A DNA stretch of 64,000 nt from Aestuariibacter sp. (GTDB taxonomy: Bacteria > Pseudomonadota > Gammaproteobacteria > Enterobacterales > Alteromonadaceae), in NCBI GenBank assembly GCA_017794925.1, contig CP051238.1, positions 4,637,021-4,701,020 of the forward strand, in the 5' to 3' direction. Below, one piece after another: positions 1 through 64,000 of this stretch. The position numbers and the translations under genes are program-made. Under the pieces are notes generated by a model, which ran no database searches, was not told the origin of the DNA, and was given only the letters and a program-made list of their open reading frames with translations. How positions within the stretch are numbered: the first letter of the stretch is position 1; every line of letters starts with the position of its first letter.

Positions 1-945
1 TGCCAGCGCTTGTTGATCGCCCGGTTCGATCAAAATACCCGAATGATTATCAGGGATCGCTTCGGGAATCCCGCCAACCGTAGTGCTGATTACAGCCAGA
101 CCTGCCGACATAGCCTCTAAAATCGCAATCGGCAATCCTTCGTTGTGTGACGGTAGTAACAGCACATCCGACTCATCCATCAGCTGATATTTTTGTTCTC
201 CGCTCACCCAGCCAATCACGTCAAAATAGGCGCCAAGATCACGGGCTTTAATCAGTGCTTTCAGCTGTTCAATTTCGCCGTTGCCCCCAACCGTTATACG
301 AAACCCGCTTACGCCTTGTGCCTTCAACAAATCGACGGCTTCAACCAAATCATAAATGCCTTTTCGCTGTCCGATATAGCCCAGGAACAGCAACTTCGTC
401 TCCTCGCGGGTATTAAAACGGCGCTCCTGAAAGAGTTCTTCGAAAACAGGAGATGGGAAGTTATTAATGATTCTGATGTCAGATCCCGGGGATATTGAGC
501 CCACATAGTTCGCCCAATACTGAGATAGTACAAATACGCTGTTAGCATGATTGAGAACGTATTTCACCAATCCCCGGTAAAACCACCCTGCACTATCGTA
601 TGTGCGGGCAAATACAGAGCCATGCAGGTGAAAAATCACCTTGCAACGAAACAGCCGGCAAACAAAAATAAACAGTGCTTTTCGGTAAATACTGCCCTTG
701 TGCGACCCATGTAAGTGACAAATAGATACCTTACCTCTAAGCAGCAACCCAATTAATGAAGCCAACGCTCCAAAATACGTATAAAAACGCTTCAACATGC
801 CGCCATCGTCATGGGAGGCAATCAGATAATAATCATAATCGTCATACACACCGGCCTGTATGTGGTTCTCGATAACGGCATGAATGCCGCCCTTTGCTTT
901 AGTGCCGACAACGGCAATACCTTTACGTTCTGATTCAGTATTCAT
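1..945 (-). CDS. GT4-family glycosyltransferase, 3' end outside window
   Basis: The minus-strand frame from the ATG at 945 stays open to base 1 (315 codons), so the C-terminus is missing. The protein begins MNTESERKGIAVVGTKAKGG, a Rossmann-like start with a glycine-rich loop, and carries the GT4 donor-site signature NEGLPIAILEAMSAG with its E-x7-E pair near the window edge. It probably moves a sugar from a nucleotide donor onto a lipid-linked acceptor at the cytoplasmic face. Its ATG overlaps the TGA of the upstream polymerase-like gene (ATGA), so it is the third gene of a sulfotransferase-polymerase-transferase operon. The sugar specificity cannot be read from the sequence. Confidence 0.85.
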   Translation of the reverse strand, partial: MNTESERKGIAVVGTKAKGGIHAVIENHIQAGVYDDYDYYLIASHDDGGMLKRFYTYFGALASLIGLLLRGKVSICHLHGSHKGSIYRKALFIFVCRLFRCKVIFHLHGSVFARTYDSAGWFYRGLVKYVLNHANSVFVLSQYWANYVGSISPGSDIRIINNFPSPVFEELFQERRFNTREETKLLFLGYIGQRKGIYDLVEAVDLLKAQGVSGFRITVGGNGEIEQLKALIKARDLGAYFDVIGWVSGEQKYQLMDESDVLLLPSHNEGLPIAILEAMSAGLAVISTTVGGIPEAIPDNHSGILIEPGDQQALA

Positions 946-2234
946 GATAATCCTCCGGCGTACAGGCCTGTGTGATGTGAAACGGGTTTACGCGCTGTCT
1001 GCCGCCATCCATGCGGATCGCTTTCGAGCAACGTAATGAACCACCCAAAAATAGTCAGGTGATACAGTGACTGTGCATTTGAAGACAGCGCACTGGTTAA
1101 TAATAATAGAAATAACAACAAGCTGGCTTCGGGACGCTTAAGCGCGCAGACCATAAATGTCATAGAGAGCAGTAACAGGAAGTAGCCCGGAATCCCGGTT
1201 TCGCCAATGACATGTGGCCAGTATGTATCGTAAAAGTACTGGCCAAGCTGCACCCACCACAGGTCTTTCATCGCATTGTATTCGTAGACCTTGGCGACAT
1301 CGGCGGCCGCGTGACTGCCGATGGTGCCCCAACCGCCGCCCCAGAAATTACTGTCGAACAGCACAAATACCGCTTCGACGAGGAAGATCACCCGGGGTGA
1401 CTCGAAATTTTCCAGCACATACCACACATTGTTCTTGTCTATGCACAGGTAAGAAATCAACCAGGTAAAAAAGGCAAATACGATACATGCGAGAATAGGC
1501 CGATAGTCAAAATTCAGTGCGTTCTGCACTTTCAGCGCCATGAGCGCCATAAACAGCAGCATCAGCTCGAGTCGTTGAATGGCGACAAACACAAACACAA
1601 TGCAAATGAAAATCAGCGAATAGCCGAAGCGAATATTTCCACGGCGATACTCAACGCTAATTAGCACCGCAGCAATGGTAAAAAATAAAGCAGACTGGCC
1701 CGGATGCCAGAACCAGCCGACAAACCGGGGCAGTAGCATGCCGCCGAAATGACCGGGTTCAAAATGTCCGCCACTTGAGAATACCGCATTGTAGGCACCG
1801 GATGCCCCGGCCTGAAATGCAATGAGTACAATGCAAAAGAAAATGAGCGGCTTGATGACCTTAAGCGTACGACGAGTCCAGATTTGTTCGCACTTTGCCA
1901 CAGAGAACAACATCATCATGGGAAAGAATTTAAGTTCGTGGTAGAGCTGCACCAGGATAATTTTCATCCCTTTCTGGTTGGCGAGTGAGATAAGCACGCC
2001 GTACAGTAAATACCCCACATAAAGAGATAACGAGAGCCACCAGTACAGATTCAGCCGCGGCTTAATTACCGTTACCAATAAGCCTATCGCTATGATGGGG
2101 AACAACTTTTCAATCAGGTCGAAAGGGCCATATAAAGCAAGACTCACTTTTTTTACCAGCAGGAAGAAGAGTTCGAGACAAAACATCCCGAACAAAATAT
2201 GCGGTACGATGGAGGCTTGCTTTGGCGCATTCAT
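942..2234 (-). CDS. Wzy/O-antigen ligase-like polytopic membrane protein
   Basis: A 430-residue, very hydrophobic protein with about ten to twelve predicted membrane segments. A long non-membrane loop near residues 290-345 contains GGGWGTIGSH and later GETGIPGY, as in Wzy polymerases and WaaL-type ligases. These enzymes join lipid-linked repeat units at the periplasmic face of the inner membrane. It overlaps both neighbours by ATGA (942-945 and 2231-2234), a sign of translational coupling in a polysaccharide operon. The Wzy assignment rests on topology and context, because the family has little sequence conservation. Confidence 0.7.
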   Translation of the reverse strand: MNAPKQASIVPHILFGMFCLELFFLLVKKVSLALYGPFDLIEKLFPIIAIGLLVTVIKPRLNLYWWLSLSLYVGYLLYGVLISLANQKGMKIILVQLYHELKFFPMMMLFSVAKCEQIWTRRTLKVIKPLIFFCIVLIAFQAGASGAYNAVFSSGGHFEPGHFGGMLLPRFVGWFWHPGQSALFFTIAAVLISVEYRRGNIRFGYSLIFICIVFVFVAIQRLELMLLFMALMALKVQNALNFDYRPILACIVFAFFTWLISYLCIDKNNVWYVLENFESPRVIFLVEAVFVLFDSNFWGGGWGTIGSHAAADVAKVYEYNAMKDLWWVQLGQYFYDTYWPHVIGETGIPGYFLLLLSMTFMVCALKRPEASLLLFLLLLTSALSSNAQSLYHLTIFGWFITLLESDPHGWRQTARKPVSHHTGLYAGGLS

Positions 2235-3124
2235 AGCTGATACAACGACGCCAATAATTGTGAGTCAGGGGTGTCCGGCAATATTTTGTTTCGCTCATCA
2301 TTAAGTAACTGCGAAAAATACGCGCGGTCCTCAGACGACAACACCGGTTTCTTGCCGGTATTACGCTCCAACAGTTTGCGTTTCATTGAGGTCACAAATT
2401 TCTCTGGAAATACCGCAACGAACAGGCTCTTTGCCAACGACTTACGCATCAGTGCTTTTTGTAGTAATTTGGAATGAGGGACCCCCGAACGATTCGCAAA
2501 ATCCTGTTGCCATGTCATTGAACTCAGGCCAATAAAGTCAGCAACCTGATCCATTGTCCGCTGGTTATCTTTCGCGTAATCCTGATAACCCACCACCATC
2601 AGGCGCTTACCCAGTAATTGCCGGGCAAATTGTGTGGCTTCTACAAAGCGACTGGACTGCAAATTCCGCCAAATAGGTAAGTAATGTTCTCTTGCGCCGG
2701 TTAACTCCTGTTGAACCGCCTCTCTGAAACTTAATGTTTCGCGGGCATCCCGAACCAGGTGCGCGTAAGCTGAGAAAGCCCGTTCAATGGGATCACGCAG
2801 CATGATGATGTACTTAGCGTCCGGGAATTGCGCGTTTATCCGTTGCAAAACCTCCGGGTGTTCAATCGACATAGCCGAGCCGTCAATGGCCAGCTTCCCG
2901 GGTTCGTACAAAGATTGATAGTCATGTTCTTCAGTAACAAACATCTGACTGACCGTGTCATTATCAGCAGGCCCTGCAAACCGATCCCCCATCACCTTAG
3001 CGAAATGGTAGTGTGGCTCCTTCCGCTTCGTTTTTGACACATCAGGATGTTGCATCAACTGGTTATACAAGCTGGTTGTTGCACACTTGGTAAACCCTAA
3101 AATAAATACGTCTGGCACAGACAC
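2231..3124 (-). CDS. PAPS-dependent sulfotransferase
   Basis: 297 residues. The 5'-phosphosulfate loop GFTKCATTSL is at residues 10-19 and the 3'-phosphate site YIIMLRDPIERAFSAY at about 105-120, both diagnostic of the sulfotransferase fold that uses PAPS. It is the first gene of the leftward operon, followed with 4-base overlaps by a polymerase-like protein and a glycosyltransferase. This implies that the polysaccharide, or its lipid-linked precursor, is sulfated. Sulfated exopolymers are common in marine bacteria. No PAPS-synthesis gene is visible in the window. A sigma-54-like promoter is seen about 80 bases upstream of the start. Confidence 0.85.
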   Translation of the reverse strand: MSVPDVFILGFTKCATTSLYNQLMQHPDVSKTKRKEPHYHFAKVMGDRFAGPADNDTVSQMFVTEEHDYQSLYEPGKLAIDGSAMSIEHPEVLQRINAQFPDAKYIIMLRDPIERAFSAYAHLVRDARETLSFREAVQQELTGAREHYLPIWRNLQSSRFVEATQFARQLLGKRLMVVGYQDYAKDNQRTMDQVADFIGLSSMTWQQDFANRSGVPHSKLLQKALMRKSLAKSLFVAVFPEKFVTSMKRKLLERNTGKKPVLSSEDRAYFSQLLNDERNKILPDTPDSQLLASLYQL

Positions 3125-3213
3125 CTCCCGACTTTCTAACTATTTCTGACTCAGATGATTAACTGGTTGCCTGGCTAACTAAATACGTTCACCAGGTTAG
3201 TTTTTGGGAGTAT

Positions 3214-3230
3214 TGCCAGAACTGTACCAA
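3214..3230 (-). promoter_or_regulatory. sigma-54-like promoter facing the sulfotransferase operon
   Basis: On the minus strand the sequence reads TTGGTACAGTTCTGGCA. It has the invariant GG and GC separated by ten bases and otherwise fits the -24/-12 consensus (TGGCACG N4 TTGCW) with few mismatches. The predicted transcript would start near 3203, about 80 bases before the sulfotransferase ATG. Motif match only. Confidence 0.4.
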
Positions 3231-3295
3231 CCCATGACACGCATCTCTGTCCTCAATCAGGCTGCGGCCTGCGGGCTGATTAGGCTACATCGGCG

Positions 3296-3325
3296 TTTGC
3301 ACCTTCTTTTGCAGGGTCATTTGCA
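3296..3325 (+). repeat. three TTTGCA direct repeats with 12-bp period
   Basis: TTTGCA occurs at 3296, 3308 and 3320, exactly 12 bases apart, and again at 3371. Such regularly spaced repeats between two divergent operons suggest a binding array for a regulator, possibly an enhancer-binding activator of the flanking sigma-54-like promoters. Confidence 0.4.
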
Positions 3326-3494
3326 ATATGCGAAATCACCAGGCAAATCTACGAAAACCTCGGATTTCCCTTTGCAAAATACAAAAAGGCAATCGTTCCG
3401 TTATTTTTTTAGCGCTCATAGCTGAAAATATTAATTAATAAAATTCAACAACTTGGAATAAAAATTCATCAAAAATTATGCGAACTATTCAGGC

Positions 3495-3510
3495 AGGTTT
3501 GGTTCTTGCT
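3495..3510 (+). promoter_or_regulatory. possible sigma-54 promoter facing the export operon
   Basis: AGGTTTGGTTCTTGCT has GG and GC ten bases apart and a good TTGCT -12 element, but a poor -24 element. The expected start is near 3521, about 50 bases before the lipoprotein gene. Weaker than the leftward candidate. Confidence 0.25.
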
Positions 3511-3570
3511 CTGTTTAAACCATGTATTTGGTTGTTTCTGAAGCGAGATGGAACGCTTCGAGGATGAAAA

Positions 3571-4536
3571 ATGATGAATTGGAAAATCTGGACCCGAATT
3601 ATTTTCTCAATATTTGTCGTCATTGTGCTTTCGGGATGCCTGGCAACGGAGAACCTGGTTCACGTACCACGTCACAACAATATGGCAGAACTGGAAGACT
3701 ACAATGTGAGCCTGTATCGTCAGTCTCAGCATATCTTCAACCCCATGCCTATCGATGCCCGTGTTATGCAGCTTCGACTTCAACAGCGTGTCGAGCATTT
3801 GGTTTTCCTGGTAGATCAAAGTACGTCGTTGAGCGATAGCGCGAAAGGCCTCGACACCCGCTTTTACGCGAAAGAGGTGGTGCGTCGGTTTATTAAAACC
3901 ATGCCTACACAGCCCTTTAGCAGCACCATCGTTACCTATAACAACCAACCGCATCTTCAACTTTATGCGCCGCTGGATGCCAGACTTACTATTGCGACGC
4001 GATTTCCCAATGAACTCGAATTCCTATTATCAGGGCACAGAACTACGCAGCATATAGAGGTGAAATCACTGTCTGTTGCGCTCGATTTTGTCTCTGAGTT
4101 AGTTGGCAATTTACATGGCCCTTCAGCCGTTGTTCTAGTCACGGAATGGTCTCAAATCGACGAATCCGTTGAACAAGCGGTAATGCGCATGCGTCAGCGT
4201 GTGACCTTCGGACGCAAGGCCCACGTGGTGGTGCCGGAGTCTAGCGCTATTGCCTGGCCACACAGCCACTCAGGTTTGTGCTTTTTCACTGTGGGAGTAG
4301 GTAACAGATTGTCTCGCAGTCGTCTGGAAAGTGCCGATAGCTGCGGCTTTTCTTCGGCGGTCGACAAAGTAGCCCAGCCCAGCACCATGGCAAACTTTGT
4401 AGAAACCGTGCTGTACAAAGGCCCTGCCGACCAGGATGGCGACGGCATATACGATTATCAGGATCTTTGTCCTGCTACACCGGCTAAAAGAATTGTTGAT
4501 TACAGCGGCTGCCCCCGCTTTCCAGCAACCCACTAA
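3571..4536 (+). CDS. VWA-domain lipoprotein with C-terminal thrombospondin type-3 repeat
   Basis: 321 residues. The N-terminus is a lipoprotein signal ending in VLSGC, with the lipidated Cys at 23. A von Willebrand A domain follows, with its metal-site motif DQSTS at residues 82-86. Near the C-terminus (about 284-301) is DQDGDGIYDYQDLCP, a calcium-binding TSP3 repeat like those in OmpA-type outer membrane proteins. A GAGGA ribosome site precedes the start, which may be either of two adjacent ATGs. It is the first gene of the export operon, 14 bases before the SLBB protein. It may be a scaffold for the exporter or bind polymer or calcium at the outer membrane; this role is inferred. Confidence 0.75.
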   Translation: MMNWKIWTRIIFSIFVVIVLSGCLATENLVHVPRHNNMAELEDYNVSLYRQSQHIFNPMPIDARVMQLRLQQRVEHLVFLVDQSTSLSDSAKGLDTRFYAKEVVRRFIKTMPTQPFSSTIVTYNNQPHLQLYAPLDARLTIATRFPNELEFLLSGHRTTQHIEVKSLSVALDFVSELVGNLHGPSAVVLVTEWSQIDESVEQAVMRMRQRVTFGRKAHVVVPESSAIAWPHSHSGLCFFTVGVGNRLSRSRLESADSCGFSSAVDKVAQPSTMANFVETVLYKGPADQDGDGIYDYQDLCPATPAKRIVDYSGCPRFPATH

Positions 4537-4550
4537 AGGAGAACATCATC

Positions 4551-7382
4551 ATGAAACCAGTAAACAAGTGGATTTTTGCCATAGTGGGTACGCTTATCAT
4601 CAGTCACACATCCCTGGCACAGGTAGAACGTGTAATGGTGCCTACCCTGGAAGAAAAACAACGCCGCGAAGCCCTGCTAACCGCTCAATCAGCTGACTCA
4701 CAGCAAGAGACAACGCAATTTCAGGTCATCGTTCAGGACGGTGCTGCTGCGCAGGATAACGCGCCAAGTCAGCTTGAACAGAACGTGACTGAGTCTCTGC
4801 GTCCTGTAACGCTGGAAGAAGAAATTCAACAGCAACGCGTACAAAACAAGCTCGAATTGTTTGGCTACGACATGTTCTCGGGCGTGTCGTCTACTTTCGC
4901 CCCGGTGTCAGATATGCCCGTGCCGTATGATTACATAGTAGGCCCCGGAGATACCTTTACCGTGCAGGCTTTCGCGGCGACCAATGTGCAATATGATTTA
5001 ACCGTTACCCGTGAAGGTCTGTTACTAATCCCTGATGCTGGCGCGGTGACCGTGAGTGGCCTGACCTTTGAAGAAGCCAAGAAAGCCATTTCAGAAGCCA
5101 TCGAAGTAAAACGCATTGGTATCAAAACCATAGTCACACTGTCGGAGTTTCGCTCGATTCATATCATGCTGGTTGGTGAAGTCGCGAAACCCGGCAGTTA
5201 TTCTGTCAGTGGCTTTTCCACGCTAATTAACGCGCTGGTATCCAGTGGTGGTATTAAGCGCACAGGTTCGTTGAGAAATATTCAGGTAAAACGTAACGGT
5301 CAGTTGGTCACCACATTTGATCTGTACGCGCTGCTGCTAAAAGGCGATGACAGCGCCAATATTTACCTGCGACAAGGTGACTTAATTTTTGTACCGCCTG
5401 TTGGCCCTACGGTTGGCATTGCTGGTGAAATCCTCCGCCCGGCTATCTATGAAGTGGCTACAGAGAAGAATGTACAGGAAATACTTGCTTTGGCGGGCGG
5501 CTTGTTACCCACGGCCAATGCAAAAACCGCTCAAATCGAACGCATCGCCAATGGCGGCATGTACACGCTGATGCAGGCTAACCTGAAAGCCAAAGGCAAC
5601 GATGTAGCGGTTAAAAACGGCGATTTGATCCGGATTTTTCCAGTGCTGGATAAAATGGATGACGTTGTGTTGCTATCCGGTCACGTGCTTACGCCAGGCG
5701 GTTTTCAGTGGTTTAAAGGAATGAAAATCTCCGATCTGATCCAGTCGAAAAGTATTTTAAGACAAGGCGCGGAATTCGAAGCCGCCATGATTCAGCGTGA
5801 AAACCGCGAAGATAAACGTACTGAAGTCATTTACTTTAATTTGTGGAATGCTATTTCGGATAAGTATTCATCCGATAACCTGACCCTGCAACCCAGGGAT
5901 CAACTGATCATCTTCGATACACATTCCCCCCGAGCAGGTCAGCTTTCCAAGGTGGTATCAAAGTTGGAAAACGAGGCCACTGCGGATAATCCCATTAAGG
6001 TGGTCGACTTTAAAGGCGCCATTCCACATCCGGGAACCTACCCACTGCACCTGGGCACACGGTTACTGGATATGGTGAAATACGCAGGTGGACTAGCCGC
6101 GGGTGTCGACCTGAATTACGCCTTACTCGCCAGAACCGATCTGGTAACGGACCGCCTCTATTTTATTCGAATCTCGTTAAACGAGGCTCTGATCAACAAT
6201 ACCGATCACAACCTGGTTTTACAGCCTAAAGATAAAATTTACCTGTTCGACAAAGACATCGACCGTTCAGCGCTAATCAAAACGCCACTGGAACGGGTCA
6301 AGCGGGAAACCCAGTTTGGTCAGCAAGCGCCCGTGGTTGATATCAGTGGATCAGTGTTTCATCCAGGCTCGTATCCCATGGTGCCAGGAATGAGAGTAGA
6401 GGACCTGATTGCCGCTGCCGGTGGCATGAAGGAAGAAACCTATGGTCTTGCAGCCACGCTGTCCCGTCAGGTTCTGATGGACAGCGAATTCAGCCGCACT
6501 GATTCACGCTCTATTAGTTTAACCAAAACAGATCCTCTGCTGGATACCACTGACCTGATATTACACCCGAAAGATCACCTGGTAGTGCGCATGAAACCTG
6601 AATGGATCCAAACCCCACAATATGTAGACATTGAGGGTGAGATTACCTTTCCTGGCAAATATCGCATCGATAAACGCGAAACCTTGTGCTCTTTAATGCA
6701 AAAAGCCGGCGGTTTTACCGAGGATGCCTACTTGTTCGGTACCGTATTCCTGCGTGACAGCGTGCGTAAGAAGGAACAAAAAGCATTAGATCGCATGTTC
6801 GACGAATTAACCCGCTTGCTGGCAGACAGTCATGTTTCCCAAGGGGTGAACAAAGACGAAAAAATGCCGAAGGACCAGCGTGCTGATGATATTTACAACG
6901 TCATCAAAAAGATGTCACCTGACAAAGCGGTCGGCCGCATGGTCGTCGACGTGCACAGTGCGGTAACACGCTGTGACGAAAGCTCCGACATCGTCCTTGA
7001 AAATGGCGACCGCATCATCGTTCCTAAATATCAGGATGAAGTGAGCGTAATCGGTCAGGTGTACTTCCCTACGTCTCATAAATACCGCACAGACCGCGCA
7101 GCACTGGATTATATTGGCCTGAGCGGCGGCGTAAAAGAACTCGCTCAGTATGAGCATGCCTACATAGTCCAGGCCAACGGCGAAGTCATGTCTGTTCGTT
7201 CCAGCACCAGTTCCTGGGGATTATTCAGCTCGCCTTCAAATGTCAAAGTAACGCCGGGCTCTACTATTTTTGTACCGCTGAGTGTCGACCGAATTAACGG
7301 CAGAGAATCAGCAGAAAAATGGGTAGATATTATTTACAAAAACATCATTGCAACCGCAATGCTGGCCAACCTGCTTAATTAA
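4551..7382 (+). CDS. large polysaccharide export protein (Wza-like) with multiple SLBB domains
   Basis: 943 residues, much longer than Wza (about 380). A signal peptide ends near residue 24 (SLAQ). The polysaccharide-export domain starts at about 124 with PYDYIVGPGDTFTVQ. Seven SLBB-type units follow, near residues 205, 288, 373, 485, 598, 690 and 830, most with a G-x-(V/I)-x-x-P-G core and a GG turn. The C-terminus has a hydrophobic segment (KNIIATAMLANLLN). It probably forms the outer-membrane and periplasmic conduit for the exopolysaccharide and is co-transcribed with the co-polymerase that follows 17 bases later. Confidence 0.85.
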   Translation: MKPVNKWIFAIVGTLIISHTSLAQVERVMVPTLEEKQRREALLTAQSADSQQETTQFQVIVQDGAAAQDNAPSQLEQNVTESLRPVTLEEEIQQQRVQNKLELFGYDMFSGVSSTFAPVSDMPVPYDYIVGPGDTFTVQAFAATNVQYDLTVTREGLLLIPDAGAVTVSGLTFEEAKKAISEAIEVKRIGIKTIVTLSEFRSIHIMLVGEVAKPGSYSVSGFSTLINALVSSGGIKRTGSLRNIQVKRNGQLVTTFDLYALLLKGDDSANIYLRQGDLIFVPPVGPTVGIAGEILRPAIYEVATEKNVQEILALAGGLLPTANAKTAQIERIANGGMYTLMQANLKAKGNDVAVKNGDLIRIFPVLDKMDDVVLLSGHVLTPGGFQWFKGMKISDLIQSKSILRQGAEFEAAMIQRENREDKRTEVIYFNLWNAISDKYSSDNLTLQPRDQLIIFDTHSPRAGQLSKVVSKLENEATADNPIKVVDFKGAIPHPGTYPLHLGTRLLDMVKYAGGLAAGVDLNYALLARTDLVTDRLYFIRISLNEALINNTDHNLVLQPKDKIYLFDKDIDRSALIKTPLERVKRETQFGQQAPVVDISGSVFHPGSYPMVPGMRVEDLIAAAGGMKEETYGLAATLSRQVLMDSEFSRTDSRSISLTKTDPLLDTTDLILHPKDHLVVRMKPEWIQTPQYVDIEGEITFPGKYRIDKRETLCSLMQKAGGFTEDAYLFGTVFLRDSVRKKEQKALDRMFDELTRLLADSHVSQGVNKDEKMPKDQRADDIYNVIKKMSPDKAVGRMVVDVHSAVTRCDESSDIVLENGDRIIVPKYQDEVSVIGQVYFPTSHKYRTDRAALDYIGLSGGVKELAQYEHAYIVQANGEVMSVRSSTSSWGLFSSPSNVKVTPGSTIFVPLSVDRINGRESAEKWVDIIYKNIIATAMLANLLN

Positions 7383-7399
7383 GTACGGAGTATATTGAT

Positions 7400-8359
7400 A
7401 TGGCACATCAACACGATACAGGCGGACATGTTGCAGAATACGAACTGCTTTTAAAGTTCTTACATCAGTTGCTTACGTACAAGTTTCGGATTGCCCTGGT
7501 CGCCATCACCGGCGCAGCCATTGTATTGGGGCTCTCCCTGATGCTGGACAACCGATACTCCTCGCAGGCGACGGTAGCGATTAACATCAGCGAAGAGCCG
7601 GGCGGCGTTCAGCCGAATAATTACCGCGGAGTGAATACCATTGGCGTACTGGAATATGATTTTATTATTGATGGCACCCAGGCCAATGAGCGGGAACGGT
7701 TGCTGGCCAGAATGGACTCTTTTGGCTACATCAGTATGTTTATCGAACAGCAAAAGTTACTGCAATGGCTGTACGAAGAACAATGGGATGCATCAACGGA
7801 ACAATGGCGGGATGGCTTCGTTCCGGACATGCGAGAAGCGGTGAAGAAGTTTAAGACTGATGCGCTGTACGTGTTCACCGACAAGAAAACCGATTTACTG
7901 AATATCCGGATCACGTCAAAGTCGCCGGAATTCTCAGCGTCACTGGCTAATACGTTTGTGAAGTCATTTAACGAATACCTGAGACAGCTGGATTTAGCTG
8001 AAATTCAGAGCCGCCGTAATTACCTTGAGCAGCGTCTGAGCGAAATTAAAAACTCGGAAATCCAGCGCTCTATTTTCCGCTTACTTGAAACACAGCTGGC
8101 CGTAGAATCGCTGATCAACGCCCGGGCGAATTACCCATTGGAAACCATACAACCCGCAACAGTCCCTTTGTTTGAGTCTTATCCGGCTCGCAAACAATGG
8201 GCAGCCATCACTTTTGTGTTGTTGTTATTTGCTGGCATCTTCTTTGTGATTTCCATGAACGCAGTAAATGCACTCCGCCGTGATCTAAGAGCGTTTGCAG
8301 AGAGAAATGAGCCTAAACGACTCAACCCACCTGCCCCTACTTACTATTCGGAGCAATAA
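7400..8359 (+). CDS. Wzz-like polysaccharide co-polymerase (chain-length determinant)
   Basis: 319 residues with the PCP layout: a short cytoplasmic N-terminus, a membrane segment at about 31-50, a long periplasmic helical region and a second membrane segment at about 268-290, preceded by a proline-containing stretch (TIQPATVPLFESYPARK). There is no cytoplasmic tyrosine-kinase domain, so it resembles Wzz/PCP-1 or split PCP-2a proteins. It would set polymer length and link the Wzy-type polymerase to the SLBB exporter encoded just upstream. Confidence 0.8.
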   Translation: MAHQHDTGGHVAEYELLLKFLHQLLTYKFRIALVAITGAAIVLGLSLMLDNRYSSQATVAINISEEPGGVQPNNYRGVNTIGVLEYDFIIDGTQANERERLLARMDSFGYISMFIEQQKLLQWLYEEQWDASTEQWRDGFVPDMREAVKKFKTDALYVFTDKKTDLLNIRITSKSPEFSASLANTFVKSFNEYLRQLDLAEIQSRRNYLEQRLSEIKNSEIQRSIFRLLETQLAVESLINARANYPLETIQPATVPLFESYPARKQWAAITFVLLLFAGIFFVISMNAVNALRRDLRAFAERNEPKRLNPPAPTYYSEQ

Positions 8360-8360
8360 A

Positions 8361-8960
8361 ATGAAGAACATCGTTAATAAAGTATCCCGTTTTGAGGACC
8401 ACATGCTTACTTATACGCTGCTCTATTTGCTATTGCTGGCGCCGCCACGAGCATTCAAAATTAAAATGTCTGAAAAGGCCAATCAGGGCGAATTAGCCAG
8501 TATTCCTACCTTTCTGGTAGTCAGTATTGAATTAACCCTACGCATAATATCGGTACTTGTGATTGCCGCCTGTATCGAGGGATATGTTGGCAATACATTT
8601 TATGAAATGCATAGAATAGATATGTTCTTTGTGACTCTGGTCACTACAGGGATTGTGCATACCTGTGCCTATTATCTGATATTCAACGCCAATGCGACGG
8701 CATCGATTAAGCCCACACTTGCCTTGCTCTATCGATTGATCAGAAATACTTGCTATGCCGTGCTTGCAGGCTTTGCGGCGATGATCCCGGTTTTAGTCTG
8801 GAATTGGGATCATCAGTTGCCTCCCTATGCAGATGGCCTTGCTATGGATTTGTATATCTGGACTGCCACAGGCTTTTTTGTCCTTGGACTCATTGAAGCA
8901 AGATACATGGTTCGAACCCCGCTGGGTGCCGACGCTGAACGGACATTGATGCCGGACTGA
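8361..8960 (+). CDS. hypothetical four- to five-helix membrane protein of the polysaccharide operon
   Basis: I chose the ATG at 8361, giving 199 residues, because CGGAG lies seven bases ahead and the gene then begins two bases after the co-polymerase stop. An earlier in-frame ATG would overlap the co-polymerase by 65 bases without a ribosome site. The protein has hydrophobic segments at about 15-28, 50-70, 85-105, 125-145 and 165-185, and no family I recognise. Tight spacing makes it the last gene of the export operon, and a hairpin follows it. The function is unknown. Confidence 0.7.
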   Translation: MKNIVNKVSRFEDHMLTYTLLYLLLLAPPRAFKIKMSEKANQGELASIPTFLVVSIELTLRIISVLVIAACIEGYVGNTFYEMHRIDMFFVTLVTTGIVHTCAYYLIFNANATASIKPTLALLYRLIRNTCYAVLAGFAAMIPVLVWNWDHQLPPYADGLAMDLYIWTATGFFVLGLIEARYMVRTPLGADAERTLMPD

Positions 8961-8988
8961 TTCCGTTCGGTTCTCACTCTATAGTCGG

Positions 8989-9021
8989 GTTAGTTAAGTG
9001 GCAAAATTCGACTTAGCTAAC
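8989..9021. terminator. hairpin between convergent genes
   Basis: GTTAGTTAAGT and ACTTAGCTAAC form an 11-bp stem (one G-U pair) around an 11-base loop, between the converging ends at 8960 and 9026. There is no strong U-tract, so it is a possible bidirectional terminator. Confidence 0.45.
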
Positions 9022-9025
9022 TCCA

Positions 9026-9433
9026 TCACATTGCATGGGGCTTCCACCTTATCGCCAAATAAATAATCCCTAGTCCCGTCGCTATTTCAAACACGCTAAA
9101 AAACATAAAATGAAGGGAACCGCCCATCATCACGGTGTAGGCTTGATTTAACGTTGTGAGACTACCCGCAATGAGATTGGCATATCGGTTCAGTGAATCG
9201 GCAAGCACCTTCGACAACACAATCATGAGCATCGGTATTTGCATTATGGCCGCATAAATAAGCAGAAAGGACTCCGTGAGCACCATGTCACCGACCTGGC
9301 CGGATAAAAATGCTTCCAGGTATTTGGCCTGGTGCAATGTAAAGACATCGCAATAAATATAATTCGCTGTCAAAAAAATCCACAATACAGACAACAAGCT
9401 TTTTCGGTTGCCGTCCCAACTCCATACTTTCAT
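9026..9433 (-). CDS. small four-helix membrane protein, DUF6326-like
   Basis: The ATG at 9433 is preferred (135 residues, MKVWSWDGNRK...) because AGGAG lies about six bases upstream; the frame runs open to 9550 without such a site. Four hydrophobic segments are visible, with SLLSVLWIFLTANYIYCDVF early and a short C-terminal tail. The pattern resembles DUF6326 proteins, which have no known function. The gene converges on the polysaccharide operon and is divergent from the AraC regulator at 9626. Confidence 0.65.
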   Translation of the reverse strand: MKVWSWDGNRKSLLSVLWIFLTANYIYCDVFTLHQAKYLEAFLSGQVGDMVLTESFLLIYAAIMQIPMLMIVLSKVLADSLNRYANLIAGSLTTLNQAYTVMMGGSLHFMFFSVFEIATGLGIIYLAIRWKPHAM

Positions 9434-9625
9434 TACATTCTCCTGTTGAGTAATCAGATTCACCAGGAAAAATGCCGTATAATCCGAGTTTAATCGTCCG
9501 AATGGGCCCATTTGTACGAATTTTTTGTCTTTTCGAGATAGCGTTATCATCCCGCGAGCTCAGTATTAGTCAGCTCCGGACATTGATACCTCAGCGCTTA
9601 ACGTTTTAAAAAGGATATAAGGGTA

Positions 9626-10789
9626 GTGATTCATATTGTGCCTGCAATTATCTATTCCAGCATGATGGGGATTACGCTGTTTACCTTGCTGGGGCTTTCT
9701 ACACGAGAGCAAAACAGGCAAACCCGCTACCTTTTTGGCTTGCAACTGCTGCTCTTAGTCCACATCGTGGGGGAGCTCTTTATTTTTTCCGGAGCATACC
9801 GCTTCGCTCCCGCATTGGCTGGTGCACAGTTTCCTATCAGGATGTTATTGGGCCCCGCACTCTATCTTTACGCACTTGCCTGCATGTCCCCGACAAAAAA
9901 GCAGCCTGAAAAAGTCTGGTTAGTCGCACTGTCAGGACCCGTTCTCGTAATATTGGGTATGTTGCCTTTCATCTTAGGGATTTCAGCAGAAGAAAAGCTT
10001 GCGCTTGCGAATCCAGCAACCCGGGATCCTGAGCTTTTTAAAATAGCTATTTACACCTGCCTTTTCGCTATGACTGCATTTGGCGTATATACCGGAGCCT
10101 ACTTGATTGCAGCATTCAGACTCCAGCAGCGACATCGGAAACAGTTACTTGACCGCTTTTCTGATATCGACAAACGCGCAATGAATTGGTTTAAAACTCT
10201 ACTAATCTTGTGGGGACTGACCTGGTGTTTATTCATTGTGGATTTTGGGATCAACTTTATTGGCATCAAGTGGTTTGGCACCGGTATTCTCCTGCCACTT
10301 TTTGAAGCTATTGTGCTGATGATTTTTAACCATTACGCCCTGCAACAACTACCACTTTCTGAAGATGATAAAGGCAAAACAAAAGAAAAGGCAGCTCGAA
10401 ATACAAGCCTAGATCAAACCAGTATGGCCCAAATTGCGGACGCGTTAACGCACGGTATGCAGACTGATAAACTCTATCTCAAAGAGGATTTGTCATTAAG
10501 ACATCTATCAGAAATCATAGGTGTGAGTGAAAACTATATTTCCGAAACCCTGTCTCAGTATTTAACGACAAACTTTTTTCAATTTATCAATGGCTACCGA
10601 ATTGAACATTCCAAAAGCCTGCTTATGAATACCGCTCAAAACATCGCTGATATTGCTTTTGCGGCAGGTTTTAATTCAAAATCCACGTTCAATACCGCTT
10701 TCAAAAAGACGACCGGAAAAACACCTTCCGCATTTAGAAATGAAGCCAAAGGCACGTTGAAACAAAAAAGCATAAACAAAGATGTATAA
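9626..10789 (+). CDS. AraC-family regulator with N-terminal multi-helix membrane domain
   Basis: 387 residues. The first two thirds hold about seven hydrophobic segments; the last 100 form an AraC DNA-binding domain (SLRHLSEIIGVSENYISETL, then IADIAFAAGFNSKSTFNTAFKKTTGKTPSAFR). The start is a GTG with AAGGA ten bases ahead. Membrane-anchored AraC proteins of this layout occur in gammaproteobacteria and Bacteroidetes and probably sense a membrane or periplasmic signal. The target is unknown; the divergent DUF6326-like gene is the nearest candidate. Confidence 0.8.
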   Translation: MIHIVPAIIYSSMMGITLFTLLGLSTREQNRQTRYLFGLQLLLLVHIVGELFIFSGAYRFAPALAGAQFPIRMLLGPALYLYALACMSPTKKQPEKVWLVALSGPVLVILGMLPFILGISAEEKLALANPATRDPELFKIAIYTCLFAMTAFGVYTGAYLIAAFRLQQRHRKQLLDRFSDIDKRAMNWFKTLLILWGLTWCLFIVDFGINFIGIKWFGTGILLPLFEAIVLMIFNHYALQQLPLSEDDKGKTKEKAARNTSLDQTSMAQIADALTHGMQTDKLYLKEDLSLRHLSEIIGVSENYISETLSQYLTTNFFQFINGYRIEHSKSLLMNTAQNIADIAFAAGFNSKSTFNTAFKKTTGKTPSAFRNEAKGTLKQKSINKDV

Positions 10790-10794
10790 TATTA

Positions 10795-10819
10795 TACCGG
10801 TCACCGACACCGACCGGTA
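10795..10819. terminator. hairpin between convergent genes
   Basis: TACCGGTC and GACCGGTA form a perfect 8-bp stem with a 9-base loop, between the regulator stop (10789) and the glucosidase stop (10853). A likely bidirectional terminator without a clear U-tract. Confidence 0.5.
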
Positions 10820-10852
10820 CATTCTGCTATGCAAGGGAAATCAAATTTGGCG

Positions 10853-12535
10853 CTACTGCACTTTGATAACAACCGCTTGCCAGGGTGCTAACGTATACCC
10901 ACCCTCATCGACTGGTAACGTCGCGTAATTGTTAATCATCACCTCGCCACCCATGAGGCTTTCATCTAACGCCACAGGCTGGGTCGAACTGGAATAATTC
11001 AAAAGAACCAGAATCACTTCATCGTCGAGTGAACGCGTATACGCATAGATATGCTTATCGTCTGGCAGCAACAATGAATACGCACCATACACCAGGGTGA
11101 GGTTGTCTTTGCGCAGCTTGGTCAGTTTTCGGAAATAATTGAGGGGTGAATCCGGGTCGGATTCCTGAGCAGCCACATTAATTTCCGGATAGTTTTCAGT
11201 GACTTTAAGCCAGGGCTTACCGGTGGTAAAACCTGCGTTTTCTGAGCTATCCCACTGGATGGGTGTTCGGGCATTGTCCCGGCCACTGAGCTTGTGCGAT
11301 TCAAGCAACATCTCAGCATCACCGCCTTCCGTTTTGGTTAAGTTGTACCAGTTGATGGTCATCAAATCGTTGTAATCGTGGATGCTCTCAAACTTAGCAT
11401 TGGTCATGCCTATTTCGTCGCCCATGTAATAGTAAGGCGTGCCACGCATGGTCAGTAAAAATGTACTCAACAATTTGGAGGACTGAACCCGGTGCTCCGG
11501 GCTATCGTCACCAAACCAGGTAACCTGACGAGGGAAGTCGTGATTGGTATGCCACTGGGTTCCCCAGCCCTTTTCATCAAAGGTGGTTGCCCATGCACTC
11601 ATGATTTCCTTGTACTTCACCAGGTTTTTAAAATCCTTGTTGACGATTTTTCGCTGATCGACACCCAGCTCAACATGCTCAAAATGGTAATTCATGTTGA
11701 GTTCCTGGCGGTCCTCGTCAACCAGATCATGGATGTTATTCAGGTTGGTTCCGGGGCCTTCTGCTACCGTCATAATGTCGTAGTGCTGCAATACTTCACG
11801 GTTCATTTCATGTAAAAACTGGTGCAGTCTAGGACCCTGTGCATAGACGTCGATCATCTTGTCACCGTGAACCCCATCGAATACCGGATAACCGTCATGC
11901 TTGGAAATAAACGTTATGACGTCCATGCGGAATCCATCGATGCCTTTTTTAAACCAGTAGTGCATCATGTCGAAGATTTCTTCGCGTACCTTCGGGTTTT
12001 CCCAATTTAAATCGGGCTGGGTTTTGTCGAAGTAGTGCAGATAATAGGCATCGGTTTGCGCGTCGTATGCCCAGGCACTCCCCTCTTCATCAAAGAAGGA
12101 CCAGCGCTCTGGCGGCGTGCCTTTCTCCGCTGGCCACCAATGATAATAATCGCGATACGGATTATCGCGGGAGCTGCGAGCCTGCTTGAACCACTCATGC
12201 TCACTGCTTGAGTGATTAACAACCAGGTCCATCACCACTTTGATACCACGTTCGTGAAACCCTGCTAATAGCGCGTCAAAGTCTGCCATGGAACCAAATT
12301 CGTCCATGATGTCCCGGTAGTCTGAAATATCGTATCCATTATCATTATTCGGGGATTTGTATATTGGGTTTAACCAGACAATGTCTACGCCAAGCGACGC
12401 AATATAATCGAGCCTCTGAATAATACCCTGTAAATCCCCTACGCCATCACCGTTAGAATCCTGAAAGCTTCGTGGGTAAATCTGATACACCACGCCTTCT
12501 TTCCACCATTGGCGATTCATATCCTGTAAACGCAT
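10853..12535 (-). CDS. GH13 alpha-glucosidase (oligo-1,6-glucosidase type)
   Basis: 560 residues, normal for the family. GH13 regions are clear: DLVVNH at 103-108, nucleophile Asp205 in GFRMDVI, acid/base Glu259 in TVAEG, and the stabilising Asp333 in HTNHD. There is no signal peptide, so it should act in the cytoplasm on maltose or short (iso)malto-oligosaccharides. Its ATG overlaps the stop of the upstream sugar porter (TAATG), with AGGAG eight bases ahead. The pair forms a maltose or isomaltose utilisation operon. Sequence alone does not settle alpha-1,4 versus alpha-1,6 preference. Confidence 0.9.
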   Translation of the reverse strand: MRLQDMNRQWWKEGVVYQIYPRSFQDSNGDGVGDLQGIIQRLDYIASLGVDIVWLNPIYKSPNNDNGYDISDYRDIMDEFGSMADFDALLAGFHERGIKVVMDLVVNHSSSEHEWFKQARSSRDNPYRDYYHWWPAEKGTPPERWSFFDEEGSAWAYDAQTDAYYLHYFDKTQPDLNWENPKVREEIFDMMHYWFKKGIDGFRMDVITFISKHDGYPVFDGVHGDKMIDVYAQGPRLHQFLHEMNREVLQHYDIMTVAEGPGTNLNNIHDLVDEDRQELNMNYHFEHVELGVDQRKIVNKDFKNLVKYKEIMSAWATTFDEKGWGTQWHTNHDFPRQVTWFGDDSPEHRVQSSKLLSTFLLTMRGTPYYYMGDEIGMTNAKFESIHDYNDLMTINWYNLTKTEGGDAEMLLESHKLSGRDNARTPIQWDSSENAGFTTGKPWLKVTENYPEINVAAQESDPDSPLNYFRKLTKLRKDNLTLVYGAYSLLLPDDKHIYAYTRSLDDEVILVLLNYSSSTQPVALDESLMGGEVMINNYATLPVDEGGYTLAPWQAVVIKVQ

Positions 12536-13863
12536 TATTGCTTCTCCTGATTGAGCAGATGGTCGGGTTTAGAGTTAATACGTAGCGCCAAACCGGCTCC
12601 AACAATAAATAGCATACCCGCCAGACCCAGCGCATTCCGCGGGTCCCCGGCAAGCAGTGAATCGTAGAAGTAACCGACAGACAGCATTTCCATGATCTGT
12701 GGCAGACAAATCATGGCATTTAACAAGCCCATGTAGACACCGACCCTGGCTGCCGGGGTAACATCGGCAGCAATAATGAAGGGTACTGTCATCACTGCTG
12801 ACCAGCCAACACCCACCAGCGCCATACAGGCAAATGTGGTGTATAGGTCCGTAGTCAACTGCATTGAAAGGTAGCCAACGCCGCCGATCAACAGGAACAG
12901 CGCGTAGGTTTTAGCATCGCCTATTTTGGTCACGACCTTCGCAATAACCAAAGCCATTATCAGCGTAGTGATATTCATGACAGTAAACGCCATACCAACC
13001 TGTGCCGTACCTTCTGCAAATCCAGGGCTTTCGGGTGTAGGCGCGTTATAGACATGGCGGGCAATGGATAATGCCAGATACTGCCACATCATTGGCAAAG
13101 CGAACCAGGTCGCGAGTTTTACCCACCACACTGCTCGCAATGATTTGGGCATATCCACCAAGGCATCCCACAATTCCGTGAAGACATGCCCGATACTTTT
13201 GTGTTCACGCTTAGCATGAAAAGCAACCATATCTTCAGGCGGGTACTCTTCTGTTTTTATAAATGACCAAACCGTAGACAGCAGTATCACCACTACCCCT
13301 ATGGCGAAGGAGTACTTCACGATTTCCGGAATTTCTTTGCCATCTGTGTCTGCAGACACGCCCGCCGCAATCATCAGCAGCGGCATTAAGCCTGCTAACA
13401 TTTGACCTGCTGCCACCATAAACGACTGCAATGCATAGCCAAATGGACGCTGATTATGGTTAAGTTTGTCACCAACCAGGGCCCTGTAAGGCTCCATGGC
13501 CGTATTCATAGCCGCATCAAGGATCCAAAACAGCCCCACGACCATCCAGAGTTCAGGTACATAGGGCATGAACATCACTGCGACCGAGCCCACCAAAGCA
13601 CCAATCAGGAAAAATGGCTTACGACGACCAAAACGGGTCCAGGTGCCATCACTAATTGCGCCAATCAGCGGCTGAATAAGCAAACCAGTAACGGGGCCGG
13701 CTAACCACAATATTGGCAACTCGTGTTCAGCAGCGCCGTGATAACGGAAAATCGGACTCAGATTAGCTTGTTGTAACCCGAATCCATACTGGATACCGAA
13801 AAAGCCAAAGCACATATTCCAAACTTGCCAGAAACTTAACTGCGGTTTTTGTGAATCTTTCAT
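12535..13863 (-). CDS. MFS sugar porter (SLC45/MalT-like)
   Basis: 442 residues with about twelve membrane segments. It carries the motif GAISDGTWTRFGRRKPF after the second helix, as in sugar:H+ symporters of the SLC45/SUT-like group (marine and xanthomonad MalT proteins). It is followed at once by a cytoplasmic alpha-glucosidase, so the substrate is probably maltose or a related disaccharide. A 14-base LacI-type palindrome lies about 100 bases upstream. Confidence 0.8.
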   Translation of the reverse strand: MKDSQKPQLSFWQVWNMCFGFFGIQYGFGLQQANLSPIFRYHGAAEHELPILWLAGPVTGLLIQPLIGAISDGTWTRFGRRKPFFLIGALVGSVAVMFMPYVPELWMVVGLFWILDAAMNTAMEPYRALVGDKLNHNQRPFGYALQSFMVAAGQMLAGLMPLLMIAAGVSADTDGKEIPEIVKYSFAIGVVVILLSTVWSFIKTEEYPPEDMVAFHAKREHKSIGHVFTELWDALVDMPKSLRAVWWVKLATWFALPMMWQYLALSIARHVYNAPTPESPGFAEGTAQVGMAFTVMNITTLIMALVIAKVVTKIGDAKTYALFLLIGGVGYLSMQLTTDLYTTFACMALVGVGWSAVMTVPFIIAADVTPAARVGVYMGLLNAMICLPQIMEMLSVGYFYDSLLAGDPRNALGLAGMLFIVGAGLALRINSKPDHLLNQEKQ

Positions 13864-13958
13864 ACAGAATGCTCGTCCATTGTGAGTAGCAGCACAGGGA
13901 ATTCAATCCCGACAGCGGAAAACACATTTAATATACATATAAATTACACAACATTAAC

Positions 13959-13972
13959 CTTAAACGTTTAAG
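13959..13972. promoter_or_regulatory. LacI/MalR-type operator upstream of the sugar operon
   Basis: CTTAAACGTTTAAG is a perfect 14-base palindrome with the central CG step typical of LacI-family operators. It lies 96 bases upstream of the porter start. No LacI-family gene is in the window, so the repressor must be encoded elsewhere. Confidence 0.65.
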
Positions 13973-14088
13973 ATGATTCTGCAAGTTTTCCAGGAAGATA
14001 TTTTTATACTTTGTTAAGTCATGATTGAGAGAGCAACAAACCGCCAAAAAGCGCGTTTTTGTCGATACCCCACGCTTAAGGGACGAAC

Positions 14089-14778
14089 TTGATTTACTCA
14101 ACAAAACCCGCTCTACTGGGGAGCCATCAAGCTAAGCAACGGCCAGACCTGTTAGACCCTATGGAAACAAAACCGAAAATTCTTGTTCTGTTTGCGCACC
14201 CTGCTCAGTCCCGCTCAGAAGTGAATCTACCTTTGTACCACATTGCGCTCGATCACAAGGCTGTTACGGCGGTCGACCTGTACGCTGAATATCCGGACTT
14301 CAATATCAATATTGAGCGAGAACAGCAGCGATTATGTGATCACGATGTCATCATTTTTCTCTATCCGCTTTTTTGGTATTCCACCCCTGCTTTATTAAAA
14401 GAGTGGCAGGATTTGGTACTTGAATATGGTTTTGCGTATGGGCATGAGGGTAAAGCCCTGGCTGGGAAATACTTTTTTTGTGCGGTCAGCGCCGGCGGTG
14501 AAGAGAAAGCTTATCAGACAGATGGTTTTAATCACTTTACAATAAGACAGTTACTTCAACCTCTGGAGCAAATGGCCAGTATTACCAATATGACTTATCT
14601 GGCACCATTTACCTTGTTTGGCTCGCGGACAGCCAGAGAACAACACCGCGTTACGCAACACAAAGCAAAGTGGCACACCCTGCTAGATAAATTACTAAAC
14701 AACAAACTGGATATTCAACGCGCTCAACAAATTGAAAATCTGGCCGATCTTTGTCAACCAGAAGGGAAAACAGAATGA
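14089..14778 (+). CDS. kefF: KefF-like NAD(P)H oxidoreductase (flavodoxin fold)
   Basis: The flavodoxin-fold enzyme is recognisable from ILVLFAHPAQSRSEVN, then FLYPLFWYSTPALLKEWQD and SAGGEEKAYQ, as in KefF, KefG and MdaB quinone reductases. KefF is a cytoplasmic ancillary subunit that activates KefC. The start is uncertain: a TTG at 14089 has AAGGGA ahead but adds 24 residues not typical of the family, while the ATG at 14161 fits the family better but lacks a ribosome site. The stop overlaps the KefC start (ATGA), supporting a KefF-KefC partnership. Confidence 0.8.
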   Translation: MIYSTKPALLGSHQAKQRPDLLDPMETKPKILVLFAHPAQSRSEVNLPLYHIALDHKAVTAVDLYAEYPDFNINIEREQQRLCDHDVIIFLYPLFWYSTPALLKEWQDLVLEYGFAYGHEGKALAGKYFFCAVSAGGEEKAYQTDGFNHFTIRQLLQPLEQMASITNMTYLAPFTLFGSRTAREQHRVTQHKAKWHTLLDKLLNNKLDIQRAQQIENLADLCQPEGKTE

Positions 14779-16691
14779 CCGGCTATTTCCTGTATGCATT
14801 TATTTATCTTGTGGCAGCTGTCATTGCGGTGCCCATTGCCAAACGCCTTGGCCTCGGCTCTGTATTAGGCTACCTCATTGCCGGTTTGTTGATAGGCCCA
14901 GTCTTCGGCCTAGTGGGAGATGAAACGAGCACAATTCAGCACTTTGCCGAATTTGGTGTAGTTATGATGCTATTTTTGGTCGGATTGGAGCTGGATCCCA
15001 GGTCACTTTGGGCTATGAAAAACAAATTGTTGGGGTTAGGCGGCCTGCAACTTGGTCTTACGACAGGCTTAATAACGGCGACAGCCATGCTGTTAAACCA
15101 ACCCTTTGGTATTTCCCTGACAGTGGGCCTCATATTCGCTCTTTCTTCTACCGCTATTGTGCTTCAGACATTTCAGGAAAAAGCGTTGCATCAGACCGAA
15201 GGCGGGAAAAGTGCCTTCTCGGTGCTGTTGTTTCAGGATATCGCGGTTATTCCCATGCTGGCACTGATTCCTCTGCTTGCTATCCCCGAACTGGCCACCA
15301 CCGCCAACGACGCAACTCATCATGACAGCTACAATGTAGTGCACGGCCTGTCACCCTGGTTATATGGGATCGTCATTATTGGCTCCGTTGCCTTTGTTAC
15401 CGTAGGAGGATATTTTCTTAGCCGTCCATTGTTTAAATTTGTCGCCGCTTCGGGATTGCGAGAAATATTTACTGCGACTGCGCTGATGCTGGTTATAGGC
15501 ATCTCCGCGTTAATGGGGCTGGTGGGATTATCCCCTGCACTAGGCGCATTTTTAGCTGGCGTGGTGTTGGCAAACAGTGAATTTCGTCATGAATTAGAAG
15601 CTAATATAGAACCTTTTAAGGGTCTTCTGCTTGGCTTGTTTTTTATTACGGTTGGTGCCGGTATCAACTTTTCAATTTTGTCGGAAACCCCGTGGTTAAT
15701 TGCCGGCATTACCGTTGCAGTAATGATGGTGAAGGCGTTAGTACTGTTTGTTATAGCGGTAATTTTTAAGTTGCGGGATGCCAATAAATGGTTACTGACA
15801 CTTAGCCTTGCTCAAGCCGGTGAATTCGGTTTTGTGTTACTGAGCTTTGCCTCACAGAACGCCGTATTACCTCAGGAAGTCACCTCGGTGCTTTCTTTGG
15901 TAGTCGCCATCTCTATGTTTTTGACACCTGGCTTATTTATTCTTTTCGACAAGGTGATCATGCCCCGCTACCGGGCGGAAAAGTCCCTGCGTGCCCACGA
16001 CACCATTGATGAAAAAGGCTCAGTCGTCATCGCCGGAATCGGTCGGTTTGGCCAAATCGTGAACCGCCTACTGGTCGCCAACGATGTAAAAACAGTGGTA
16101 CTGGACATCCGCTCCGAGCAAATTGATTTGATCAGACGTATTGGTACCAAAGCCTATTTTGGAGACGCCTCCAAGCCCGATATTTTACATACAGCAGGAG
16201 CCCCGGAAGCATCATTACTGGTTATCGCCATAGACAATAAAGACACCGCAGCAGAAATGGTTAAGTACGCCAAGCACGCCTACCCGAATGTCAAAGTGCT
16301 GGCAAGAGCCTTTGACCGGGGTCACGGTTACAGACTAAAACAGCTTGGTGCAGATTTTGTTGTATCAGAAACCTATCACTCGGCACTCGAAATGGGGGCC
16401 GAGGCGTTGCGTTCACTGAACATCCACCCGTTTCATGCTGAACGTCAGAAAATGGTCTACAAAAATATTGAAGATCAGCAAAACGATATTTTGTATCGCG
16501 CCTGGCTTGACGACGCCAGTGGTGAGCGAGTAGACAACAATTACCTGAAACTCTTCGTTGAACTGGAGACCTTAATTGCCGATGCGTTAAAAGAAGATTT
16601 ACACGACAAGCATTCAAAAATGCGCGGCTGGACGCCGCCACCAAAAGGCTATGCTGAGACACTCTCAGAAGACAGTAAAATCGATAAATGA
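14775..16691 (+). CDS. kefC: KefC-like glutathione-gated K+/H+ antiporter (CPA2)
   Basis: The start is at 14775, where GAAGGGA precedes an ATG overlapping the kefF stop; this gives 638 residues. The N-terminal 385 residues form a CPA2 exchanger (about 12-13 helices, with LFLVGLELDP and LSSTAIVLQTFQEK). The C-terminal part is a TrkA-N/KTN domain (VVIAGIGRFGQIVNRLL, about 415-530). In known systems it is held shut by glutathione and opened by glutathione adducts, acidifying the cytoplasm to protect against electrophiles. The convergent yghU gene also belongs to glutathione chemistry. Confidence 0.85.
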   Translation: MTGYFLYAFIYLVAAVIAVPIAKRLGLGSVLGYLIAGLLIGPVFGLVGDETSTIQHFAEFGVVMMLFLVGLELDPRSLWAMKNKLLGLGGLQLGLTTGLITATAMLLNQPFGISLTVGLIFALSSTAIVLQTFQEKALHQTEGGKSAFSVLLFQDIAVIPMLALIPLLAIPELATTANDATHHDSYNVVHGLSPWLYGIVIIGSVAFVTVGGYFLSRPLFKFVAASGLREIFTATALMLVIGISALMGLVGLSPALGAFLAGVVLANSEFRHELEANIEPFKGLLLGLFFITVGAGINFSILSETPWLIAGITVAVMMVKALVLFVIAVIFKLRDANKWLLTLSLAQAGEFGFVLLSFASQNAVLPQEVTSVLSLVVAISMFLTPGLFILFDKVIMPRYRAEKSLRAHDTIDEKGSVVIAGIGRFGQIVNRLLVANDVKTVVLDIRSEQIDLIRRIGTKAYFGDASKPDILHTAGAPEASLLVIAIDNKDTAAEMVKYAKHAYPNVKVLARAFDRGHGYRLKQLGADFVVSETYHSALEMGAEALRSLNIHPFHAERQKMVYKNIEDQQNDILYRAWLDDASGERVDNNYLKLFVELETLIADALKEDLHDKHSKMRGWTPPPKGYAETLSEDSKIDK

Positions 16692-16722
16692 CGATTATTG
16701 TGTCAGCCGTTCAGGAAACCGT

Positions 16723-16750
16723 TGGAGAGCCGATTGACCTCGACTCTCCA
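16723..16750. terminator. hairpin between convergent kefC and yghU
   Basis: TGGAGAG and CTCTCCA form a 7-bp stem around a 14-base loop, between the stops at 16691 and 16757. A possible shared terminator; no U-tract. Confidence 0.4.
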
Positions 16751-16756
16751 CAGTGA

Positions 16757-17620
16757 TTATCGGCTAACGGCGCTCAGCGCATCATCTATATCCGTTGCGC
16801 TGTGTCGATTGCGGACCTGGCCATCGTCGCCCCATGTGCGGTTAACAATGCGTCCACGCTTTACGGCAGGTCTGGCATCTATCATCTCCGCCCATCGCAA
16901 TAAATGTGTATATTCATTCACTTGCAAAAACGTCGCGGCATCATATAAGCGTCCCAACACCAGTTGGCCATACCAGGGCCATATAGCAATATCAGCAATG
17001 GAATAAGTCTCACCTGCCATGTAGGTATTGTTTGCCAAATGTTTGTCCAGTAAATCCAACTGCCGTTTTGTCTCCATGGTAAAACGATTAATCGGATATT
17101 CCATTGGGTATGGCGCATAGCTGTAAAAATGCCCAAAGCCACCACCTAAATACGGTGCCGAGCCCATTTGCCAGAATAACCAGTTATTACACGCTATTTT
17201 TTCCTGGGGAGAGTCAGGAATAAACTGATGAAACTTTTCAGCCAGATACTGCAGTATTGCGCCAGATTCAAACAGCTTGGTTTCTGGCGTTGTTGTGGTA
17301 TCCACCAATGCCGGAATTTTGGAATTGGGGTTTACCTCCACGAAACCAGACGAAAATTGCTCACCTTCACTGATGTCAACAAGCCAGGCGTCATATTCTG
17401 CGTCACTCACGCCTACGGCAAGTAGCTCTTCGAGCATAATAGAGACTTTTTGACCGTTCGGTGTGGCTAGTGAATAAAGCTGTAGTCCGTGATTACCTGT
17501 CTCCCGCTCCTTTTGATATGTGGCTCCGGAAACCGGCCGATTGATACTGGCCCATTTGTTTCCATCACCTTCGGGTTGCTGCCACACTTCTGGTGGTATG
17601 TATTGATGCTGTTCTGTCAT
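16757..17620 (-). CDS. yghU: YghU-type disulfide-bond oxidoreductase (GST family)
   Basis: 287 residues, strongly resembling E. coli YghU: INRPVSG, LQLYSLATPNGQKVSIMLEELLA, QFSSGFVEVNPNSKIPAL, FLGGGFGHFY-like and RPAVKRGRIVNRTWG segments all match. YghU and YfcG are Nu-class GSTs that bind two glutathiones and reduce disulfides in the cytoplasm. It is a single gene converging on kefF-kefC. Co-location of glutathione-linked genes suggests a detoxification neighbourhood. Confidence 0.9.
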   Translation of the reverse strand: MTEQHQYIPPEVWQQPEGDGNKWASINRPVSGATYQKERETGNHGLQLYSLATPNGQKVSIMLEELLAVGVSDAEYDAWLVDISEGEQFSSGFVEVNPNSKIPALVDTTTTPETKLFESGAILQYLAEKFHQFIPDSPQEKIACNNWLFWQMGSAPYLGGGFGHFYSYAPYPMEYPINRFTMETKRQLDLLDKHLANNTYMAGETYSIADIAIWPWYGQLVLGRLYDAATFLQVNEYTHLLRWAEMIDARPAVKRGRIVNRTWGDDGQVRNRHSATDIDDALSAVSR

Positions 17621-17761
17621 GAGTTCAGCTCCATCTATCCTAATTTAAATACTGTCACAGTTAATTTGGCCAGATAGCCATAAACAAAGGCCTTGGTATA
17701 GTTGACCGGTGTTTAAAGGCATTACTTTGAATAAGTTTCTTCTATCTTATGCCCGCTTGTT

Positions 17762-18889
17762 TTAATCGTCTGCTTTTGCTTTAACTGAAAAGACAGACAT
17801 CAAATTACTGGTTTCCTTTCCACCAGCTTTTAATGCGCCAGCGACGACATAAATGCGATTATCTACAGTGAGTGCACCCAGCCCATGACGTGGCTTGGGC
17901 ATCTGCCCTACAGAAGTCCACTTGTCTTGTTCCGGACTGTATTGCCAAACCTCTTTATACACACCGCCGCCGTTATCGAAGTATTCGCCGCCAAATGCAT
18001 ATATACGCCCATCTAATACGGCGCAGGCCAACCCTCCTTGAGCCTGTGGCAGTGGTGCCAGGGTTTGCCATGTATCGCTTTCGAAATGGTAAGCCTCGTG
18101 AGTTGCTAAGTTCCCCCCTGACACAGTTCTGCCACCAATGGTGTGTAGCGTCTTATCCAATGTGACACTGCACGCGCTGTTCCGCGCAGTTGGTACAGGC
18201 TTTCCGTTTTGCCAACGCATTGAATCAAGGTCAAAAATAAGATGCGTATTCACATCCGATTGATCGTTCCACTGACTGTTTTTATTCTGGCTGACTGGCG
18301 AGCGCCCGGTGACAAGATGAACCTGATTGTTATGTACTGCACTTAATGTTTCGGCCAGAGGTACAGGTAACTCAGCAATCTTTTTCCAAATACCTTGTTG
18401 AAAGCTATCCTGCTGGGGGGGCGCTGTATCTTCAATAAATTCCAGAACATCAGTGCTGTTATGCCAGATACCGAATTGATCAACGGTAAAGCCGCCAAAG
18501 GACAATAACCGATCATTAACGACCACCAGCATAGGGTGATGCCGAGGCGCAGGTAATGCAGGGCCTTCCCGCCATTGCTTGTCCTGTAAGCTGTAAATAA
18601 CGACACGGTCAGACACCCCAATCCAGTCACCTTCTATATCGGGAGACAATCCACCAGCAACCACGATGTGCTCCTTATACACAGTGGGGTAAATTTCCTG
18701 CACGTGGTAAGGCAAAGATTCACTCACTTGCCAGCTTACGTCTATGTCGCTGTCTTCTGCTTGCACGGAAACAAGGTACGAGGCAGCCATAATGCCGATG
18801 AGGTATTGCACGCCTCTCCTCACATGTTTCGAATCTAGGAGTCTGTTGGTTTTAGTTTTAGTTTTAGTTTTATTCATTGTCGTTTTCAT
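17762..18889 (-). CDS. exported Kelch-repeat beta-propeller protein
   Basis: From the ATG at 18889 (375 residues; a GTG at 18913 and an ATG at 18877 are alternatives) the protein has a Lys-Thr-rich N-terminus, a hydrophobic signal (YLIGIMAASYLVSVQA) and then Kelch-type blades with repeated GG, P-R-x-x and W-x-x-x-x-P patterns (for example PAPRHHPMLVV...LLSFGG, PTARNSACSV...IGG, MPKPRHGLGALTV...VAGA). The ligand and function are unknown. It is divergent from the S15 hydrolase at 19103 and may share its control region. Confidence 0.75.
   Translation of the reverse strand: MKTTMNKTKTKTKTNRLLDSKHVRRGVQYLIGIMAASYLVSVQAEDSDIDVSWQVSESLPYHVQEIYPTVYKEHIVVAGGLSPDIEGDWIGVSDRVVIYSLQDKQWREGPALPAPRHHPMLVVVNDRLLSFGGFTVDQFGIWHNSTDVLEFIEDTAPPQQDSFQQGIWKKIAELPVPLAETLSAVHNNQVHLVTGRSPVSQNKNSQWNDQSDVNTHLIFDLDSMRWQNGKPVPTARNSACSVTLDKTLHTIGGRTVSGGNLATHEAYHFESDTWQTLAPLPQAQGGLACAVLDGRIYAFGGEYFDNGGGVYKEVWQYSPEQDKWTSVGQMPKPRHGLGALTVDNRIYVVAGALKAGGKETSNLMSVFSVKAKADD
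18848..18871. repeat. hexanucleotide microsatellite in the Kelch gene
   Basis: Four units of a 6-base repeat (AGTTTT on the plus strand, the first unit GGTTTT) encode the Lys-Thr run at the start of the Kelch protein. Because the unit is six bases, slippage would lengthen or shorten the run without a frameshift. Confidence 0.7.
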
Positions 18890-19102
18890 ATTATTGTTCT
18901 CGTTTAACACCACGCTTAATCAGAATCGGGTAAGGACCCCCATTCCCTTTAAGCGAGATTCTGTCTTTATACGGTTAACCATAGCAAACCGTAGGGTAAC
19001 TCCTCCTGTTTTTCCTGCCATTCAGGACGCATGCGCTGCGCAAAGTTTCATTTTGGCCATATACTCAAGGCTCAGATTAATTAAACCAAGAGATAATCGC
19101 CT

Positions 19103-20983
19103 ATGCGCTTTTTAATTATCCAACTCACATTGCTTATACTCAGTGTCAGCCCTTTTGTGAGTGCCAACACCGCGGCAGACGAAGAGAAGGCAGCCAAGCG
19201 CGCCGAATACATTCGCGCCCACTACACCAAATATGAATACCAGATCCCAATGAGGGACGGCGTTAAGTTGTTCACCTCAGTCTATGTGCCCAACGATGAC
19301 AGCACCTCGTACCCTATTATGCTTCAGCGCACGCCCTATCGTGTTGCTCCCTATGGTGTAAGCAAATATAAAACTCGTCTGGGACCCAGTGAGCTGTTTG
19401 AGACCGAAGGCTTTATCTTTGTGTTTCAGGATGTGCGCGGTAAGTCCATGTCGGAAGGCGAGTTCGTCAACATGCGTCCACAGGATGCCTACAAGCGCGG
19501 TAAAAAGGCCACCGATGATGCCACCGACACCTACGACAGTATTGACTGGCTTGTGAAAAACCTGCCCAACAATAATGGTCGGGTCGGCATGTGGGGAACC
19601 TCATATCCTGGTTATTACACCTCTGTTGGTTCTATCAACAGTCACTCAGCGCTAAAAGCGATCTCCCCCCAAGCGCCCATTGCAGACTGGTTTTTTGACG
19701 ACTTTCACCGTAACGGCGCGTTTGTTACGCCAATGGCCTTTATCTTTTTTGACTCGTTCGATAAACAGTTGGATGGCCCGCAAGCACACCGCGAAAAAGG
19801 CATGGAGGCAATTACTCCGGATGGCTATCAGTTCTTTAAAGACTTAGGTCCTCTGTCGAACGTAAACAAACGTTATTTTCACGGTGAGCGCCCGTTCTGG
19901 AATGAGTTGACAGAACACCCCAATTACGACGAATACTGGCAGGCACGTGATGTGCTGCAGCACTTGAACAAGACCAAGCCTGCCACTCTGGTAGTGGGCG
20001 GCTGGTACGACACTGAGGACCTCTATGGCCCGCTTTACACATACCAGGCCATGTCACAAAACAACAAAAAGTCGCATATTAAAATGGTAATGGGCCCGTG
20101 GTATCACGGACAGTGGAACAGCCCGGCGGGTGGCAAGTCTCTCGGCGAAGCAGACTTCGGATTTGATACCAGCGCCTGGTTCCAGCAAGAAGTCCTGCTG
20201 CCCTTTTTTAAGCAACATTTGAAAAAAGCCGATGACGCGAACATTGCGACCGCGACGATGTTTGAAACCGGTAGCAATCGCTGGCGTAAATTCGATCAGT
20301 GGCCGCCTAAGGATGCAAAGGATCACACCTTGTACCTTGGCAGTCAGGAATCACTGGTCAGCACTGCGGTAAACACTGGTAGCAGTGAGTACATCAGCGA
20401 CCCGAACAAACCGGTTCCGCACTCCGCCAAGGTAAGTCGTGGCTGGGATCGCCCATACATGGTTGAGGACCAGCGCTATGCAGCTCGACGCCCTGATGTG
20501 CTGGTGTTCGAAACCGACGTGCTGGAAAACGACCTGACCATCGCCGGGCCAATTGATTTGGACCTGTGGTTCTCAACGAATAAAACGGCTGCAGACATCA
20601 TCGTAAAATTGGTTGACGTATTCCCAGGCAAAGACGAAAACACCGACAAGGTCGATGCGAAAACCGGTAATCGCCATGAGCTGGTTCGCTGGGGTTCTCT
20701 GCGCGGCAGGTTCAGAGACAACATGTCAGATCCAAAGCCATTTGAGCCGAATAAACCGACCCAAGTGCGCTTTGACTTGTACGATGTGCTGCATACCTTT
20801 AAACGCGGTCACAAAGTACAAATACAGATCCAAAGCAGTATGTTCCCGTTCCTGGATATTAACCCGCAGAACTATGTTGAAAACATTTTTCATGCCGAGG
20901 AAAAGGACTTCGTAAAAGCGTTCCACACGATCTATCACAATGCTGATTATCCTAGTGCGATTCATTTCAGCACAGTGGAGTAA
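19103..20983 (+). CDS. secreted CocE/NonD-type hydrolase (peptidase S15 family)
   Basis: 626 residues with a cleavable signal peptide (to about residue 22). An alpha/beta-hydrolase S15 domain follows: YQIPMRDGVKLFTSVYVP, PYGVSKY, the nucleophile elbow GTSYPG (Ser167), and GGWYDTEDLYG, which supplies the acid residue. MGPWYHGQW probably holds the catalytic His. The C-terminal jelly-roll of X-Pro dipeptidyl peptidases and cocaine esterases is present (FETDVLENDLTIAGPIDLDLW). It likely cleaves acyl, ester or amide bonds in the periplasm. It is co-transcribed with the small NTF2-like gene five bases later. Confidence 0.85.
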   Translation: MRFLIIQLTLLILSVSPFVSANTAADEEKAAKRAEYIRAHYTKYEYQIPMRDGVKLFTSVYVPNDDSTSYPIMLQRTPYRVAPYGVSKYKTRLGPSELFETEGFIFVFQDVRGKSMSEGEFVNMRPQDAYKRGKKATDDATDTYDSIDWLVKNLPNNNGRVGMWGTSYPGYYTSVGSINSHSALKAISPQAPIADWFFDDFHRNGAFVTPMAFIFFDSFDKQLDGPQAHREKGMEAITPDGYQFFKDLGPLSNVNKRYFHGERPFWNELTEHPNYDEYWQARDVLQHLNKTKPATLVVGGWYDTEDLYGPLYTYQAMSQNNKKSHIKMVMGPWYHGQWNSPAGGKSLGEADFGFDTSAWFQQEVLLPFFKQHLKKADDANIATATMFETGSNRWRKFDQWPPKDAKDHTLYLGSQESLVSTAVNTGSSEYISDPNKPVPHSAKVSRGWDRPYMVEDQRYAARRPDVLVFETDVLENDLTIAGPIDLDLWFSTNKTAADIIVKLVDVFPGKDENTDKVDAKTGNRHELVRWGSLRGRFRDNMSDPKPFEPNKPTQVRFDLYDVLHTFKRGHKVQIQIQSSMFPFLDINPQNYVENIFHAEEKDFVKAFHTIYHNADYPSAIHFSTVE

Positions 20984-20988
20984 TAACT

Positions 20989-21441
20989 ATGATAAAGACG
21001 ACTTTACGCTGTGCGTTATCGCTGGGACTGATGAGCTTTAATGCGGTAGCTGACAATGTTACCGCTCCCATAGAAAGCTTGTTTGACGCCATGCGCGAAC
21101 ATGACGAACAAAAAATACTGAGTCAGTTCACGCCGGATGCAATACTACAGAGAGCTAAAAAAGACAGTACGGTGCACACTACGGATATCGCCAAATTTGC
21201 CGCTGCGATTGCTAAAATGAATGGATTTCTCGATGAGCAGCTACTGGCAAAACGCGTTCAGCAAAGCGGTAATCTGGCGTCGGTTTGGACACCTTATGTG
21301 TTTTACCGGGACGAACAGTTAAGCCATTGTGGTGTGAATAGCTTCCAACTCATCCATACAGAACACGGCTGGAAGATTCATTATCTTATCGACAATGTGT
21401 TCGAGGGCGATTGCGAATCATTCGCTAAAACTCACTCATAA
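20989..21441 (+). CDS. exported NTF2-like (DUF4440/SnoaL-type) protein
   Basis: 150 residues: a signal peptide (to about ALSLGLMSFNAVA) followed by the cone-shaped NTF2-like pattern, an N-terminal helix pair (PIESLFDAMREHDEQKILSQFTPDAIL) and strands ending HTEHGWKIHYLIDNVF. Such proteins bind small molecules or aid a partner enzyme. It starts five bases after the S15 hydrolase, which suggests a shared periplasmic role. Confidence 0.65.
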   Translation: MIKTTLRCALSLGLMSFNAVADNVTAPIESLFDAMREHDEQKILSQFTPDAILQRAKKDSTVHTTDIAKFAAAIAKMNGFLDEQLLAKRVQQSGNLASVWTPYVFYRDEQLSHCGVNSFQLIHTEHGWKIHYLIDNVFEGDCESFAKTHS

Positions 21442-21447
21442 CCCAAC

Positions 21448-21471
21448 AAGAGATTCCGGCCGGGCTCTCTT
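21448..21471 (+). terminator. weak terminator candidate after the hydrolase operon
   Basis: AAGAGA pairs with TCTCTT around a GC-rich interior (CCGGCCGG), followed by a short T-rich stretch. Plausible but weak. Confidence 0.3.
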
Positions 21472-21642
21472 TCATCTACCCACATAAAACCTCACAACAA
21501 AGCGTATAAAAATTTTAGAAACAAAAATGATTCAAATGCAGAAATACAACTGAATATATTGATCATTTTGGTATGCGCATATTTATTACGTATTGTTTTT
21601 AATATTCAGGTATCACCAATTTGTTCGTTAATTGTACGAAAT

Positions 21643-21667
21643 TGGGCTATTTCATAGGTATAGCCCA
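21643..21667 (+). promoter_or_regulatory. hairpin just ahead of the small beta-barrel gene
   Basis: TGGGCTAT and ATAGCCCA form a perfect 8-bp stem with a 9-base loop, ending 17 bases before the ATG at 21685. It could be an operator or an mRNA structure affecting ribosome access. Confidence 0.35.
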
Positions 21668-21684
21668 TAAAAACAGAGTCAGTC

Positions 21685-22143
21685 ATGCAGAGAAAGTTGG
21701 TAATTTGCTTAATTTGCCTGTTGTACGTGTTGCCGGTAATTGCCGACGACTCTTACCACAATTACCCTGGCTTTTTTGTAGGTACCACTCATGCTGACAA
21801 TGAGTTTTACAATACCGTAGGCCTCGAATACGAATATCGGGTTTCCTTGTCTGCTGGTGTTGGTCTGGCATATGAATACATTAGTGATTATCACGAAGGT
21901 GCAGGCGCCAATCTGTTTGCAGTACAAATATTTTATCACCCGAATACGCACGTAAAATTAGGGTTAGGTGTAGGTCAGGAGCGAATTGGCGGGCATCATG
22001 CAAGAAGCGATGTGTTTTACCGACTCTCCGCGGCATACGAATATCACGCTTCGCCGTTTGAGATAGAACCCACTATTGATATTGATTTATTGGACGGTGA
22101 AACATCGGTAGCAGTAGGCGTGGCGTTTGTCGTCCCGTTCTGA
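21685..22143 (+). CDS. small outer-membrane beta-barrel protein
   Basis: 152 residues: a signal peptide ending near VIADD, then alternating amphipathic strands (NTVGLEYEYRVSLSAGVGLAYEYI, HVKLGLGVGQERIGG, FYRLSAAYEYH) ending in a C-terminal aromatic (VAFVVPF) as recognised by the BAM complex. The length suits an 8-stranded barrel. The function is unknown. It is a single gene with a hairpin in its leader, converging on luxS. Confidence 0.65.
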   Translation: MQRKLVICLICLLYVLPVIADDSYHNYPGFFVGTTHADNEFYNTVGLEYEYRVSLSAGVGLAYEYISDYHEGAGANLFAVQIFYHPNTHVKLGLGVGQERIGGHHARSDVFYRLSAAYEYHASPFEIEPTIDIDLLDGETSVAVGVAFVVPF

Positions 22144-22163
22144 TTGTCAGGGTACGTCAGAAA

Positions 22164-22194
22164 AAGGAGACGCTGCAACCGATGCAGCGTCCTT
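22164..22194 (-). terminator. rho-independent terminator of luxS
   Basis: On the minus strand GACGCTGC pairs with GCAGCGTC around a 7-base loop, followed by TCCTTTTT. This is a textbook intrinsic terminator eight bases after the luxS stop. The stem could also stop transcription from the barrel gene. Confidence 0.75.
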
Positions 22195-22201
22195 ACAGAA
22201 C

Positions 22202-22708
22202 TTACTGTTCTAAAAACTCGTCGCTCAAATACAGCTCGTCATTGCTGTTAATGGCAACTTTGCGGTTCAATACGTCTTGTGCGATTTCCTGTGCTTCTTT
22301 TAATGAATGCATTTTGTACGTACCGCACTGATACTCATTTAACTCAGGAATATCTGATTCGGTTTGTACTTTCAGTACGTCATTCATGGCAGCTAACCAG
22401 GCCTTCGCTACGCGTTCTTCGTCTGGCGTACCGATCAGGCTCATGTAAAAGCCGGTACGGCAGCCCATGGGCGAAATATCGATAATTTCCACGTCGTCAG
22501 CATTCAGGTGGTCACGCATAAAGCCAGCGAATAAATGCTCGAGGGTATGGATGCCTTTTTCTGACAACGCTTCCTGATTAGGAATACAAAAACGCAAATC
22601 ATAAACCGTAATAGGATCGCCTTTCGGCGTATTCATTTTCTTTGCAATACGCACTGCAGGTGCATGCATACGAGTGTGATCAACACGGAAACTGTCTAGT
22701 AATGGCAT
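22202..22708 (-). CDS. luxS: S-ribosylhomocysteine lyase LuxS
   Basis: 168 residues, full length for LuxS. The metal ligands are present as HTLEH (His54 and His58) and Cys128 in YQCGTY; the catalytic Cys83 is in MGCRTGFY. LuxS splits S-ribosylhomocysteine to homocysteine and DPD, the precursor of autoinducer-2, in the activated methyl cycle. It stands alone with its own terminator. No lsr or luxP gene is in the window, so a signalling role cannot be inferred here. Confidence 0.97.
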
Positions 22709-22909
22709 GAAGCATGTCCTTTCATGTTAGGTAAATGAGCCTGCTCATCGCGGCCCGTCAAACCATAAAAATAGAATGTTCTGTATTGTACATCAACTCA
22801 TGGGGATAAACAGGCATTATCCCGAAACCTCAAACGTGATTACTGTACGAAATAAAGCAAAATCGGACGTGACAGCAACTTCACGCCCGCTGATGTGATT
22901 TCCGGCTTA

Positions 22910-24280
22910 TTAATCCATTAAGAGAATCATGGCAGCAAGCACATAATCGCGATCACTGGTGCCGGGATTAAACCCCATTACCATCGTATTATTTCGGTAT
23001 TGTTCTGCCATTAGTTTATTCATCCCGGATGACTTAACCAGAATACCAAAATTGGTCTTTTGCCCTGGCGATTGCAAGTCTATGAAAATAGTGTAGAAAT
23101 TTCCGTCGTCGATATCAAACTTATAGTCATTGATAGTGAGCGATTCGACGAGTGACTTGTCCAGTATTTCTTCGGCAACTGAGTTATAGTACTCCCGCAA
23201 ATACACCAAATAAGGCTCCATAATCTGACGTTCAAAAGCCTCAGACTGGTTCGGGTCAAACCGCGCTTTTTTGGCTCTTTCTATGGCATTCTCCCAGCGA
23301 ACAGGGATTGCATCGTTGTGCCTGAACCTTTGTTGCAAGCCGGACAATGAAGCCGTGCCAACGCCGTGTTTTTTCTTGAATGCACCAAACGCAGATTTAA
23401 GCTCACTCTCTTTTTGCTTTACTTGATGCTTTAATGAGCCCTTGTCACGTGCTGAGCGTCCAAGAGATTTCTTTAGCTCGTAATAGTGTAAAACATAGGA
23501 TTCTGCGATCGCGCCAAACTCGTCAAGATGTTCCTGCCAGGCTTGTGCCGTTGTCCAGTCGAAACACTTATCGACTTCGCTTCGCTTATCGATGGAGAAC
23601 GACCGCTTGGATACTCTGCATTCTCCCGACTTTCGGTCTCTTCCCGCTTCTCGGAATTTTAACAGTTTAATCGAGCCACTAGCTTTTGATATTAATCGAG
23701 GATTGGCCGAATTCGCTGCCAAAATAGCGTTGGCCCGTTGGATAAATTCATCGTCCATCGCAACCAGTTTGGCCTCTATTTCTGAGGCTTTATTCTGCAG
23801 CGTTTCAAGTTCCTCAACAAGTGAGCCCAACTCTTGATTAAAGTTAACTTTTAACGCATTTACTTGTTCATATGCACGCATGTCATTTTTGTAGTCTCTG
23901 GACTGCTTTATACGACTCTCAGCATTCGTATTCGTGTCTTTTATCCATGCATTTTTAATTGCTGTGTACATTGGCTGAAAACCAGCTATACGCTCATTCA
24001 AACTTTGAATATTGCCATATCTGGCATTAACACCCGAAAATGTGTCTCTTTCGAGAATCGCTATTAACTCATCATTTGTTCGAGGCACGCCGGAACGAAT
24101 GATATCGTTGGTGAACTCAGTCAGATTTCCCTTAAACGAGTAAGCTTTGCCTTGAGTTAGCACCTCACCGTATCTGTTATTCAAAAAACTACCGGCACTT
24201 ACTGTAATTTCAGTCGCAAACGCGCAAGAACAAGCACCTGCTAAAAAGCCGAGAATGGCATATTTAACAAACTTCATCAT
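22910..24280 (-). CDS. exported coiled-coil protein of unknown function
   Basis: 456 residues. An N-terminal signal peptide (FVKYAILGFLAGACSCAFA) precedes a long helical middle: residues about 130-200 contain heptad-like LVEELETLQNKASEIEAKLVAM, and about 255-310 are Lys-rich (KKSLGRSARDKGSLKHQVKQKESELK). A beta-rich C-terminus (YKFDIDDGNFYTIFIDLQSPG) closes it. Two cysteines (in GECRV and DKCFD) may pair. I do not recognise the family. It begins 20 bases after the SHOCT/superinfection-immunity gene, so the two probably form an operon. Confidence 0.6.
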   Translation of the reverse strand: MMKFVKYAILGFLAGACSCAFATEITVSAGSFLNNRYGEVLTQGKAYSFKGNLTEFTNDIIRSGVPRTNDELIAILERDTFSGVNARYGNIQSLNERIAGFQPMYTAIKNAWIKDTNTNAESRIKQSRDYKNDMRAYEQVNALKVNFNQELGSLVEELETLQNKASEIEAKLVAMDDEFIQRANAILAANSANPRLISKASGSIKLLKFREAGRDRKSGECRVSKRSFSIDKRSEVDKCFDWTTAQAWQEHLDEFGAIAESYVLHYYELKKSLGRSARDKGSLKHQVKQKESELKSAFGAFKKKHGVGTASLSGLQQRFRHNDAIPVRWENAIERAKKARFDPNQSEAFERQIMEPYLVYLREYYNSVAEEILDKSLVESLTINDYKFDIDDGNFYTIFIDLQSPGQKTNFGILVKSSGMNKLMAEQYRNNTMVMGFNPGTSDRDYVLAAMILLMD

Positions 24281-24300
24281 CCTTCTCCCTGTTAAAAGCC

Positions 24301-24618
24301 TTAAATCGTACTCAGGATAGATTTCTTTTTAGCTTCAAACTCGTCGTACGTAATGGCCCCGTCTTCCATTAACGCTTTTAATTTGGCGATTTCATCACCG
24401 GCTGAAACCTGAGTAACTGGCGTTGGTTGAGAAGATTTTTCATTTTTCACTGCCCACACCAGCGCAATCACCCAGCCCAGTAAGCTCCAACCCAGAAAGA
24501 AATTCAGCAAAAATATCGACATAAAATTACTGTGCTTTTTCCCCTTCGCTACAAAGGTAGGCAAGAAGTAAATGAAGAGGGATACCACAATCATTAGTGC
24601 ACCGTAGGTCGTTTCCAT
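24301..24618 (-). CDS. superinfection-immunity-like membrane protein with SHOCT tail
   Basis: 105 residues. Two membrane segments (LMIVVSLFIYFLPTFVA and FMSIFLLNFFLGWSLLGWVIALVWAV) match the T4 Imm-like superinfection immunity family, a common small bacterial membrane domain. The C-terminus EIAKLKALMEDGAITYDEFEAKKKSIL is a SHOCT motif, often found at protein C-termini and thought to mediate oligomerisation. Despite the family name, most chromosomal members have no shown phage role. It is the first gene of a pair with the exported coiled-coil protein. Confidence 0.75.
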   Translation of the reverse strand: METTYGALMIVVSLFIYFLPTFVAKGKKHSNFMSIFLLNFFLGWSLLGWVIALVWAVKNEKSSQPTPVTQVSAGDEIAKLKALMEDGAITYDEFEAKKKSILSTI

Positions 24619-24791
24619 TTTTTATCTCCGTCAATCAAACTTATGTAATGTTGTAAACATGAGTACTTAGGACGACTTACTTTTTCCGTAATCAGTACTC
24701 AACGTTAAGAATGAAGGAGAATGTTGCAGGAGAGTTATTACACAACCGACATGTGTTATTACAAATCCGACAAGGAAGTTAAAGCACTGTT

Positions 24792-27700
24792 TTATTTTAA
24801 AATTTCAGAGTTAGTCTCGATAAATTGTGAAGGAGTGAGATCAAAGGTTTCCCTAAAGCATTTAGTAAAATACGCCTGACTGGAGAAGCCACAGTCGAAA
24901 GCGACGTTACCAACAGGCACACCGGAAAGCAGCATCAACTTACTTTTTTCCAGCCGACGTGTGCGGATAAATTGTGATGGGGTGCAGTCTGCTAGGGCTT
25001 TTAATTTGCGCTGTAACTGACGCTCACTGAGTGCCATTGCTTCAGCCAGGGCGGGCGGGTCAAAATCAGTAGATGCGTAATATTTGTCCAGAATGGCATC
25101 GAGCTTTTCTGAAAAGGTGCGCTCACTAACCTGTACTGAAGAATCGATCCCAATGGATTGCTTTAGATTCTGTTGGTAGTGCAACTTTAGCTTTTTGAGT
25201 TGAACAGTCAGATTCCGAATATGCAGTAACAGCTCTTCGGCTTCAAATGGCTTGCTCAAATACACATTTGCTTTGTGCGATAGCCCTTCAATACGGCTGT
25301 CATAATCACTTTTGGCAGTTAATAAAATAAAGGGGACATGCGAGGTCGCTAACTCAGTTTTGATCGCCTGACACAACGCAAAGCCATCCATGTTCGGCAT
25401 CATTACGTCTGACACAATCACATCTGGCTGACGCTCAGCAACCGCTTCTAATGCCTTTAACCCGTCTTTCGCAAGACTGCAATTGTAATGGTGCGACAAG
25501 GTTCGAAGTAAGTATTCACCCAGCTCATTGTTATCTTCAACGATAAGGACATAGGGCAGGCTGCTGTTTTCTTTTCGGTGAAGCAACGCTAAATCAGGTA
25601 CAGATCGACTATGCTCTTCGTTTATGCCTGAACGCACGCCATTCCCCGAACTCACACATTTAGCTTGAGGTTCAGTTGCTGGCAACTTGCATTCAAAACA
25701 GGCCCCCCCAGTCGGCGCATTATATGCTCTGACAGAGCCGTCATACTTATCGATAAGGCTTTTCACTAAGGGCAATCCCAACCCGTTTCCTTCGATGTGC
25801 CCATGTTGCTGACTTCGGTAAAATGGTTCCCAAATTCGACTCAACTCAGTCTGTGCAATGCCATCGCCTGCGTCTACCACCTGTAAAACCAGGTGTTCAG
25901 CTTTTTTGCTAAGTGTTAATTGAATAACAGCGGGACGTTGTTCATTTTTGTCCGGTGATGAATACTTCACTGCATTCGATAGCAGGTTTGTTGTTATTGT
26001 CTCTATATCAGCTGCTGACGACCGACACCACACACCTGGATGTATTACCGCTTTTAGCATCAGGCCTTGTTGCCGGGCCACGACCTCAAAAACATCAACC
26101 ACGGGCTGAACCACCTGGCTAGCGTCACAAGCAGCATCGGGCGTATCAGTTGGTTGCTTTGAATTCATCGCAAGCAGTTGGTTTACCAACGTTAACAGCC
26201 GACTGCCCTGCCGCTTGATTCCTAACAACGCTTTGGATGACGCGTCATTTTGAGGGGCTTGCTGTAGTTCTCGCACCAACCCATTGATCAACGTAAGCGG
26301 TGTTCTGAACTCGTGCGAAATATGATTAAAAATCGAGTTCTTCTCAGTCAACGCGTTATTCAGTGCTTTTGTTCGTTCAGCAACGGCGCGTTGTAACCTG
26401 AGTGTTTGGCGCTTGTGAAAATTAATTCGCCTGCGGTAAAACTCAAAGGCAATTAAGCTGACTACGAGCAAGTACATGGCAATAGCAGGCCCGCTACGCC
26501 AAAACGGAGGGACAACAGATAACAGAATAGACTTTCTGCCTAACTCTGCGCCACCGGCTGATAACGCACGAAACGACACATTAAAGCGGCCTTCAGGCAA
26601 CCCCGTGAAGTAAGCGCGTTCTCCATCCAGTGGTAACCAAACGTCGCTTAACTCTTCCACCTTGTATTCATAGGTTATGTTGCGATTCTCACTGAACTGC
26701 AAAAGCGCAAGGTCTATTGAAAATGCAGGCAAATCTTGCTGGACAGACAGTTCAGTTAATTGGCTTAAGGGCGCATTCAGCGTTACGCCTTCGATCGTGT
26801 TGGCATAGGATATGTGTTCATTGAGCACTTTCAACCCGACAACCTGCAGCGGTAATTTTTGTGGCTCATAATTCAGCAACGTATCGGGATCAAAAAGATT
26901 CATTCCGCCAACTCCGCCAAAAGCGATAGTGCCGTCAATCAGCTTTGCAAACGCCCCGGTATTGAACTCGTTACTTTGCAAACCATCGGAATATTTAAAA
27001 CGAACCGTCTCAGTAGTAGATGGGTCAAAAGCGACAATACCTTCATTAGTACTTAACCACAATTGCTGCTTGGCATCCTCAACAATGCCGTAAATGGTAT
27101 CAGATTTAAAGTGAACACCGGTCAGCTTGAGGCCGGTCTGGTTAGCCGCTAACTGGTTAAGGCCAGCATTAGTACCTATCCACAGTGTCCCGTCTTGAGA
27201 TTGTAAAAAACTGCGTGTCCACTGGTTACTTAATTCGCCGGTAGTCGCCCCGCCAAAAGGCGATAGCTGTTTGGTATGGGGATTATAAAAGACCGCACCT
27301 TTCGTACTGCCTATATAAAGGTTGTCGTTGTTGTCGACATACAAGGATTGTATGTGTTGAAGGTGATTATTGTCGCCGAAAAAGTCAGCGCGGTGCCAGC
27401 TTTGACTGGTTAGGTCGAAGTAGTACAACCCTGACGTCACAAAAGCGATCCAAAGCTTATCGTGTTCCAGAAAGCTGGTGAACACACCTTCAGTTTCAAC
27501 GAGGCCCGCAGGTGGCTCCAATGATTCCCATTGATTCGTTGAAGGATCAAACAACCAAAACATCGATCCTTGAAAAGACTGAGACAACATTAATAGTAGC
27601 CGGCCATGATAACCGTGTATCCCCCTTATAAAGAATCGGCCTGACGTATCAAACGGGGGAAAGAATGACTGAACCCCATGGGTTACCAAATCAACACGGT

Positions 27701-28859
27701 TCAGGCCATCAAATGTGCCTACCCACAGAGCATTTGTGTGGATGTCTTCCCAGAACGACCTGACATGATTGTGGCTGAGTCCGGACTTATCGCCTTCTCT
27801 AGACACAGTCACAAGTAGATCTGATTCCGATGCAATCAGATTAATCCCGGCACCATAGGTAGATATCCAAATATTGTTCTGGTTATCTACATACAATTTA
27901 TTAATGTCACTATTGGGCAGATAAGTGTCTTCACCTTGTCCTGCGCTATACTCGCGAACCAGCTCATAATGCTCATTAAGCACGAATAACGCATTGCCAT
28001 AACTAATCAAAAGCCGGTTTCGTTCATCATAGGGTTCAATAACAATTGGAGTGTCGGATACTGTAGCGTTATACTTCGTCAAAAAATCAAAATCATGCTC
28101 GCCACACGTCTGTAAAGCCGGTCCATGCAGACACCAACGAACCGAGCTTCCAAGCAGAGTAATTACGCCTGAGTGTAATCGCTCGAATGCAACATACGGC
28201 GTGGTAAGAGAAGGCGTAATATCTTTCACCTGGCCATCGCCTATGGCGACCCACAAAATTGAGGCTTTCGAGACTATATAAAGATCGCCTTCAGGATTAA
28301 GCAACAAACTCCGAAAGTGCAGGCTTTCAGGTAACGACATTGTTTCCCATCCGGACACCTCGTTGCCAGATAATACTAGCAATGACAACTGATTGATCTG
28401 GCCGCTTTCCAGTATGTAGAGTTTATTCTGCCAGATCACTGCGCCGCCATTTTGCTGCACTTTAACAGGAGCCTGACTATCGGCAAGCCGCACAGGTTGT
28501 AGTGAATCCAAAGCAACATCGTAGTAAAACAACTGATTCTCACCCATGACAAACAACACTCCGTCGTTTGAGAGAAATAGATGTGTAAATCGCTTTACGG
28601 GCTGTTGGTTATCAGAAAAAGCGTGGTAGGTTTTAAAACGTGAGCTGTCATAGCGCGCCACGCCGTCATTTGTGGCAAACCACATAAAACCCTGAGGCCC
28701 TTGAATGATGTCGCCAACACTGCTTTGAGGGAGACCTTGCTGCACGCCTAAGTTTTCCACACCGAAGGCGTCAGGCAAGCAGATAAAATAAACCAATAAC
28801 AGTGGGCCTGCACATACCAGAGAAAGCACATTTTTCAGGGTCTTTGCGACACAAGACAT
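24792..28859 (-). CDS. hybrid two-component sensor-regulator (HTCS): propeller, kinase, receiver and AraC
   Basis: 1355 residues. After a signal or membrane N-terminus come about 650 residues of two beta-propellers (repeats such as GLPQSSVGDIIQGPQGFMWFAT and LWIGTNAGLNQL), a Y_Y_Y domain, and a membrane helix near 790. Then follow a HisKA domain (HISHEFRTPLTLI, phospho-His849), an HATPase (NLLSNAVKYSS, GNGLGLPLVKSL), a receiver (phospho-Asp1151 in VSDVMMPNMDG) and an AraC domain at the C-terminus. HTCS proteins sense oligosaccharides in the periplasm and directly activate genes. No obvious polysaccharide-utilisation locus adjoins it, so its target is unknown. Confidence 0.9.
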   Translation of the reverse strand: MSCVAKTLKNVLSLVCAGPLLLVYFICLPDAFGVENLGVQQGLPQSSVGDIIQGPQGFMWFATNDGVARYDSSRFKTYHAFSDNQQPVKRFTHLFLSNDGVLFVMGENQLFYYDVALDSLQPVRLADSQAPVKVQQNGGAVIWQNKLYILESGQINQLSLLVLSGNEVSGWETMSLPESLHFRSLLLNPEGDLYIVSKASILWVAIGDGQVKDITPSLTTPYVAFERLHSGVITLLGSSVRWCLHGPALQTCGEHDFDFLTKYNATVSDTPIVIEPYDERNRLLISYGNALFVLNEHYELVREYSAGQGEDTYLPNSDINKLYVDNQNNIWISTYGAGINLIASESDLLVTVSREGDKSGLSHNHVRSFWEDIHTNALWVGTFDGLNRVDLVTHGVQSFFPPFDTSGRFFIRGIHGYHGRLLLMLSQSFQGSMFWLFDPSTNQWESLEPPAGLVETEGVFTSFLEHDKLWIAFVTSGLYYFDLTSQSWHRADFFGDNNHLQHIQSLYVDNNDNLYIGSTKGAVFYNPHTKQLSPFGGATTGELSNQWTRSFLQSQDGTLWIGTNAGLNQLAANQTGLKLTGVHFKSDTIYGIVEDAKQQLWLSTNEGIVAFDPSTTETVRFKYSDGLQSNEFNTGAFAKLIDGTIAFGGVGGMNLFDPDTLLNYEPQKLPLQVVGLKVLNEHISYANTIEGVTLNAPLSQLTELSVQQDLPAFSIDLALLQFSENRNITYEYKVEELSDVWLPLDGERAYFTGLPEGRFNVSFRALSAGGAELGRKSILLSVVPPFWRSGPAIAMYLLVVSLIAFEFYRRRINFHKRQTLRLQRAVAERTKALNNALTEKNSIFNHISHEFRTPLTLINGLVRELQQAPQNDASSKALLGIKRQGSRLLTLVNQLLAMNSKQPTDTPDAACDASQVVQPVVDVFEVVARQQGLMLKAVIHPGVWCRSSAADIETITTNLLSNAVKYSSPDKNEQRPAVIQLTLSKKAEHLVLQVVDAGDGIAQTELSRIWEPFYRSQQHGHIEGNGLGLPLVKSLIDKYDGSVRAYNAPTGGACFECKLPATEPQAKCVSSGNGVRSGINEEHSRSVPDLALLHRKENSSLPYVLIVEDNNELGEYLLRTLSHHYNCSLAKDGLKALEAVAERQPDVIVSDVMMPNMDGFALCQAIKTELATSHVPFILLTAKSDYDSRIEGLSHKANVYLSKPFEAEELLLHIRNLTVQLKKLKLHYQQNLKQSIGIDSSVQVSERTFSEKLDAILDKYYASTDFDPPALAEAMALSERQLQRKLKALADCTPSQFIRTRRLEKSKLMLLSGVPVGNVAFDCGFSSQAYFTKCFRETFDLTPSQFIETNSEILK

Positions 28860-29008
28860 AACTCAGACCATCCCTGACTTCGTTACCGCAGATAAGAGCA
28901 CTAGCATGGCATTTATTAAAGCTCTCATCACACACAGAATTCGTGAACAATTCAGGCTTCTGTTTACAAGCCTGATTAAATTCTAAACTATCCTACTCAG
29001 TGTAGTTT

Positions 29009-29038
29009 TGCAAAGTGTGTCATTCTCCAATGCAAAGT
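29009..29038. repeat. TGCAAAGT direct repeat upstream of the HTCS gene
   Basis: TGCAAAGT occurs at 29009 and 29031, 22 bases apart (two helical turns), about 150 bases upstream of the HTCS start. This is the pattern expected for an AraC-type site and could serve autoregulation. Confidence 0.3.
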
Positions 29039-29059
29039 CATGTATATCGCCAGGCTAAC

Positions 29060-29764
29060 TTAGAAATTTCTCTCGCTCTCAGGTCGAATCACCAATTCGT
29101 GGATATGCGTGCTGGGTCCGGTGTTTAGCATTCCCATGATTGCATCTGCGACGTCTTCGGCCGTTAAATACTCGGGGCGGGACGCTTCCCTGAAATCCGT
29201 ATCGACCCCGCCAGGATAAACAGACAACAATTTAATATGTTCTGCAGCCAACTCTTTGCGCATGACTTTTATGTAAGCATCCAGTGCAGCTTTACTCGCT
29301 GTATAGGCTGCAATCCCGGGATTTGAAAACAAACATACCGTTGAGAGTACATTGATAATGGTCCCCCCGCCTTGCTGCTTCATACCCGGTAACACCGCTT
29401 TAATACACTCAATAGGCGCGTAACAATTGACTTGCATTAACCAATCCAATTGTTCAATAGGTGTCTCATCAGCAGGTAATCGAACATTGTTGAGTCCGGC
29501 GCAGTTTATCAATACATCTACCGGGCCATTGATTTTCGTCGCTTCATCAATAAAATCCGTTCTGGCTGGTTCATCGGTAACACAGAACGCTTTGCTGTAT
29601 ACCGTTGAAGTCTGTTTTTGCACCGATAGTTGGTTCAACGTATCGCTGAGCTTACTTTCACTTCTGCCGCACAGACTCAAGCGATCCCCTTGCTGAGCTG
29701 CTAAGACAGCAAGCTCACGACCAATGCCCGAAGACGCACCTGTTATTACTACGTGTTTTTGCAT
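29060..29764 (-). CDS. short-chain dehydrogenase/reductase (SDR)
   Basis: 234 residues of a classical SDR: cofactor loop TGASSGIG at residues 8-15, NCAGLNN (NAG-like motif, about 87), the serine region NVLSTVC, and active-site YTASK. The C-terminus is shorter than in most classical SDRs. It probably acts as a cytoplasmic NAD(P)-dependent oxidoreductase on an alcohol or ketone. Substrate unknown; single gene upstream of the HTCS gene on the same strand. Confidence 0.85.
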   Translation of the reverse strand: MQKHVVITGASSGIGRELAVLAAQQGDRLSLCGRSESKLSDTLNQLSVQKQTSTVYSKAFCVTDEPARTDFIDEATKINGPVDVLINCAGLNNVRLPADETPIEQLDWLMQVNCYAPIECIKAVLPGMKQQGGGTIINVLSTVCLFSNPGIAAYTASKAALDAYIKVMRKELAAEHIKLLSVYPGGVDTDFREASRPEYLTAEDVADAIMGMLNTGPSTHIHELVIRPESERNF

Positions 29765-29954
29765 GAATAAGTTGAATTACCTGGAGATTTTGGTCAGTTT
29801 ACTATCAATCCGGCTTTGATTCTCTATTTGTTTATTGCCCCTTTAACATTCCTGACAATCGGTAACTTAAAGTATTCGTAGTGAAAATTGCAGCCTGTTA
29901 TTTTGTTAACCAAAAGATGATACTATCCAAACAGTTCTGCAAAGGAAGTGATGT

Positions 29955-31028
29955 ATGCAAGACAAGGTATTGTCGATTGTTCCCCGAGGTTATTTACCCG
30001 AATTGGCCGGTGGCCTTGAGATCTGTGCCATGGAAACCATTGAGTTTTATATTGCGCAAGGGTACATCGGTGCAGTGGCAGCAAAATGTGCAAGCTCACC
30101 TCATAAGAAATTAAAAAGCCGCATACAAAATAAGTTAAAAGGTCCATTTCCTTCCAAATATAAGATAAAAAACCATTGGGTATTCACCGATTACTGGCAC
30201 CCCAGTGGACTTTCCGTTTTATTTGAAAAACTGACTCCCTCTTTTGTACTCTGCCACGTTTCCATGTGCGATGACCTGCTACAAAAGCTCATTGATATAA
30301 ATTATCCCACGTTGTTTTATATCCATACACGGGAGATATCTTCGTTATTTGGAAAGTTACCCGCTGATCACCGTTTTATGTTTGCCTGTGAGTCAACGTA
30401 CATCAAAGCTCAATTTGAACAGGTGAGTAACGCCCCCATCGAGGTCATTCGGCCTATTTTGCCGCCTGAAAAATTTCAGATTTCTGAGACGGGTAAAGCC
30501 ATATTAGTCATCAACCCGCACCCCAAAAAAGGCGGACGCCTGATTGCAGAAATTGCGCGTTTACTTCCGGCACGACAATTTTTAATTGTAGGCGGCTGGG
30601 CCAATACACAACACGACCCAGAGGTGTTAGAGATTGAGCAGGCGCTGAAACAGCTGCCGAATGTGACACGTCAGGCCCATGTTGACGATATGCGAACCGT
30701 ATTCAGGCAAGCCTACTGCCTGTTAATGCCGTGCGTAGTAGCAGAGGCATTTGGCAGAACGGCAGCAGAAGCATTGATTGCTGGCATACCGGTAGTGGCA
30801 TCAAATCAGGGTGCATTGCCTGAGACCGTTGGTACTGGCGGAATTATCGTAGATATTGAAGCGCCAGTTTCACATTGGATTGAACAACTGGAAAAACTGT
30901 TTAACGACAGGGATTTTTACCGTAATCTCCAACAACAGGCTATAGCGACGTCCCAACAAGAAGTCCGTCAGGCAACTTATATACAACAACAATTACTTGA
31001 CCATGCAAAACGCTTATCCGGAAAATAA
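29955..31028 (+). CDS. GT4-like glycosyltransferase
   Basis: 357 residues. The start has AAGGAAG ahead. The N-terminal half contains GYLPELAGGLEICAMETI, and the C-terminal donor half has VVAEAFGRTAAEALIAGIPVVASNQGALPETVG, the GT4 signature with E-x7-E (EAFGRTAAE). The pattern fits a GT-B retaining transferase. The 3' end overlaps a membrane fatty-acid-hydroxylase gene by 26 bases, so the two are translationally coupled and may act on the same lipid. Lipid glycosylation is inferred from this context only. Confidence 0.8.
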   Translation: MQDKVLSIVPRGYLPELAGGLEICAMETIEFYIAQGYIGAVAAKCASSPHKKLKSRIQNKLKGPFPSKYKIKNHWVFTDYWHPSGLSVLFEKLTPSFVLCHVSMCDDLLQKLIDINYPTLFYIHTREISSLFGKLPADHRFMFACESTYIKAQFEQVSNAPIEVIRPILPPEKFQISETGKAILVINPHPKKGGRLIAEIARLLPARQFLIVGGWANTQHDPEVLEIEQALKQLPNVTRQAHVDDMRTVFRQAYCLLMPCVVAEAFGRTAAEALIAGIPVVASNQGALPETVGTGGIIVDIEAPVSHWIEQLEKLFNDRDFYRNLQQQAIATSQQEVRQATYIQQQLLDHAKRLSGK

Positions 31029-32040
31029 TACCGCCAACGGCAGCAGAAAAATCTGGGCTATCGAGTCAAAACTGGCCAATGGCATCATTCTGCTTTTTTT
31101 GGTTTTGGTATCACTGGCCAGCATCGGTGTGGTTGTTAATCACTATTATCAACTTGCCCAGGCCAGTGACATTCCATGGTACGGTATTAAGCAGATTTAC
31201 TGGCATATCCATCACGATGTCATTGTACCCTTTGGTGCTGATCCTCAGCTCTATCTGGGCATTCCGGCTTTGCTTTGCATTCAGGCTTTGTTTCCTGCCA
31301 TTCGTTCACAAAAGCCGTTTAATACCGGTATTCTGGTAGATATGGTATGGGTGTTCATTCACGGTTTTATGGTAACCGGATTCGTACTTATCGCCATTAC
31401 AGCGCTTAACCAGGCACTCATGCCCTGGACCAGTGCCCTGAAATTCGGTGTTTTCAGCAATGTCCCCGCCTGGCTTGAGATTGTGCTTGGCTACCTCGCG
31501 GTTGAACTGGTGGGCTGGTTCAGCCACATGTTACGTCACAAAGTGCGGGTATTATGGGTGTTTCATGAAGTTCATCATTCGCAAAGCCAAATGAACCCAT
31601 TTACATTATTTCGTGTGCACCCTATGGATTATTTGTTCGCGGAATTCATTATCTTTTTACCTGCGCTTCTGTTCGAAGAAACGCTGGGAATTGTGCTTAG
31701 CTATTTGATCATTTCCCGCTTGCACGACGCATTAACACATAGCAACATACGAACAAACCTTGGACCGCTTCGGTATATTTTTGTTACGCCGCAGTCCCAC
31801 CGTGTGCACCACTCGTCAGAAACCGAGTATTTCGATATGAATTACGGTGTCACCTTGTGTGTGTGGGACCGGTTGTTCGGAACGCATTCTCCGTCTGATA
31901 ACGTGTACCCCAAAACCGGGATCAACGACCCCGATTTTCCAGAAGAAAAAGGCAAACCTTGGTACACAATTCCCGGGGTTATTACCCGACAAATGTATTA
32001 TCCCTTTGTAAAAGCAATGCGACTATACTGGGGTAGCTAA
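31003..32040 (+). CDS. fatty acid hydroxylase/sterol desaturase family membrane di-iron enzyme
   Basis: About 345 residues from the ATG at 31003 (a TTG at 30997 is also in frame). Four to five membrane segments flank the His motifs of the family: HMLRH, HEVHHSQ, and HRVHHSSE, with HDALTHS between. These bind two irons and use O2 to hydroxylate or desaturate a lipid. The overlap with the upstream glycosyltransferase suggests modification of a glycolipid or carotenoid. The last 18 bases overlap the convergent acyltransferase gene. Confidence 0.85.
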   Translation: MQNAYPENNTANGSRKIWAIESKLANGIILLFLVLVSLASIGVVVNHYYQLAQASDIPWYGIKQIYWHIHHDVIVPFGADPQLYLGIPALLCIQALFPAIRSQKPFNTGILVDMVWVFIHGFMVTGFVLIAITALNQALMPWTSALKFGVFSNVPAWLEIVLGYLAVELVGWFSHMLRHKVRVLWVFHEVHHSQSQMNPFTLFRVHPMDYLFAEFIIFLPALLFEETLGIVLSYLIISRLHDALTHSNIRTNLGPLRYIFVTPQSHRVHHSSETEYFDMNYGVTLCVWDRLFGTHSPSDNVYPKTGINDPDFPEEKGKPWYTIPGVITRQMYYPFVKAMRLYWGS

Positions 32041-33231
32041 TGATGTCCTGGATGAGCGACTACGCCCATTCAGAATATTCCCAATCCAGGTATTTTTTAC
32101 GCCAGCCTCATAAGTAAGCAGGCCAATAGCCATGGTACCACCACACACCATGACCCATTTAACACTCCAGTGAAATGGCAATTCTGCAACAGCGATTTGA
32201 AAAGCCACTACCAATGGCAGATGAATTAAATAAAGCCAGTACGACGCATTGGCCAAATAATCAATCCAAGCCTTAGGACTGCTAAACAGCTTTTTGCACA
32301 GTCCAAAGGTGAGAGGAATCAATGTCCACATGGTGATGGCATAAGCAAAGGAAAATGCAGCTTTACACCATAGATAGTTTTCATGTCCTGGCTGCCCTTC
32401 ATAGGGCGCAAGCAACATTAATGCTGATATACCGACTATGGCTAATATGGTATTCGCAGCAGAAAGGCGACTGTAAGACTGAAAACATTCCGGTTTTCGC
32501 TGAAACGCCCAGCCAACAACAAAGCACCCAAAATACAAGCAAAAAACGGGCAAATGAGCGACAAGTGATTTATCTGGTGTATCGATGCCCCAATGGGTCA
32601 TCCACCACAAACAAAAGCTAGTAGGTAACGCAATGACCAAGGGTGCACTTTTCGATGTGGACAAACAGCCCACCAGCTTATTACCCGCTGACGTAATGGC
32701 CTGGTGTACGGCAGGTATCAGGATAATACACTGTCGCAGTATCGTTGCACTTATTGTGAACAACATCAGGTAATACAAAAACCATAAATGCGTACCGACA
32801 AATAAGTCATTCGGCAGGTTGCCAAGCGTGGCAACCCCACCTGAGAGCGACGCCAATATATCAACTTCTCCGCGCATACTTTGTGCACCAGCGATCCAGC
32901 CGCTCACTAACAAGGGACGAAGTAAGAACCACCCGGCAACAAAAGGAATACCTAGTCTTATTGCTCTTGATTGCAGGAAATCACTTGCCCCCACTTTATG
33001 TACAGTCATTCGACTAAAATAGCCGGCCACCAGAAAAAATAATGCCATCCGAAAAGTATGGCTGACCAAAGCAAACGCGCCCACCATGCTACTGGTCGAC
33101 ACGTCCATCACCGCCCAACCAATAAATACCGGCATAAACGACAAGCTGGCGTGAAACACAATTCCAAGCAGTAAAGCAAATGCACGGGTCGTATCCAGGT
33201 AATGTAATCGCGTTGATGTATAAGTCTTCAT
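32023..33231 (-). CDS. acyltransferase 3 family membrane protein (OpgC-like)
   Basis: 402 residues with about ten membrane helices. The N-terminus RLHYLDTTRAFALLLGIVFHASLSF matches the acyltransferase-3 signature (D-x-x-R-x-x-A and a conserved His), and SFCLWWMTHWG and YLIHLPLVVAF are typical. The family transfers acyl or succinyl groups to extracytoplasmic glycans, for example OpgC on osmoregulated glucans. Convergent 18-base overlap with the lipid hydroxylase gene. Upstream on the same strand is a CIA30-like protein gene. Confidence 0.8.
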   Translation of the reverse strand: MKTYTSTRLHYLDTTRAFALLLGIVFHASLSFMPVFIGWAVMDVSTSSMVGAFALVSHTFRMALFFLVAGYFSRMTVHKVGASDFLQSRAIRLGIPFVAGWFLLRPLLVSGWIAGAQSMRGEVDILASLSGGVATLGNLPNDLFVGTHLWFLYYLMLFTISATILRQCIILIPAVHQAITSAGNKLVGCLSTSKSAPLVIALPTSFCLWWMTHWGIDTPDKSLVAHLPVFCLYFGCFVVGWAFQRKPECFQSYSRLSAANTILAIVGISALMLLAPYEGQPGHENYLWCKAAFSFAYAITMWTLIPLTFGLCKKLFSSPKAWIDYLANASYWLYLIHLPLVVAFQIAVAELPFHWSVKWVMVCGGTMAIGLLTYEAGVKNTWIGNILNGRSRSSRTSLATPV

Positions 33232-33257
33232 GATGGGCTCCTGCTTGTTTTGTTGGC

Positions 33258-33851
33258 TTAGTAAAAGCTCACATCGTCAATTTCGTAATCAAAAACAGCA
33301 GGCTGAAGGCTGTACGCCACTATACTCAGGCTATTTAAGTTGGTGGTATTCAGTGATGTTTGCTCTGACCAGGCGCGTTTCATTTCCGTGAATGGCACTT
33401 TAACTTCATGAAATTTGCCGTCGGCTTTCACTACAATGGGCGCCGCATGGAAATCGAAATTCGTGACATCGAGGCTATTGGCGGAAAGATTCAGGTTACC
33501 CTGATTAATTCGCACGCGCAGTTTAACCCCTTCATATTCGCTGGCGTCTTTTGCATGCCCCATCTCAGCTAAAGGCACAACGGTACTCGACCATCCGGGT
33601 TGGCCGCGCGGCGGGGTTATCGTTCCACTAACCTGCATGACTCCGTTTTGAACAGAATGCTTGTCCTGCGTGCTTCCTCCAGCCATTGAATCGTTAATAA
33701 ATTGCCGAGGTAAACCGTAACTGGTGTTTGTTGAAGCCGTAAAATCATCAATGACGGGAGACGAATCTGCACCATGTGCAAACATACTGCCCGTTAAGGC
33801 AACCACACCAGCCATCATCATTACTATTCGATTTTTGCTATTTGTTTTCAT
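33258..33851 (-). CDS. exported CIA30-like beta-sandwich protein
   Basis: The ATG at 33851 is chosen (197 residues) because GGAG lies eight bases ahead and the next residues form a signal peptide (RIVMMMAGVVALTGSMFAHGA). The mature part reads VIDDF, FINDSMAGGSTQDKHSVQNGVMQVSGTI, KLRVRINQ, and a C-terminal IDDVSFY. This matches the CIA30/galactose-binding-like fold (complex I intermediate-associated protein 30). Bacterial members are exported proteins without an assigned role. It is divergent from a membrane-fused ECF sigma factor with which it shares a motif. A similar domain forms the C-terminus of the amidohydrolase at 46146. Confidence 0.7.
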   Translation of the reverse strand: MKTNSKNRIVMMMAGVVALTGSMFAHGADSSPVIDDFTASTNTSYGLPRQFINDSMAGGSTQDKHSVQNGVMQVSGTITPPRGQPGWSSTVVPLAEMGHAKDASEYEGVKLRVRINQGNLNLSANSLDVTNFDFHAAPIVVKADGKFHEVKVPFTEMKRAWSEQTSLNTTNLNSLSIVAYSLQPAVFDYEIDDVSFY

Positions 33852-33905
33852 TTCTTTCACTCCGGGTTTAAGGTAGTCATCACAGCAGGGAATAGCCTGT
33901 TGTGT

Positions 33906-33998
33906 GTTGGTACTTATAAGTGCCAGCGGACATAGCAAAGGTGACAAAAAACTTTTTTTATTTTTTTCTGTCACCTTTACCTGTTGAGTTGGCACTTA
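33906..33998. promoter_or_regulatory. shared motif and long hairpin between the ECF sigma and CIA30 genes
   Basis: TGGCACTTA occurs facing the sigma gene (33990-33998, plus) and facing the CIA30 gene (33917-33925, minus, inside the near-palindrome GGTACTTATAAGTGCC). GTTGGYACTTA is a plus-strand direct repeat at 33906 and 33988. Between them AAAGGTGACA (33937-33946) and TGTCACCTTT (33969-33978) form a 10-bp inverted repeat that extends through A and T runs. This looks like a divergent, possibly ECF-dependent, control region. Confidence 0.45.
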
Positions 33999-34024
33999 AT
34001 AAAAAAACAGCCAGAGTGTTAAAT

Positions 34025-35635
34025 ATGTTTTCACAGCGAATGTCATTTGATAACGAACAGGATGCTTACCTGGTGATGTTGTCTTTGGGCGGCAACCGGG
34101 ATGCGTTTTGCCAGATAGTGAAGCGTTATCAAACGCTCCTTTGTACTATCGCGTATTCCGCGCTGGGTGACATCAAACACAGTGAAGACGTCGCACAAGA
34201 AACCTTCGTGGACGCTTGGAAGAAGCTGGATACGTTACACAATCCGGAAAAGCTAAAGTCATGGTTATGCGGCATTGTACGATTCAAAATCAGTCGTTTC
34301 AGGCGTCAACAACCGGCGAAAGAACACACGACAGAGGATCCTGAGCACCTACAAGAACTGGCTGCCGACAACAGTGAACTGGAAACCCAGGCCATTTCCG
34401 AACAACACCAGGCCCTTATGTGGCAGGCGTTGAATAATATGGATGAAATCTATCGGGAGCCGTTAATCCTTTTTTACCGGAAACAGCAATCGGTAGAAAC
34501 GGTGGCCGCCGAATTAGATCTAACAACAGACACCGTGAAACAGCGTTTGTCCCGCGGGCGAAATCTGCTCAAGCAAGCCATGAGCAGCGTGGTCGAAGAT
34601 GCGTTGAAACACAGTAAGCCCGGTGTGGCCTTTACCGTATCAGTCATGACACTAATCAGCGGCATATCGCCTCCCGCCAAAGCCGCCGTTGTTGGTGCTG
34701 GTACGGCGAAACTAGGTAGCCTGTTTAAAGTGGCGACGTTGTTTACGTTTCTGGCGGTGTTTTCCGGTTTTATCAGTTCATTTTTTGGATTACGGGCTGG
34801 CCTGGACCAGTCACGGACACAAAACGAACGCAAGCTGGTTATTCAGTCTGTCATCCTGTTCTTCTTTTTTGCCTTTGTCTTTGTAGCTGGCATGTTTGGC
34901 TTAAAATACATTGCAGTAGAAAACCCCGCTTATACCAACCCGATTACCATGGCGACTCAACTGCTGGTACTGAGCTTTATTGCGATTTATATCTGGCTGG
35001 TTGGTTACATGTTTCAGGCTATGCGCACTCTGCGGGCACATGAACGCATATTTCAGCCCGAGGCATTCAGGCATGAATCTGACGCACCAGACTCAGTGCG
35101 AAGAGAATATAAAAGTCACCTTCACCTGTTTGGCGTTCCCTTAATACATTTTCAGTTTGGTATGCCTGAGCACAGCGATCAGGCCGCCTTCGGCTGGATA
35201 GCTGGCGGCAGCCATGCACGCGGCCTGTTATTTGCCTGGGGCGGTGTCGCCATTGCGCCCATCAGTGTGGGCATTATTGCCGTTGGTGGCATCACCGTCG
35301 GCGCTATAGGCGCAGGTGTAATCAGCACAGGCACTGTGGCGATTGGGTTGCTGGCATTTGGTGCTTCTGCTATCGGTTACAAAGCCTACGCCTCTTTGTC
35401 TGCGACAGGTTGGGAAAGTGCATTTAGCAACGGTGTTTCCCTTGCCAAAGACGCCGCTATAGGCCCGGTTGCCACAGCGGTTCACACAAACTCTGAACAA
35501 GCTGTACGACTGACAAATCTATCGGACTTTGGTCTGGTCTATCATTGGGTATTAGCCGCCATAGCCCTTCTGGTTATCGTGCCTGCCATTTGGCATGCAA
35601 CACAGGTTCGCGCCCGTATGCACTCCAATCGTTAA
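34025..35635 (+). CDS. ECF sigma factor fused to a C-terminal membrane domain
   Basis: 536 residues from the ATG at 34025; the frame runs open to 33920 but through the control region. The first about 185 residues are an ECF sigma: region 2 (VKRYQTLLCTIAYSALGDIKHSEDVAQETFVDAWK) and region 4 (NNMDEIYREPLILFYRKQQSVETVAAELDLTTDTVKQRLSRGR). The rest has hydrophobic segments near 215-240, 280-300, 310-330 and 520-535 plus Gly-rich strands (GIIAVGGITVGAIGAG). The membrane part probably controls the sigma in cis, replacing a separate anti-sigma. Its stop overlaps the convergent amidohydrolase stop by four bases. Confidence 0.8.
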   Translation: MFSQRMSFDNEQDAYLVMLSLGGNRDAFCQIVKRYQTLLCTIAYSALGDIKHSEDVAQETFVDAWKKLDTLHNPEKLKSWLCGIVRFKISRFRRQQPAKEHTTEDPEHLQELAADNSELETQAISEQHQALMWQALNNMDEIYREPLILFYRKQQSVETVAAELDLTTDTVKQRLSRGRNLLKQAMSSVVEDALKHSKPGVAFTVSVMTLISGISPPAKAAVVGAGTAKLGSLFKVATLFTFLAVFSGFISSFFGLRAGLDQSRTQNERKLVIQSVILFFFFAFVFVAGMFGLKYIAVENPAYTNPITMATQLLVLSFIAIYIWLVGYMFQAMRTLRAHERIFQPEAFRHESDAPDSVRREYKSHLHLFGVPLIHFQFGMPEHSDQAAFGWIAGGSHARGLLFAWGGVAIAPISVGIIAVGGITVGAIGAGVISTGTVAIGLLAFGASAIGYKAYASLSATGWESAFSNGVSLAKDAAIGPVATAVHTNSEQAVRLTNLSDFGLVYHWVLAAIALLVIVPAIWHATQVRARMHSNR

Positions 35636-37077
35636 TGAATAAACCACAATAGTTCGATAGCCCTGATGATGGCTCTTGTTAGTGAAGTATCCATTGCCCC
35701 TTGTCTGAGTGAATGGAGTTTATCGCGGTCCAGTATCTGACCTCTGACGATAACTGCAGCCGGGGTTTCCAACTCAGATAAATCATGCAACGGATTGCTA
35801 TTCACCAGCAACATGTTGGCCCGATACCCCACTTTGATTTGCCCGGTATTACCAAACCCCAATCGCGCTGCATTTACGGCGGTAGCAGCTCTTAATACAT
35901 CGTAAGCAGGTATACCTGTCTGATATAGCAGGGCTAATTCCTTGTGAATAGACGCGCCGGGTGCAACTCCGAATCCCCCTGCATCGGTTCCCACCAGCAA
36001 GGTGACGCCCTGACGATGCAGCTCCCCCGTCACCCTCGCAAAGAATTCAGAATGCGGAACCTCATAGTGTGACGGATCCATGTCCTGCCAAAATGAAATA
36101 CTGCCACCGTCTACCAGTTCAACCAGCGGACTGATCATTTGATATTCCGGTTCGTCCAGGTACGCACCTTTTGTAAGGGCAATATCCACTAACCGCCTGT
36201 GCGCGATGAGGGTCGGTACCAGTGCCTGATCATGTTTTACTAACTGAGAAGCAATATCCGCTATACGTTGTTCTTCAAGGTTATCTTCAAATGCATGCCA
36301 TACCAGTGTTTCAGTGTGCTCCAGCGTTTGAAAACCCGCAGCTAACGTTTTGTTCCAGGCAACACTGAATGGCTTTTTGAAAGGCATTCCCGATTCCCGT
36401 TTTCCTTCAGGAGAATGCCCTGTTACCGGCATATTAAGTTGATGTGCTTCATCGAGAATGGCATCAAATGCGTCTTCAGTGAGATTTGAGTAAAGCTTTA
36501 GCGTTGTAAATCCCGCTTTATGATGTTGCCGCACAGCCGCTCTCGCTTCCGCCGCAGTATTGACGATTTGCTGATTGATCGCTGCATTCGGGCCTTCGCT
36601 ATTGAGAATGGGTCCGGTAGTCATAAAATCCGGCGCTAAAAGCTGAGAAGTCTCGATACGCTCTTTTAAACGAAGGTGGAAAGGATAACCGCCCATATTG
36701 CGAATACCCGTCACCCCATAAGCAAGGTATCCGGCCAGTTCAGTTTCATCGCTTAAATGAATATGAGCATCAATTAACCCAGGCATTAAAAATCGACCTT
36801 GCCCGTCAATCACATTGCGGTCTTCGGCAATAATCCTGGTCGCCTCTGGTGTCGGGTAAATTCGGGATATCACACCACCCTCAATCTCTACGGAGTAATC
36901 AACCTGAATCTGAGGTTCATCCGGCGTCATAGTCATGATGTTCACGTGATGCAGGGTTAACCGTTTTTCAGACTGCTCCTTCATTACCAACACATCGGGT
37001 ATCGCGTTAATTTCATAAATCACCCACGCTCCCAGTGCGAACAACATCGCTCCAACTATCATCATAAAACGCTTCAT
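35632..37077 (-). CDS. exported metal-dependent amidohydrolase (imidazolonepropionase-like)
   Basis: 481 residues. An N-terminal membrane or signal segment (MMIVGAMLFALGAWVIYEI) precedes an amidohydrolase TIM barrel: MPGLIDAHIHL supplies the first metal pair, a lysine region (GFTTLKLYS), GHSPEG, LEHTETLV, and the late metal Asp in LVGTDAGGFGV. An adjacent beta domain is formed from both ends (HHVNIMTMTPD and ANMLLVNSNPL). It likely hydrolyses an amide or cyclic amide, perhaps a dipeptide, in the periplasm. It is divergent from the FGE-like gene and shares the phased repeat region at 37169-37196. Confidence 0.8.
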   Translation of the reverse strand: MKRFMMIVGAMLFALGAWVIYEINAIPDVLVMKEQSEKRLTLHHVNIMTMTPDEPQIQVDYSVEIEGGVISRIYPTPEATRIIAEDRNVIDGQGRFLMPGLIDAHIHLSDETELAGYLAYGVTGIRNMGGYPFHLRLKERIETSQLLAPDFMTTGPILNSEGPNAAINQQIVNTAAEARAAVRQHHKAGFTTLKLYSNLTEDAFDAILDEAHQLNMPVTGHSPEGKRESGMPFKKPFSVAWNKTLAAGFQTLEHTETLVWHAFEDNLEEQRIADIASQLVKHDQALVPTLIAHRRLVDIALTKGAYLDEPEYQMISPLVELVDGGSISFWQDMDPSHYEVPHSEFFARVTGELHRQGVTLLVGTDAGGFGVAPGASIHKELALLYQTGIPAYDVLRAATAVNAARLGFGNTGQIKVGYRANMLLVNSNPLHDLSELETPAAVIVRGQILDRDKLHSLRQGAMDTSLTRAIIRAIELLWFIH

Positions 37078-37168
37078 CTTTTACCTCTTATATTCTTGCG
37101 CACGGTGTGACTCCCCAGGTTCAGCCTGAATGCTGTGCAAAGAATAACCTAACCATCCGCTTCACTCG

Positions 37169-37196
37169 TTATAACCTGCCTATAAAAAGCCTATAA
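37169..37196 (+). promoter_or_regulatory. three phased YTATAA half-sites (11-bp period)
   Basis: TTATAA at 37169, CTATAA at 37180 and CTATAA at 37191 lie exactly 11 bases apart, in the divergent region between the amidohydrolase (start 37077) and the FGE-like gene (37333). The same elements recur, inverted, at 40482-40520. OmpR/ToxR-type winged-helix proteins bind such helically phased repeats. The regulator at 38949 is the natural candidate. Confidence 0.55.
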
Positions 37197-37332
37197 GCGC
37201 ATCAGAGGAAAACTCGTAACAAACTGTAATTAAAGGATTAATTAAAAAACCTTCTTGAAATGCAATTCATCCAGTGAACCCTTCACTCCCGAACCGTTCG
37301 AACAGCCGGATTTTTAACGGAGTAATTGTTTA

Positions 37333-38913
37333 ATGATCAGAAGTTCGTCACACCTGCTATTGATCGTGGTTTCCATCGTACTGATGACAGGGTCAATCAA
37401 CGGTAAAACTTTAGCAGAGCCGCTGTTGCCATCCATGGTTAAGGTGCCCGCTGGAGACTTTGTAATAGGCAGCACGGAATATGAAGATACGCTACCTCAA
37501 AAACGGGTAACCGTGGCTGAATTCTATGTGAGTCAGTATGAAGTCACCCGGGCTGAGTTCGCACGTTTTGCAGACAGTACTGGTTACGCAGTGCCGCAAA
37601 CCTGTTACCACAAGATTGGTAAATGGTGGTTTGAACAGGAAAGCGAGGGGACTTGGGCCAACAATGCGATTAATCAGCATGAACTGGAACCTGTTTCCTG
37701 TGTTGGCTATGATGCAGCGGTGGCTTACACAAAGTGGTTGCAGGCAGAAACCGGTATGCCCTACCGCTTACTCAGTGAAGCAGAGTGGGAATACCTTGCT
37801 ACGCGGTTTGCGTCGCCTTCTGATTCAGTCTGTGACACAGCTAACCTTGCAGATCAAAGGGCTGAATCGGTCGCACAGCGTCAATTTCAAACGTCCTATA
37901 TTAATTTAATTGGCATTGAATCCTGTGATGACAGGGCTGGCACGGTCAGTGTTGTTGGACAGTATGCGCCCAATGAACTAGGTATCCATGACCTGATTGG
38001 TAACATTAATGAGTTTGTAGAAGATTGCTACACTGAGAATTACACAAACATGTCGAACTCCGGAGTAGCAGTCCATACTGAAAACTGCGAAGCGGTTGTG
38101 TTACGCGGTGGCGCCTGGCACTGGCCAGCCTGGCCTGTTCGCATCAGAGACGCAAAGCCACGTAACTGGATTGGTGTGTTGGAAGGTTTCCGTCTTGCAC
38201 TGGATATTCAAGCAGACATCGAAATTCCCTCCTCCCAGGGAGCAGAGTTGCGTAATGCCCTATCCCAATATCGCCAGCAACGAGTCATACCGCTCCCTTT
38301 GCCTGACAAGCCCGAAGGCCTTACAGCAAATGTTGCTGGAAACGATATCTCGCTTACCTGGGATGCCGACCAAGTAGCAGGTCGCTATGTCATTCTGGCC
38401 AACCAACAACCAGGCGGACGCTTCGACATCATCGGTTTCACTGACAAACCCGCCTTTAAGGATACCTTTCGGGCACAGCGGGCCTACCAGTATGTTGTTT
38501 CTAACGTTCAGGACAATGCCATTGGCCCCTATTCGCTACCCGTTGATATTGCCCTTGAACCACTCCCTGTTGCCCCGACACTTCCCGCCACCCATTTTGT
38601 TGCTATGGACAATGCATTAGTGGTGCCCTGTAGTCCGGACACAGAGTGTGTAACAGGCCCTCGTTCAGGTTCAGGTGCTACGTTACTAACCTATGAGTTC
38701 ACAATAGAGACGCCGGGCAATTACTTATTGAGCGCAAAAGGCGGTGGTGAAGTGACGTTTACCGCGGAAATAGCAGGACAGACCCGAGTTATCAGCCTGT
38801 CTGACAGTGCAACGGACTACTTAGCGCTCAGCAAAGGCGTACAAAGATTAACACTCGTTACCGAGCAATCTGGCTGGCATCTTGATACTCTGCATTTAAC
38901 TAAGGATAATTAA
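37333..38913 (+). CDS. exported FGE-sulfatase-fold (SUMF1-like) protein with C-terminal beta domains
   Basis: 526 residues. A signal peptide (to about residue 27) leads into an FGE-fold domain: VKVPAGDFVIGSTEYEDTLPQKRVTVAEFYVSQYEVTRAEFARF, YRLLSEAEWEYLA, VLRGGAWHWP and GFRLALD. The catalytic cysteine pair of true formylglycine-generating enzymes is absent from the GGAW...GFR segment, so a sulfatase-activating role is unlikely. A fibronectin-III-like stretch (about 315-405) and a C-terminal beta-sandwich follow. It starts an operon with the ToxR-like regulator 35 bases later. Confidence 0.75.
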   Translation: MIRSSSHLLLIVVSIVLMTGSINGKTLAEPLLPSMVKVPAGDFVIGSTEYEDTLPQKRVTVAEFYVSQYEVTRAEFARFADSTGYAVPQTCYHKIGKWWFEQESEGTWANNAINQHELEPVSCVGYDAAVAYTKWLQAETGMPYRLLSEAEWEYLATRFASPSDSVCDTANLADQRAESVAQRQFQTSYINLIGIESCDDRAGTVSVVGQYAPNELGIHDLIGNINEFVEDCYTENYTNMSNSGVAVHTENCEAVVLRGGAWHWPAWPVRIRDAKPRNWIGVLEGFRLALDIQADIEIPSSQGAELRNALSQYRQQRVIPLPLPDKPEGLTANVAGNDISLTWDADQVAGRYVILANQQPGGRFDIIGFTDKPAFKDTFRAQRAYQYVVSNVQDNAIGPYSLPVDIALEPLPVAPTLPATHFVAMDNALVVPCSPDTECVTGPRSGSGATLLTYEFTIETPGNYLLSAKGGGEVTFTAEIAGQTRVISLSDSATDYLALSKGVQRLTLVTEQSGWHLDTLHLTKDN

Positions 38914-38948
38914 CCGAAACACCAACGTGTTAATTGAAGGGATCGTAG

Positions 38949-40487
38949 TTGAAATCAGTCAAGGTAAGCTTTAACGGCGATACGGGAGAAGTGACTATTG
39001 GCGATGTCACCCGTTCACTACGCCCCAAAACCTTTCAGTTAGCACAGTTTCTTGCCGAGCGGCCTGGTCAGGTCATCAGTAAAGACCTGCTGTTAAGTGC
39101 CGTATGGACTGGCAGTATTGTTGAGGATCAGGCTGTCTTTCAGTCCATCAATGAGATTCGTAAAGCGTTTGCAGGACGGGATGTTATCAAGACGTTCCCG
39201 CGCAGAGGATACTCGTGGTTGATTCCCTCAACCGACGTTGATGCAGAGGCAGTGGTTGATGCAGAAGCAGTAACGTCTGAGCGCGTTAAACGCGAAGATG
39301 TTCAAACGACAACGACGTCTGGCAACATTCCCACCCGACGCGTGCTGGCTGCAGCCGCTATTGGCCTTGTACTACTGAGTCTGTTCACCGTTTACCTGAC
39401 ACAGCGACCTGCGTCATCAGCGGTAGCCACAACACACGCTGATTCTGCAATCAGACATCCGGTGGTCGTTATTCTGCCGGTATCAACGACTGACATGGAC
39501 AACTCTCAGCATTGGCTCAGATTTGGTGCCATGGATGCATTGATTCAGCAATTCAGTGATTCACCAGACCTCACTGTATTTCAGCCTGATGACGTATTTG
39601 ATATTTTAAAACGCACGAAAAATGCGGAACAACATCCCGCATCACTGTTTAACTTATCCGCCGCCACACTGATTGTTGAATCTGCATTAAACGGCGTACC
39701 TGGCGACTACGTCATGACCTATCGGTTTATCTCCCCCGTCTCAGAAGTAAAAGGGGTATTACACGATGTCACGGTAGATACACTGCTGGACCAACTTGCT
39801 GAATTGCTATCTGAACAACTTCAGGTAAATCAGACTTTACGGCCCGTCAATTTTGAAGAGCAATTCCGCAATACGCTCATTTACAACGCCATGCAGCTCA
39901 TTGCCGCCGCTGACTATGTGTCTGCACAGTCCTTTCTTGAAAGTGCCATTATTACGTTTCCCGATGCACCAGAGCCTCGTTACTGGCTGGCCAGAGCGCT
40001 TTATTTGCAACAAGCTTCGGAAGACAGCCTTGTAGTGATTAACGAAGCCCTGAACACGCTTAAAAGTGAAGAAGGCAACCGCTACTACGCCCGCCTGTTT
40101 TACCTCAAGGGAAGCACACTATTGAACATGCATCAGGACGATGCGCTTCTCACTTTGCAGCAAGCCCTTACACTTGCCGAGAAAAATAATGATTGGCTAT
40201 ACGTAGCCTATACACAGTCGCTGATAGGTCACTATTATTTGCAAACCCAGTCGCCAGAACAAGCGGCCGGCTATTTTACAGAGGCAATGAAATATCAGCA
40301 GGTACTCAACTGCCCCATGGGTATTGTGCAGTCACATCTCGACTGGGCCGATTACTACCTTGCCCTGCAAAATAAATCTGAAGCGCTGCGGGCTTTGTCT
40401 GACGCTAAGGCGTTGGCAAGCCAACGCACTCTGACTCAAACCTTGCCGTTAATCGACGCTAAAAGCCAGAAAATACAGCAATTATAG
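38949..40487 (+). CDS. ToxR/CadC-like membrane transcription regulator with periplasmic TPRs
   Basis: 512 residues; the best start is a TTG preceded by AAGGGA. The N-terminal winged helix (about 15-92) has SLRPKTFQLAQFLAERPGQVISKDLLLSAVW and QSINEIRKAF, ending KTFPRRGYSWLIP, as in OmpR/CadC effector domains. A variable linker and one membrane helix (VLAAAAIGLVLLSLFTVYL, about 133-151) follow, then a periplasmic part with TPR-like helices at about 300-500. It likely binds the phased TTATAR repeats on both sides of its transcription unit; one array overlaps its own stop codon. Confidence 0.8.
   Translation: MKSVKVSFNGDTGEVTIGDVTRSLRPKTFQLAQFLAERPGQVISKDLLLSAVWTGSIVEDQAVFQSINEIRKAFAGRDVIKTFPRRGYSWLIPSTDVDAEAVVDAEAVTSERVKREDVQTTTTSGNIPTRRVLAAAAIGLVLLSLFTVYLTQRPASSAVATTHADSAIRHPVVVILPVSTTDMDNSQHWLRFGAMDALIQQFSDSPDLTVFQPDDVFDILKRTKNAEQHPASLFNLSAATLIVESALNGVPGDYVMTYRFISPVSEVKGVLHDVTVDTLLDQLAELLSEQLQVNQTLRPVNFEEQFRNTLIYNAMQLIAAADYVSAQSFLESAIITFPDAPEPRYWLARALYLQQASEDSLVVINEALNTLKSEEGNRYYARLFYLKGSTLLNMHQDDALLTLQQALTLAEKNNDWLYVAYTQSLIGHYYLQTQSPEQAAGYFTEAMKYQQVLNCPMGIVQSHLDWADYYLALQNKSEALRALSDAKALASQRTLTQTLPLIDAKSQKIQQL
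39237..39272 (+). repeat. 18-bp in-frame tandem duplication in the regulator linker
   Basis: Two nearly identical 18-base units encode VDAEAV twice in the linker between the winged helix and the membrane segment. Probably harmless length variation. Confidence 0.7.
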
Positions 40488-40520
40488 TTTTTTTATAGGC
40501 GTTTATAAGTCACCCTATAG
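40482..40520 (-). promoter_or_regulatory. four phased TTATAR half-sites after the regulator gene
   Basis: On the plus strand TTATAG (40482), TTATAG (40493), TTATAA (40503) and CTATAG (40515) are spaced 11, 10 and 12 bases. Read on the minus strand, GCCTATAAAAAAACTATAA matches the element at 37178-37196 at 17 of 19 positions. The array overlaps the regulator stop and lies about 90 bases upstream of the second amidohydrolase gene. Confidence 0.55.
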
Positions 40521-40606
40521 GACCCTATCTTCAACTTCGTTCACTCTGTTGAATACAGATCGGCGACCACTTTTCGTCGCCAGTTAATATTCAACAGGAG
40601 TGACAA

Positions 40607-42109
40607 ATGACATTTTCTACCAGGACGTTTCTAGTAAGTGGTTGTATGGCCATATTCGGCTATTCAGTGCAGATCAGTGCGGATGAGACCACCTCTGCAG
40701 GCAGTATCGCATTTACCCATGCCAATATCGTCACTATGCAAACCGCCGATACCGTGTTTGGCGCAACCCTATTAGTGAAAGATGGAAAAATAGAGACCAT
40801 CGCGCCTGCCAGCACACCTATTGACGATAGCTATCGGATCGTCGATCTGAATAACCAATGGGTTGTCCCCGGTTTTATTGACGGACACGTGCATTTGAAT
40901 CAATCCGGCTCTGCATACAGTCGACCGGACATTATCGATGCAACAGTAATAGAGCCCTATACGGTTGAGCAAGCCTGGTTACGCCATTCCCTCCCTGACA
41001 TTACGCATTCATACGTAATGAATGGTGTAACGACAATCGTGGATATGGGCGGACCTTCTGCCTGGATACCGGACTATGACGAGTTGAGTAAAGAAATCCG
41101 TTCACCATACATCCTCCACGCCGCAGAACTTATTTCTGCCGCTCCCGTTCCTGCTTTGGATGCAGATGGCCCGGTTTTCAAAGCCGTTAAGGATACAAAA
41201 GCGGCCACTGACGAAGTGAAGCGTCAGCTTTTACTGTCCAGCAATGTGGTGAAATTCGTCTGGACCCATGAAGCCGGTTTATCGCCTGAGGCGCTAACGA
41301 ACCGCTACTCGCAAGCGATGAAAACGGCACGTGACGCAGGCAAAATTGTGGCTGTGCACGCCGAGTCATTACCCTACGCAAAAGCGGCAATAAAAGCGGG
41401 GGCACATATTTTAGTTCATGGTGTCATCACCGACTTCATCGACGAAGAATTTATCGCATTAGCCCAAAAACATAATGTGTCATACATGCCAACTTTGACG
41501 GCGCATCAGCATTATAAATCACTCTTTCTGCGCAACATCGACTTTACTGAGCGCGAACGGGCGATGGCACCCGAGCGTGTGCTGCAGTCCTTCAACACCC
41601 TGCAGAATGCCTCGGCAAAGGATGTTCCTATGTACGCAATGATGTCGAAGTATATGACCTACGTGGATGACACCGCATCCATAGGTACACTGTCTGTTCA
41701 GGAACAAGGCATAGTCGGACAGCTATCTGCAATGTTCTCTGAACGTATCCGGGACATTCAGTTTACTAATTTAAAGCGTGCTGCTGATGCCGGACTACGT
41801 CTGGCATTTGGCACGGATGCCGGCAATCCAGGCACATTACATGGCGTGTCGATACACGAAGAAATGCGGGCCTGGCTGAAAGCGGGCATAAGCCCTGATA
41901 CTCTGCTGCATGCTATGACTATCGGCGCGGCGGAAGCGATGGGAATCAGTCACCTCAAAGGCGCTTTACTAAGCTCGAAAGAAGCCAGTTTTGTCGTACT
42001 TCCCGCGTCGCCTCTCAGCGAGATGCTGCCAGATTTAAGCCCTACCATCGTGGTGAAATCCGGACAGATCGTCTACTCCCCTTCGTCGGAGATCAATGAT
42101 GCCCCGTAA
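40607..42109 (+). CDS. exported metal-dependent amidohydrolase
   Basis: 500 residues with a signal peptide (MAIFGYSVQISA) and an imidazolonepropionase-like barrel: VVPGFIDGHVHL carries the first metal His pair, VKFVWTHEAG the region of the bridging Lys, VAVHAES and ILVHGVITD later His residues, and LAFGTDAGNPG the metal Asp. It starts about 120 bases after the regulator gene and overlaps the protease gene by 14 bases. It is one of three related but distinct enzymes in 12 kb; the substrate is unknown, with small amides or dipeptides likely. Confidence 0.8.
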   Translation: MTFSTRTFLVSGCMAIFGYSVQISADETTSAGSIAFTHANIVTMQTADTVFGATLLVKDGKIETIAPASTPIDDSYRIVDLNNQWVVPGFIDGHVHLNQSGSAYSRPDIIDATVIEPYTVEQAWLRHSLPDITHSYVMNGVTTIVDMGGPSAWIPDYDELSKEIRSPYILHAAELISAAPVPALDADGPVFKAVKDTKAATDEVKRQLLLSSNVVKFVWTHEAGLSPEALTNRYSQAMKTARDAGKIVAVHAESLPYAKAAIKAGAHILVHGVITDFIDEEFIALAQKHNVSYMPTLTAHQHYKSLFLRNIDFTERERAMAPERVLQSFNTLQNASAKDVPMYAMMSKYMTYVDDTASIGTLSVQEQGIVGQLSAMFSERIRDIQFTNLKRAADAGLRLAFGTDAGNPGTLHGVSIHEEMRAWLKAGISPDTLLHAMTIGAAEAMGISHLKGALLSSKEASFVVLPASPLSEMLPDLSPTIVVKSGQIVYSPSSEINDAP

Positions 42110-42962
42110 TCCGTTCATTACGCTGTGTACTTGTATTGTCACAATGCTAATGTCCACGCCGACTAACGCCATCGTTATTCGTCATGATGTCGACGATAAG
42201 CTCTACCATGCAAAAACCAGTGACTTCCCTCCTCTCGCCACACTCTACCGAGTCGGCGCGCATGGCACACTGGTTTCCCCTGAATGGGTTGTAACAGCAG
42301 CGCATACGGTGTTTTGTATCGAGCCTGACGATTGGATAAAGGTCGGCGATACCTTGCATCAGGTCGCAGGCCGGTTTGCGCATTATCAGTACGAGCGCGG
42401 CGATGACCACGACATCGCGTTGATAAAATTAAAAAAGCCGGTCACGCAGGTCTCTCCTGCAATGTTTAATACCGATAAATCCGAGTCTGGCCAGGTTGTA
42501 TGGTTTATCGGCGCGGGTGGCTCGGGCAATGGGCATATCGGACAAACGATCAGCTATAAGCAAAATGCAGGACAATTGCGAAAAGCGCAAAACCGCATTG
42601 AAAAAGCAAAGGACGGCAATGTCTATTTTGAGTTCGACCAAGGCGAAGACGCACTGCCTTTAGAGGGCGTATCTGGTAACGGAGACAGCGGAGGTCCGGC
42701 ATATATCGAACAACAAAACCGTTATTACTTGCTGGGTATCAGCTCGCGAACGGATTCCTGGTTTAAATCCATCGGGGAATATGGCGTCACGGAAGTCTAT
42801 ACCCGTGTCGCTGATTACATTCCGTGGATAAAGGGCGTAATGCAGTCCTCTCCGGACTTTCTGGCCGGATTCACTACACAAGAGCGGTTCCCCCAACCCG
42901 GGATAGAGGACAACTTAACTGAAGTGTGTGAAAAAATTGGGTTTCGTGCGTCAGGAGAATAA
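42096..42962 (+). CDS. secreted trypsin-like serine protease
   Basis: 288 residues. A signal peptide (to about TPTNA, residue 25) precedes a chymotrypsin fold with an intact triad: His70 in VVTAAH, Asp106 in HDIALIKL and Ser198 in GNGDSGGPAY. The protein is short for the family, with few cysteines. The gene overlaps the amidohydrolase by 14 bases, so the two enzymes are made together, perhaps one cutting peptides and the other the released products. That joint role is an inference. Confidence 0.88.
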   Translation: MMPRNPFITLCTCIVTMLMSTPTNAIVIRHDVDDKLYHAKTSDFPPLATLYRVGAHGTLVSPEWVVTAAHTVFCIEPDDWIKVGDTLHQVAGRFAHYQYERGDDHDIALIKLKKPVTQVSPAMFNTDKSESGQVVWFIGAGGSGNGHIGQTISYKQNAGQLRKAQNRIEKAKDGNVYFEFDQGEDALPLEGVSGNGDSGGPAYIEQQNRYYLLGISSRTDSWFKSIGEYGVTEVYTRVADYIPWIKGVMQSSPDFLAGFTTQERFPQPGIEDNLTEVCEKIGFRASGE

Positions 42963-42964
42963 AG

Positions 42965-43000
42965 TAAGCCGTGGAATAAGTAATCACATTCCACGGCTTA
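42965..43000. terminator. strong bidirectional terminator hairpin
   Basis: TAAGCCGTGGAAT and ATTCCACGGCTTA form a perfect 13-bp stem with a 10-base loop, two bases after the protease stop and ten before the MscS stop. It probably serves both converging genes. Confidence 0.7.
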
Positions 43001-43009
43001 AGACTCACA

Positions 43010-44329
43010 CTACGGCGTCGTGTTGCTTAACTTAATGGCATCTTCGTTGATGACCCGAACTTCACGTTGTGGGAACGGAATTTCGATATCGTGCTCTCGC
43101 AGCGTTTCAAACACAATGAGCAGTAAGTCGCCACCGACGCGGTTTTTACCGTCATCAACGCCTTCCATCCAGAACTCGACAAACATGTTCACGCCAGAGT
43201 CTCCGAAACTGTCAATTTCGCAGTCCGGGCGTTCTTCGAAAGGAATATCATCACCACTGATCACCTGCGGATGTTCTGACACAGCTTCTTTCACAATTTC
43301 GACCATGGCGCGGATGTCCGTTTTGTAAGCCACGGAAAAGTCGATGCGATAGCGCTGTTTCGGGTCCTTGTGCGTCCAATTGATTAGCAGTGAGTTGATG
43401 AACTTTTCGTTGGGCACCAGGATGTCTTTGCCGTCGTAGGTTTCCAGCACGGCATAACGCATTTTAAATTCGCGCACGAAGCCTTTGCTGCCATCATCTA
43501 GTTCAACAAAATCCCCCACTGTCAGCGAACGGTCGAGTAAAATAATAATGCCTGAAATAAAGTTTGAAGCGATTGTTTGCAAACCAAGACCGAGGCCGAC
43601 ACCCAGCGCACCACCGAATACCGCCAACGCCGTCAGATTGATACCCATGATGTTCAGCAATAGCAGGAAAATCACGCAGAACATGGCAACTTCAAAGAGT
43701 TTGGCAAACACTTCTTTGGTCGAGACATCGAACTCCTTGTGATTTCGAATTATGTCTTTACCAATGGAATTGGACGCTCTGCCCAACCAAAACAGCAACA
43801 CACCAAATATAAGTACCCGAGCAATGCCATAGGCCGAGATATCGACATTACCGACATTAAACGAGATAGTTTCCAGCCCTCCGATAACTTGCGGCAACAC
43901 GTTGATCAAATGAAGGAAAACAATAGGTAACCCGACCCACCGTAGGAAATTGGCGATCCCTGAACTACTCACAAACGCCTTAATGAACGAATTGAGGAAA
44001 ATCATCACCGCCACCACCACGGCTATTTCCAACAGCCAGGCATCCAATTGATATTGCTTGCCTAACACAGAGGTCAGCTTAAGTAGCGTAATGGTAATAA
44101 TCGGAAAAAAAGTCGCGCCAGCACGATAACCCAGGACTTGAAGCGAATGTGCGCCTTCCTGGGGTTTTTCACGAGTAAGAGTAAATTGCTGTCTGACTTT
44201 CGCTGAAATGAACCATGCAACAAGATAAATAAGCAGAATGGCGCCCACCTGATAGATAAACGTCGGGTTAACAACAGCGTCTTGTAACAACTTAAACTGT
44301 TGTTGAATTTCCGCAACAATGGCTTCCAT
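43010..44329 (-). CDS. MscS-family mechanosensitive ion channel
   Basis: 439 residues with about six membrane segments. The pore helix and following beta domain are clear: LTALAVFGGALGVGLGLGLQTIASNFISGIIILLDRSLTVGDFVEL, then VLVPNEKFIN-like ILVPNEKFINSLLINWTH. This is an extended MscS (E. coli MscS has 286 residues) with additional N-terminal helices. It opens under membrane tension to release solutes. Single gene between two terminating operons. Confidence 0.93.
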   Translation of the reverse strand: MEAIVAEIQQQFKLLQDAVVNPTFIYQVGAILLIYLVAWFISAKVRQQFTLTREKPQEGAHSLQVLGYRAGATFFPIITITLLKLTSVLGKQYQLDAWLLEIAVVVAVMIFLNSFIKAFVSSSGIANFLRWVGLPIVFLHLINVLPQVIGGLETISFNVGNVDISAYGIARVLIFGVLLFWLGRASNSIGKDIIRNHKEFDVSTKEVFAKLFEVAMFCVIFLLLLNIMGINLTALAVFGGALGVGLGLGLQTIASNFISGIIILLDRSLTVGDFVELDDGSKGFVREFKMRYAVLETYDGKDILVPNEKFINSLLINWTHKDPKQRYRIDFSVAYKTDIRAMVEIVKEAVSEHPQVISGDDIPFEERPDCEIDSFGDSGVNMFVEFWMEGVDDGKNRVGGDLLLIVFETLREHDIEIPFPQREVRVINEDAIKLSNTTP

Positions 44330-44434
44330 AGAGATACCTGTAAGGGATGCGTAATGCGCCTGTTGTATCGTTAAATGAAGGCTGGGTAAAGTATTTACTG
44401 TTGTTTATTTAATTAACCTTCAGCAAACCTGACC

Positions 44435-45046
44435 TCAGAGCCAGCCTTTTTGTCGGGCGATGCGCGCCGCTTCAATACGATTAGATGCATCTAACTTATT
44501 GGAAGCGCTTGATAAGTAGTTGCGAACCGTACCGGGAGATAAGTGCATTTCTGTGGCAATTTGCTCGGTTTGTTTGCCGTCTGCGGCTAACTTCAACGCC
44601 TTACGTTCTTTGTCACTTAACGGGTCGGCTTCTTCCCAGGCATCTACTATCAGTTCCGGTGCGATAATTTTTCGCCCTTGCATCACCCGCCGAATGGCAT
44701 TGGCTAAATCATCGCTGGGCGCGTCTTTTAACAGATACCCTTTAACGCCGTAATCCATGGCCCGACGCAAATACCCTGAGCGGGCAAAGGTCGTCAGGAT
44801 AATGACCTTACAGGTTAGTTGGCGCTGTTGAATACACTGGGCCAGTTCGAGCCCTGTCATTTCCGGCATTTCAATATCGGTTATCACGATATCGGGCGTC
44901 AGGGCTTCGGCCATCGCCAGGGCCTCCTTGCCATTACTGGCTTTACCTACCACCTGCATGTCGGGCTCTAAATCCAGCAGTGCAGACAGTGCCCCTAACA
45001 GCATGCCCTGGTCTTCTGCAATAAGAATGGTTGTCGCCGTCGTCAT
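44435..45046 (-). CDS. DesR-like NarL/LuxR response regulator
   Basis: 203 residues. A receiver domain with phosphorylation site Asp57 (PDIVITDIEMPEMTG) and a LuxR-type helix-turn-helix at about 143-200 (LSDKERKALKLAADGKQTEQIATEMHLSPGTVRNYLSSASNKL). It overlaps the kinase gene by ATGA. It is the last gene of a five-gene operon and likely controls the operon promoter through the TGTCA half-sites at 49773-49800. Confidence 0.9.
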   Translation of the reverse strand: MTTATTILIAEDQGMLLGALSALLDLEPDMQVVGKASNGKEALAMAEALTPDIVITDIEMPEMTGLELAQCIQQRQLTCKVIILTTFARSGYLRRAMDYGVKGYLLKDAPSDDLANAIRRVMQGRKIIAPELIVDAWEEADPLSDKERKALKLAADGKQTEQIATEMHLSPGTVRNYLSSASNKLDASNRIEAARIARQKGWL

Positions 45047-46143
45047 AATGGCACCTTCACAGTAATATTAAATCCATCTTTACAGTCGAAACAAATGTCA
45101 CCGCTGAGCTGTGACACGCGCTCCCGCATCCCTTTTAAGCCGTTGCCCTCTGGCGCTTGTTTACTGTTTCCATTGTCTTTAATGGCCAACGTCAACTGGT
45201 TGCCTTCTACTTCAAGGGTAATCTGACAGCGGTTGGCATTGGCATGTTTTACCAGATTGGTAACGGCTTCCCGCACAATAAACGCAAGTGCACTGTCTAC
45301 ATGGGCAGGCAGTGTGCGCTCCTGTACGGTATAGTGAAATGCCACGTCCACTGAATTAAGCAGGGTTTTGGCATTGGCCAATTCTGAAGCCAAATCCTTT
45401 TGCCGGTACCCGGTAACCGCTTCCCTTACGTCAGACAGCGCACTGCGACTTATTTGCTCCAGCTCGGCAATTTCCTGCCGGGCTTTGTCAATGTCGTGAT
45501 CAAACAGTTTTTGCGCCAGCTGTGCTTTCATGGTGAGCATTGAAAACGTGTGGCCAACCAGGTCGTGCAGGTCCCGGGCGATACGCTCCCGCTCAGCGGT
45601 GGTCGCCAGGCGCTTCACTTCTTCCTGGGTCAGCTTTAACTCTGCATTCTTCTTAGCCATCTCGCGCTGGAAAACATTCACGCCACCTATCATGACAGAG
45701 AATATCAGCGCTGGTGCATAGAAATACGAAGGTAAATCCCGAAGCCAGGCCAGCAGCACGATGTACACCAACACGGCGCCTATGGTAGCAATGCTCTGCT
45801 TTGGCGGCCCTACATGGGAGGCAAAAGCACTGGCATACACAAAAAACACGCCAGCGCCTGGATTCACCAGGGTCATTAGCGAACCAATCACACAAATACC
45901 GGCAATGTATTTCAGGGTTTGATGCCCGGTCACCCAATAAGCCCGAAAATAACAGGCAAGAAAAGCCGTAACCCCAAATAGCGTAAGCCCTATATGCCAG
46001 GCTGGCGGGTCATAAAAGAAAAAGTGGACGAAGAACATCCCCAGATACACCAGCCAAAGGTAGGGCAAAACCCCTACCTCACTGTCAGCGGGCAATAACT
46101 TACGATGCAAAGCGGTTGCCACGCGGCTTAACGATTTAATCAT
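45043..46143 (-). CDS. DesK-like sensor histidine kinase (HisKA_3)
   Basis: 366 residues. The first about 155 form five or six membrane helices with little periplasmic sequence, as in DesK-type sensors of membrane state. Then comes the HisKA_3 motif RERIARDLHDLVGHTFSML (phospho-His193) and a C-terminal HATPase (NGLKGMRERVSQLSG). Partner of the overlapping response regulator. It begins two bases after the amidohydrolase stop, so it is co-transcribed with an ABC exporter and that enzyme. Confidence 0.9.
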   Translation of the reverse strand: MIKSLSRVATALHRKLLPADSEVGVLPYLWLVYLGMFFVHFFFYDPPAWHIGLTLFGVTAFLACYFRAYWVTGHQTLKYIAGICVIGSLMTLVNPGAGVFFVYASAFASHVGPPKQSIATIGAVLVYIVLLAWLRDLPSYFYAPALIFSVMIGGVNVFQREMAKKNAELKLTQEEVKRLATTAERERIARDLHDLVGHTFSMLTMKAQLAQKLFDHDIDKARQEIAELEQISRSALSDVREAVTGYRQKDLASELANAKTLLNSVDVAFHYTVQERTLPAHVDSALAFIVREAVTNLVKHANANRCQITLEVEGNQLTLAIKDNGNSKQAPEGNGLKGMRERVSQLSGDICFDCKDGFNITVKVPL

Positions 46144-46145
46144 GG

Positions 46146-47981
46146 TTACTCAAATTCGATATTGTCGAGTTCAAAGGCAAACTCAGGCGTTGCGGCGCCG
46201 GCCACCCAGCCGATCCCTGCAACATTGCGCCAGTCAACGCCGCCGATATCGGCGAGTGCGATAGACACGCTTTGGCATTCACTGGTGACGTTAAAGCTCA
46301 CTTCACTGGGTCGTGCCGTTTGCGGGTTCATTACCATCAGACGAAACTGACCGGGTGTGCCTTTCACATCGAACACTATACGCTTGAAATTACTCAGATT
46401 GTAGCCGCTACTCACGGATTCCCCGAGCATTAAAAATGTGCCAGCCCAAGGGTACGGAAATTGCCGGCCAATTCGGCCTTCCACCCGCAACGCACCGCTT
46501 CCGCCGCATCCTGCCTCTACATGAGTAATGCTAGCGGTTGAGTCTCCCTGCATGATGTTGTCAGTGGATACGACAAACTGATTACCTAATTGCGGTGAAA
46601 GATCACTATCAAACTGACTCACCAAACCCGATTCCGGGGTTTCACCGGTTTCAACTTCCGTCTCGAATAAGGACGGCACCCTGAACCCATTTTTCACAAT
46701 GGCGCGAATGGATTGGGTATGTCGAATATCTTCGCGTGGATCGCGTTCCAGCAGAATAAAATCGGCTCGGGCGCCCGATTGCAGTGTACCCCGCTCACCT
46801 ATAGCAAAACGAGAATAAGGTAAATACGTGGCCGCCTTTAAGGCGTCGGTGGGCGACAACCCGCTGTCGACCAATAGCGCCAGTTCATCGTGCAGGCTGA
46901 TTCCATGCGCGGTTCCCTGATTCGGCGCGTCCGTGCCAGCCATGATCTGAATACCGGCTTCATGCATGCGGCGCGTATTGTCCAGCGCAATAGCGAAGTA
47001 GTCATCCGATATCCGGCTCGTCGCAATGTCATGCAAAATCGCATATTCAACGTCGGCGCTGATGTTTCCACTGAATACAGAATCATTCACTAATGCGCGC
47101 CCCCGCCCCTCGCCAGCAATGGAGGCCAGAATCGATAAGGTCGGTATCACGAACATGTTTTGCGAGGTCATTTGTGCAATCAGTTCGTCGCTGGCACGCG
47201 CACCACCAAAGGTGTGTACCAGTCCGTCGGCGCCGGCTTTGGCGGCATGCTCAGCCGATGCCAGATCCATCACGTGCACAACAGCCAGTACATTATTGGC
47301 GTGTGCCGCTTTGACTACCGCACTTAACGTAGCGTAATCAATAGAAGTAAAACGCCCTCTGTGATCAGTATCACTGGCTGACGCGTCATACACGATTTTG
47401 ATATAGTCACTGCCCTCTGCCAGTCTGGCTGCGACGAATGCAGCTGCATCGTCAGCAGAGGCAATAGTCGGGATCTCAATACCATATTCTGTGCCATGTC
47501 CGCCCGCACTGGTTACCAGCACACCCGATGAAAACAAATCCGCTTCCTGGCGGCGCGACAGCGCATTGCGCTCAGCGCTTTTAGGCGTAAAAAAACGCAG
47601 GTCAGTAAACATATCCAGTGTGGTGGTAACACCGTACTCAAGGGATTGTTTCAGTGCATTGCCCCAGCTATGAGTATGTGCATCGATTAACCCCGGAATG
47701 ATATAAGCACCTTGTCCGTCAATTTGTTCGATATCAGACGCTTTAGTTGTATCGAATGGCTCTGCAATACGACCATCCTCAATGCTCAGACTGGCATTTT
47801 CATGCCACTGCTGACCATCAAACACAGTGACGTTGACAATTTGGTAGCGCCCCGACTCTGGCCAGCTCGCTGGCCGGGCATCGTTGTCCGTTGGTACCGG
47901 AGACACTTCAGGGGTTGGTAACACGCTCAGAAAAATCCCTACCAGCGCGATACCTGCTATGACAATAAATGAAAATCGCAT
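46146..47981 (-). CDS. exported amidohydrolase fused to a C-terminal CIA30-like domain
   Basis: 611 residues. A signal or anchor segment (FIVIAGIALVGIFLSVL) is followed by an amidohydrolase barrel: IPGLIDAHTHSWG, IKIVYDAS, VLAVVHVMD, LVHTFGG and MAGTDAPNQG give the metal-site pattern. After about residue 435 comes a separate domain (FDSDLSPQLGN, NIMQGDSTASI, RIVFDVKG, FELDNIEFE) resembling the CIA30-like protein at 33258. It sits 14 bases after the ABC permease and two before the kinase. This fusion in an ABC/two-component operon is unusual. Confidence 0.8.
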   Translation of the reverse strand: MRFSFIVIAGIALVGIFLSVLPTPEVSPVPTDNDARPASWPESGRYQIVNVTVFDGQQWHENASLSIEDGRIAEPFDTTKASDIEQIDGQGAYIIPGLIDAHTHSWGNALKQSLEYGVTTTLDMFTDLRFFTPKSAERNALSRRQEADLFSSGVLVTSAGGHGTEYGIEIPTIASADDAAAFVAARLAEGSDYIKIVYDASASDTDHRGRFTSIDYATLSAVVKAAHANNVLAVVHVMDLASAEHAAKAGADGLVHTFGGARASDELIAQMTSQNMFVIPTLSILASIAGEGRGRALVNDSVFSGNISADVEYAILHDIATSRISDDYFAIALDNTRRMHEAGIQIMAGTDAPNQGTAHGISLHDELALLVDSGLSPTDALKAATYLPYSRFAIGERGTLQSGARADFILLERDPREDIRHTQSIRAIVKNGFRVPSLFETEVETGETPESGLVSQFDSDLSPQLGNQFVVSTDNIMQGDSTASITHVEAGCGGSGALRVEGRIGRQFPYPWAGTFLMLGESVSSGYNLSNFKRIVFDVKGTPGQFRLMVMNPQTARPSEVSFNVTSECQSVSIALADIGGVDWRNVAGIGWVAGAATPEFAFELDNIEFE

Positions 47982-47995
47982 GTTGCTCTCCTTAC

Positions 47996-48784
47996 TTAAC
48001 CACGATTATCGACACGTTTAAACTGTCTTACTGACAGCACCAAAAACACCAGGGTAAATGCCAACAACGCACCAGCATGCAGGTACCATGGCGAACCGGC
48101 ATGATTACCCTGAACTAACAACGCCAGTTGTGCAAGGTGGTAGGCAGGAAACGCATTTGCCAGCATTTCCATGGAATCGGGAAACAAGTGAATGGGTACC
48201 CACAACCCCGACAAAAAGGCCATTGGCAAATAGATAACATTCACCACCGCAGGCGCTGCTTTCGCCGATACAGACAACCCGATGAACAAGCCAATTGCAC
48301 AAAAAGGTAATGTACCAGCAAGTACTACAACCAGTGTAAGTACCCACTGACTTCGTGTCATCACCACATCACCAAACACAGCGCCCAATGCAAACAAACT
48401 CAGAATAATCAGCAGAGCGAACAACATGGCAGTAGCAATCCGGGCAGCAAAATAGCTGCTGACGGGCATCGGGCTGACTAGTTTTAAACTTAGGATCCCT
48501 TTGTCTTTGTCGGTCGCCACATCAGCGCCAAAAGAAAACAACGCCGGTCCTATTGCACCGAAAACGGCATAGGTCGCCATCATGTATTTGGCAGCATTGC
48601 CCGGGTTTCCGCCTATGGCATTAAACAACAGGCCGAAGAACACGTAAAACATCACCGGGAACGCCAGACTCGGGATCACAAAAGCAGGACTGCGAAAGGT
48701 CTTCAGCAGCTCGGTTTTGGTCTCCAGCATCAGGATCTGCCAACGCTTCGACAACGATAAGGGAATAGGTTGAAATTGACTCAT
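47996..48784 (-). CDS. ABC-2 type transporter permease
   Basis: 262 residues with six membrane segments in the ABC-2 pattern (ETKTELLKTFRSPAFVIPSLAFPVMFYVFFGLLF, then the conserved LPMAFLSGLWVPIHLFPDSMEMLANAFPAYHLAQL). It pairs with the ATPase encoded upstream with a 4-base overlap. DesKR-linked exporters of this kind are often implicated in lipid or peptide antibiotic export or resistance. The actual substrate is unknown. Confidence 0.9.
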   Translation of the reverse strand: MSQFQPIPLSLSKRWQILMLETKTELLKTFRSPAFVIPSLAFPVMFYVFFGLLFNAIGGNPGNAAKYMMATYAVFGAIGPALFSFGADVATDKDKGILSLKLVSPMPVSSYFAARIATAMLFALLIILSLFALGAVFGDVVMTRSQWVLTLVVVLAGTLPFCAIGLFIGLSVSAKAAPAVVNVIYLPMAFLSGLWVPIHLFPDSMEMLANAFPAYHLAQLALLVQGNHAGSPWYLHAGALLAFTLVFLVLSVRQFKRVDNRG

Positions 48785-49710
48785 GCTGACATCTCCTTTG
48801 CAGGTGCTTCGTGTTCCTGAGTGGGCTGGGTAAGGTGTAAAAAGGCATCTTCCAGCGAAATACCGGCTACGGTGAGGTCCTGCAACACAATGCCGGCGTC
48901 GAATAACGTCTTCAGGTGTGCTTCGGGGGTTTGCGAATGCAGCTCGATATAGTCACCGCGGCACTGAGGTGCGCATCCGGGAATCGCTTGCTCAATGGCA
49001 CAAACGCCGCCGTTACTGCGAAAACAAATTCGCTTACCGCCCAACTGCGCTTTAATCGCTTCAGGCACGCCTTCGGCTACGACTCGCCCCTTTGCCAGTA
49101 CAACAATGCGATCAGACAACGCATCGGCCTCTTCAAGATAATGAGTAGTCAGCAGCACCGACGTGCCATTGGCAGCCAGCGCGCGTATGCAGGACCAAAA
49201 CTCGCGGCGAGCCGTCGCATCAAGCCCCACCGTGGGTTCGTCCAGAATAACCAGTCGCGGATTGCCTATAATCGCCATGGCGAACAACAAGCGCTGTTTT
49301 TGCCCACCCGATAAGGTTTGTACTTTGCGTTTTACCAGGTCGGTGAGCAGCGCCGTTTTCAGCACGTAGTCCAACGGCAGGCTGTGCGGATAATAGCTGG
49401 CAAATAACCGCAGCTGTTCAATAACGGTCACGTTGTCCGGCAGGGCGGCGCTTTGCAGCATCACGCCCATTTGCTGTTTGGCGGCCCAATGTCCGGCCGG
49501 GTAACCAAGCACCGTAACTTCACCTTTATCGGGCGTTAGCTGACCGAGCAGCGTACTTATGGTGGTCGTTTTACCCGCGCCGTTTTCGCCTAACAGCGCA
49601 ACGACTTCGTTCGGCTGTATATACAGATCCATGGCGTCTAATGCCGTTTCTTTACCAAACTGTTTAGACAGCTGGCGAAGACTAACCAGTGGATGTTGAT
49701 GTGTGTGCAT
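48781..49710 (-). CDS. ABC transporter ATP-binding protein
   Basis: 309 residues: Walker A GENGAGKTT at 41-49, signature LSGGQKQRLLF near 138, Walker B LVILDEP near 160, and the switch His in TTHYLEEADALSDR. The C-terminal extension past residue 215 resembles the regulatory domain of drug- and nodulation-type ATPases. First gene of the five-gene operon; GGGAG lies eight bases before the ATG, and TGTCA half-sites lie 63-90 bases upstream. Confidence 0.93.
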   Translation of the reverse strand: MHTHQHPLVSLRQLSKQFGKETALDAMDLYIQPNEVVALLGENGAGKTTTISTLLGQLTPDKGEVTVLGYPAGHWAAKQQMGVMLQSAALPDNVTVIEQLRLFASYYPHSLPLDYVLKTALLTDLVKRKVQTLSGGQKQRLLFAMAIIGNPRLVILDEPTVGLDATARREFWSCIRALAANGTSVLLTTHYLEEADALSDRIVVLAKGRVVAEGVPEAIKAQLGGKRICFRSNGGVCAIEQAIPGCAPQCRGDYIELHSQTPEAHLKTLFDAGIVLQDLTVAGISLEDAFLHLTQPTQEHEAPAKEMSA

Positions 49711-49772
49711 ATTGATTCTCCCTACTATGAGAATCAGTATGCCGGGAGTGGCTTGTGAGAATAACTAGCAAG

Positions 49773-49800
49773 TGTCACTACTTTGATGTGACATTTGTCA
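49773..49800. promoter_or_regulatory. TGTCA half-site cluster upstream of the ABC/DesKR operon
   Basis: TGTCAC (49773-49778) and GTGACA (49788-49793) form an inverted repeat with 9 bases between; TGACATTTGTCA (49789-49800) adds a second, overlapping inverted pair. The operon encodes its own response regulator, which is the likely binder. Confidence 0.45.
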
Positions 49801-49817
49801 TGATATCGACGAAGTCA

Positions 49818-50708
49818 TTAATCCTGATGGCGCATGGCTTCGACAAATAACGAAAAAGCCGGTGAATACTGGCTGCGATTCGGATAATACAAATAGTAAC
49901 CCGGAAATTCATCACACCAGGATTCCAGTACGCGGACTAACCGGCCATCGGCAACAGCGTCTTTGACCATATCCTGAGGTAAATAAGCCAGCCCTACGCC
50001 TTTCAATGCGGCGTCCCTAATGAAGAACGACTTGTTGACGGTAAGCTGTCCCTCAACGCGCACGTTCACTTCGCGCCCGTCTTTTTCAAAGTCCCATACC
50101 AGTAATCGCCCATAGGTGGGTAACCGCAAATTAATGCAGCGGTGTTCCGACAGATCACGTGGACTTTCCGGGATCCCATATTTTTCAAAATACGCAGGGG
50201 AGCCAATCACAGCCATTCGCAGCGGCGGGGATATACTCACGGCAATCATGTCTTTTTCAAGGCTCTCACCGAGCCTGACACCGGCATCAAATTTGTCGGC
50301 TACGATATCCGTGAGGGCATAGTCCACCGACATTTCGATGTGAATGTCCGGGTAATCCTGCATGAACTTCAGTATTTTTGGCCACAACACATTGCGGGCA
50401 GCGTGCTCTGCGGTAGAAATGCGGATGGTGCCAGACGGACTGTCCTTTAACGCGTTCAACGAATCGAGCTCGTTTTCAATATCCTGTAGCCGGGGCGCAA
50501 CCGAACTATAGAGCTTACGGCCAACTTCGGTTAACGACACACTGCGCGTAGTACGGGTCAACAAGCGCAAACCGAGGCGTGACTCCATGCCCTTAATGGT
50601 ATGACTCAGTGCCGACTGGGATACCGACAATCGGGCAGCCGCCCGGGTAAAACTCTCTTCTTCTGCAACAGCAATAAAGGCAATTAAATCGTTTAAGCGG
50701 GTTTTCAT
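49818..50708 (-). CDS. LysR-family transcription regulator
   Basis: 296 residues, family length. An N-terminal winged helix (LNDLIAFIAVAEEESFTRAAARLSVSQSALSHTIKGMESRLGLRLLTRTTRSVSLTEVGR) and a periplasmic-binding-like effector domain. It lies 140 bases downstream of the molybdoenzyme operon on the same strand and 107 bases from the ABC operon, both possible targets. It resembles the CrgA-type group. Confidence 0.9.
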   Translation of the reverse strand: MKTRLNDLIAFIAVAEEESFTRAAARLSVSQSALSHTIKGMESRLGLRLLTRTTRSVSLTEVGRKLYSSVAPRLQDIENELDSLNALKDSPSGTIRISTAEHAARNVLWPKILKFMQDYPDIHIEMSVDYALTDIVADKFDAGVRLGESLEKDMIAVSISPPLRMAVIGSPAYFEKYGIPESPRDLSEHRCINLRLPTYGRLLVWDFEKDGREVNVRVEGQLTVNKSFFIRDAALKGVGLAYLPQDMVKDAVADGRLVRVLESWCDEFPGYYLYYPNRSQYSPAFSLFVEAMRHQD

Positions 50709-50848
50709 GGGTCATGATCTTATTGTTTGACGACTACCTTATCAGAAACACCCCATACATGCTGCTATTCACGTAGAGGAAGAGAGACAGCGAGACGATG
50801 CGTTGGGTGCATTGAACAAGCTGCCTCTGGGCACAAACTTTCTTTTCG

Positions 50849-53125
50849 CTAGCCTTTTGCGATTTGCGGGGCAAATGGCTGCTCATACAACCTCTTACCC
50901 GTCCCCTGATAAAGCGCGTTAGCCAGCGCAGGAAAAATAGGCGGGAATGGCGGCTCGCCGAGGCCGGTTGGATCGGTATCACTTTGAACAAAACTCACGC
51001 TGATGTTTTTGGGAAGCTCGTTCATGCGAATCATCCGGTATCTGTCGAAGTTCTGTTTGTCGGGTTTGCCATCGGTAAAGGTCATCTCGCCATACATGGC
51101 ATTGCCAATACCATCAATGACAGCCCCTTCCACCATATTGACCGCCCCTTCGGTGTTCACAACAATGCCGCAATCAAGCACACTAAACACATTATCAATT
51201 TTCGGATTGCGTTGATCCTCGGCGTCCAGTGTGACTACATGCGCAGCATAGGAATTATGACAATAATACGCGGCCACGCCTTTTTTGCTGGTCGCCTGCA
51301 AGTTGTCCCAACCCGACGTTTCACGCACTTGTTGCAGTACCCCTGCATAACGTGCCGCGTCGTAATCGTTATTGCTACCCACCGGGTTTTGTTGCGCCCG
51401 CTTCAACAACGATAAGCGTAAATCTATCGGGTCCTGACCCATTGCTTCTGCCACTTCGTCTAGAAATGCCTGTTCGGCCATCGCCATAAAATTGGAGCGC
51501 GGTGCACGGAAAGCCCCGACCGTAATGTTGGAGTCAATCTCGGCACCCTCTGCAAGGTAATTGTCTATTGCGCCAGCCGGAAAACGGTGCTCATGTACAC
51601 AGTGCTCAGGCACACCCACCCCGCTAACCTGATAAGCCGTCAATTCGTTTTGCTCATTCAACGCGGCTCGCAATTTTACCGAGTAGGTCGGCCGGTAAAT
51701 GCCCATAGTCATGTCGTCTTCGCGGGTGTAAATAAGCTTTACCGGTTTGTTGACTTTTTTCGAAATCACCGCGGCTTCAACCAGATAATGAGAATACGCC
51801 CGGCGACCAAACCCACCGCCCATTCGCTTCATGTCTATGTTAATGTTGTCCGGTGAAATGTTTAAACGCTCTGCCAGTGTCTGGCGAATAAAAATCGGCC
51901 CTTGCAACGGCCCGGAGACATTAACGACCTCACCGGTTGCATCGGCAAAAAAGTTCATCGGCTCCATGGTGTTATGCGCAAGATAGGGCGCGTAGTAAGT
52001 ACTTTCGACAATGCGTGCTGCGTTGGCGAATGCGGCTTCCGGATCGCCATCGCGGCGTAACTCGCGCAGTCCTTCACGCTTACCACTCAACACATCCGCC
52101 ATAGCTTGTTTGTGTCCAGACGTGCTTTCCAAACCACCTGGTACCTTAATAACCGCAGGGGAGCCAAACCGGTCAATGGTTTCTTCATAGCCATCAAACG
52201 TTTTCCATTTTGCATTGAGGGCTTTTTTGGCCTTCATCACCTGCCAGGTGGAGTCGCCCACAATGGCCACCATGGTGGGAAACGCGGTCACATCAAAGTA
52301 ATTCTTCGTGTAATCAGGCTCAAGCGCATCAAAAACAAACGCATCGCGAATCCCCGGCATGGCTTTGATCGCATCGGTATCAGCACTGACCAGGGTTTGC
52401 CCGAAAGCTGGAGCATGTACGATCATGGCAATCAACATGCCATCAACTTGCGTATCCATTCCAAACAAAGGTTTGCCGGTTACGATCTCCTGCCCTACCA
52501 GGTTCTTTTTAGCAGACCCAATCAGACTAAAATCATCGACCGATTTTACTGCTACACTTTCAGGTACCGGCAAGGTAGCCGCCAACGATGCCAGTTCTCC
52601 GTACGTCGCCTGTTTGCCCGATGCCGCATGCTTTACTATTCCCTGATGCGTCGTCAGCGATGCTATTGGCACATTCCAACTGCCTGCTGCAGCTTGCATT
52701 AACATATGCCGCGCTGCTGCGCCTGCCATACGCAACCCGCTCCATGCGCGCCGAATTGACTGGCTGCCACCCGAGAATTGTCGTTCATATAACGCTGGGT
52801 CATAGGGTGCCTGCTCCGCAACGACAGATTGCCAGTCCGCATCGAGTTCTTCTGTGAGGATCATTGGCATTGAGGTCATCAGATTTTGGCCAAACTCCGG
52901 ATTTGGCACTATTGCGGTAATGGTGCCACTGCTGGCGATGTGAATGTATGCATTCAGGCTAAACAGTTTGTCAGGGAGAGAATCTGCATCACTGCGTGCA
53001 GCCAGCGCTGCGCCAAGCCAGGAAAAATTGATCATCAAGCCACCACCGGTTGCGGCAGTCGCTTGCAAGAAGCGTCGGCGACCCAGTGAAGTCGGCAACG
53101 TTTGCGTCGAATGTGGTGTTTTCAT
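50849..53125 (-). CDS. Ior-type molybdopterin-binding aldehyde/isoquinoline oxidoreductase large subunit
   Basis: 758 residues. The N-terminus holds a twin-arginine signal (GRRRFLQATAATGGGLMINFSWLG), so it is exported folded through Tat. The body matches xanthine-oxidase-family molybdenum subunits of the isoquinoline 1-oxidoreductase (IorB) branch: GVPEHCVHEHRFPAGAIDNY, GAFRAPRSNFMAMAEQAFLDE, RMGGGFGRR and LGEPPFPPIFPALANALY, whose Glu is the catalytic residue. It should oxidise an aldehyde or N-heterocycle. Partner is the 2Fe-2S subunit 11 bases upstream. No cytochrome subunit or maturation chaperone is adjacent. Confidence 0.88.
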   Translation of the reverse strand: MKTPHSTQTLPTSLGRRRFLQATAATGGGLMINFSWLGAALAARSDADSLPDKLFSLNAYIHIASSGTITAIVPNPEFGQNLMTSMPMILTEELDADWQSVVAEQAPYDPALYERQFSGGSQSIRRAWSGLRMAGAAARHMLMQAAAGSWNVPIASLTTHQGIVKHAASGKQATYGELASLAATLPVPESVAVKSVDDFSLIGSAKKNLVGQEIVTGKPLFGMDTQVDGMLIAMIVHAPAFGQTLVSADTDAIKAMPGIRDAFVFDALEPDYTKNYFDVTAFPTMVAIVGDSTWQVMKAKKALNAKWKTFDGYEETIDRFGSPAVIKVPGGLESTSGHKQAMADVLSGKREGLRELRRDGDPEAAFANAARIVESTYYAPYLAHNTMEPMNFFADATGEVVNVSGPLQGPIFIRQTLAERLNISPDNINIDMKRMGGGFGRRAYSHYLVEAAVISKKVNKPVKLIYTREDDMTMGIYRPTYSVKLRAALNEQNELTAYQVSGVGVPEHCVHEHRFPAGAIDNYLAEGAEIDSNITVGAFRAPRSNFMAMAEQAFLDEVAEAMGQDPIDLRLSLLKRAQQNPVGSNNDYDAARYAGVLQQVRETSGWDNLQATSKKGVAAYYCHNSYAAHVVTLDAEDQRNPKIDNVFSVLDCGIVVNTEGAVNMVEGAVIDGIGNAMYGEMTFTDGKPDKQNFDRYRMIRMNELPKNISVSFVQSDTDPTGLGEPPFPPIFPALANALYQGTGKRLYEQPFAPQIAKG

Positions 53126-53136
53126 GATGTAGCTCC

Positions 53137-53604
53137 CTATACGTTTACCACGTCAATCGACGCAGACTTGATGGCAGCTTTAATTCGATAGTAGGTCGCG
53201 CAGCGGCAAATATTCCCGCTCATACTGGCCTCGATAGCCTTGTCATCAGGGTTGGGGTTTTGTGCAAGTAAGGCCGCGGCCGACATGATCTGACCTGACT
53301 GACAGTAACCGCATTGTGCAACGTCGTGCTCCAACCAGGCTTTTTGCACCGGGTGTTCACCGTTTTCCGATAGTCCCTCAATGGTCGTAATTGCATTCTC
53401 TCCGACTGCCGAGACAGGCAGCTGACAGGATCGCATTGCACTGCCATTCACATGCACAGTACAAGCACCGCACATGGCTACGCCGCAACCGAACTTGGTG
53501 CCGACCAATCCCAATTCATCGCGCAACACCCACAATAACGGGGTGTCAGCATCGACATCCACCTGATGGGATTGGTTATTAACGGTTAACGTGAAACGAG
53601 GCAT
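53137..53604 (-). CDS. 2Fe-2S subunit of the Ior-type oxidoreductase
   Basis: 155 residues. Two [2Fe-2S] cluster sets are complete: Cys40, 45, 48 and 60 ([12 protein letters not shown]...C) and Cys98, 101, 133 and 135 (CGYCQSGQ...GNICRC). This is the small subunit (IorA/CoxS type) passing electrons from the molybdenum centre. It has no signal peptide and is probably exported with the Tat-signal large subunit. First gene of the two-gene operon. Confidence 0.93.
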
Positions 53605-53872
53605 GAGCGCTCTCCTGGCAGCTTCAATTAAACATAGTCAGATTCAACTATAGCAATACGCCGAGGAAGCACTATTGAATTATTCCACAAAGAATTATGA
53701 AAAAATTTCACTAATCATATCTACAAGCTTGAATGGTCTTTTTTGATGTATTTATTTACGAAAATAAAAGTGTCTCCTATCCTTTTCTACTAAAGGTGAA
53801 AAAATCATCACTCCCCATGTTAGTTAGCCATCTTTCTGTAGGTATGTAAGGCAAGTGGAAACAGGAAATGAA

Positions 53873-55192
53873 ATGCCGCAGCTCGATTCATTAACAGGTC
53901 TTTTCGACAGAACAGAAACAATCTCGTGTGTTGAAACACTGGCGGCCGCGTTCGGAATAGAAAATATAGCCATCATTGATATCGAAATTCTGCGGTTTGG
54001 CAGTATCAATAATGCTGTTGGTACCGACACAGCGGATAAGGTCATCAAAACAGCCGCAAGACGGTTGCTTAAACATTTTTCCCACGTCCCGGCAATTGGA
54101 CGTTTACATGGCGACCATTTTTGTCTTGTCTTTACGAAGCCAGAAATATTGGAAAATGAAGTAAAGAATTTACTTGAATTTACTCAGCGCCCCATGGCCA
54201 TTGAAGGGCAAATCATTGTTTTGGGGTTACGGCTCGGTATTGCCAAAGGTAATGTGTCAACGTCTGACGGAAAAGCGTTAGTCAATCACGCAGAAATTGC
54301 TTTAAACAATGCCAAACGTCGCAACCTGAACATCGTTGAGTTCTGTCCCTCTATGGCGTTGGACGCGCAACAGGTCCACGAAATCGAAAATGATCTGCGC
54401 GTCTCTTTATTTATTAATTCAGCCGAACTACATCAGGCGCTCACGAACAATGAGTTTGAGTTGCACTACCAGCCAATCATTAATATTGAAAAGCAAAGAA
54501 TAGAATATTTCGAGGCCTTAATACGCTGGCGTCACCCGGCAAAAGGCCTTATTCCCCCGCTGCAATTTATTCCTATTGCTGAGCGAATAAATATTATGAA
54601 CGTGCTAGGGCAGTTCATTATAGACAGGGCCTGTCTGGATGCAGCCAAAATTCCCGAAGCACAGGGTTACACACCGGGTATCAGTATTAATATCAGTCCT
54701 TCTCAGTTCCAGGACACAGATATATTGTTAGCAACGCTAAAACGGGCAATAAAACACGCGGGGATTATGAGTAACCATATACAACTGGAGATAACGGAAT
54801 CAACCGAGTTTTGCCATGTTATGGAAGACTCACTGGACGCACTAAAACGTTTGGGCGTAAAGCTGTCAATCGACGACTTCGGCACCGGTTTTTCTGCTAT
54901 ATCCCGGTTAATCGAGCTCCCTTTCGACTGTATAAAAATAGATAAGAGCTTTATTCGTGATCTGATGTGCAATGATGCGAAAACGCGAAACAAAGCAGAG
55001 AAAATGGTCTCAGGACTCATAAAAATTGCTGAATCTATTGGCCTGAAAACGATTGTTGAAGGCGTCGAAACAAAGGAGCAGCTAACGCTGGTAAAGAGCT
55101 TTGGCGCAACGTTAATTCAAGGCTTCTATTTCGCAAAGCCAATGCCTTTCGAGCAAGCTACGTCTTTCTGCATTGAAGAGGAAATAGCATGA
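53873..55192 (+). CDS. c-di-GMP phosphodiesterase (EAL) with degenerate GGDEF domain
   Basis: The ATG at 53873 (439 residues) is preferred since AGGA lies six bases ahead; a GTG at 53855 is possible. The GGDEF site is degenerate (HGDHF at about 79-83), so no cyclase activity is expected. The EAL domain keeps the catalytic set: EALIRWRHP at 214, N-I-S-x-S-Q-F, ITEST, IDDFGTG, IDKSFI, EGVET and QGFYFAKP, so it should cleave c-di-GMP. No membrane segment. Its stop overlaps the BLUF gene start (ATGA), linking it to blue-light sensing. Confidence 0.9.
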   Translation: MPQLDSLTGLFDRTETISCVETLAAAFGIENIAIIDIEILRFGSINNAVGTDTADKVIKTAARRLLKHFSHVPAIGRLHGDHFCLVFTKPEILENEVKNLLEFTQRPMAIEGQIIVLGLRLGIAKGNVSTSDGKALVNHAEIALNNAKRRNLNIVEFCPSMALDAQQVHEIENDLRVSLFINSAELHQALTNNEFELHYQPIINIEKQRIEYFEALIRWRHPAKGLIPPLQFIPIAERINIMNVLGQFIIDRACLDAAKIPEAQGYTPGISINISPSQFQDTDILLATLKRAIKHAGIMSNHIQLEITESTEFCHVMEDSLDALKRLGVKLSIDDFGTGFSAISRLIELPFDCIKIDKSFIRDLMCNDAKTRNKAEKMVSGLIKIAESIGLKTIVEGVETKEQLTLVKSFGATLIQGFYFAKPMPFEQATSFCIEEEIA

Positions 55193-55644
55193 ATGCTCTC
55201 TATCAGATTTCCTATATAAGCCGCAGTGCCATTATCGGTAACCATCAGACAATTGACAACGAAATCGCAAATATTTTACAGGTTGCACAAAGCAACAACC
55301 GCTCGCAAGATATCACCGGCGCACTTCTGTATTCCGGCGGGTATTTCTGTCAGGTTATAGAAGGTATTCAGGAAAATATCGAAACGCTTTTTGAGTCGAT
55401 TCAAATGGATGCCCGTCACAGAGCAGTAACCGTATTAAATTACGAGCCTATCACGTCCCGGCAATTTGGCGATTGGCAGATGGCGCTGGCGGGTATCGAA
55501 GAGCCGCTTCGTTTCCACATCGATGGCCTCGTTGATGATGCCACTCAAATCAAAATCAAAGAAAGCGCCAAGGATATAGTTAACACTCTGTATAAACTGG
55601 TCATGCAAAAGCAGCAGGTATTATTACAACAAACCGCTCGATAA
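55189..55644 (+). CDS. BLUF-domain blue-light photoreceptor
   Basis: 151 residues. FAD-binding and photocycle residues are all visible: Tyr9 in ISYIS, Asn36/37 in NNRSQDITGALL, Gln55 in FCQVIEG, Trp96 and Met98 in DWQMA. A C-terminal helical extension (about 105-151) may bind a partner. The gene is translationally coupled to the EAL phosphodiesterase, so light-dependent control of c-di-GMP breakdown through protein contact is likely. It corresponds to a split version of BLUF-EAL fusions such as BlrP1. Confidence 0.93.
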   Translation: MNALYQISYISRSAIIGNHQTIDNEIANILQVAQSNNRSQDITGALLYSGGYFCQVIEGIQENIETLFESIQMDARHRAVTVLNYEPITSRQFGDWQMALAGIEEPLRFHIDGLVDDATQIKIKESAKDIVNTLYKLVMQKQQVLLQQTAR

Positions 55645-55658
55645 CCTGCCAATGACAT

Positions 55659-56198
55659 TTATAGCGGATAAATCAGCGATACGTTAATGAAGTCAAGACC
55701 GGGATTTGACTCAGTAATACCGCCGTTTGAGTAGTGCATGTAACGCAGCGACACGGAGATACCTGAACTAAGCTGCATACGCAGACCAAGTCTGTCTTCG
55801 AACTGAAACTTCGAGCCCAGATCTTTTTGACCAAAATGCCGGTTTTCCAACAATCCAACACCGATACCAAATTCGAGTTCAACTGGCATCGAAAGCACAC
55901 GTCCCAATGACTTGCGGATGACAGGGGTAATGGCAACAACCGCGTTTCCATTCAGATCAGGCGCGGCCCCGGATGCCTCTAACTGCGTAACGCTGAATTC
56001 AGTAGCAACCGACACTGTGCCTAAAAACGGAAAACGATACGTTGAAGGAGACCAGGGAGACAACCCCAGTCTAGCTCCTGCAATTTCTCCTTCCCCTTCA
56101 AGCACATCTACCGACATTTGATTGAACGCCTTTGCCGATGACATAAATAAGGTGAAGAATAAAATAAACAAAAAAATAACGAAGGGTGCGACACGCAC
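55659..56198 (-). CDS. PagL-like lipid A 3-O-deacylase
   Basis: 179 residues with a signal peptide (to about AKA, residue 24) and an eight-strand barrel pattern. The C-terminus RYMHYSNGGITESNPGLDF matches the PagL active region: His155 and Ser157 occupy the catalytic positions, and Asp169 lies where PagL has Glu. PagL removes the 3-O acyl chain of lipid A in the outer membrane. It sits 81 bases after the RND pump operon on the same strand. Deacylation is expected but untested because of the Glu to Asp change. Confidence 0.7.
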   Translation of the reverse strand: MRVAPFVIFLFILFFTLFMSSAKAFNQMSVDVLEGEGEIAGARLGLSPWSPSTYRFPFLGTVSVATEFSVTQLEASGAAPDLNGNAVVAITPVIRKSLGRVLSMPVELEFGIGVGLLENRHFGQKDLGSKFQFEDRLGLRMQLSSGISVSLRYMHYSNGGITESNPGLDFINVSLIYPL

Positions 56199-56279
56199 GT
56201 TTGGATTACCTCTTTTGCAGACTTGTATAGGGATAACGTGGTGTTGGATACAGTATCCAACACCGTCAGAACGGGCTGG

Positions 56280-57671
56280 TTACCCAGCCTTTTGCCAATT
56301 TAGTGCCCCGCTGAAACTGCGGTAGATATCAACCAGGCGAAGGAAGTGCGCCTGTTCGATTTGTGCCAGTTGATCGCGGCTGGCGATTAGCTCGCGCTCT
56401 GAATCGAGCAATTGCAGAAACTCCAGACTTCCCTCCTCGTAGCGGATCCTGGCGATACTCGCTGATTGCTGACTGGCCTTAAATTGCTGCTTGGCACTCG
56501 CTAACTGTTCGCGGCTGTATTGGTAGTTCTGTAACGACAAATCCATGTCATTTACCGCTTCAATCACGCTTTGCTCAAAGCGAGCCAGCTGCGCATCGGC
56601 TTCAGCGTTTGACGCACGTACCTGCGCTTTCACTGCTGACCAGTTTAGCCCCGACCATTGCAACGTGGGCGCAATGCTCCAGCTTTGCGAGGTACTGTTT
56701 AATGCCAGACCTGGCGATGATAAAAAGCCCAGAAACCCACTTACCGAGAGTGACGGATAAAGCGATGCGGTCGCTACGCCAATATCTGCAACAGAAGCTG
56801 CAAGAGCCCGCTCTGCACTGGCCACATCCGGGCGGTACTGCAGGTAGTTTTCGCCTTGCGCTACAGGCAATGGCGATCGCAATGTTGGTAAACTGGCGGC
56901 ACCGCCCAAGTCAAGCTCGTCGGCCTGACGCGCAACCAATGCAGCGAGAGTACGTTTTGCCGTCGCCTGAGCGATGCGCATAGATGGGATATCTGTTTCA
57001 ACCCGGTGAATTTGTGTATCGATTTGCGCCAGCTCGAATGTGATTGCGGTACCTGCATCAACCTGTGCCTGAATGACGTTCCGGCTTTGTTGCAGAAAAG
57101 CCAGATTCATCTGTGCACACACCAAGCGAATCTGCGCACCGCGATATTGCCCATAACTGTTTACTACCTGACTAATCACCTGTAATTGGGCATCACGCCA
57201 CAGTAAATCAGCCTGTTCGGCTCTTGCTAGGGCCGCCTGCTCCGCTCGCACCAACTTGCCAGCAAGATCAGCATCCCAATTCAGTGACAAGCCGGTATTG
57301 AAGCCGCGCAGCTGCACGCCATCGTCGGCGTCGAGCAATGAGGTATTTTCTACCGCCTGATAGCCTGCCGATACACTGCCCTGAGGCCAGCGCTGGGCAC
57401 CAGATTCACTGAACACCGCTTGCGCACGGCGCACGTTAGCGAGCGCTTCGTGCAATGACCGGTTTTCCGTCAGCGCCAGCTCTATTAAAGACGACAAGGT
57501 CTCGTCCTCAAATGCCTGCCACCAGCTTTTCACAGCATCGGCAGTTTGGTAGGACGTTTCCAGTTCAATAGTCGATACTTTATCGGGAGCCTGGTAATCA
57601 GGCCCCACCGCACAGGCAGAGACCATGCCAGTTAGCATTAAAGCCACTGCAACACGAGTAAATTTATGCAT
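56280..57671 (-). CDS. RND efflux outer-membrane factor (OprM/NodT family lipoprotein)
   Basis: 463 residues. The lipoprotein signal ends VSAC (Cys20), followed by AVGPDYQAP, typical of NodT-type factors. Two repeats of long helices and barrel strands follow. It forms the outer-membrane exit duct of the tripartite pump encoded just upstream; its start overlaps the pump stop by eight bases. Confidence 0.93.
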   Translation of the reverse strand: MHKFTRVAVALMLTGMVSACAVGPDYQAPDKVSTIELETSYQTADAVKSWWQAFEDETLSSLIELALTENRSLHEALANVRRAQAVFSESGAQRWPQGSVSAGYQAVENTSLLDADDGVQLRGFNTGLSLNWDADLAGKLVRAEQAALARAEQADLLWRDAQLQVISQVVNSYGQYRGAQIRLVCAQMNLAFLQQSRNVIQAQVDAGTAITFELAQIDTQIHRVETDIPSMRIAQATAKRTLAALVARQADELDLGGAASLPTLRSPLPVAQGENYLQYRPDVASAERALAASVADIGVATASLYPSLSVSGFLGFLSSPGLALNSTSQSWSIAPTLQWSGLNWSAVKAQVRASNAEADAQLARFEQSVIEAVNDMDLSLQNYQYSREQLASAKQQFKASQQSASIARIRYEEGSLEFLQLLDSERELIASRDQLAQIEQAHFLRLVDIYRSFSGALNWQKAG

Positions 57672-60600
57672 GCGTCTCTCCTTCCGGTGATTGTGCTTTC
57701 GAAGCAGTTGCTGGTTGGCGCTTTGCCAGCAGGAAATAAAATAGCGGTGTTAATAGCAAGCCGAAAATGGTCACACCAATCATGCCGGAGAATACCGCCA
57801 CGCCCATTGCCTGACGCATTTCCGCGCCCGCGCCGGTAGAAAACACCAGTGGCGCTACCCCCATAATAAAGGCAATAGAGGTCATCAGAATCGGGCGTAA
57901 CCGCAGTCGGCCTGCTTCCAAAATAGCGTCCATGATCGACAGTCCCTGGTCTTGCAACTCTTTGGCAAACTCCACTATTAAGATAGCGTTCTTGGTAGCC
58001 AGCCCCACCAGCACAATAAAGCCAATCTGGGTAAGAATGTTGTTGTCGCCGCCGTATAGCAGCACACCGCTTAATGCTGACAGCAAGGTCATCGGAATGA
58101 TCAACACAATGGCCATGGGCAGACGCACGCTCTCGTATTGCGCCGCCAAAACCATAAACACCAACACAATCACCAGCGGGAAGACCAACATATTGGCGTT
58201 GCCAGTCAGAATTTGCTGATACGTCAGCTCTGTCCATTCGTAGGTCATGCCGTTGGGTAGGGTTTCAGCCAGGATCTTTTCAATCGCGGCCTGAGCTTCA
58301 CCCGAGCTATAACCCGGCGCAGGACCACCATTAACTTCCGCAGTGGGAAAACCGTTGTAGTGCATGACTCTGTCGGGTCCTGCAACGTCACGAACCTGAA
58401 TAATGGAGTCCAAAGCAACCATTTGACCCGCCTGATTACGCACTTTTAGCTGACCCACTTGTTCGGCTGTCACGCGATACGGCGCATCGGCCTGCATATT
58501 TACCTGAAAGGTACGGCCAAACAGATTGAAGTCGTTTACGTACGTCGCACTCATGTAGCCTTGCAGGGTTTGGAACAACAGATTGAGATCGATACCCTGC
58601 TGTTTGGCTTTCTCGCGATCAATGTCAATGTCAAGCTGCGGCACATTCACCTGATAGCTTGAAAACACGCCAGCCAGTACCGGATCCTGCCAGGCTTTCT
58701 GCATCACCTGCATTGTAGCGTCATTGAGGGCTTCAAATCCGTATCCTGCGCGGTCCTGAATTTGCAGACGGAAGCCACCAATAGTGCCCAGCCCCATCAC
58801 CGGCGGGGGTGGAAAGATGGCCACGAACGCTTCCTGAATAGAGGCATACTTGGCATTAAGTGCGCCGGCTATGGCATTGGCCGACAAAGACGGATCCGTG
58901 CGTTCTGCAAAGTCATCCAGTGTCACAAACACAATGCCGCTGTTGGTGGCGTTGGTGAACCCATTTACACTCAGGCCCGGAAACGCAATGGTATTAGCAA
59001 CACCAGGGTGTTCAAGGGCAATCTCGGACATCCGCGAAATGACACTGTCGGTTCTATCCAATGACGCAGCATTAGGCAGTTGAGCAAACGCAATGAGGTA
59101 CTGCTTGTCTTGCGCCGGAATGTAGCCGGTCGGCGTGGTAGTAAACTGCAAGCCCGTTATGCCTACCAATACCACATACAAAGGCACCACCACGACACCA
59201 AAGCGAATAATCTTTTTCACTACCAGGCCATAGCCTTTGGAAAGTCTGGCGAAGAAGCGGTTGAAAGGCGCAAACAACCAGCCACCGAACAGCTTGTCCA
59301 TCAACCGGGTAAGGCCGTCTTTGGGCGCGTCATGGCCTTTCAGTAACAAGGCTGACAGAGCCGGGCTCAACGTTAACGAGTTGATTGCGGAAATGAACGT
59401 TGAAATGGTAATGGTTAATGCAAACTGCTTGTAAAACTGCCCGGTTAAGCCTGTCATAAAGGCGGTAGGAATAAATACCGACGCGAGAACCAGCGTGGTT
59501 GCCACAATCGGACCGGTCACTTCTTTCATCGCTTTAGTCGTGGCTGCAACGGGCGACAAGCCTTCGCTGATATTACGCTCGACGTTTTCCACCACCACAA
59601 TGGCGTCGTCCACCACGATCCCAATGGCCAGCACCAGGCCGAACAGCGACAGGGCGTTTAACGAAAAACCCATGATCTGCATAAAGGCAAAGGTACCAAT
59701 CAAAGAAACGGGTACCGCCACCAGCGGAATAATAGACGCTCGCCAGGTTTGCAGGAATAGCACCACAACTACAACCACCAGCAAGACCGCTTCAAGTAAG
59801 GTTTTTACGACGGCTTCAATTGAGCCACGCACGAACACAGTCGGGTCGTAGGCCAGTTCATATGCCACGCCTTCCGGGAAGTTTTCAGACAATATCGCCA
59901 TAGTGGCGCGCACATCTTCTGAAATCTGAATGGCGTTTGAACCAGCCGATTGGAATACACCCATACCCACAGCAGGGTTGTTATCGATGGTAGAGCGCAA
60001 GGCATAGGAATCAGCGCCTAATTCGATGCGAGCCACGTCTTTCAGGCGACTAATTGCACCGTTGTCACCGACTTTAATGATGATATTTTCGAACTCTTCA
60101 ACGTTGCTCAATCGACCTTTTACATTCATCAGAATATTAAAGTCAGCCCGCTTTACCGGTTGTGCACCCAGACTACCTGCGACAACCTGCTGGTTCTGTT
60201 CCTGAATGGCACTGGCAATGTCTGATGGAGTGAGATTCAGTGCGGCCACTTTATTTGGATCCAGCCACACACGCATGCTGAATTCACCTGCACCGAACTG
60301 ACGAACCTGGCCAACGCCGTTTATTTTGGCGAGCTCGTCTTTGACATTGAGCGTGGCATAGTTGGCCAGATACAACATGTCATAGCGTTCGTTAGGCGAA
60401 TAAAGGTGCACCACCAGCGTAAGATTAGGCGAGGATTTTTCGGTCACTACGCCCAGTCGCTGTACTTCCTGAGGTAAGCGCGGCACTGCGCGGTCAACCC
60501 GGCTTTGTACCTGTGATTGTGCCAAATCGACATCGGTGCCGATGGCAAAGGTAATCGTGAGGGTCATCAGGCCATCGGCGTTGGCTTGTGAAGACATATA

Positions 60601-60831
60601 CAGCATGTTTTCAACGCCATTAATTTCCTGCTCCAGCGGAGACGCCACAGTTTCAGCGATAACCTGAGGGTTAGCGCCAGGGTAACTGGCGGTCACTACG
60701 ACAGTGGGCGGCACGACTTCGGGGTATTCCGTGATTGGCAGCTGCCACACCGCAATACTGCCGGTTATAATAAACAGTAGCGATAAGACCGATGCGAACA
60801 CCGGTCGGTGAATAAAAAATCGGGAAAACAT
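57664..60831 (-). CDS. RND efflux pump, HAE-1 family (AcrB-like)
   Basis: 1055 residues, normal for HAE-1 pumps. Twelve membrane helices and two large periplasmic loops are implied. Proton-relay helix LFGLVLAIGIVVDDAIVVVENVERN holds the Asp pair, PTAFMTGLTGQFYKQFALTI is the family motif, and the start FSRFFIHRPVFASVLSLLFIITG is typical. It exports drugs, detergents or other amphiphiles using the proton gradient. Middle gene of the operon, eight bases after the membrane-fusion protein. Confidence 0.96.
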   Translation of the reverse strand: MFSRFFIHRPVFASVLSLLFIITGSIAVWQLPITEYPEVVPPTVVVTASYPGANPQVIAETVASPLEQEINGVENMLYMSSQANADGLMTLTITFAIGTDVDLAQSQVQSRVDRAVPRLPQEVQRLGVVTEKSSPNLTLVVHLYSPNERYDMLYLANYATLNVKDELAKINGVGQVRQFGAGEFSMRVWLDPNKVAALNLTPSDIASAIQEQNQQVVAGSLGAQPVKRADFNILMNVKGRLSNVEEFENIIIKVGDNGAISRLKDVARIELGADSYALRSTIDNNPAVGMGVFQSAGSNAIQISEDVRATMAILSENFPEGVAYELAYDPTVFVRGSIEAVVKTLLEAVLLVVVVVVLFLQTWRASIIPLVAVPVSLIGTFAFMQIMGFSLNALSLFGLVLAIGIVVDDAIVVVENVERNISEGLSPVAATTKAMKEVTGPIVATTLVLASVFIPTAFMTGLTGQFYKQFALTITISTFISAINSLTLSPALSALLLKGHDAPKDGLTRLMDKLFGGWLFAPFNRFFARLSKGYGLVVKKIIRFGVVVVPLYVVLVGITGLQFTTTPTGYIPAQDKQYLIAFAQLPNAASLDRTDSVISRMSEIALEHPGVANTIAFPGLSVNGFTNATNSGIVFVTLDDFAERTDPSLSANAIAGALNAKYASIQEAFVAIFPPPPVMGLGTIGGFRLQIQDRAGYGFEALNDATMQVMQKAWQDPVLAGVFSSYQVNVPQLDIDIDREKAKQQGIDLNLLFQTLQGYMSATYVNDFNLFGRTFQVNMQADAPYRVTAEQVGQLKVRNQAGQMVALDSIIQVRDVAGPDRVMHYNGFPTAEVNGGPAPGYSSGEAQAAIEKILAETLPNGMTYEWTELTYQQILTGNANMLVFPLVIVLVFMVLAAQYESVRLPMAIVLIIPMTLLSALSGVLLYGGDNNILTQIGFIVLVGLATKNAILIVEFAKELQDQGLSIMDAILEAGRLRLRPILMTSIAFIMGVAPLVFSTGAGAEMRQAMGVAVFSGMIGVTIFGLLLTPLFYFLLAKRQPATASKAQSPEGETHA

Positions 60832-60839
60832 AATGACTC

Positions 60840-62075
60840 CTATCGCGTTGCCGTTACGTCAAACGAGGCAGACAAGGCAATTTGTGTGGGATCCAGCATG
60901 GCTTGTGATTTGGCAATAGCCGTTAGTGTGGCGTCGTCGGCCATAGGAGTGAGGTCTGGATTGATTGTCATACCGGGCATGACGCGCTGCAGTCCATTTA
61001 CCACAATGGTGTCACCGGGTTGAAGACCAGAGGTTACCAGGCGCAGATCCCCCACAGATTCACCCAGCGTAATTGGGCGATATTCAATGGCGTTGTTTTG
61101 CGCCACGACCAACACAAACTTGTTGTTTAAGTCGGTACCCACGGCTTTTTCATCAATTAAAATGCCGTCGTGCGGCTGACTACCTGCCAGGCGAATACGC
61201 GCATACAGACCAGGCACTAATACACCATCGTCATTACTAAAACGTGCTCTTACCGTAATGCCGCCGGTTTGCTGGTCGACCTGGTTGTCTACAAAATCGA
61301 TGTAGCCGCGGTACTGAAATGCGTTGTCACCAGACAACGCCAGCGCAACCGGTTGATTCGCGCCGTTGTTATCAGACCCATTCTGGATTACCGCACTGCG
61401 AACGTAGCGCAGGTAGGTTTGCTCATCGACGCTGAAATAAGCATACATCTCTTCAACTGACACAATACTGGTAACGGCGCTCTGCCCGGCAGTAACATAG
61501 TTACCCTGTGTAATGTGCGCACGTGAAACACGCCCTGATACCGGCGCTGTTACCTTGGTATAAGACAAATCTAATTCAGCGCGTTCCACTGCTGCACTCA
61601 GGGCAGACACATTGGCTTTTGCCTGTTGCAATGCTGCAAAGCGACCATCAAGAGCTTCCTGAGAAATGGCTTGCTGTGTACTCAGGCGCTGACCGCGCTC
61701 ATAGTCATTTTTAGCAAGCGTTAACTGGCTGGTTGCACTGTCCAGTTCTGCTTGCAATCTGGCAACTTCAACTTCAAAGGGCGCAGGGTCGATTTCAAGC
61801 AATACATCACCTGCTTTAACTAGGGCGCCTTCTTTAAAGTGAATGTGATTAACGTAACCGGATACGCGTGGCATTAACGTCACAGACTCAGGGGCGCTGA
61901 GCCGGCCACTAAATTCATCCCAGTCACTAACCTGCATATTAACTACTTCAGCCACGCTAACTGTTGGCGCCGTCATTTGCTGAGCAGGTTGTTGTGCATC
62001 GCTACCACAGCCAGCGAGTACAACAATGGCAATAGCGCTTAATAAAAATAGCCTGGCGGTGTGTCGTGTTGACAT
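60840..62075 (-). CDS. RND membrane-fusion protein (AcrA-like lipoprotein)
   Basis: 411 residues. The lipoprotein signal ends VLAGC (Cys23). Lipoyl (SGYVNHIHFKEGALVKAGDVLLEID and VTAPVSGRVSRAHITQGNYV), helical-hairpin and beta-barrel parts are in the usual order. It links the pump to the outer-membrane factor. First gene of the operon; one copy of the probable AraC operator lies about 117 bases upstream of its start. Confidence 0.95.
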   Translation of the reverse strand: MSTRHTARLFLLSAIAIVVLAGCGSDAQQPAQQMTAPTVSVAEVVNMQVSDWDEFSGRLSAPESVTLMPRVSGYVNHIHFKEGALVKAGDVLLEIDPAPFEVEVARLQAELDSATSQLTLAKNDYERGQRLSTQQAISQEALDGRFAALQQAKANVSALSAAVERAELDLSYTKVTAPVSGRVSRAHITQGNYVTAGQSAVTSIVSVEEMYAYFSVDEQTYLRYVRSAVIQNGSDNNGANQPVALALSGDNAFQYRGYIDFVDNQVDQQTGGITVRARFSNDDGVLVPGLYARIRLAGSQPHDGILIDEKAVGTDLNNKFVLVVAQNNAIEYRPITLGESVGDLRLVTSGLQPGDTIVVNGLQRVMPGMTINPDLTPMADDATLTAIAKSQAMLDPTQIALSASFDVTATR

Positions 62076-62191
62076 GTCTCACTCCTGTTTGGGACGATTT
62101 CAAAGTAAATGTGAGCAATGGGGAGTGCTCAATCAGAAGTGAAAAGTCTAATGTCAGAAAGAGGGAACGATAATATCCGAAACTCGGCAAT

Positions 62192-62209
62192 CATTGCACA
62201 TTTCTACAA
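62192..62209 (+). promoter_or_regulatory. probable AraC-type operator, copy 1 (near RND operon)
   Basis: CATTGC-N6-CTACAA. With the four preceding bases the 22-base segment 62188-62209 matches 62352-62373 at 18 positions. Two half-sites on one face of the helix fit an AraC-family monomer site. Confidence 0.6.
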
Positions 62210-62355
62210 CCGATAGAGGATCATGCAATCCACACGCAGTATCAGGCAAGACTGAGCATTTTGTAAAAAAATATAACCACAACGAAACAAAAGTCACGTG
62301 TTGCAAGCACCATAGATAAATTAACGCAAGTTTGGGTTGTCGATATCTACACAAT

Positions 62356-62388
62356 CATTGCCTAATCCTACAATGCCTGATTCTACAA
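62356..62388 (+). promoter_or_regulatory. probable AraC-type operators, copies 2 and 3 (near the regulator gene)
   Basis: CATTGC-N6-CTACAA (62356-62373) and CAATGC-N6-CTACAA (62371-62388) overlap by three bases with a 15-base offset, 67-99 bases before the regulator ATG. They imply autoregulation together with control of the pump operon. Confidence 0.6.
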
Positions 62389-62454
62389 ATTGGCTGGATA
62401 AATATTACACTCTATACTTAGCAAACTGTCGCACATCATTCGCCTGGAGAATTC

Positions 62455-63366
62455 ATGCATACTCAAGCCCAGATATATCAACAAGAGCTAATCGATATGA
62501 CCGCCCGGGTAAGTCAGGAGAATGGCCTGATGGATACGCGCGTGCCTGGACTACGTACTTTGCGTAGTAATTCAAAAACCTGTACCGCCCCGGCGATATA
62601 TGAGCCCATGCTATGCCTGCTACTCCAAGGCAGTAAAAAGCTCTACGTCGGTGAGAACGTATTCCACTACAACGCCTTAGACTATCTGATGGTCCCCATT
62701 ATGATGCCGGTGATTGGTGAAATTGTGCAGGCCTGCGACAGTGAGCCTTACGTCGGGATCAGTATTGCGCTGGACCTTCGGGAGCTGTCGGAGCTATTAA
62801 TTGATATGGCTGACGTAGGCACACCGACTTGTGGCAAAGAATGCAGTATTAAAGTTATCGATGCTGATATTGAGATGCTTTCAACCTTTAAACGTATATT
62901 GTCACTTCATGAGTCGCCAGCAGATATCCCGATCATGCTGCCAATGTTAAAGCGTGAGTTAATGTACCGGGTGTTAAAAGGGCCAGCCGGTAACCAGTTG
63001 CGCCAGTTTTTACTCTACGATACTAACGCCAATCGCATTAGTAAGGCTATTGAGATTATTCGGGATAACTTCGATTCGCCATTAAAGGTAAAATCTCTGG
63101 CCAGCGCCGTTCATATGAGTGAATCCTCGCTGTACAGCACTTTCAAAGCGGTAACCAGCATGTCACCACTGCAATACCAGAAACACTTTCGCCTTAACGA
63201 AGCCCGCCGTTTGATGTTACATGAAGGCATTGAAGCCGCTGCCGCGGGTTATAAAGTAGGTTATGAAAGTCCGTCACAGTTCAGCCGCGAATACAGCCGC
63301 TTATTCGGCGCACCACCCATCACTGATATCAACCGCGTAAAATTGGCGCAAGCTGCTGCTTCCTGA
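62455..63366 (+). CDS. AraC-family regulator, likely controller of the RND operon
   Basis: 303 residues. An N-terminal AraC_N-type sensing domain (YEPMLCLLLQGSKKLYVGENVFHYNALDYLMVPI) and a C-terminal double helix-turn-helix (LKVKSLASAVHMSESSLYSTFKAVTSMSPLQYQKHFRLNEARRLML, then AAAGYKVGYESPSQFSREYSRLFGAPP). Divergent from the pump operon and flanked by repeated operator-like sites. The inducer is unknown. Confidence 0.9.
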   Translation: MHTQAQIYQQELIDMTARVSQENGLMDTRVPGLRTLRSNSKTCTAPAIYEPMLCLLLQGSKKLYVGENVFHYNALDYLMVPIMMPVIGEIVQACDSEPYVGISIALDLRELSELLIDMADVGTPTCGKECSIKVIDADIEMLSTFKRILSLHESPADIPIMLPMLKRELMYRVLKGPAGNQLRQFLLYDTNANRISKAIEIIRDNFDSPLKVKSLASAVHMSESSLYSTFKAVTSMSPLQYQKHFRLNEARRLMLHEGIEAAAAGYKVGYESPSQFSREYSRLFGAPPITDINRVKLAQAAAS

Positions 63367-63389
63367 AAAAAACACACATGTTCTGCGGT

Positions 63390-63406
63390 GGAGCCCTTTG
63401 GGCTCC
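63390..63406. terminator. hairpin between convergent genes
   Basis: GGAGCCC-TTT-GGGCTCC is a perfect 7-bp stem between the AraC-type stop (63366) and the hypothetical gene stop (63444). No U-tract; a possible bidirectional terminator. Confidence 0.5.
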
Positions 63407-63443
63407 GCGTTCTGACTACCTAATACACGACAGGTGTTTGCAG

Positions 63444-64000
63444 TTAATCCAAACCGGTAGGTTTCGCACTCAATCCCGCTTCGCTTTGGGCTATGACTTT
63501 GTCGATATTGCTACTCGTTAAGCGTATTGGCCAGTCAGTCTCTTGCGGCTCTGATGCAAACATCGCTTCGATAATACGATCGCCCATGGCGGGCCGGTAG
63601 TGCGCGGGTTCCCAGAACCATTTCATTGGCTCGCGGTTTTGCGCATAATCCGGATCTTCCAGCGTTTCTTTTGATGGCAAGCTGAAGTCATAAAAAGGAA
63701 ATTGCGGATAGGTATCGGCTAAGCCGGCTAAGTCACGCTTCCACTGCAAATAATCAGGCCAATGACCCGTTTGCTTAATCACCTGCCAATAAGACTGGTG
63801 ATAGGGATTAATAAACGTGTATAGCGTCACCTGGGGGTGGTTGGCTACCAGTTCATCAATAAACGTCTTGTACATCCCAATACCAAATAAGCCGTGCTCA
63901 CCACTATAACTGTACTGTTCTCGCTCAAAGCGCTGTTGCACGCCACTTTGCTGATGCTCGAAAAAGCGCTGTTTGCCTTCCGCTTTTATTGTCGCCAGGT
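63444..64000 (-). CDS. conserved hypothetical, SGNH-hydrolase-like C-terminal part; 5' end outside window
   Basis: The minus-strand frame is open from the window edge to the stop at 63444 (about 185 codons). No internal start needs to be assumed: the residues upstream of the GTG at 63941 (KQRFFEHQQSGV) read on smoothly. Segments such as YTFINPYHQSYWQVI, FPFYDFSLPSKETL and WFWEPAHYRPAMGDRII resemble the C-terminal half of SGNH-like proteins found in polysaccharide-acylation loci, with the DxxH-like final His in AHYRP. The full protein is needed to confirm this. Confidence 0.5.
   Translation of the reverse strand, partial: LATIKAEGKQRFFEHQQSGVQQRFEREQYSYSGEHGLFGIGMYKTFIDELVANHPQVTLYTFINPYHQSYWQVIKQTGHWPDYLQWKRDLAGLADTYPQFPFYDFSLPSKETLEDPDYAQNREPMKWFWEPAHYRPAMGDRIIEAMFASEPQETDWPIRLTSSNIDKVIAQSEAGLSAKPTGLD

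Follow-up and report, generated by a model that had tools for sequence, protein, structure and literature searches.

Repeats between an RND pump operon and its divergent AraC-type regulator: very probable docking sites of the regulator, with a spacing rule common to many relatives

In the genome of Aestuariibacter sp., an operon for an RND pump and the gene of an AraC-type regulator diverge from a 379-bp gap (the adaptor begins at 62075 on the minus strand and the regulator at 62455 on the plus strand) that holds several copies of a short repeat. What do these repeats do, and does their arrangement follow a rule? Judging from sequence comparison, they very probably serve the regulator as docking sites, and their spacing follows a rule shared by many of its relatives. 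The whole explanation, in which the repeats form the operator of a YqhC-type regulator that activates the pump in the class-II manner and also controls its own gene, appears likely to us. An AraC-type activator beside its target is a well-known kind of system.

The window, i.e. the whole stretch of 64,000 nucleotides that was analysed, contains the genes and predicted sites collected in Table 1. The regulator combines an N-terminal AraC_N domain (PF06719; 142.3 bits at a cut-off of 24.2) with a C-terminal double helix-turn-helix (HTH_18, 68.7 bits), which is the domain composition of the YqhC type; the solved structures that match it (six sequences) cover the DNA-binding half only, from residue 189 on. 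Its nearest named relative is Marisediminitalea aggregata, whose regulator is 99% identical. The divergent operon encodes an RND adaptor, a permease and an outer-membrane protein. With 465.8 bits against a cut-off of 714, the adaptor does not reach an equivalog-level match to MexE in NCBIfam and is best called MexE-like.

Table 1. Genes, operator sites and predicted promoter elements of the locus (window coordinates)
Feature	Position	Strand	Remark
Outer-membrane efflux protein, NodT type	56280..57671	-	TIGR01845 above cut-off
RND permease	57664..60831	-	NF000282 above cut-off
RND periplasmic adaptor	60840..62075	-	Best NCBIfam match MexE, below cut-off
Predicted pump -10, TAGACT	62145..62150	-	Offset -49 from B
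Predicted weak pump -35, TTATCG	62168..62173	-	-26 from B; 17 bp from -10; touches site A
Site A, weak copy ATATCCGAAACTCG at pump -35	62173..62186	+	21 bp before B
Site B, strict site TTGCACATTTCTAC; first repeat copy of the preliminary description	62194..62207	+	0 mismatches to TTGCMYRWTYCTNY, 9/9 gaps
Site C, strict inverted site TTGCATGATCCTCT	62215..62228	-	35-bp dyad with B; 0 mismatches, 9/9 gaps
Site G, second inverted site TTGCCTGATACTGC	62236..62249	-	21 bp beyond C; 1-2 mismatches, 9/9 gaps
Site D, weak copy TTGTCGATATCTAC	62337..62350	+	21 bp before E
Site E, strict site TTGCCTAATCCTAC; second repeat copy	62358..62371	+	0 mismatches
Site F, extra overlapping copy ATGCCTGATTCTAC; third repeat copy	62373..62386	+	At most 1 mismatch in 3/9 gaps
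Predicted regulator -10, TATACT	62413..62418	+	
AraC_N (PF06719) + HTH_18 regulator, 303 aa	62455..63366	+	Pfam E 1.1e-41 and 5.6e-19

The preliminary description of this gap had listed three copies of CAWTGC-N6-CTACAA, and all of them are present: CATTGCACATTTCTACAA at 62192-62209, CATTGCCTAATCCTACAA at 62356-62373 and CAATGCCTGATTCTACAA at 62371-62388, the last being the weakest of the three exact copies (ATGC in place of TTGC). The direct repeat reported with them was also recovered, the 22-mers at 62188 and 62352 being identical at 18 of 22 positions by our own count. Exact matches to this pattern occur five times in the whole genome (4,744,784 bases, 4.74 Mb), and three of the five lie in the 379-bp gap. 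Around the other two (genome positions 2090475 and 2632812), a tblastn search with the regulator gave no match in either fetched stretch. Allowing up to one mismatch yields 78 matches genome-wide versus 33 for the reversed pattern; with near-matches so common, single occurrences carry little information and the weight lies in the clustering alone. This clustering was evident with two matrices. The first, made from the 18 pump-side inverted arms of nine orthologous loci, places the four best positions of the 64-kb window in this gap (scores 26.4 to 15.4, next 13.5), although the window's own two arms were included and score high by construction. The second, built only from the upstream regions of other AraC_N regulators, places the five best positions here (22.1 to 14.1, next 11.6). 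Two inverted copies that the preliminary description lacked lie at 62215-62228 and, 21 bp further on, at 62236-62249. The repeat unit seems better written as TTGCMYRWTYCTNY and read as the site of one regulator subunit; rather than a complete operator of two half-sites, as proposed before, each copy would offer a TTGC and a TYCT box on neighbouring turns to one subunit, the sites being paired 21 bp apart.

Conservation was assessed in the genus. The regulator has matches at E <= 1e-40 in 24 of 59 genomes, and only eight, the window's included, reach at least 60% identity. Seven of these eight orthologue genomes carry the adaptor upstream in the fetched locus. In the eighth, Alteromonas alba (G004), an IS66-type transposase gene directly precedes the regulator, and a different contig carries the gap and the adaptor. 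Together with Aestuariibacter sp. GS-14 (93%), the eight genomes provide nine gaps. The mean column identity in an alignment of seven of the nine gaps is 53%, and the TTGC and TYCT boxes are kept. The repeats are thus conserved among orthologous regions, the opposite of what had been named as grounds for giving up the operator reading. As a side observation in Alteromonas alba, the regulator's -10 region GTTATACT is present at both junctions of the IS66-type element (L012 2404-3215 and L059 1400-1956), which would fit an 8-bp target duplication.

On the pump side, four sites stand at an equal pitch of 21 bp (starting at 62173, 62194, 62215 and 62236), the last two inverted, and this array recurs in all nine orthologous gaps. 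Where a single pump site had been proposed originally, site B is accompanied by an inverted pair in exact steps of 21 bp and by a fourth, weak copy at the -35. The mismatch counts of B and C have to be read with the fact that eight positions of each were matched by construction of the search. Site G, which was revealed by the matrix from other AraC_N regulators, is specific in its offset, with a mean of 1.4 mismatches here versus 6.7 to 9.7 at 13 other tested offsets. Site A is the weakest part of the array: it has six mismatches to the 14-mer in the window and four to six across the nine gaps, its score in a degenerate-copy matrix is 7.2 (chance about 0.001 for one place), and it is convincing only through its offset of -21. 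The 35-bp dyad TTGC-N4-TYCT-N11-AGRA-N4-GCAA was found once in each of the eight orthologue-bearing genomes of the genus and in two of the other 51. The reversed control gave 13 matches in 12 of the 59 genomes, so the argument rests on the dyad's position and fixed gap and not on its rarity. For the same reason a claim of rarity for the dyad with a free gap of 6-16 was rejected (10 of 59 genomes versus 13 control matches in 12 genomes). The two dyads outside the orthologues were also discarded, the one in G051 lying between convergent genes and looking like a terminator, the one in G021 having a different gap length.

The predicted pump -10 appears across the nine gaps as TAGACT, TACACT, TAATAT, TAAAAT or TAGTAT, and the predicted -35 starts with TTA in all nine and agrees with three to four of the six consensus letters (own count). 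This assignment, which rests on the family offset of -49, the conserved TACACT/TAGACT and a 17-bp spacer, replaced an earlier candidate, TAATATC next to B. Two further promoter candidates were rejected. Sites C and G do not appear to serve a second promoter facing the regulator: TATAAC stands at the right offset only in the window, G003 and GS-14, the other six gaps have zero to two of six letters there, and no conserved promoter of their own was found. Nor does site E appear to drive the pump as well, with four of six letters in two of the nine gaps and one to three in the rest.

On the regulator side, site E has the top family-matrix score of the window (22.1) and lies 55 bp before the regulator's TATAAT-like -10 in eight of the nine gaps. 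Site D has three mismatches in the window, two to three in eight of the nine gaps and seven in the ninth (G009), with a degenerate-matrix score of 8.1. Among the nine gaps, site F is limited to the window and its two nearest relatives, G003 and GS-14. The suggestion of two autoregulatory sites is therefore to be narrowed, as only the site at 62358 is kept in relatives and the copy at 62371/62373 occurs in three of the nine orthologous gaps.

To what extent the word belongs to the regulator family was addressed with upstream regions of AraC_N genes from 398 Pseudomonadota genomes, of which 126 had matches; all counts are among the matches listed. The sample comprised 110 regions for discovery (two of them, L098 and L101, being the same places as L083 and L076) and 33 held out; seven others were omitted as already examined or from the window genome. 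When all words of 4+4 letters with gaps of 0-8 were ranked, the commonest was, unprompted, TTGC-N4-TCCT, present in 54 of the 110 regions versus five for its reverse complement. With TYCT in the second box, the word occurs on the sense strand in 72 of the 110 (antisense 7, reversed 1), in 65 of the 103 left once similar upstream regions had been taken out (antisense 4, reversed 1), and at least once in 23 of the 27 sampled taxonomic families. The logo 14-mer with at most one mismatch was found on the sense strand in 98 of the 110 (antisense 8, reversed 3), from which the family consensus itself was drawn, and in 23 of the 33 held-out regions (antisense 0, reversed 0), which are lower-scoring matches of the same search with some shared genera and hence not fully independent. 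Conversely, 12 of the 110 and 10 of the 33 regulators lack the word within one mismatch, and one of the window genome's two other AraC_N genes (625640) is without such an upstream word. In the control family AraC_binding (PF02311), 30 upstream regions gave one sense and one antisense match. The identification of the repeats as the operator of the divergent AraC-type regulator, made in the preliminary description, thus gains from both sides, the copies being kept in orthologous gaps and the word standing upstream of most sampled AraC_N regulators. A search of 295 family genomes with GATTGCANRATYCTNNA was set aside: among its 15 listed places in 13 genomes, only one, the window's own site C, lies beside an AraC_N gene by tblastn of the loci retrieved.

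The spacing was analysed at 96 exact sites found in 85 of the 143 AraC_N upstream regions. The matrix shows one clear additional peak, at -21 on the same strand, where the score is positive at 41 of the 96 sites, compared with none at -20, one at -22 and three at +21. On the other strand, a TATAAT-like word (at least four of six letters) stands at -49 in 35 of the 96, compared with a median of 2% at other offsets. Family-wide there is only a slight preference for a regulator -10 at +55 (9 of 95). The -35 consensus showed no enrichment at -26 across the family, being present there at 7 of 96 sites with its highest count, 17, at -20, and an inverted partner at +21 was found at none of the 96 family sites. 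Separately, we noted an inverted partner at +22, the spacing of E. coli yqhC, at six of the 96 sites with at most three mismatches. In the window, the strict 14-mer stands on the regulator's sense strand without a mismatch at B and E, and TAGACT at 62150-62145, at -49 from B, is kept in form in nine of nine gaps.

An outside promoter assignment is available for E. coli yqhD. A passage of PMC6115493 that cites Lee 2010 gives the yqhD promoter as -35 TTGAGA and -10 CACAAT. In E. coli K-12 these elements lie exactly -26 and -49 from the strict site TTGCCTATTTCTCC, with a copy at -21. That this assignment agrees with the window is the strongest single support for our reading; like yqhD, the predicted pump promoter fits the family offsets of -21 and -49, with a poor weak copy. 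E. coli YqhC resembles the window's regulator in its AraC_N architecture (34% identity over the match) and its divergent target, and the yqhC-yqhD gap also has an inverted arm beyond the strict site. We take the stretch ATTTCTCCAG-AGTG-CTGGAGAAAT to be the 24-bp palindrome that a passage of PMC6115493 mentions without letters. The two systems differ in several respects. The YqhC target is an aldehyde reductase and not a pump; the inverted arm stands at 22 bp and has lost its TTGC box, whereas in the window it stands at 21 bp, retains TTGC and is joined by a fourth site; and the matrix scan found no separate regulator-side module in the yqhC-yqhD gap. According to excerpts of the respective papers, YqhC responds to aldehydes (PMC6115493) and purified YqhC selected a single site (PMC8249747).

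From the sites, conservation, spacing and promoter offsets computed here, we infer binding, the seating of the dimers, the sign of regulation and the inducer. Each copy of TTGCMYRWTYCTNY would take one subunit, whose two helix-turn-helix units, by analogy with AraC-family structure, would read the TTGC and TYCT boxes. B would be the strong site, and A, 21 bp nearer the promoter and abutting the poor -35, the weak one; a dimer on A-B would then recruit RNA polymerase to the pump -10 at 62150-62145. Such class-II activation is suggested by the combination of a weak site by a poor -35 with a strong site 21 bp above it in the same direction, as for AraC on araI1-araI2. Sites C and G, inverted and one 21-bp step apart, might hold a second dimer, or B-C might be an alternative seat for the idle dimer. 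Site E, which covers roughly -67 to -54 relative to the start of the regulator, would serve autoregulation together with the weak D. By analogy with YqhC, the reductase neighbours of the AraC_N family and the MexEF-like pump, the inducer is likely to be a reactive carbonyl or another electrophile.

Two ideas that go together reach further, and we advance the pair only tentatively. One is that a single operator grammar, consisting of the strict 14-mer, a weak copy at -21 and a target -10 at -49, serves much of AraC_N across Pseudomonadota. The other is that the pump operator, a symmetric array of weak-strong and strong-weak sites with the flip in the middle, acts as a compact local switch: the dimer would rest on B-C away from the -35 when there is no inducer, and with inducer it would move to A-B and contact polymerase, while C-G would seat a second dimer.

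Among the alternatives, long-range looping as in AraC is the one that survives best, though we regard it as improbable. Here a dimer would bridge E and B (or C) over about 164 bp, shutting both promoters until it is shifted to A-B by the inducer. That one short gap carries sites at both of its promoters would suit such a loop; the textbook example, in the passages of PMC6018408, is araO2/araI1 with a spacing of about 200 bp. However, the B-E distance in the nine gaps (164, 165, 165, 177, 182, 177, 187, 183 and 174) does not keep to whole helical turns, and a search for helical phasing between the two sites in these gaps found none. With the pump -10 fixed relative to B, E fixed relative to the regulator's -10 in eight of nine gaps, and B-E drifting from 164 to 187, each site appears tied to its own promoter. 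The fixed turn of a phased loop is thus missing, and a flexible loop stays compatible with the data. In Alteromonas alba the IS66-type element leaves B and E together and lies between the gene, on one side, and E with the copy of the regulator's -10, on the other, so it is no test of looping.

Repression through the same operator is less likely still. Polymerase would be blocked by a dimer seated on B-C, or else on A-B where it covers the -35, until the inducer releases that dimer, and it is true that site A touches the -35 and that the B-C dyad is the most symmetric and strictest part of the array. A poor -35 is usual at activator-dependent promoters, and the pump's is of this kind in all nine gaps, which speaks against repression. 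Moreover, passages of PMC6115493 and PMC8249747 describe YqhC as an activator of yqhD, where the offsets are identical. It is very improbable that the motif serves a different regulator, or that it is a structural or neutral element preserved by shared descent alone. Although the nine gaps are homologous DNA, so that conservation inside them is not independent, the word stands in the same orientation upstream of AraC_N genes in 23 of 27 sampled taxonomic families and upstream of only 1 of 30 AraC_binding-type regulators, and the boxes are kept in gaps whose mean column identity is 53%.

Activation by the divergent regulator, our preferred reading, has parallels in other systems. On araI1-araI2 (pBAD), AraC occupies a direct 21-bp repeat with the weak site next to the -35. 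In the window the geometry of this light switch (weak site over the -35, strong site 21 bp upstream in the same direction) recurs in position and direction, with a poor site A that leaves the likeness tentative. In contrast to the window, AraC has an AraC_binding ligand domain in place of AraC_N and a different DNA word, and it lacks the four-site array; the window in turn has no fixed loop spacing. CmrA of P. aeruginosa, which we take to be an AraC_N member, offers a second comparison. The AraC switch between sites is described in a section of PMC6018408, and CmrA appears in parts of PMC10333786 and PMC6018408 as an AraC-family activator connected with electrophile stress and MexEF-OprN; in PMC10333786 this pump answers electrophiles through CmrA. 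The likeness lies in the activator type, the stress and the MexEF-type pump, but according to these passages CmrA acts via MexS and MexT and not on an adjacent pump (PMC10333786, PMC6018408). Outside the genus, two AraC_N regulators, at L075 (G700) and L126 (G891), stand beside a divergent RND adaptor (41% over 295 aa and 54% over 71 aa, respectively) and have strict sites. L126 shares with the window the -10 TAGACT at -49, and no B-C-G array was found within its fetched stretch. L075 has three sense-strand sites, two of them 21 bp apart.

The family-wide word with its spacing and the four-site array were not found in the open-access literature, and YqhC papers and supplementary logos outside this coverage may describe them. 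Within the portions of the papers covered, PMC8262776 has the word only inside a primer, PMC8464067 states that its supplementary figure S4 shows YqhC site patterns, and PMC8041468 is a P. aeruginosa atlas with logo figures.

A scan with a strict 16-mer gave no sign of a wider regulon. In the window's own genome it occurs at two places, both in this gap. Across the 59 genus genomes it occurs at 44 places, 17 in pump gaps and 27 elsewhere, versus 22 with the reversed pattern as control. Because sites C and G escape this 16-mer, weaker targets may do so as well. Few AraC_N regulators have been studied so far. If the spacing rule holds, the switch of such genes would be largely readable from sequence, and one could predict for many AraC_N regulators which promoters they act on, where transcription starts and what their likely targets are. 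The rule may also bear on how bacteria sense reactive aldehydes, as carbonyl reductases make up 15 of 30 chosen neighbours of AraC_N genes (L087-L116): seven short-chain dehydrogenases, six aldo-keto reductases, and one Fe- and one Zn-alcohol dehydrogenase. The others are two ABM-domain proteins, six other families and seven without a family; one neighbour per locus was tentatively chosen from its length and codon bias, a choice that does not always hit the true neighbour. At this locus, the rule would bear on how an RND pump is tied to reactive-aldehyde stress, and the four-site array lends itself to testing cleanly whether a dimer of the AraC type is able to select between an inverted pair and a direct one with one site in common.

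Some neighbouring features of the window were noted as well. An open frame at 63444-63998 on the minus strand, cut by the window end, is without a Pfam match. A gene for a PagL-type lipid A 3-O-deacylase (55659-56198, minus strand) directly follows the pump's outer-membrane gene on the same strand. Finally, a GGDEF/EAL gene and a gene for a BLUF blue-light sensor overlap by four bases at 53855-55644 on the plus strand and are likely to form a light-controlled c-di-GMP pair.
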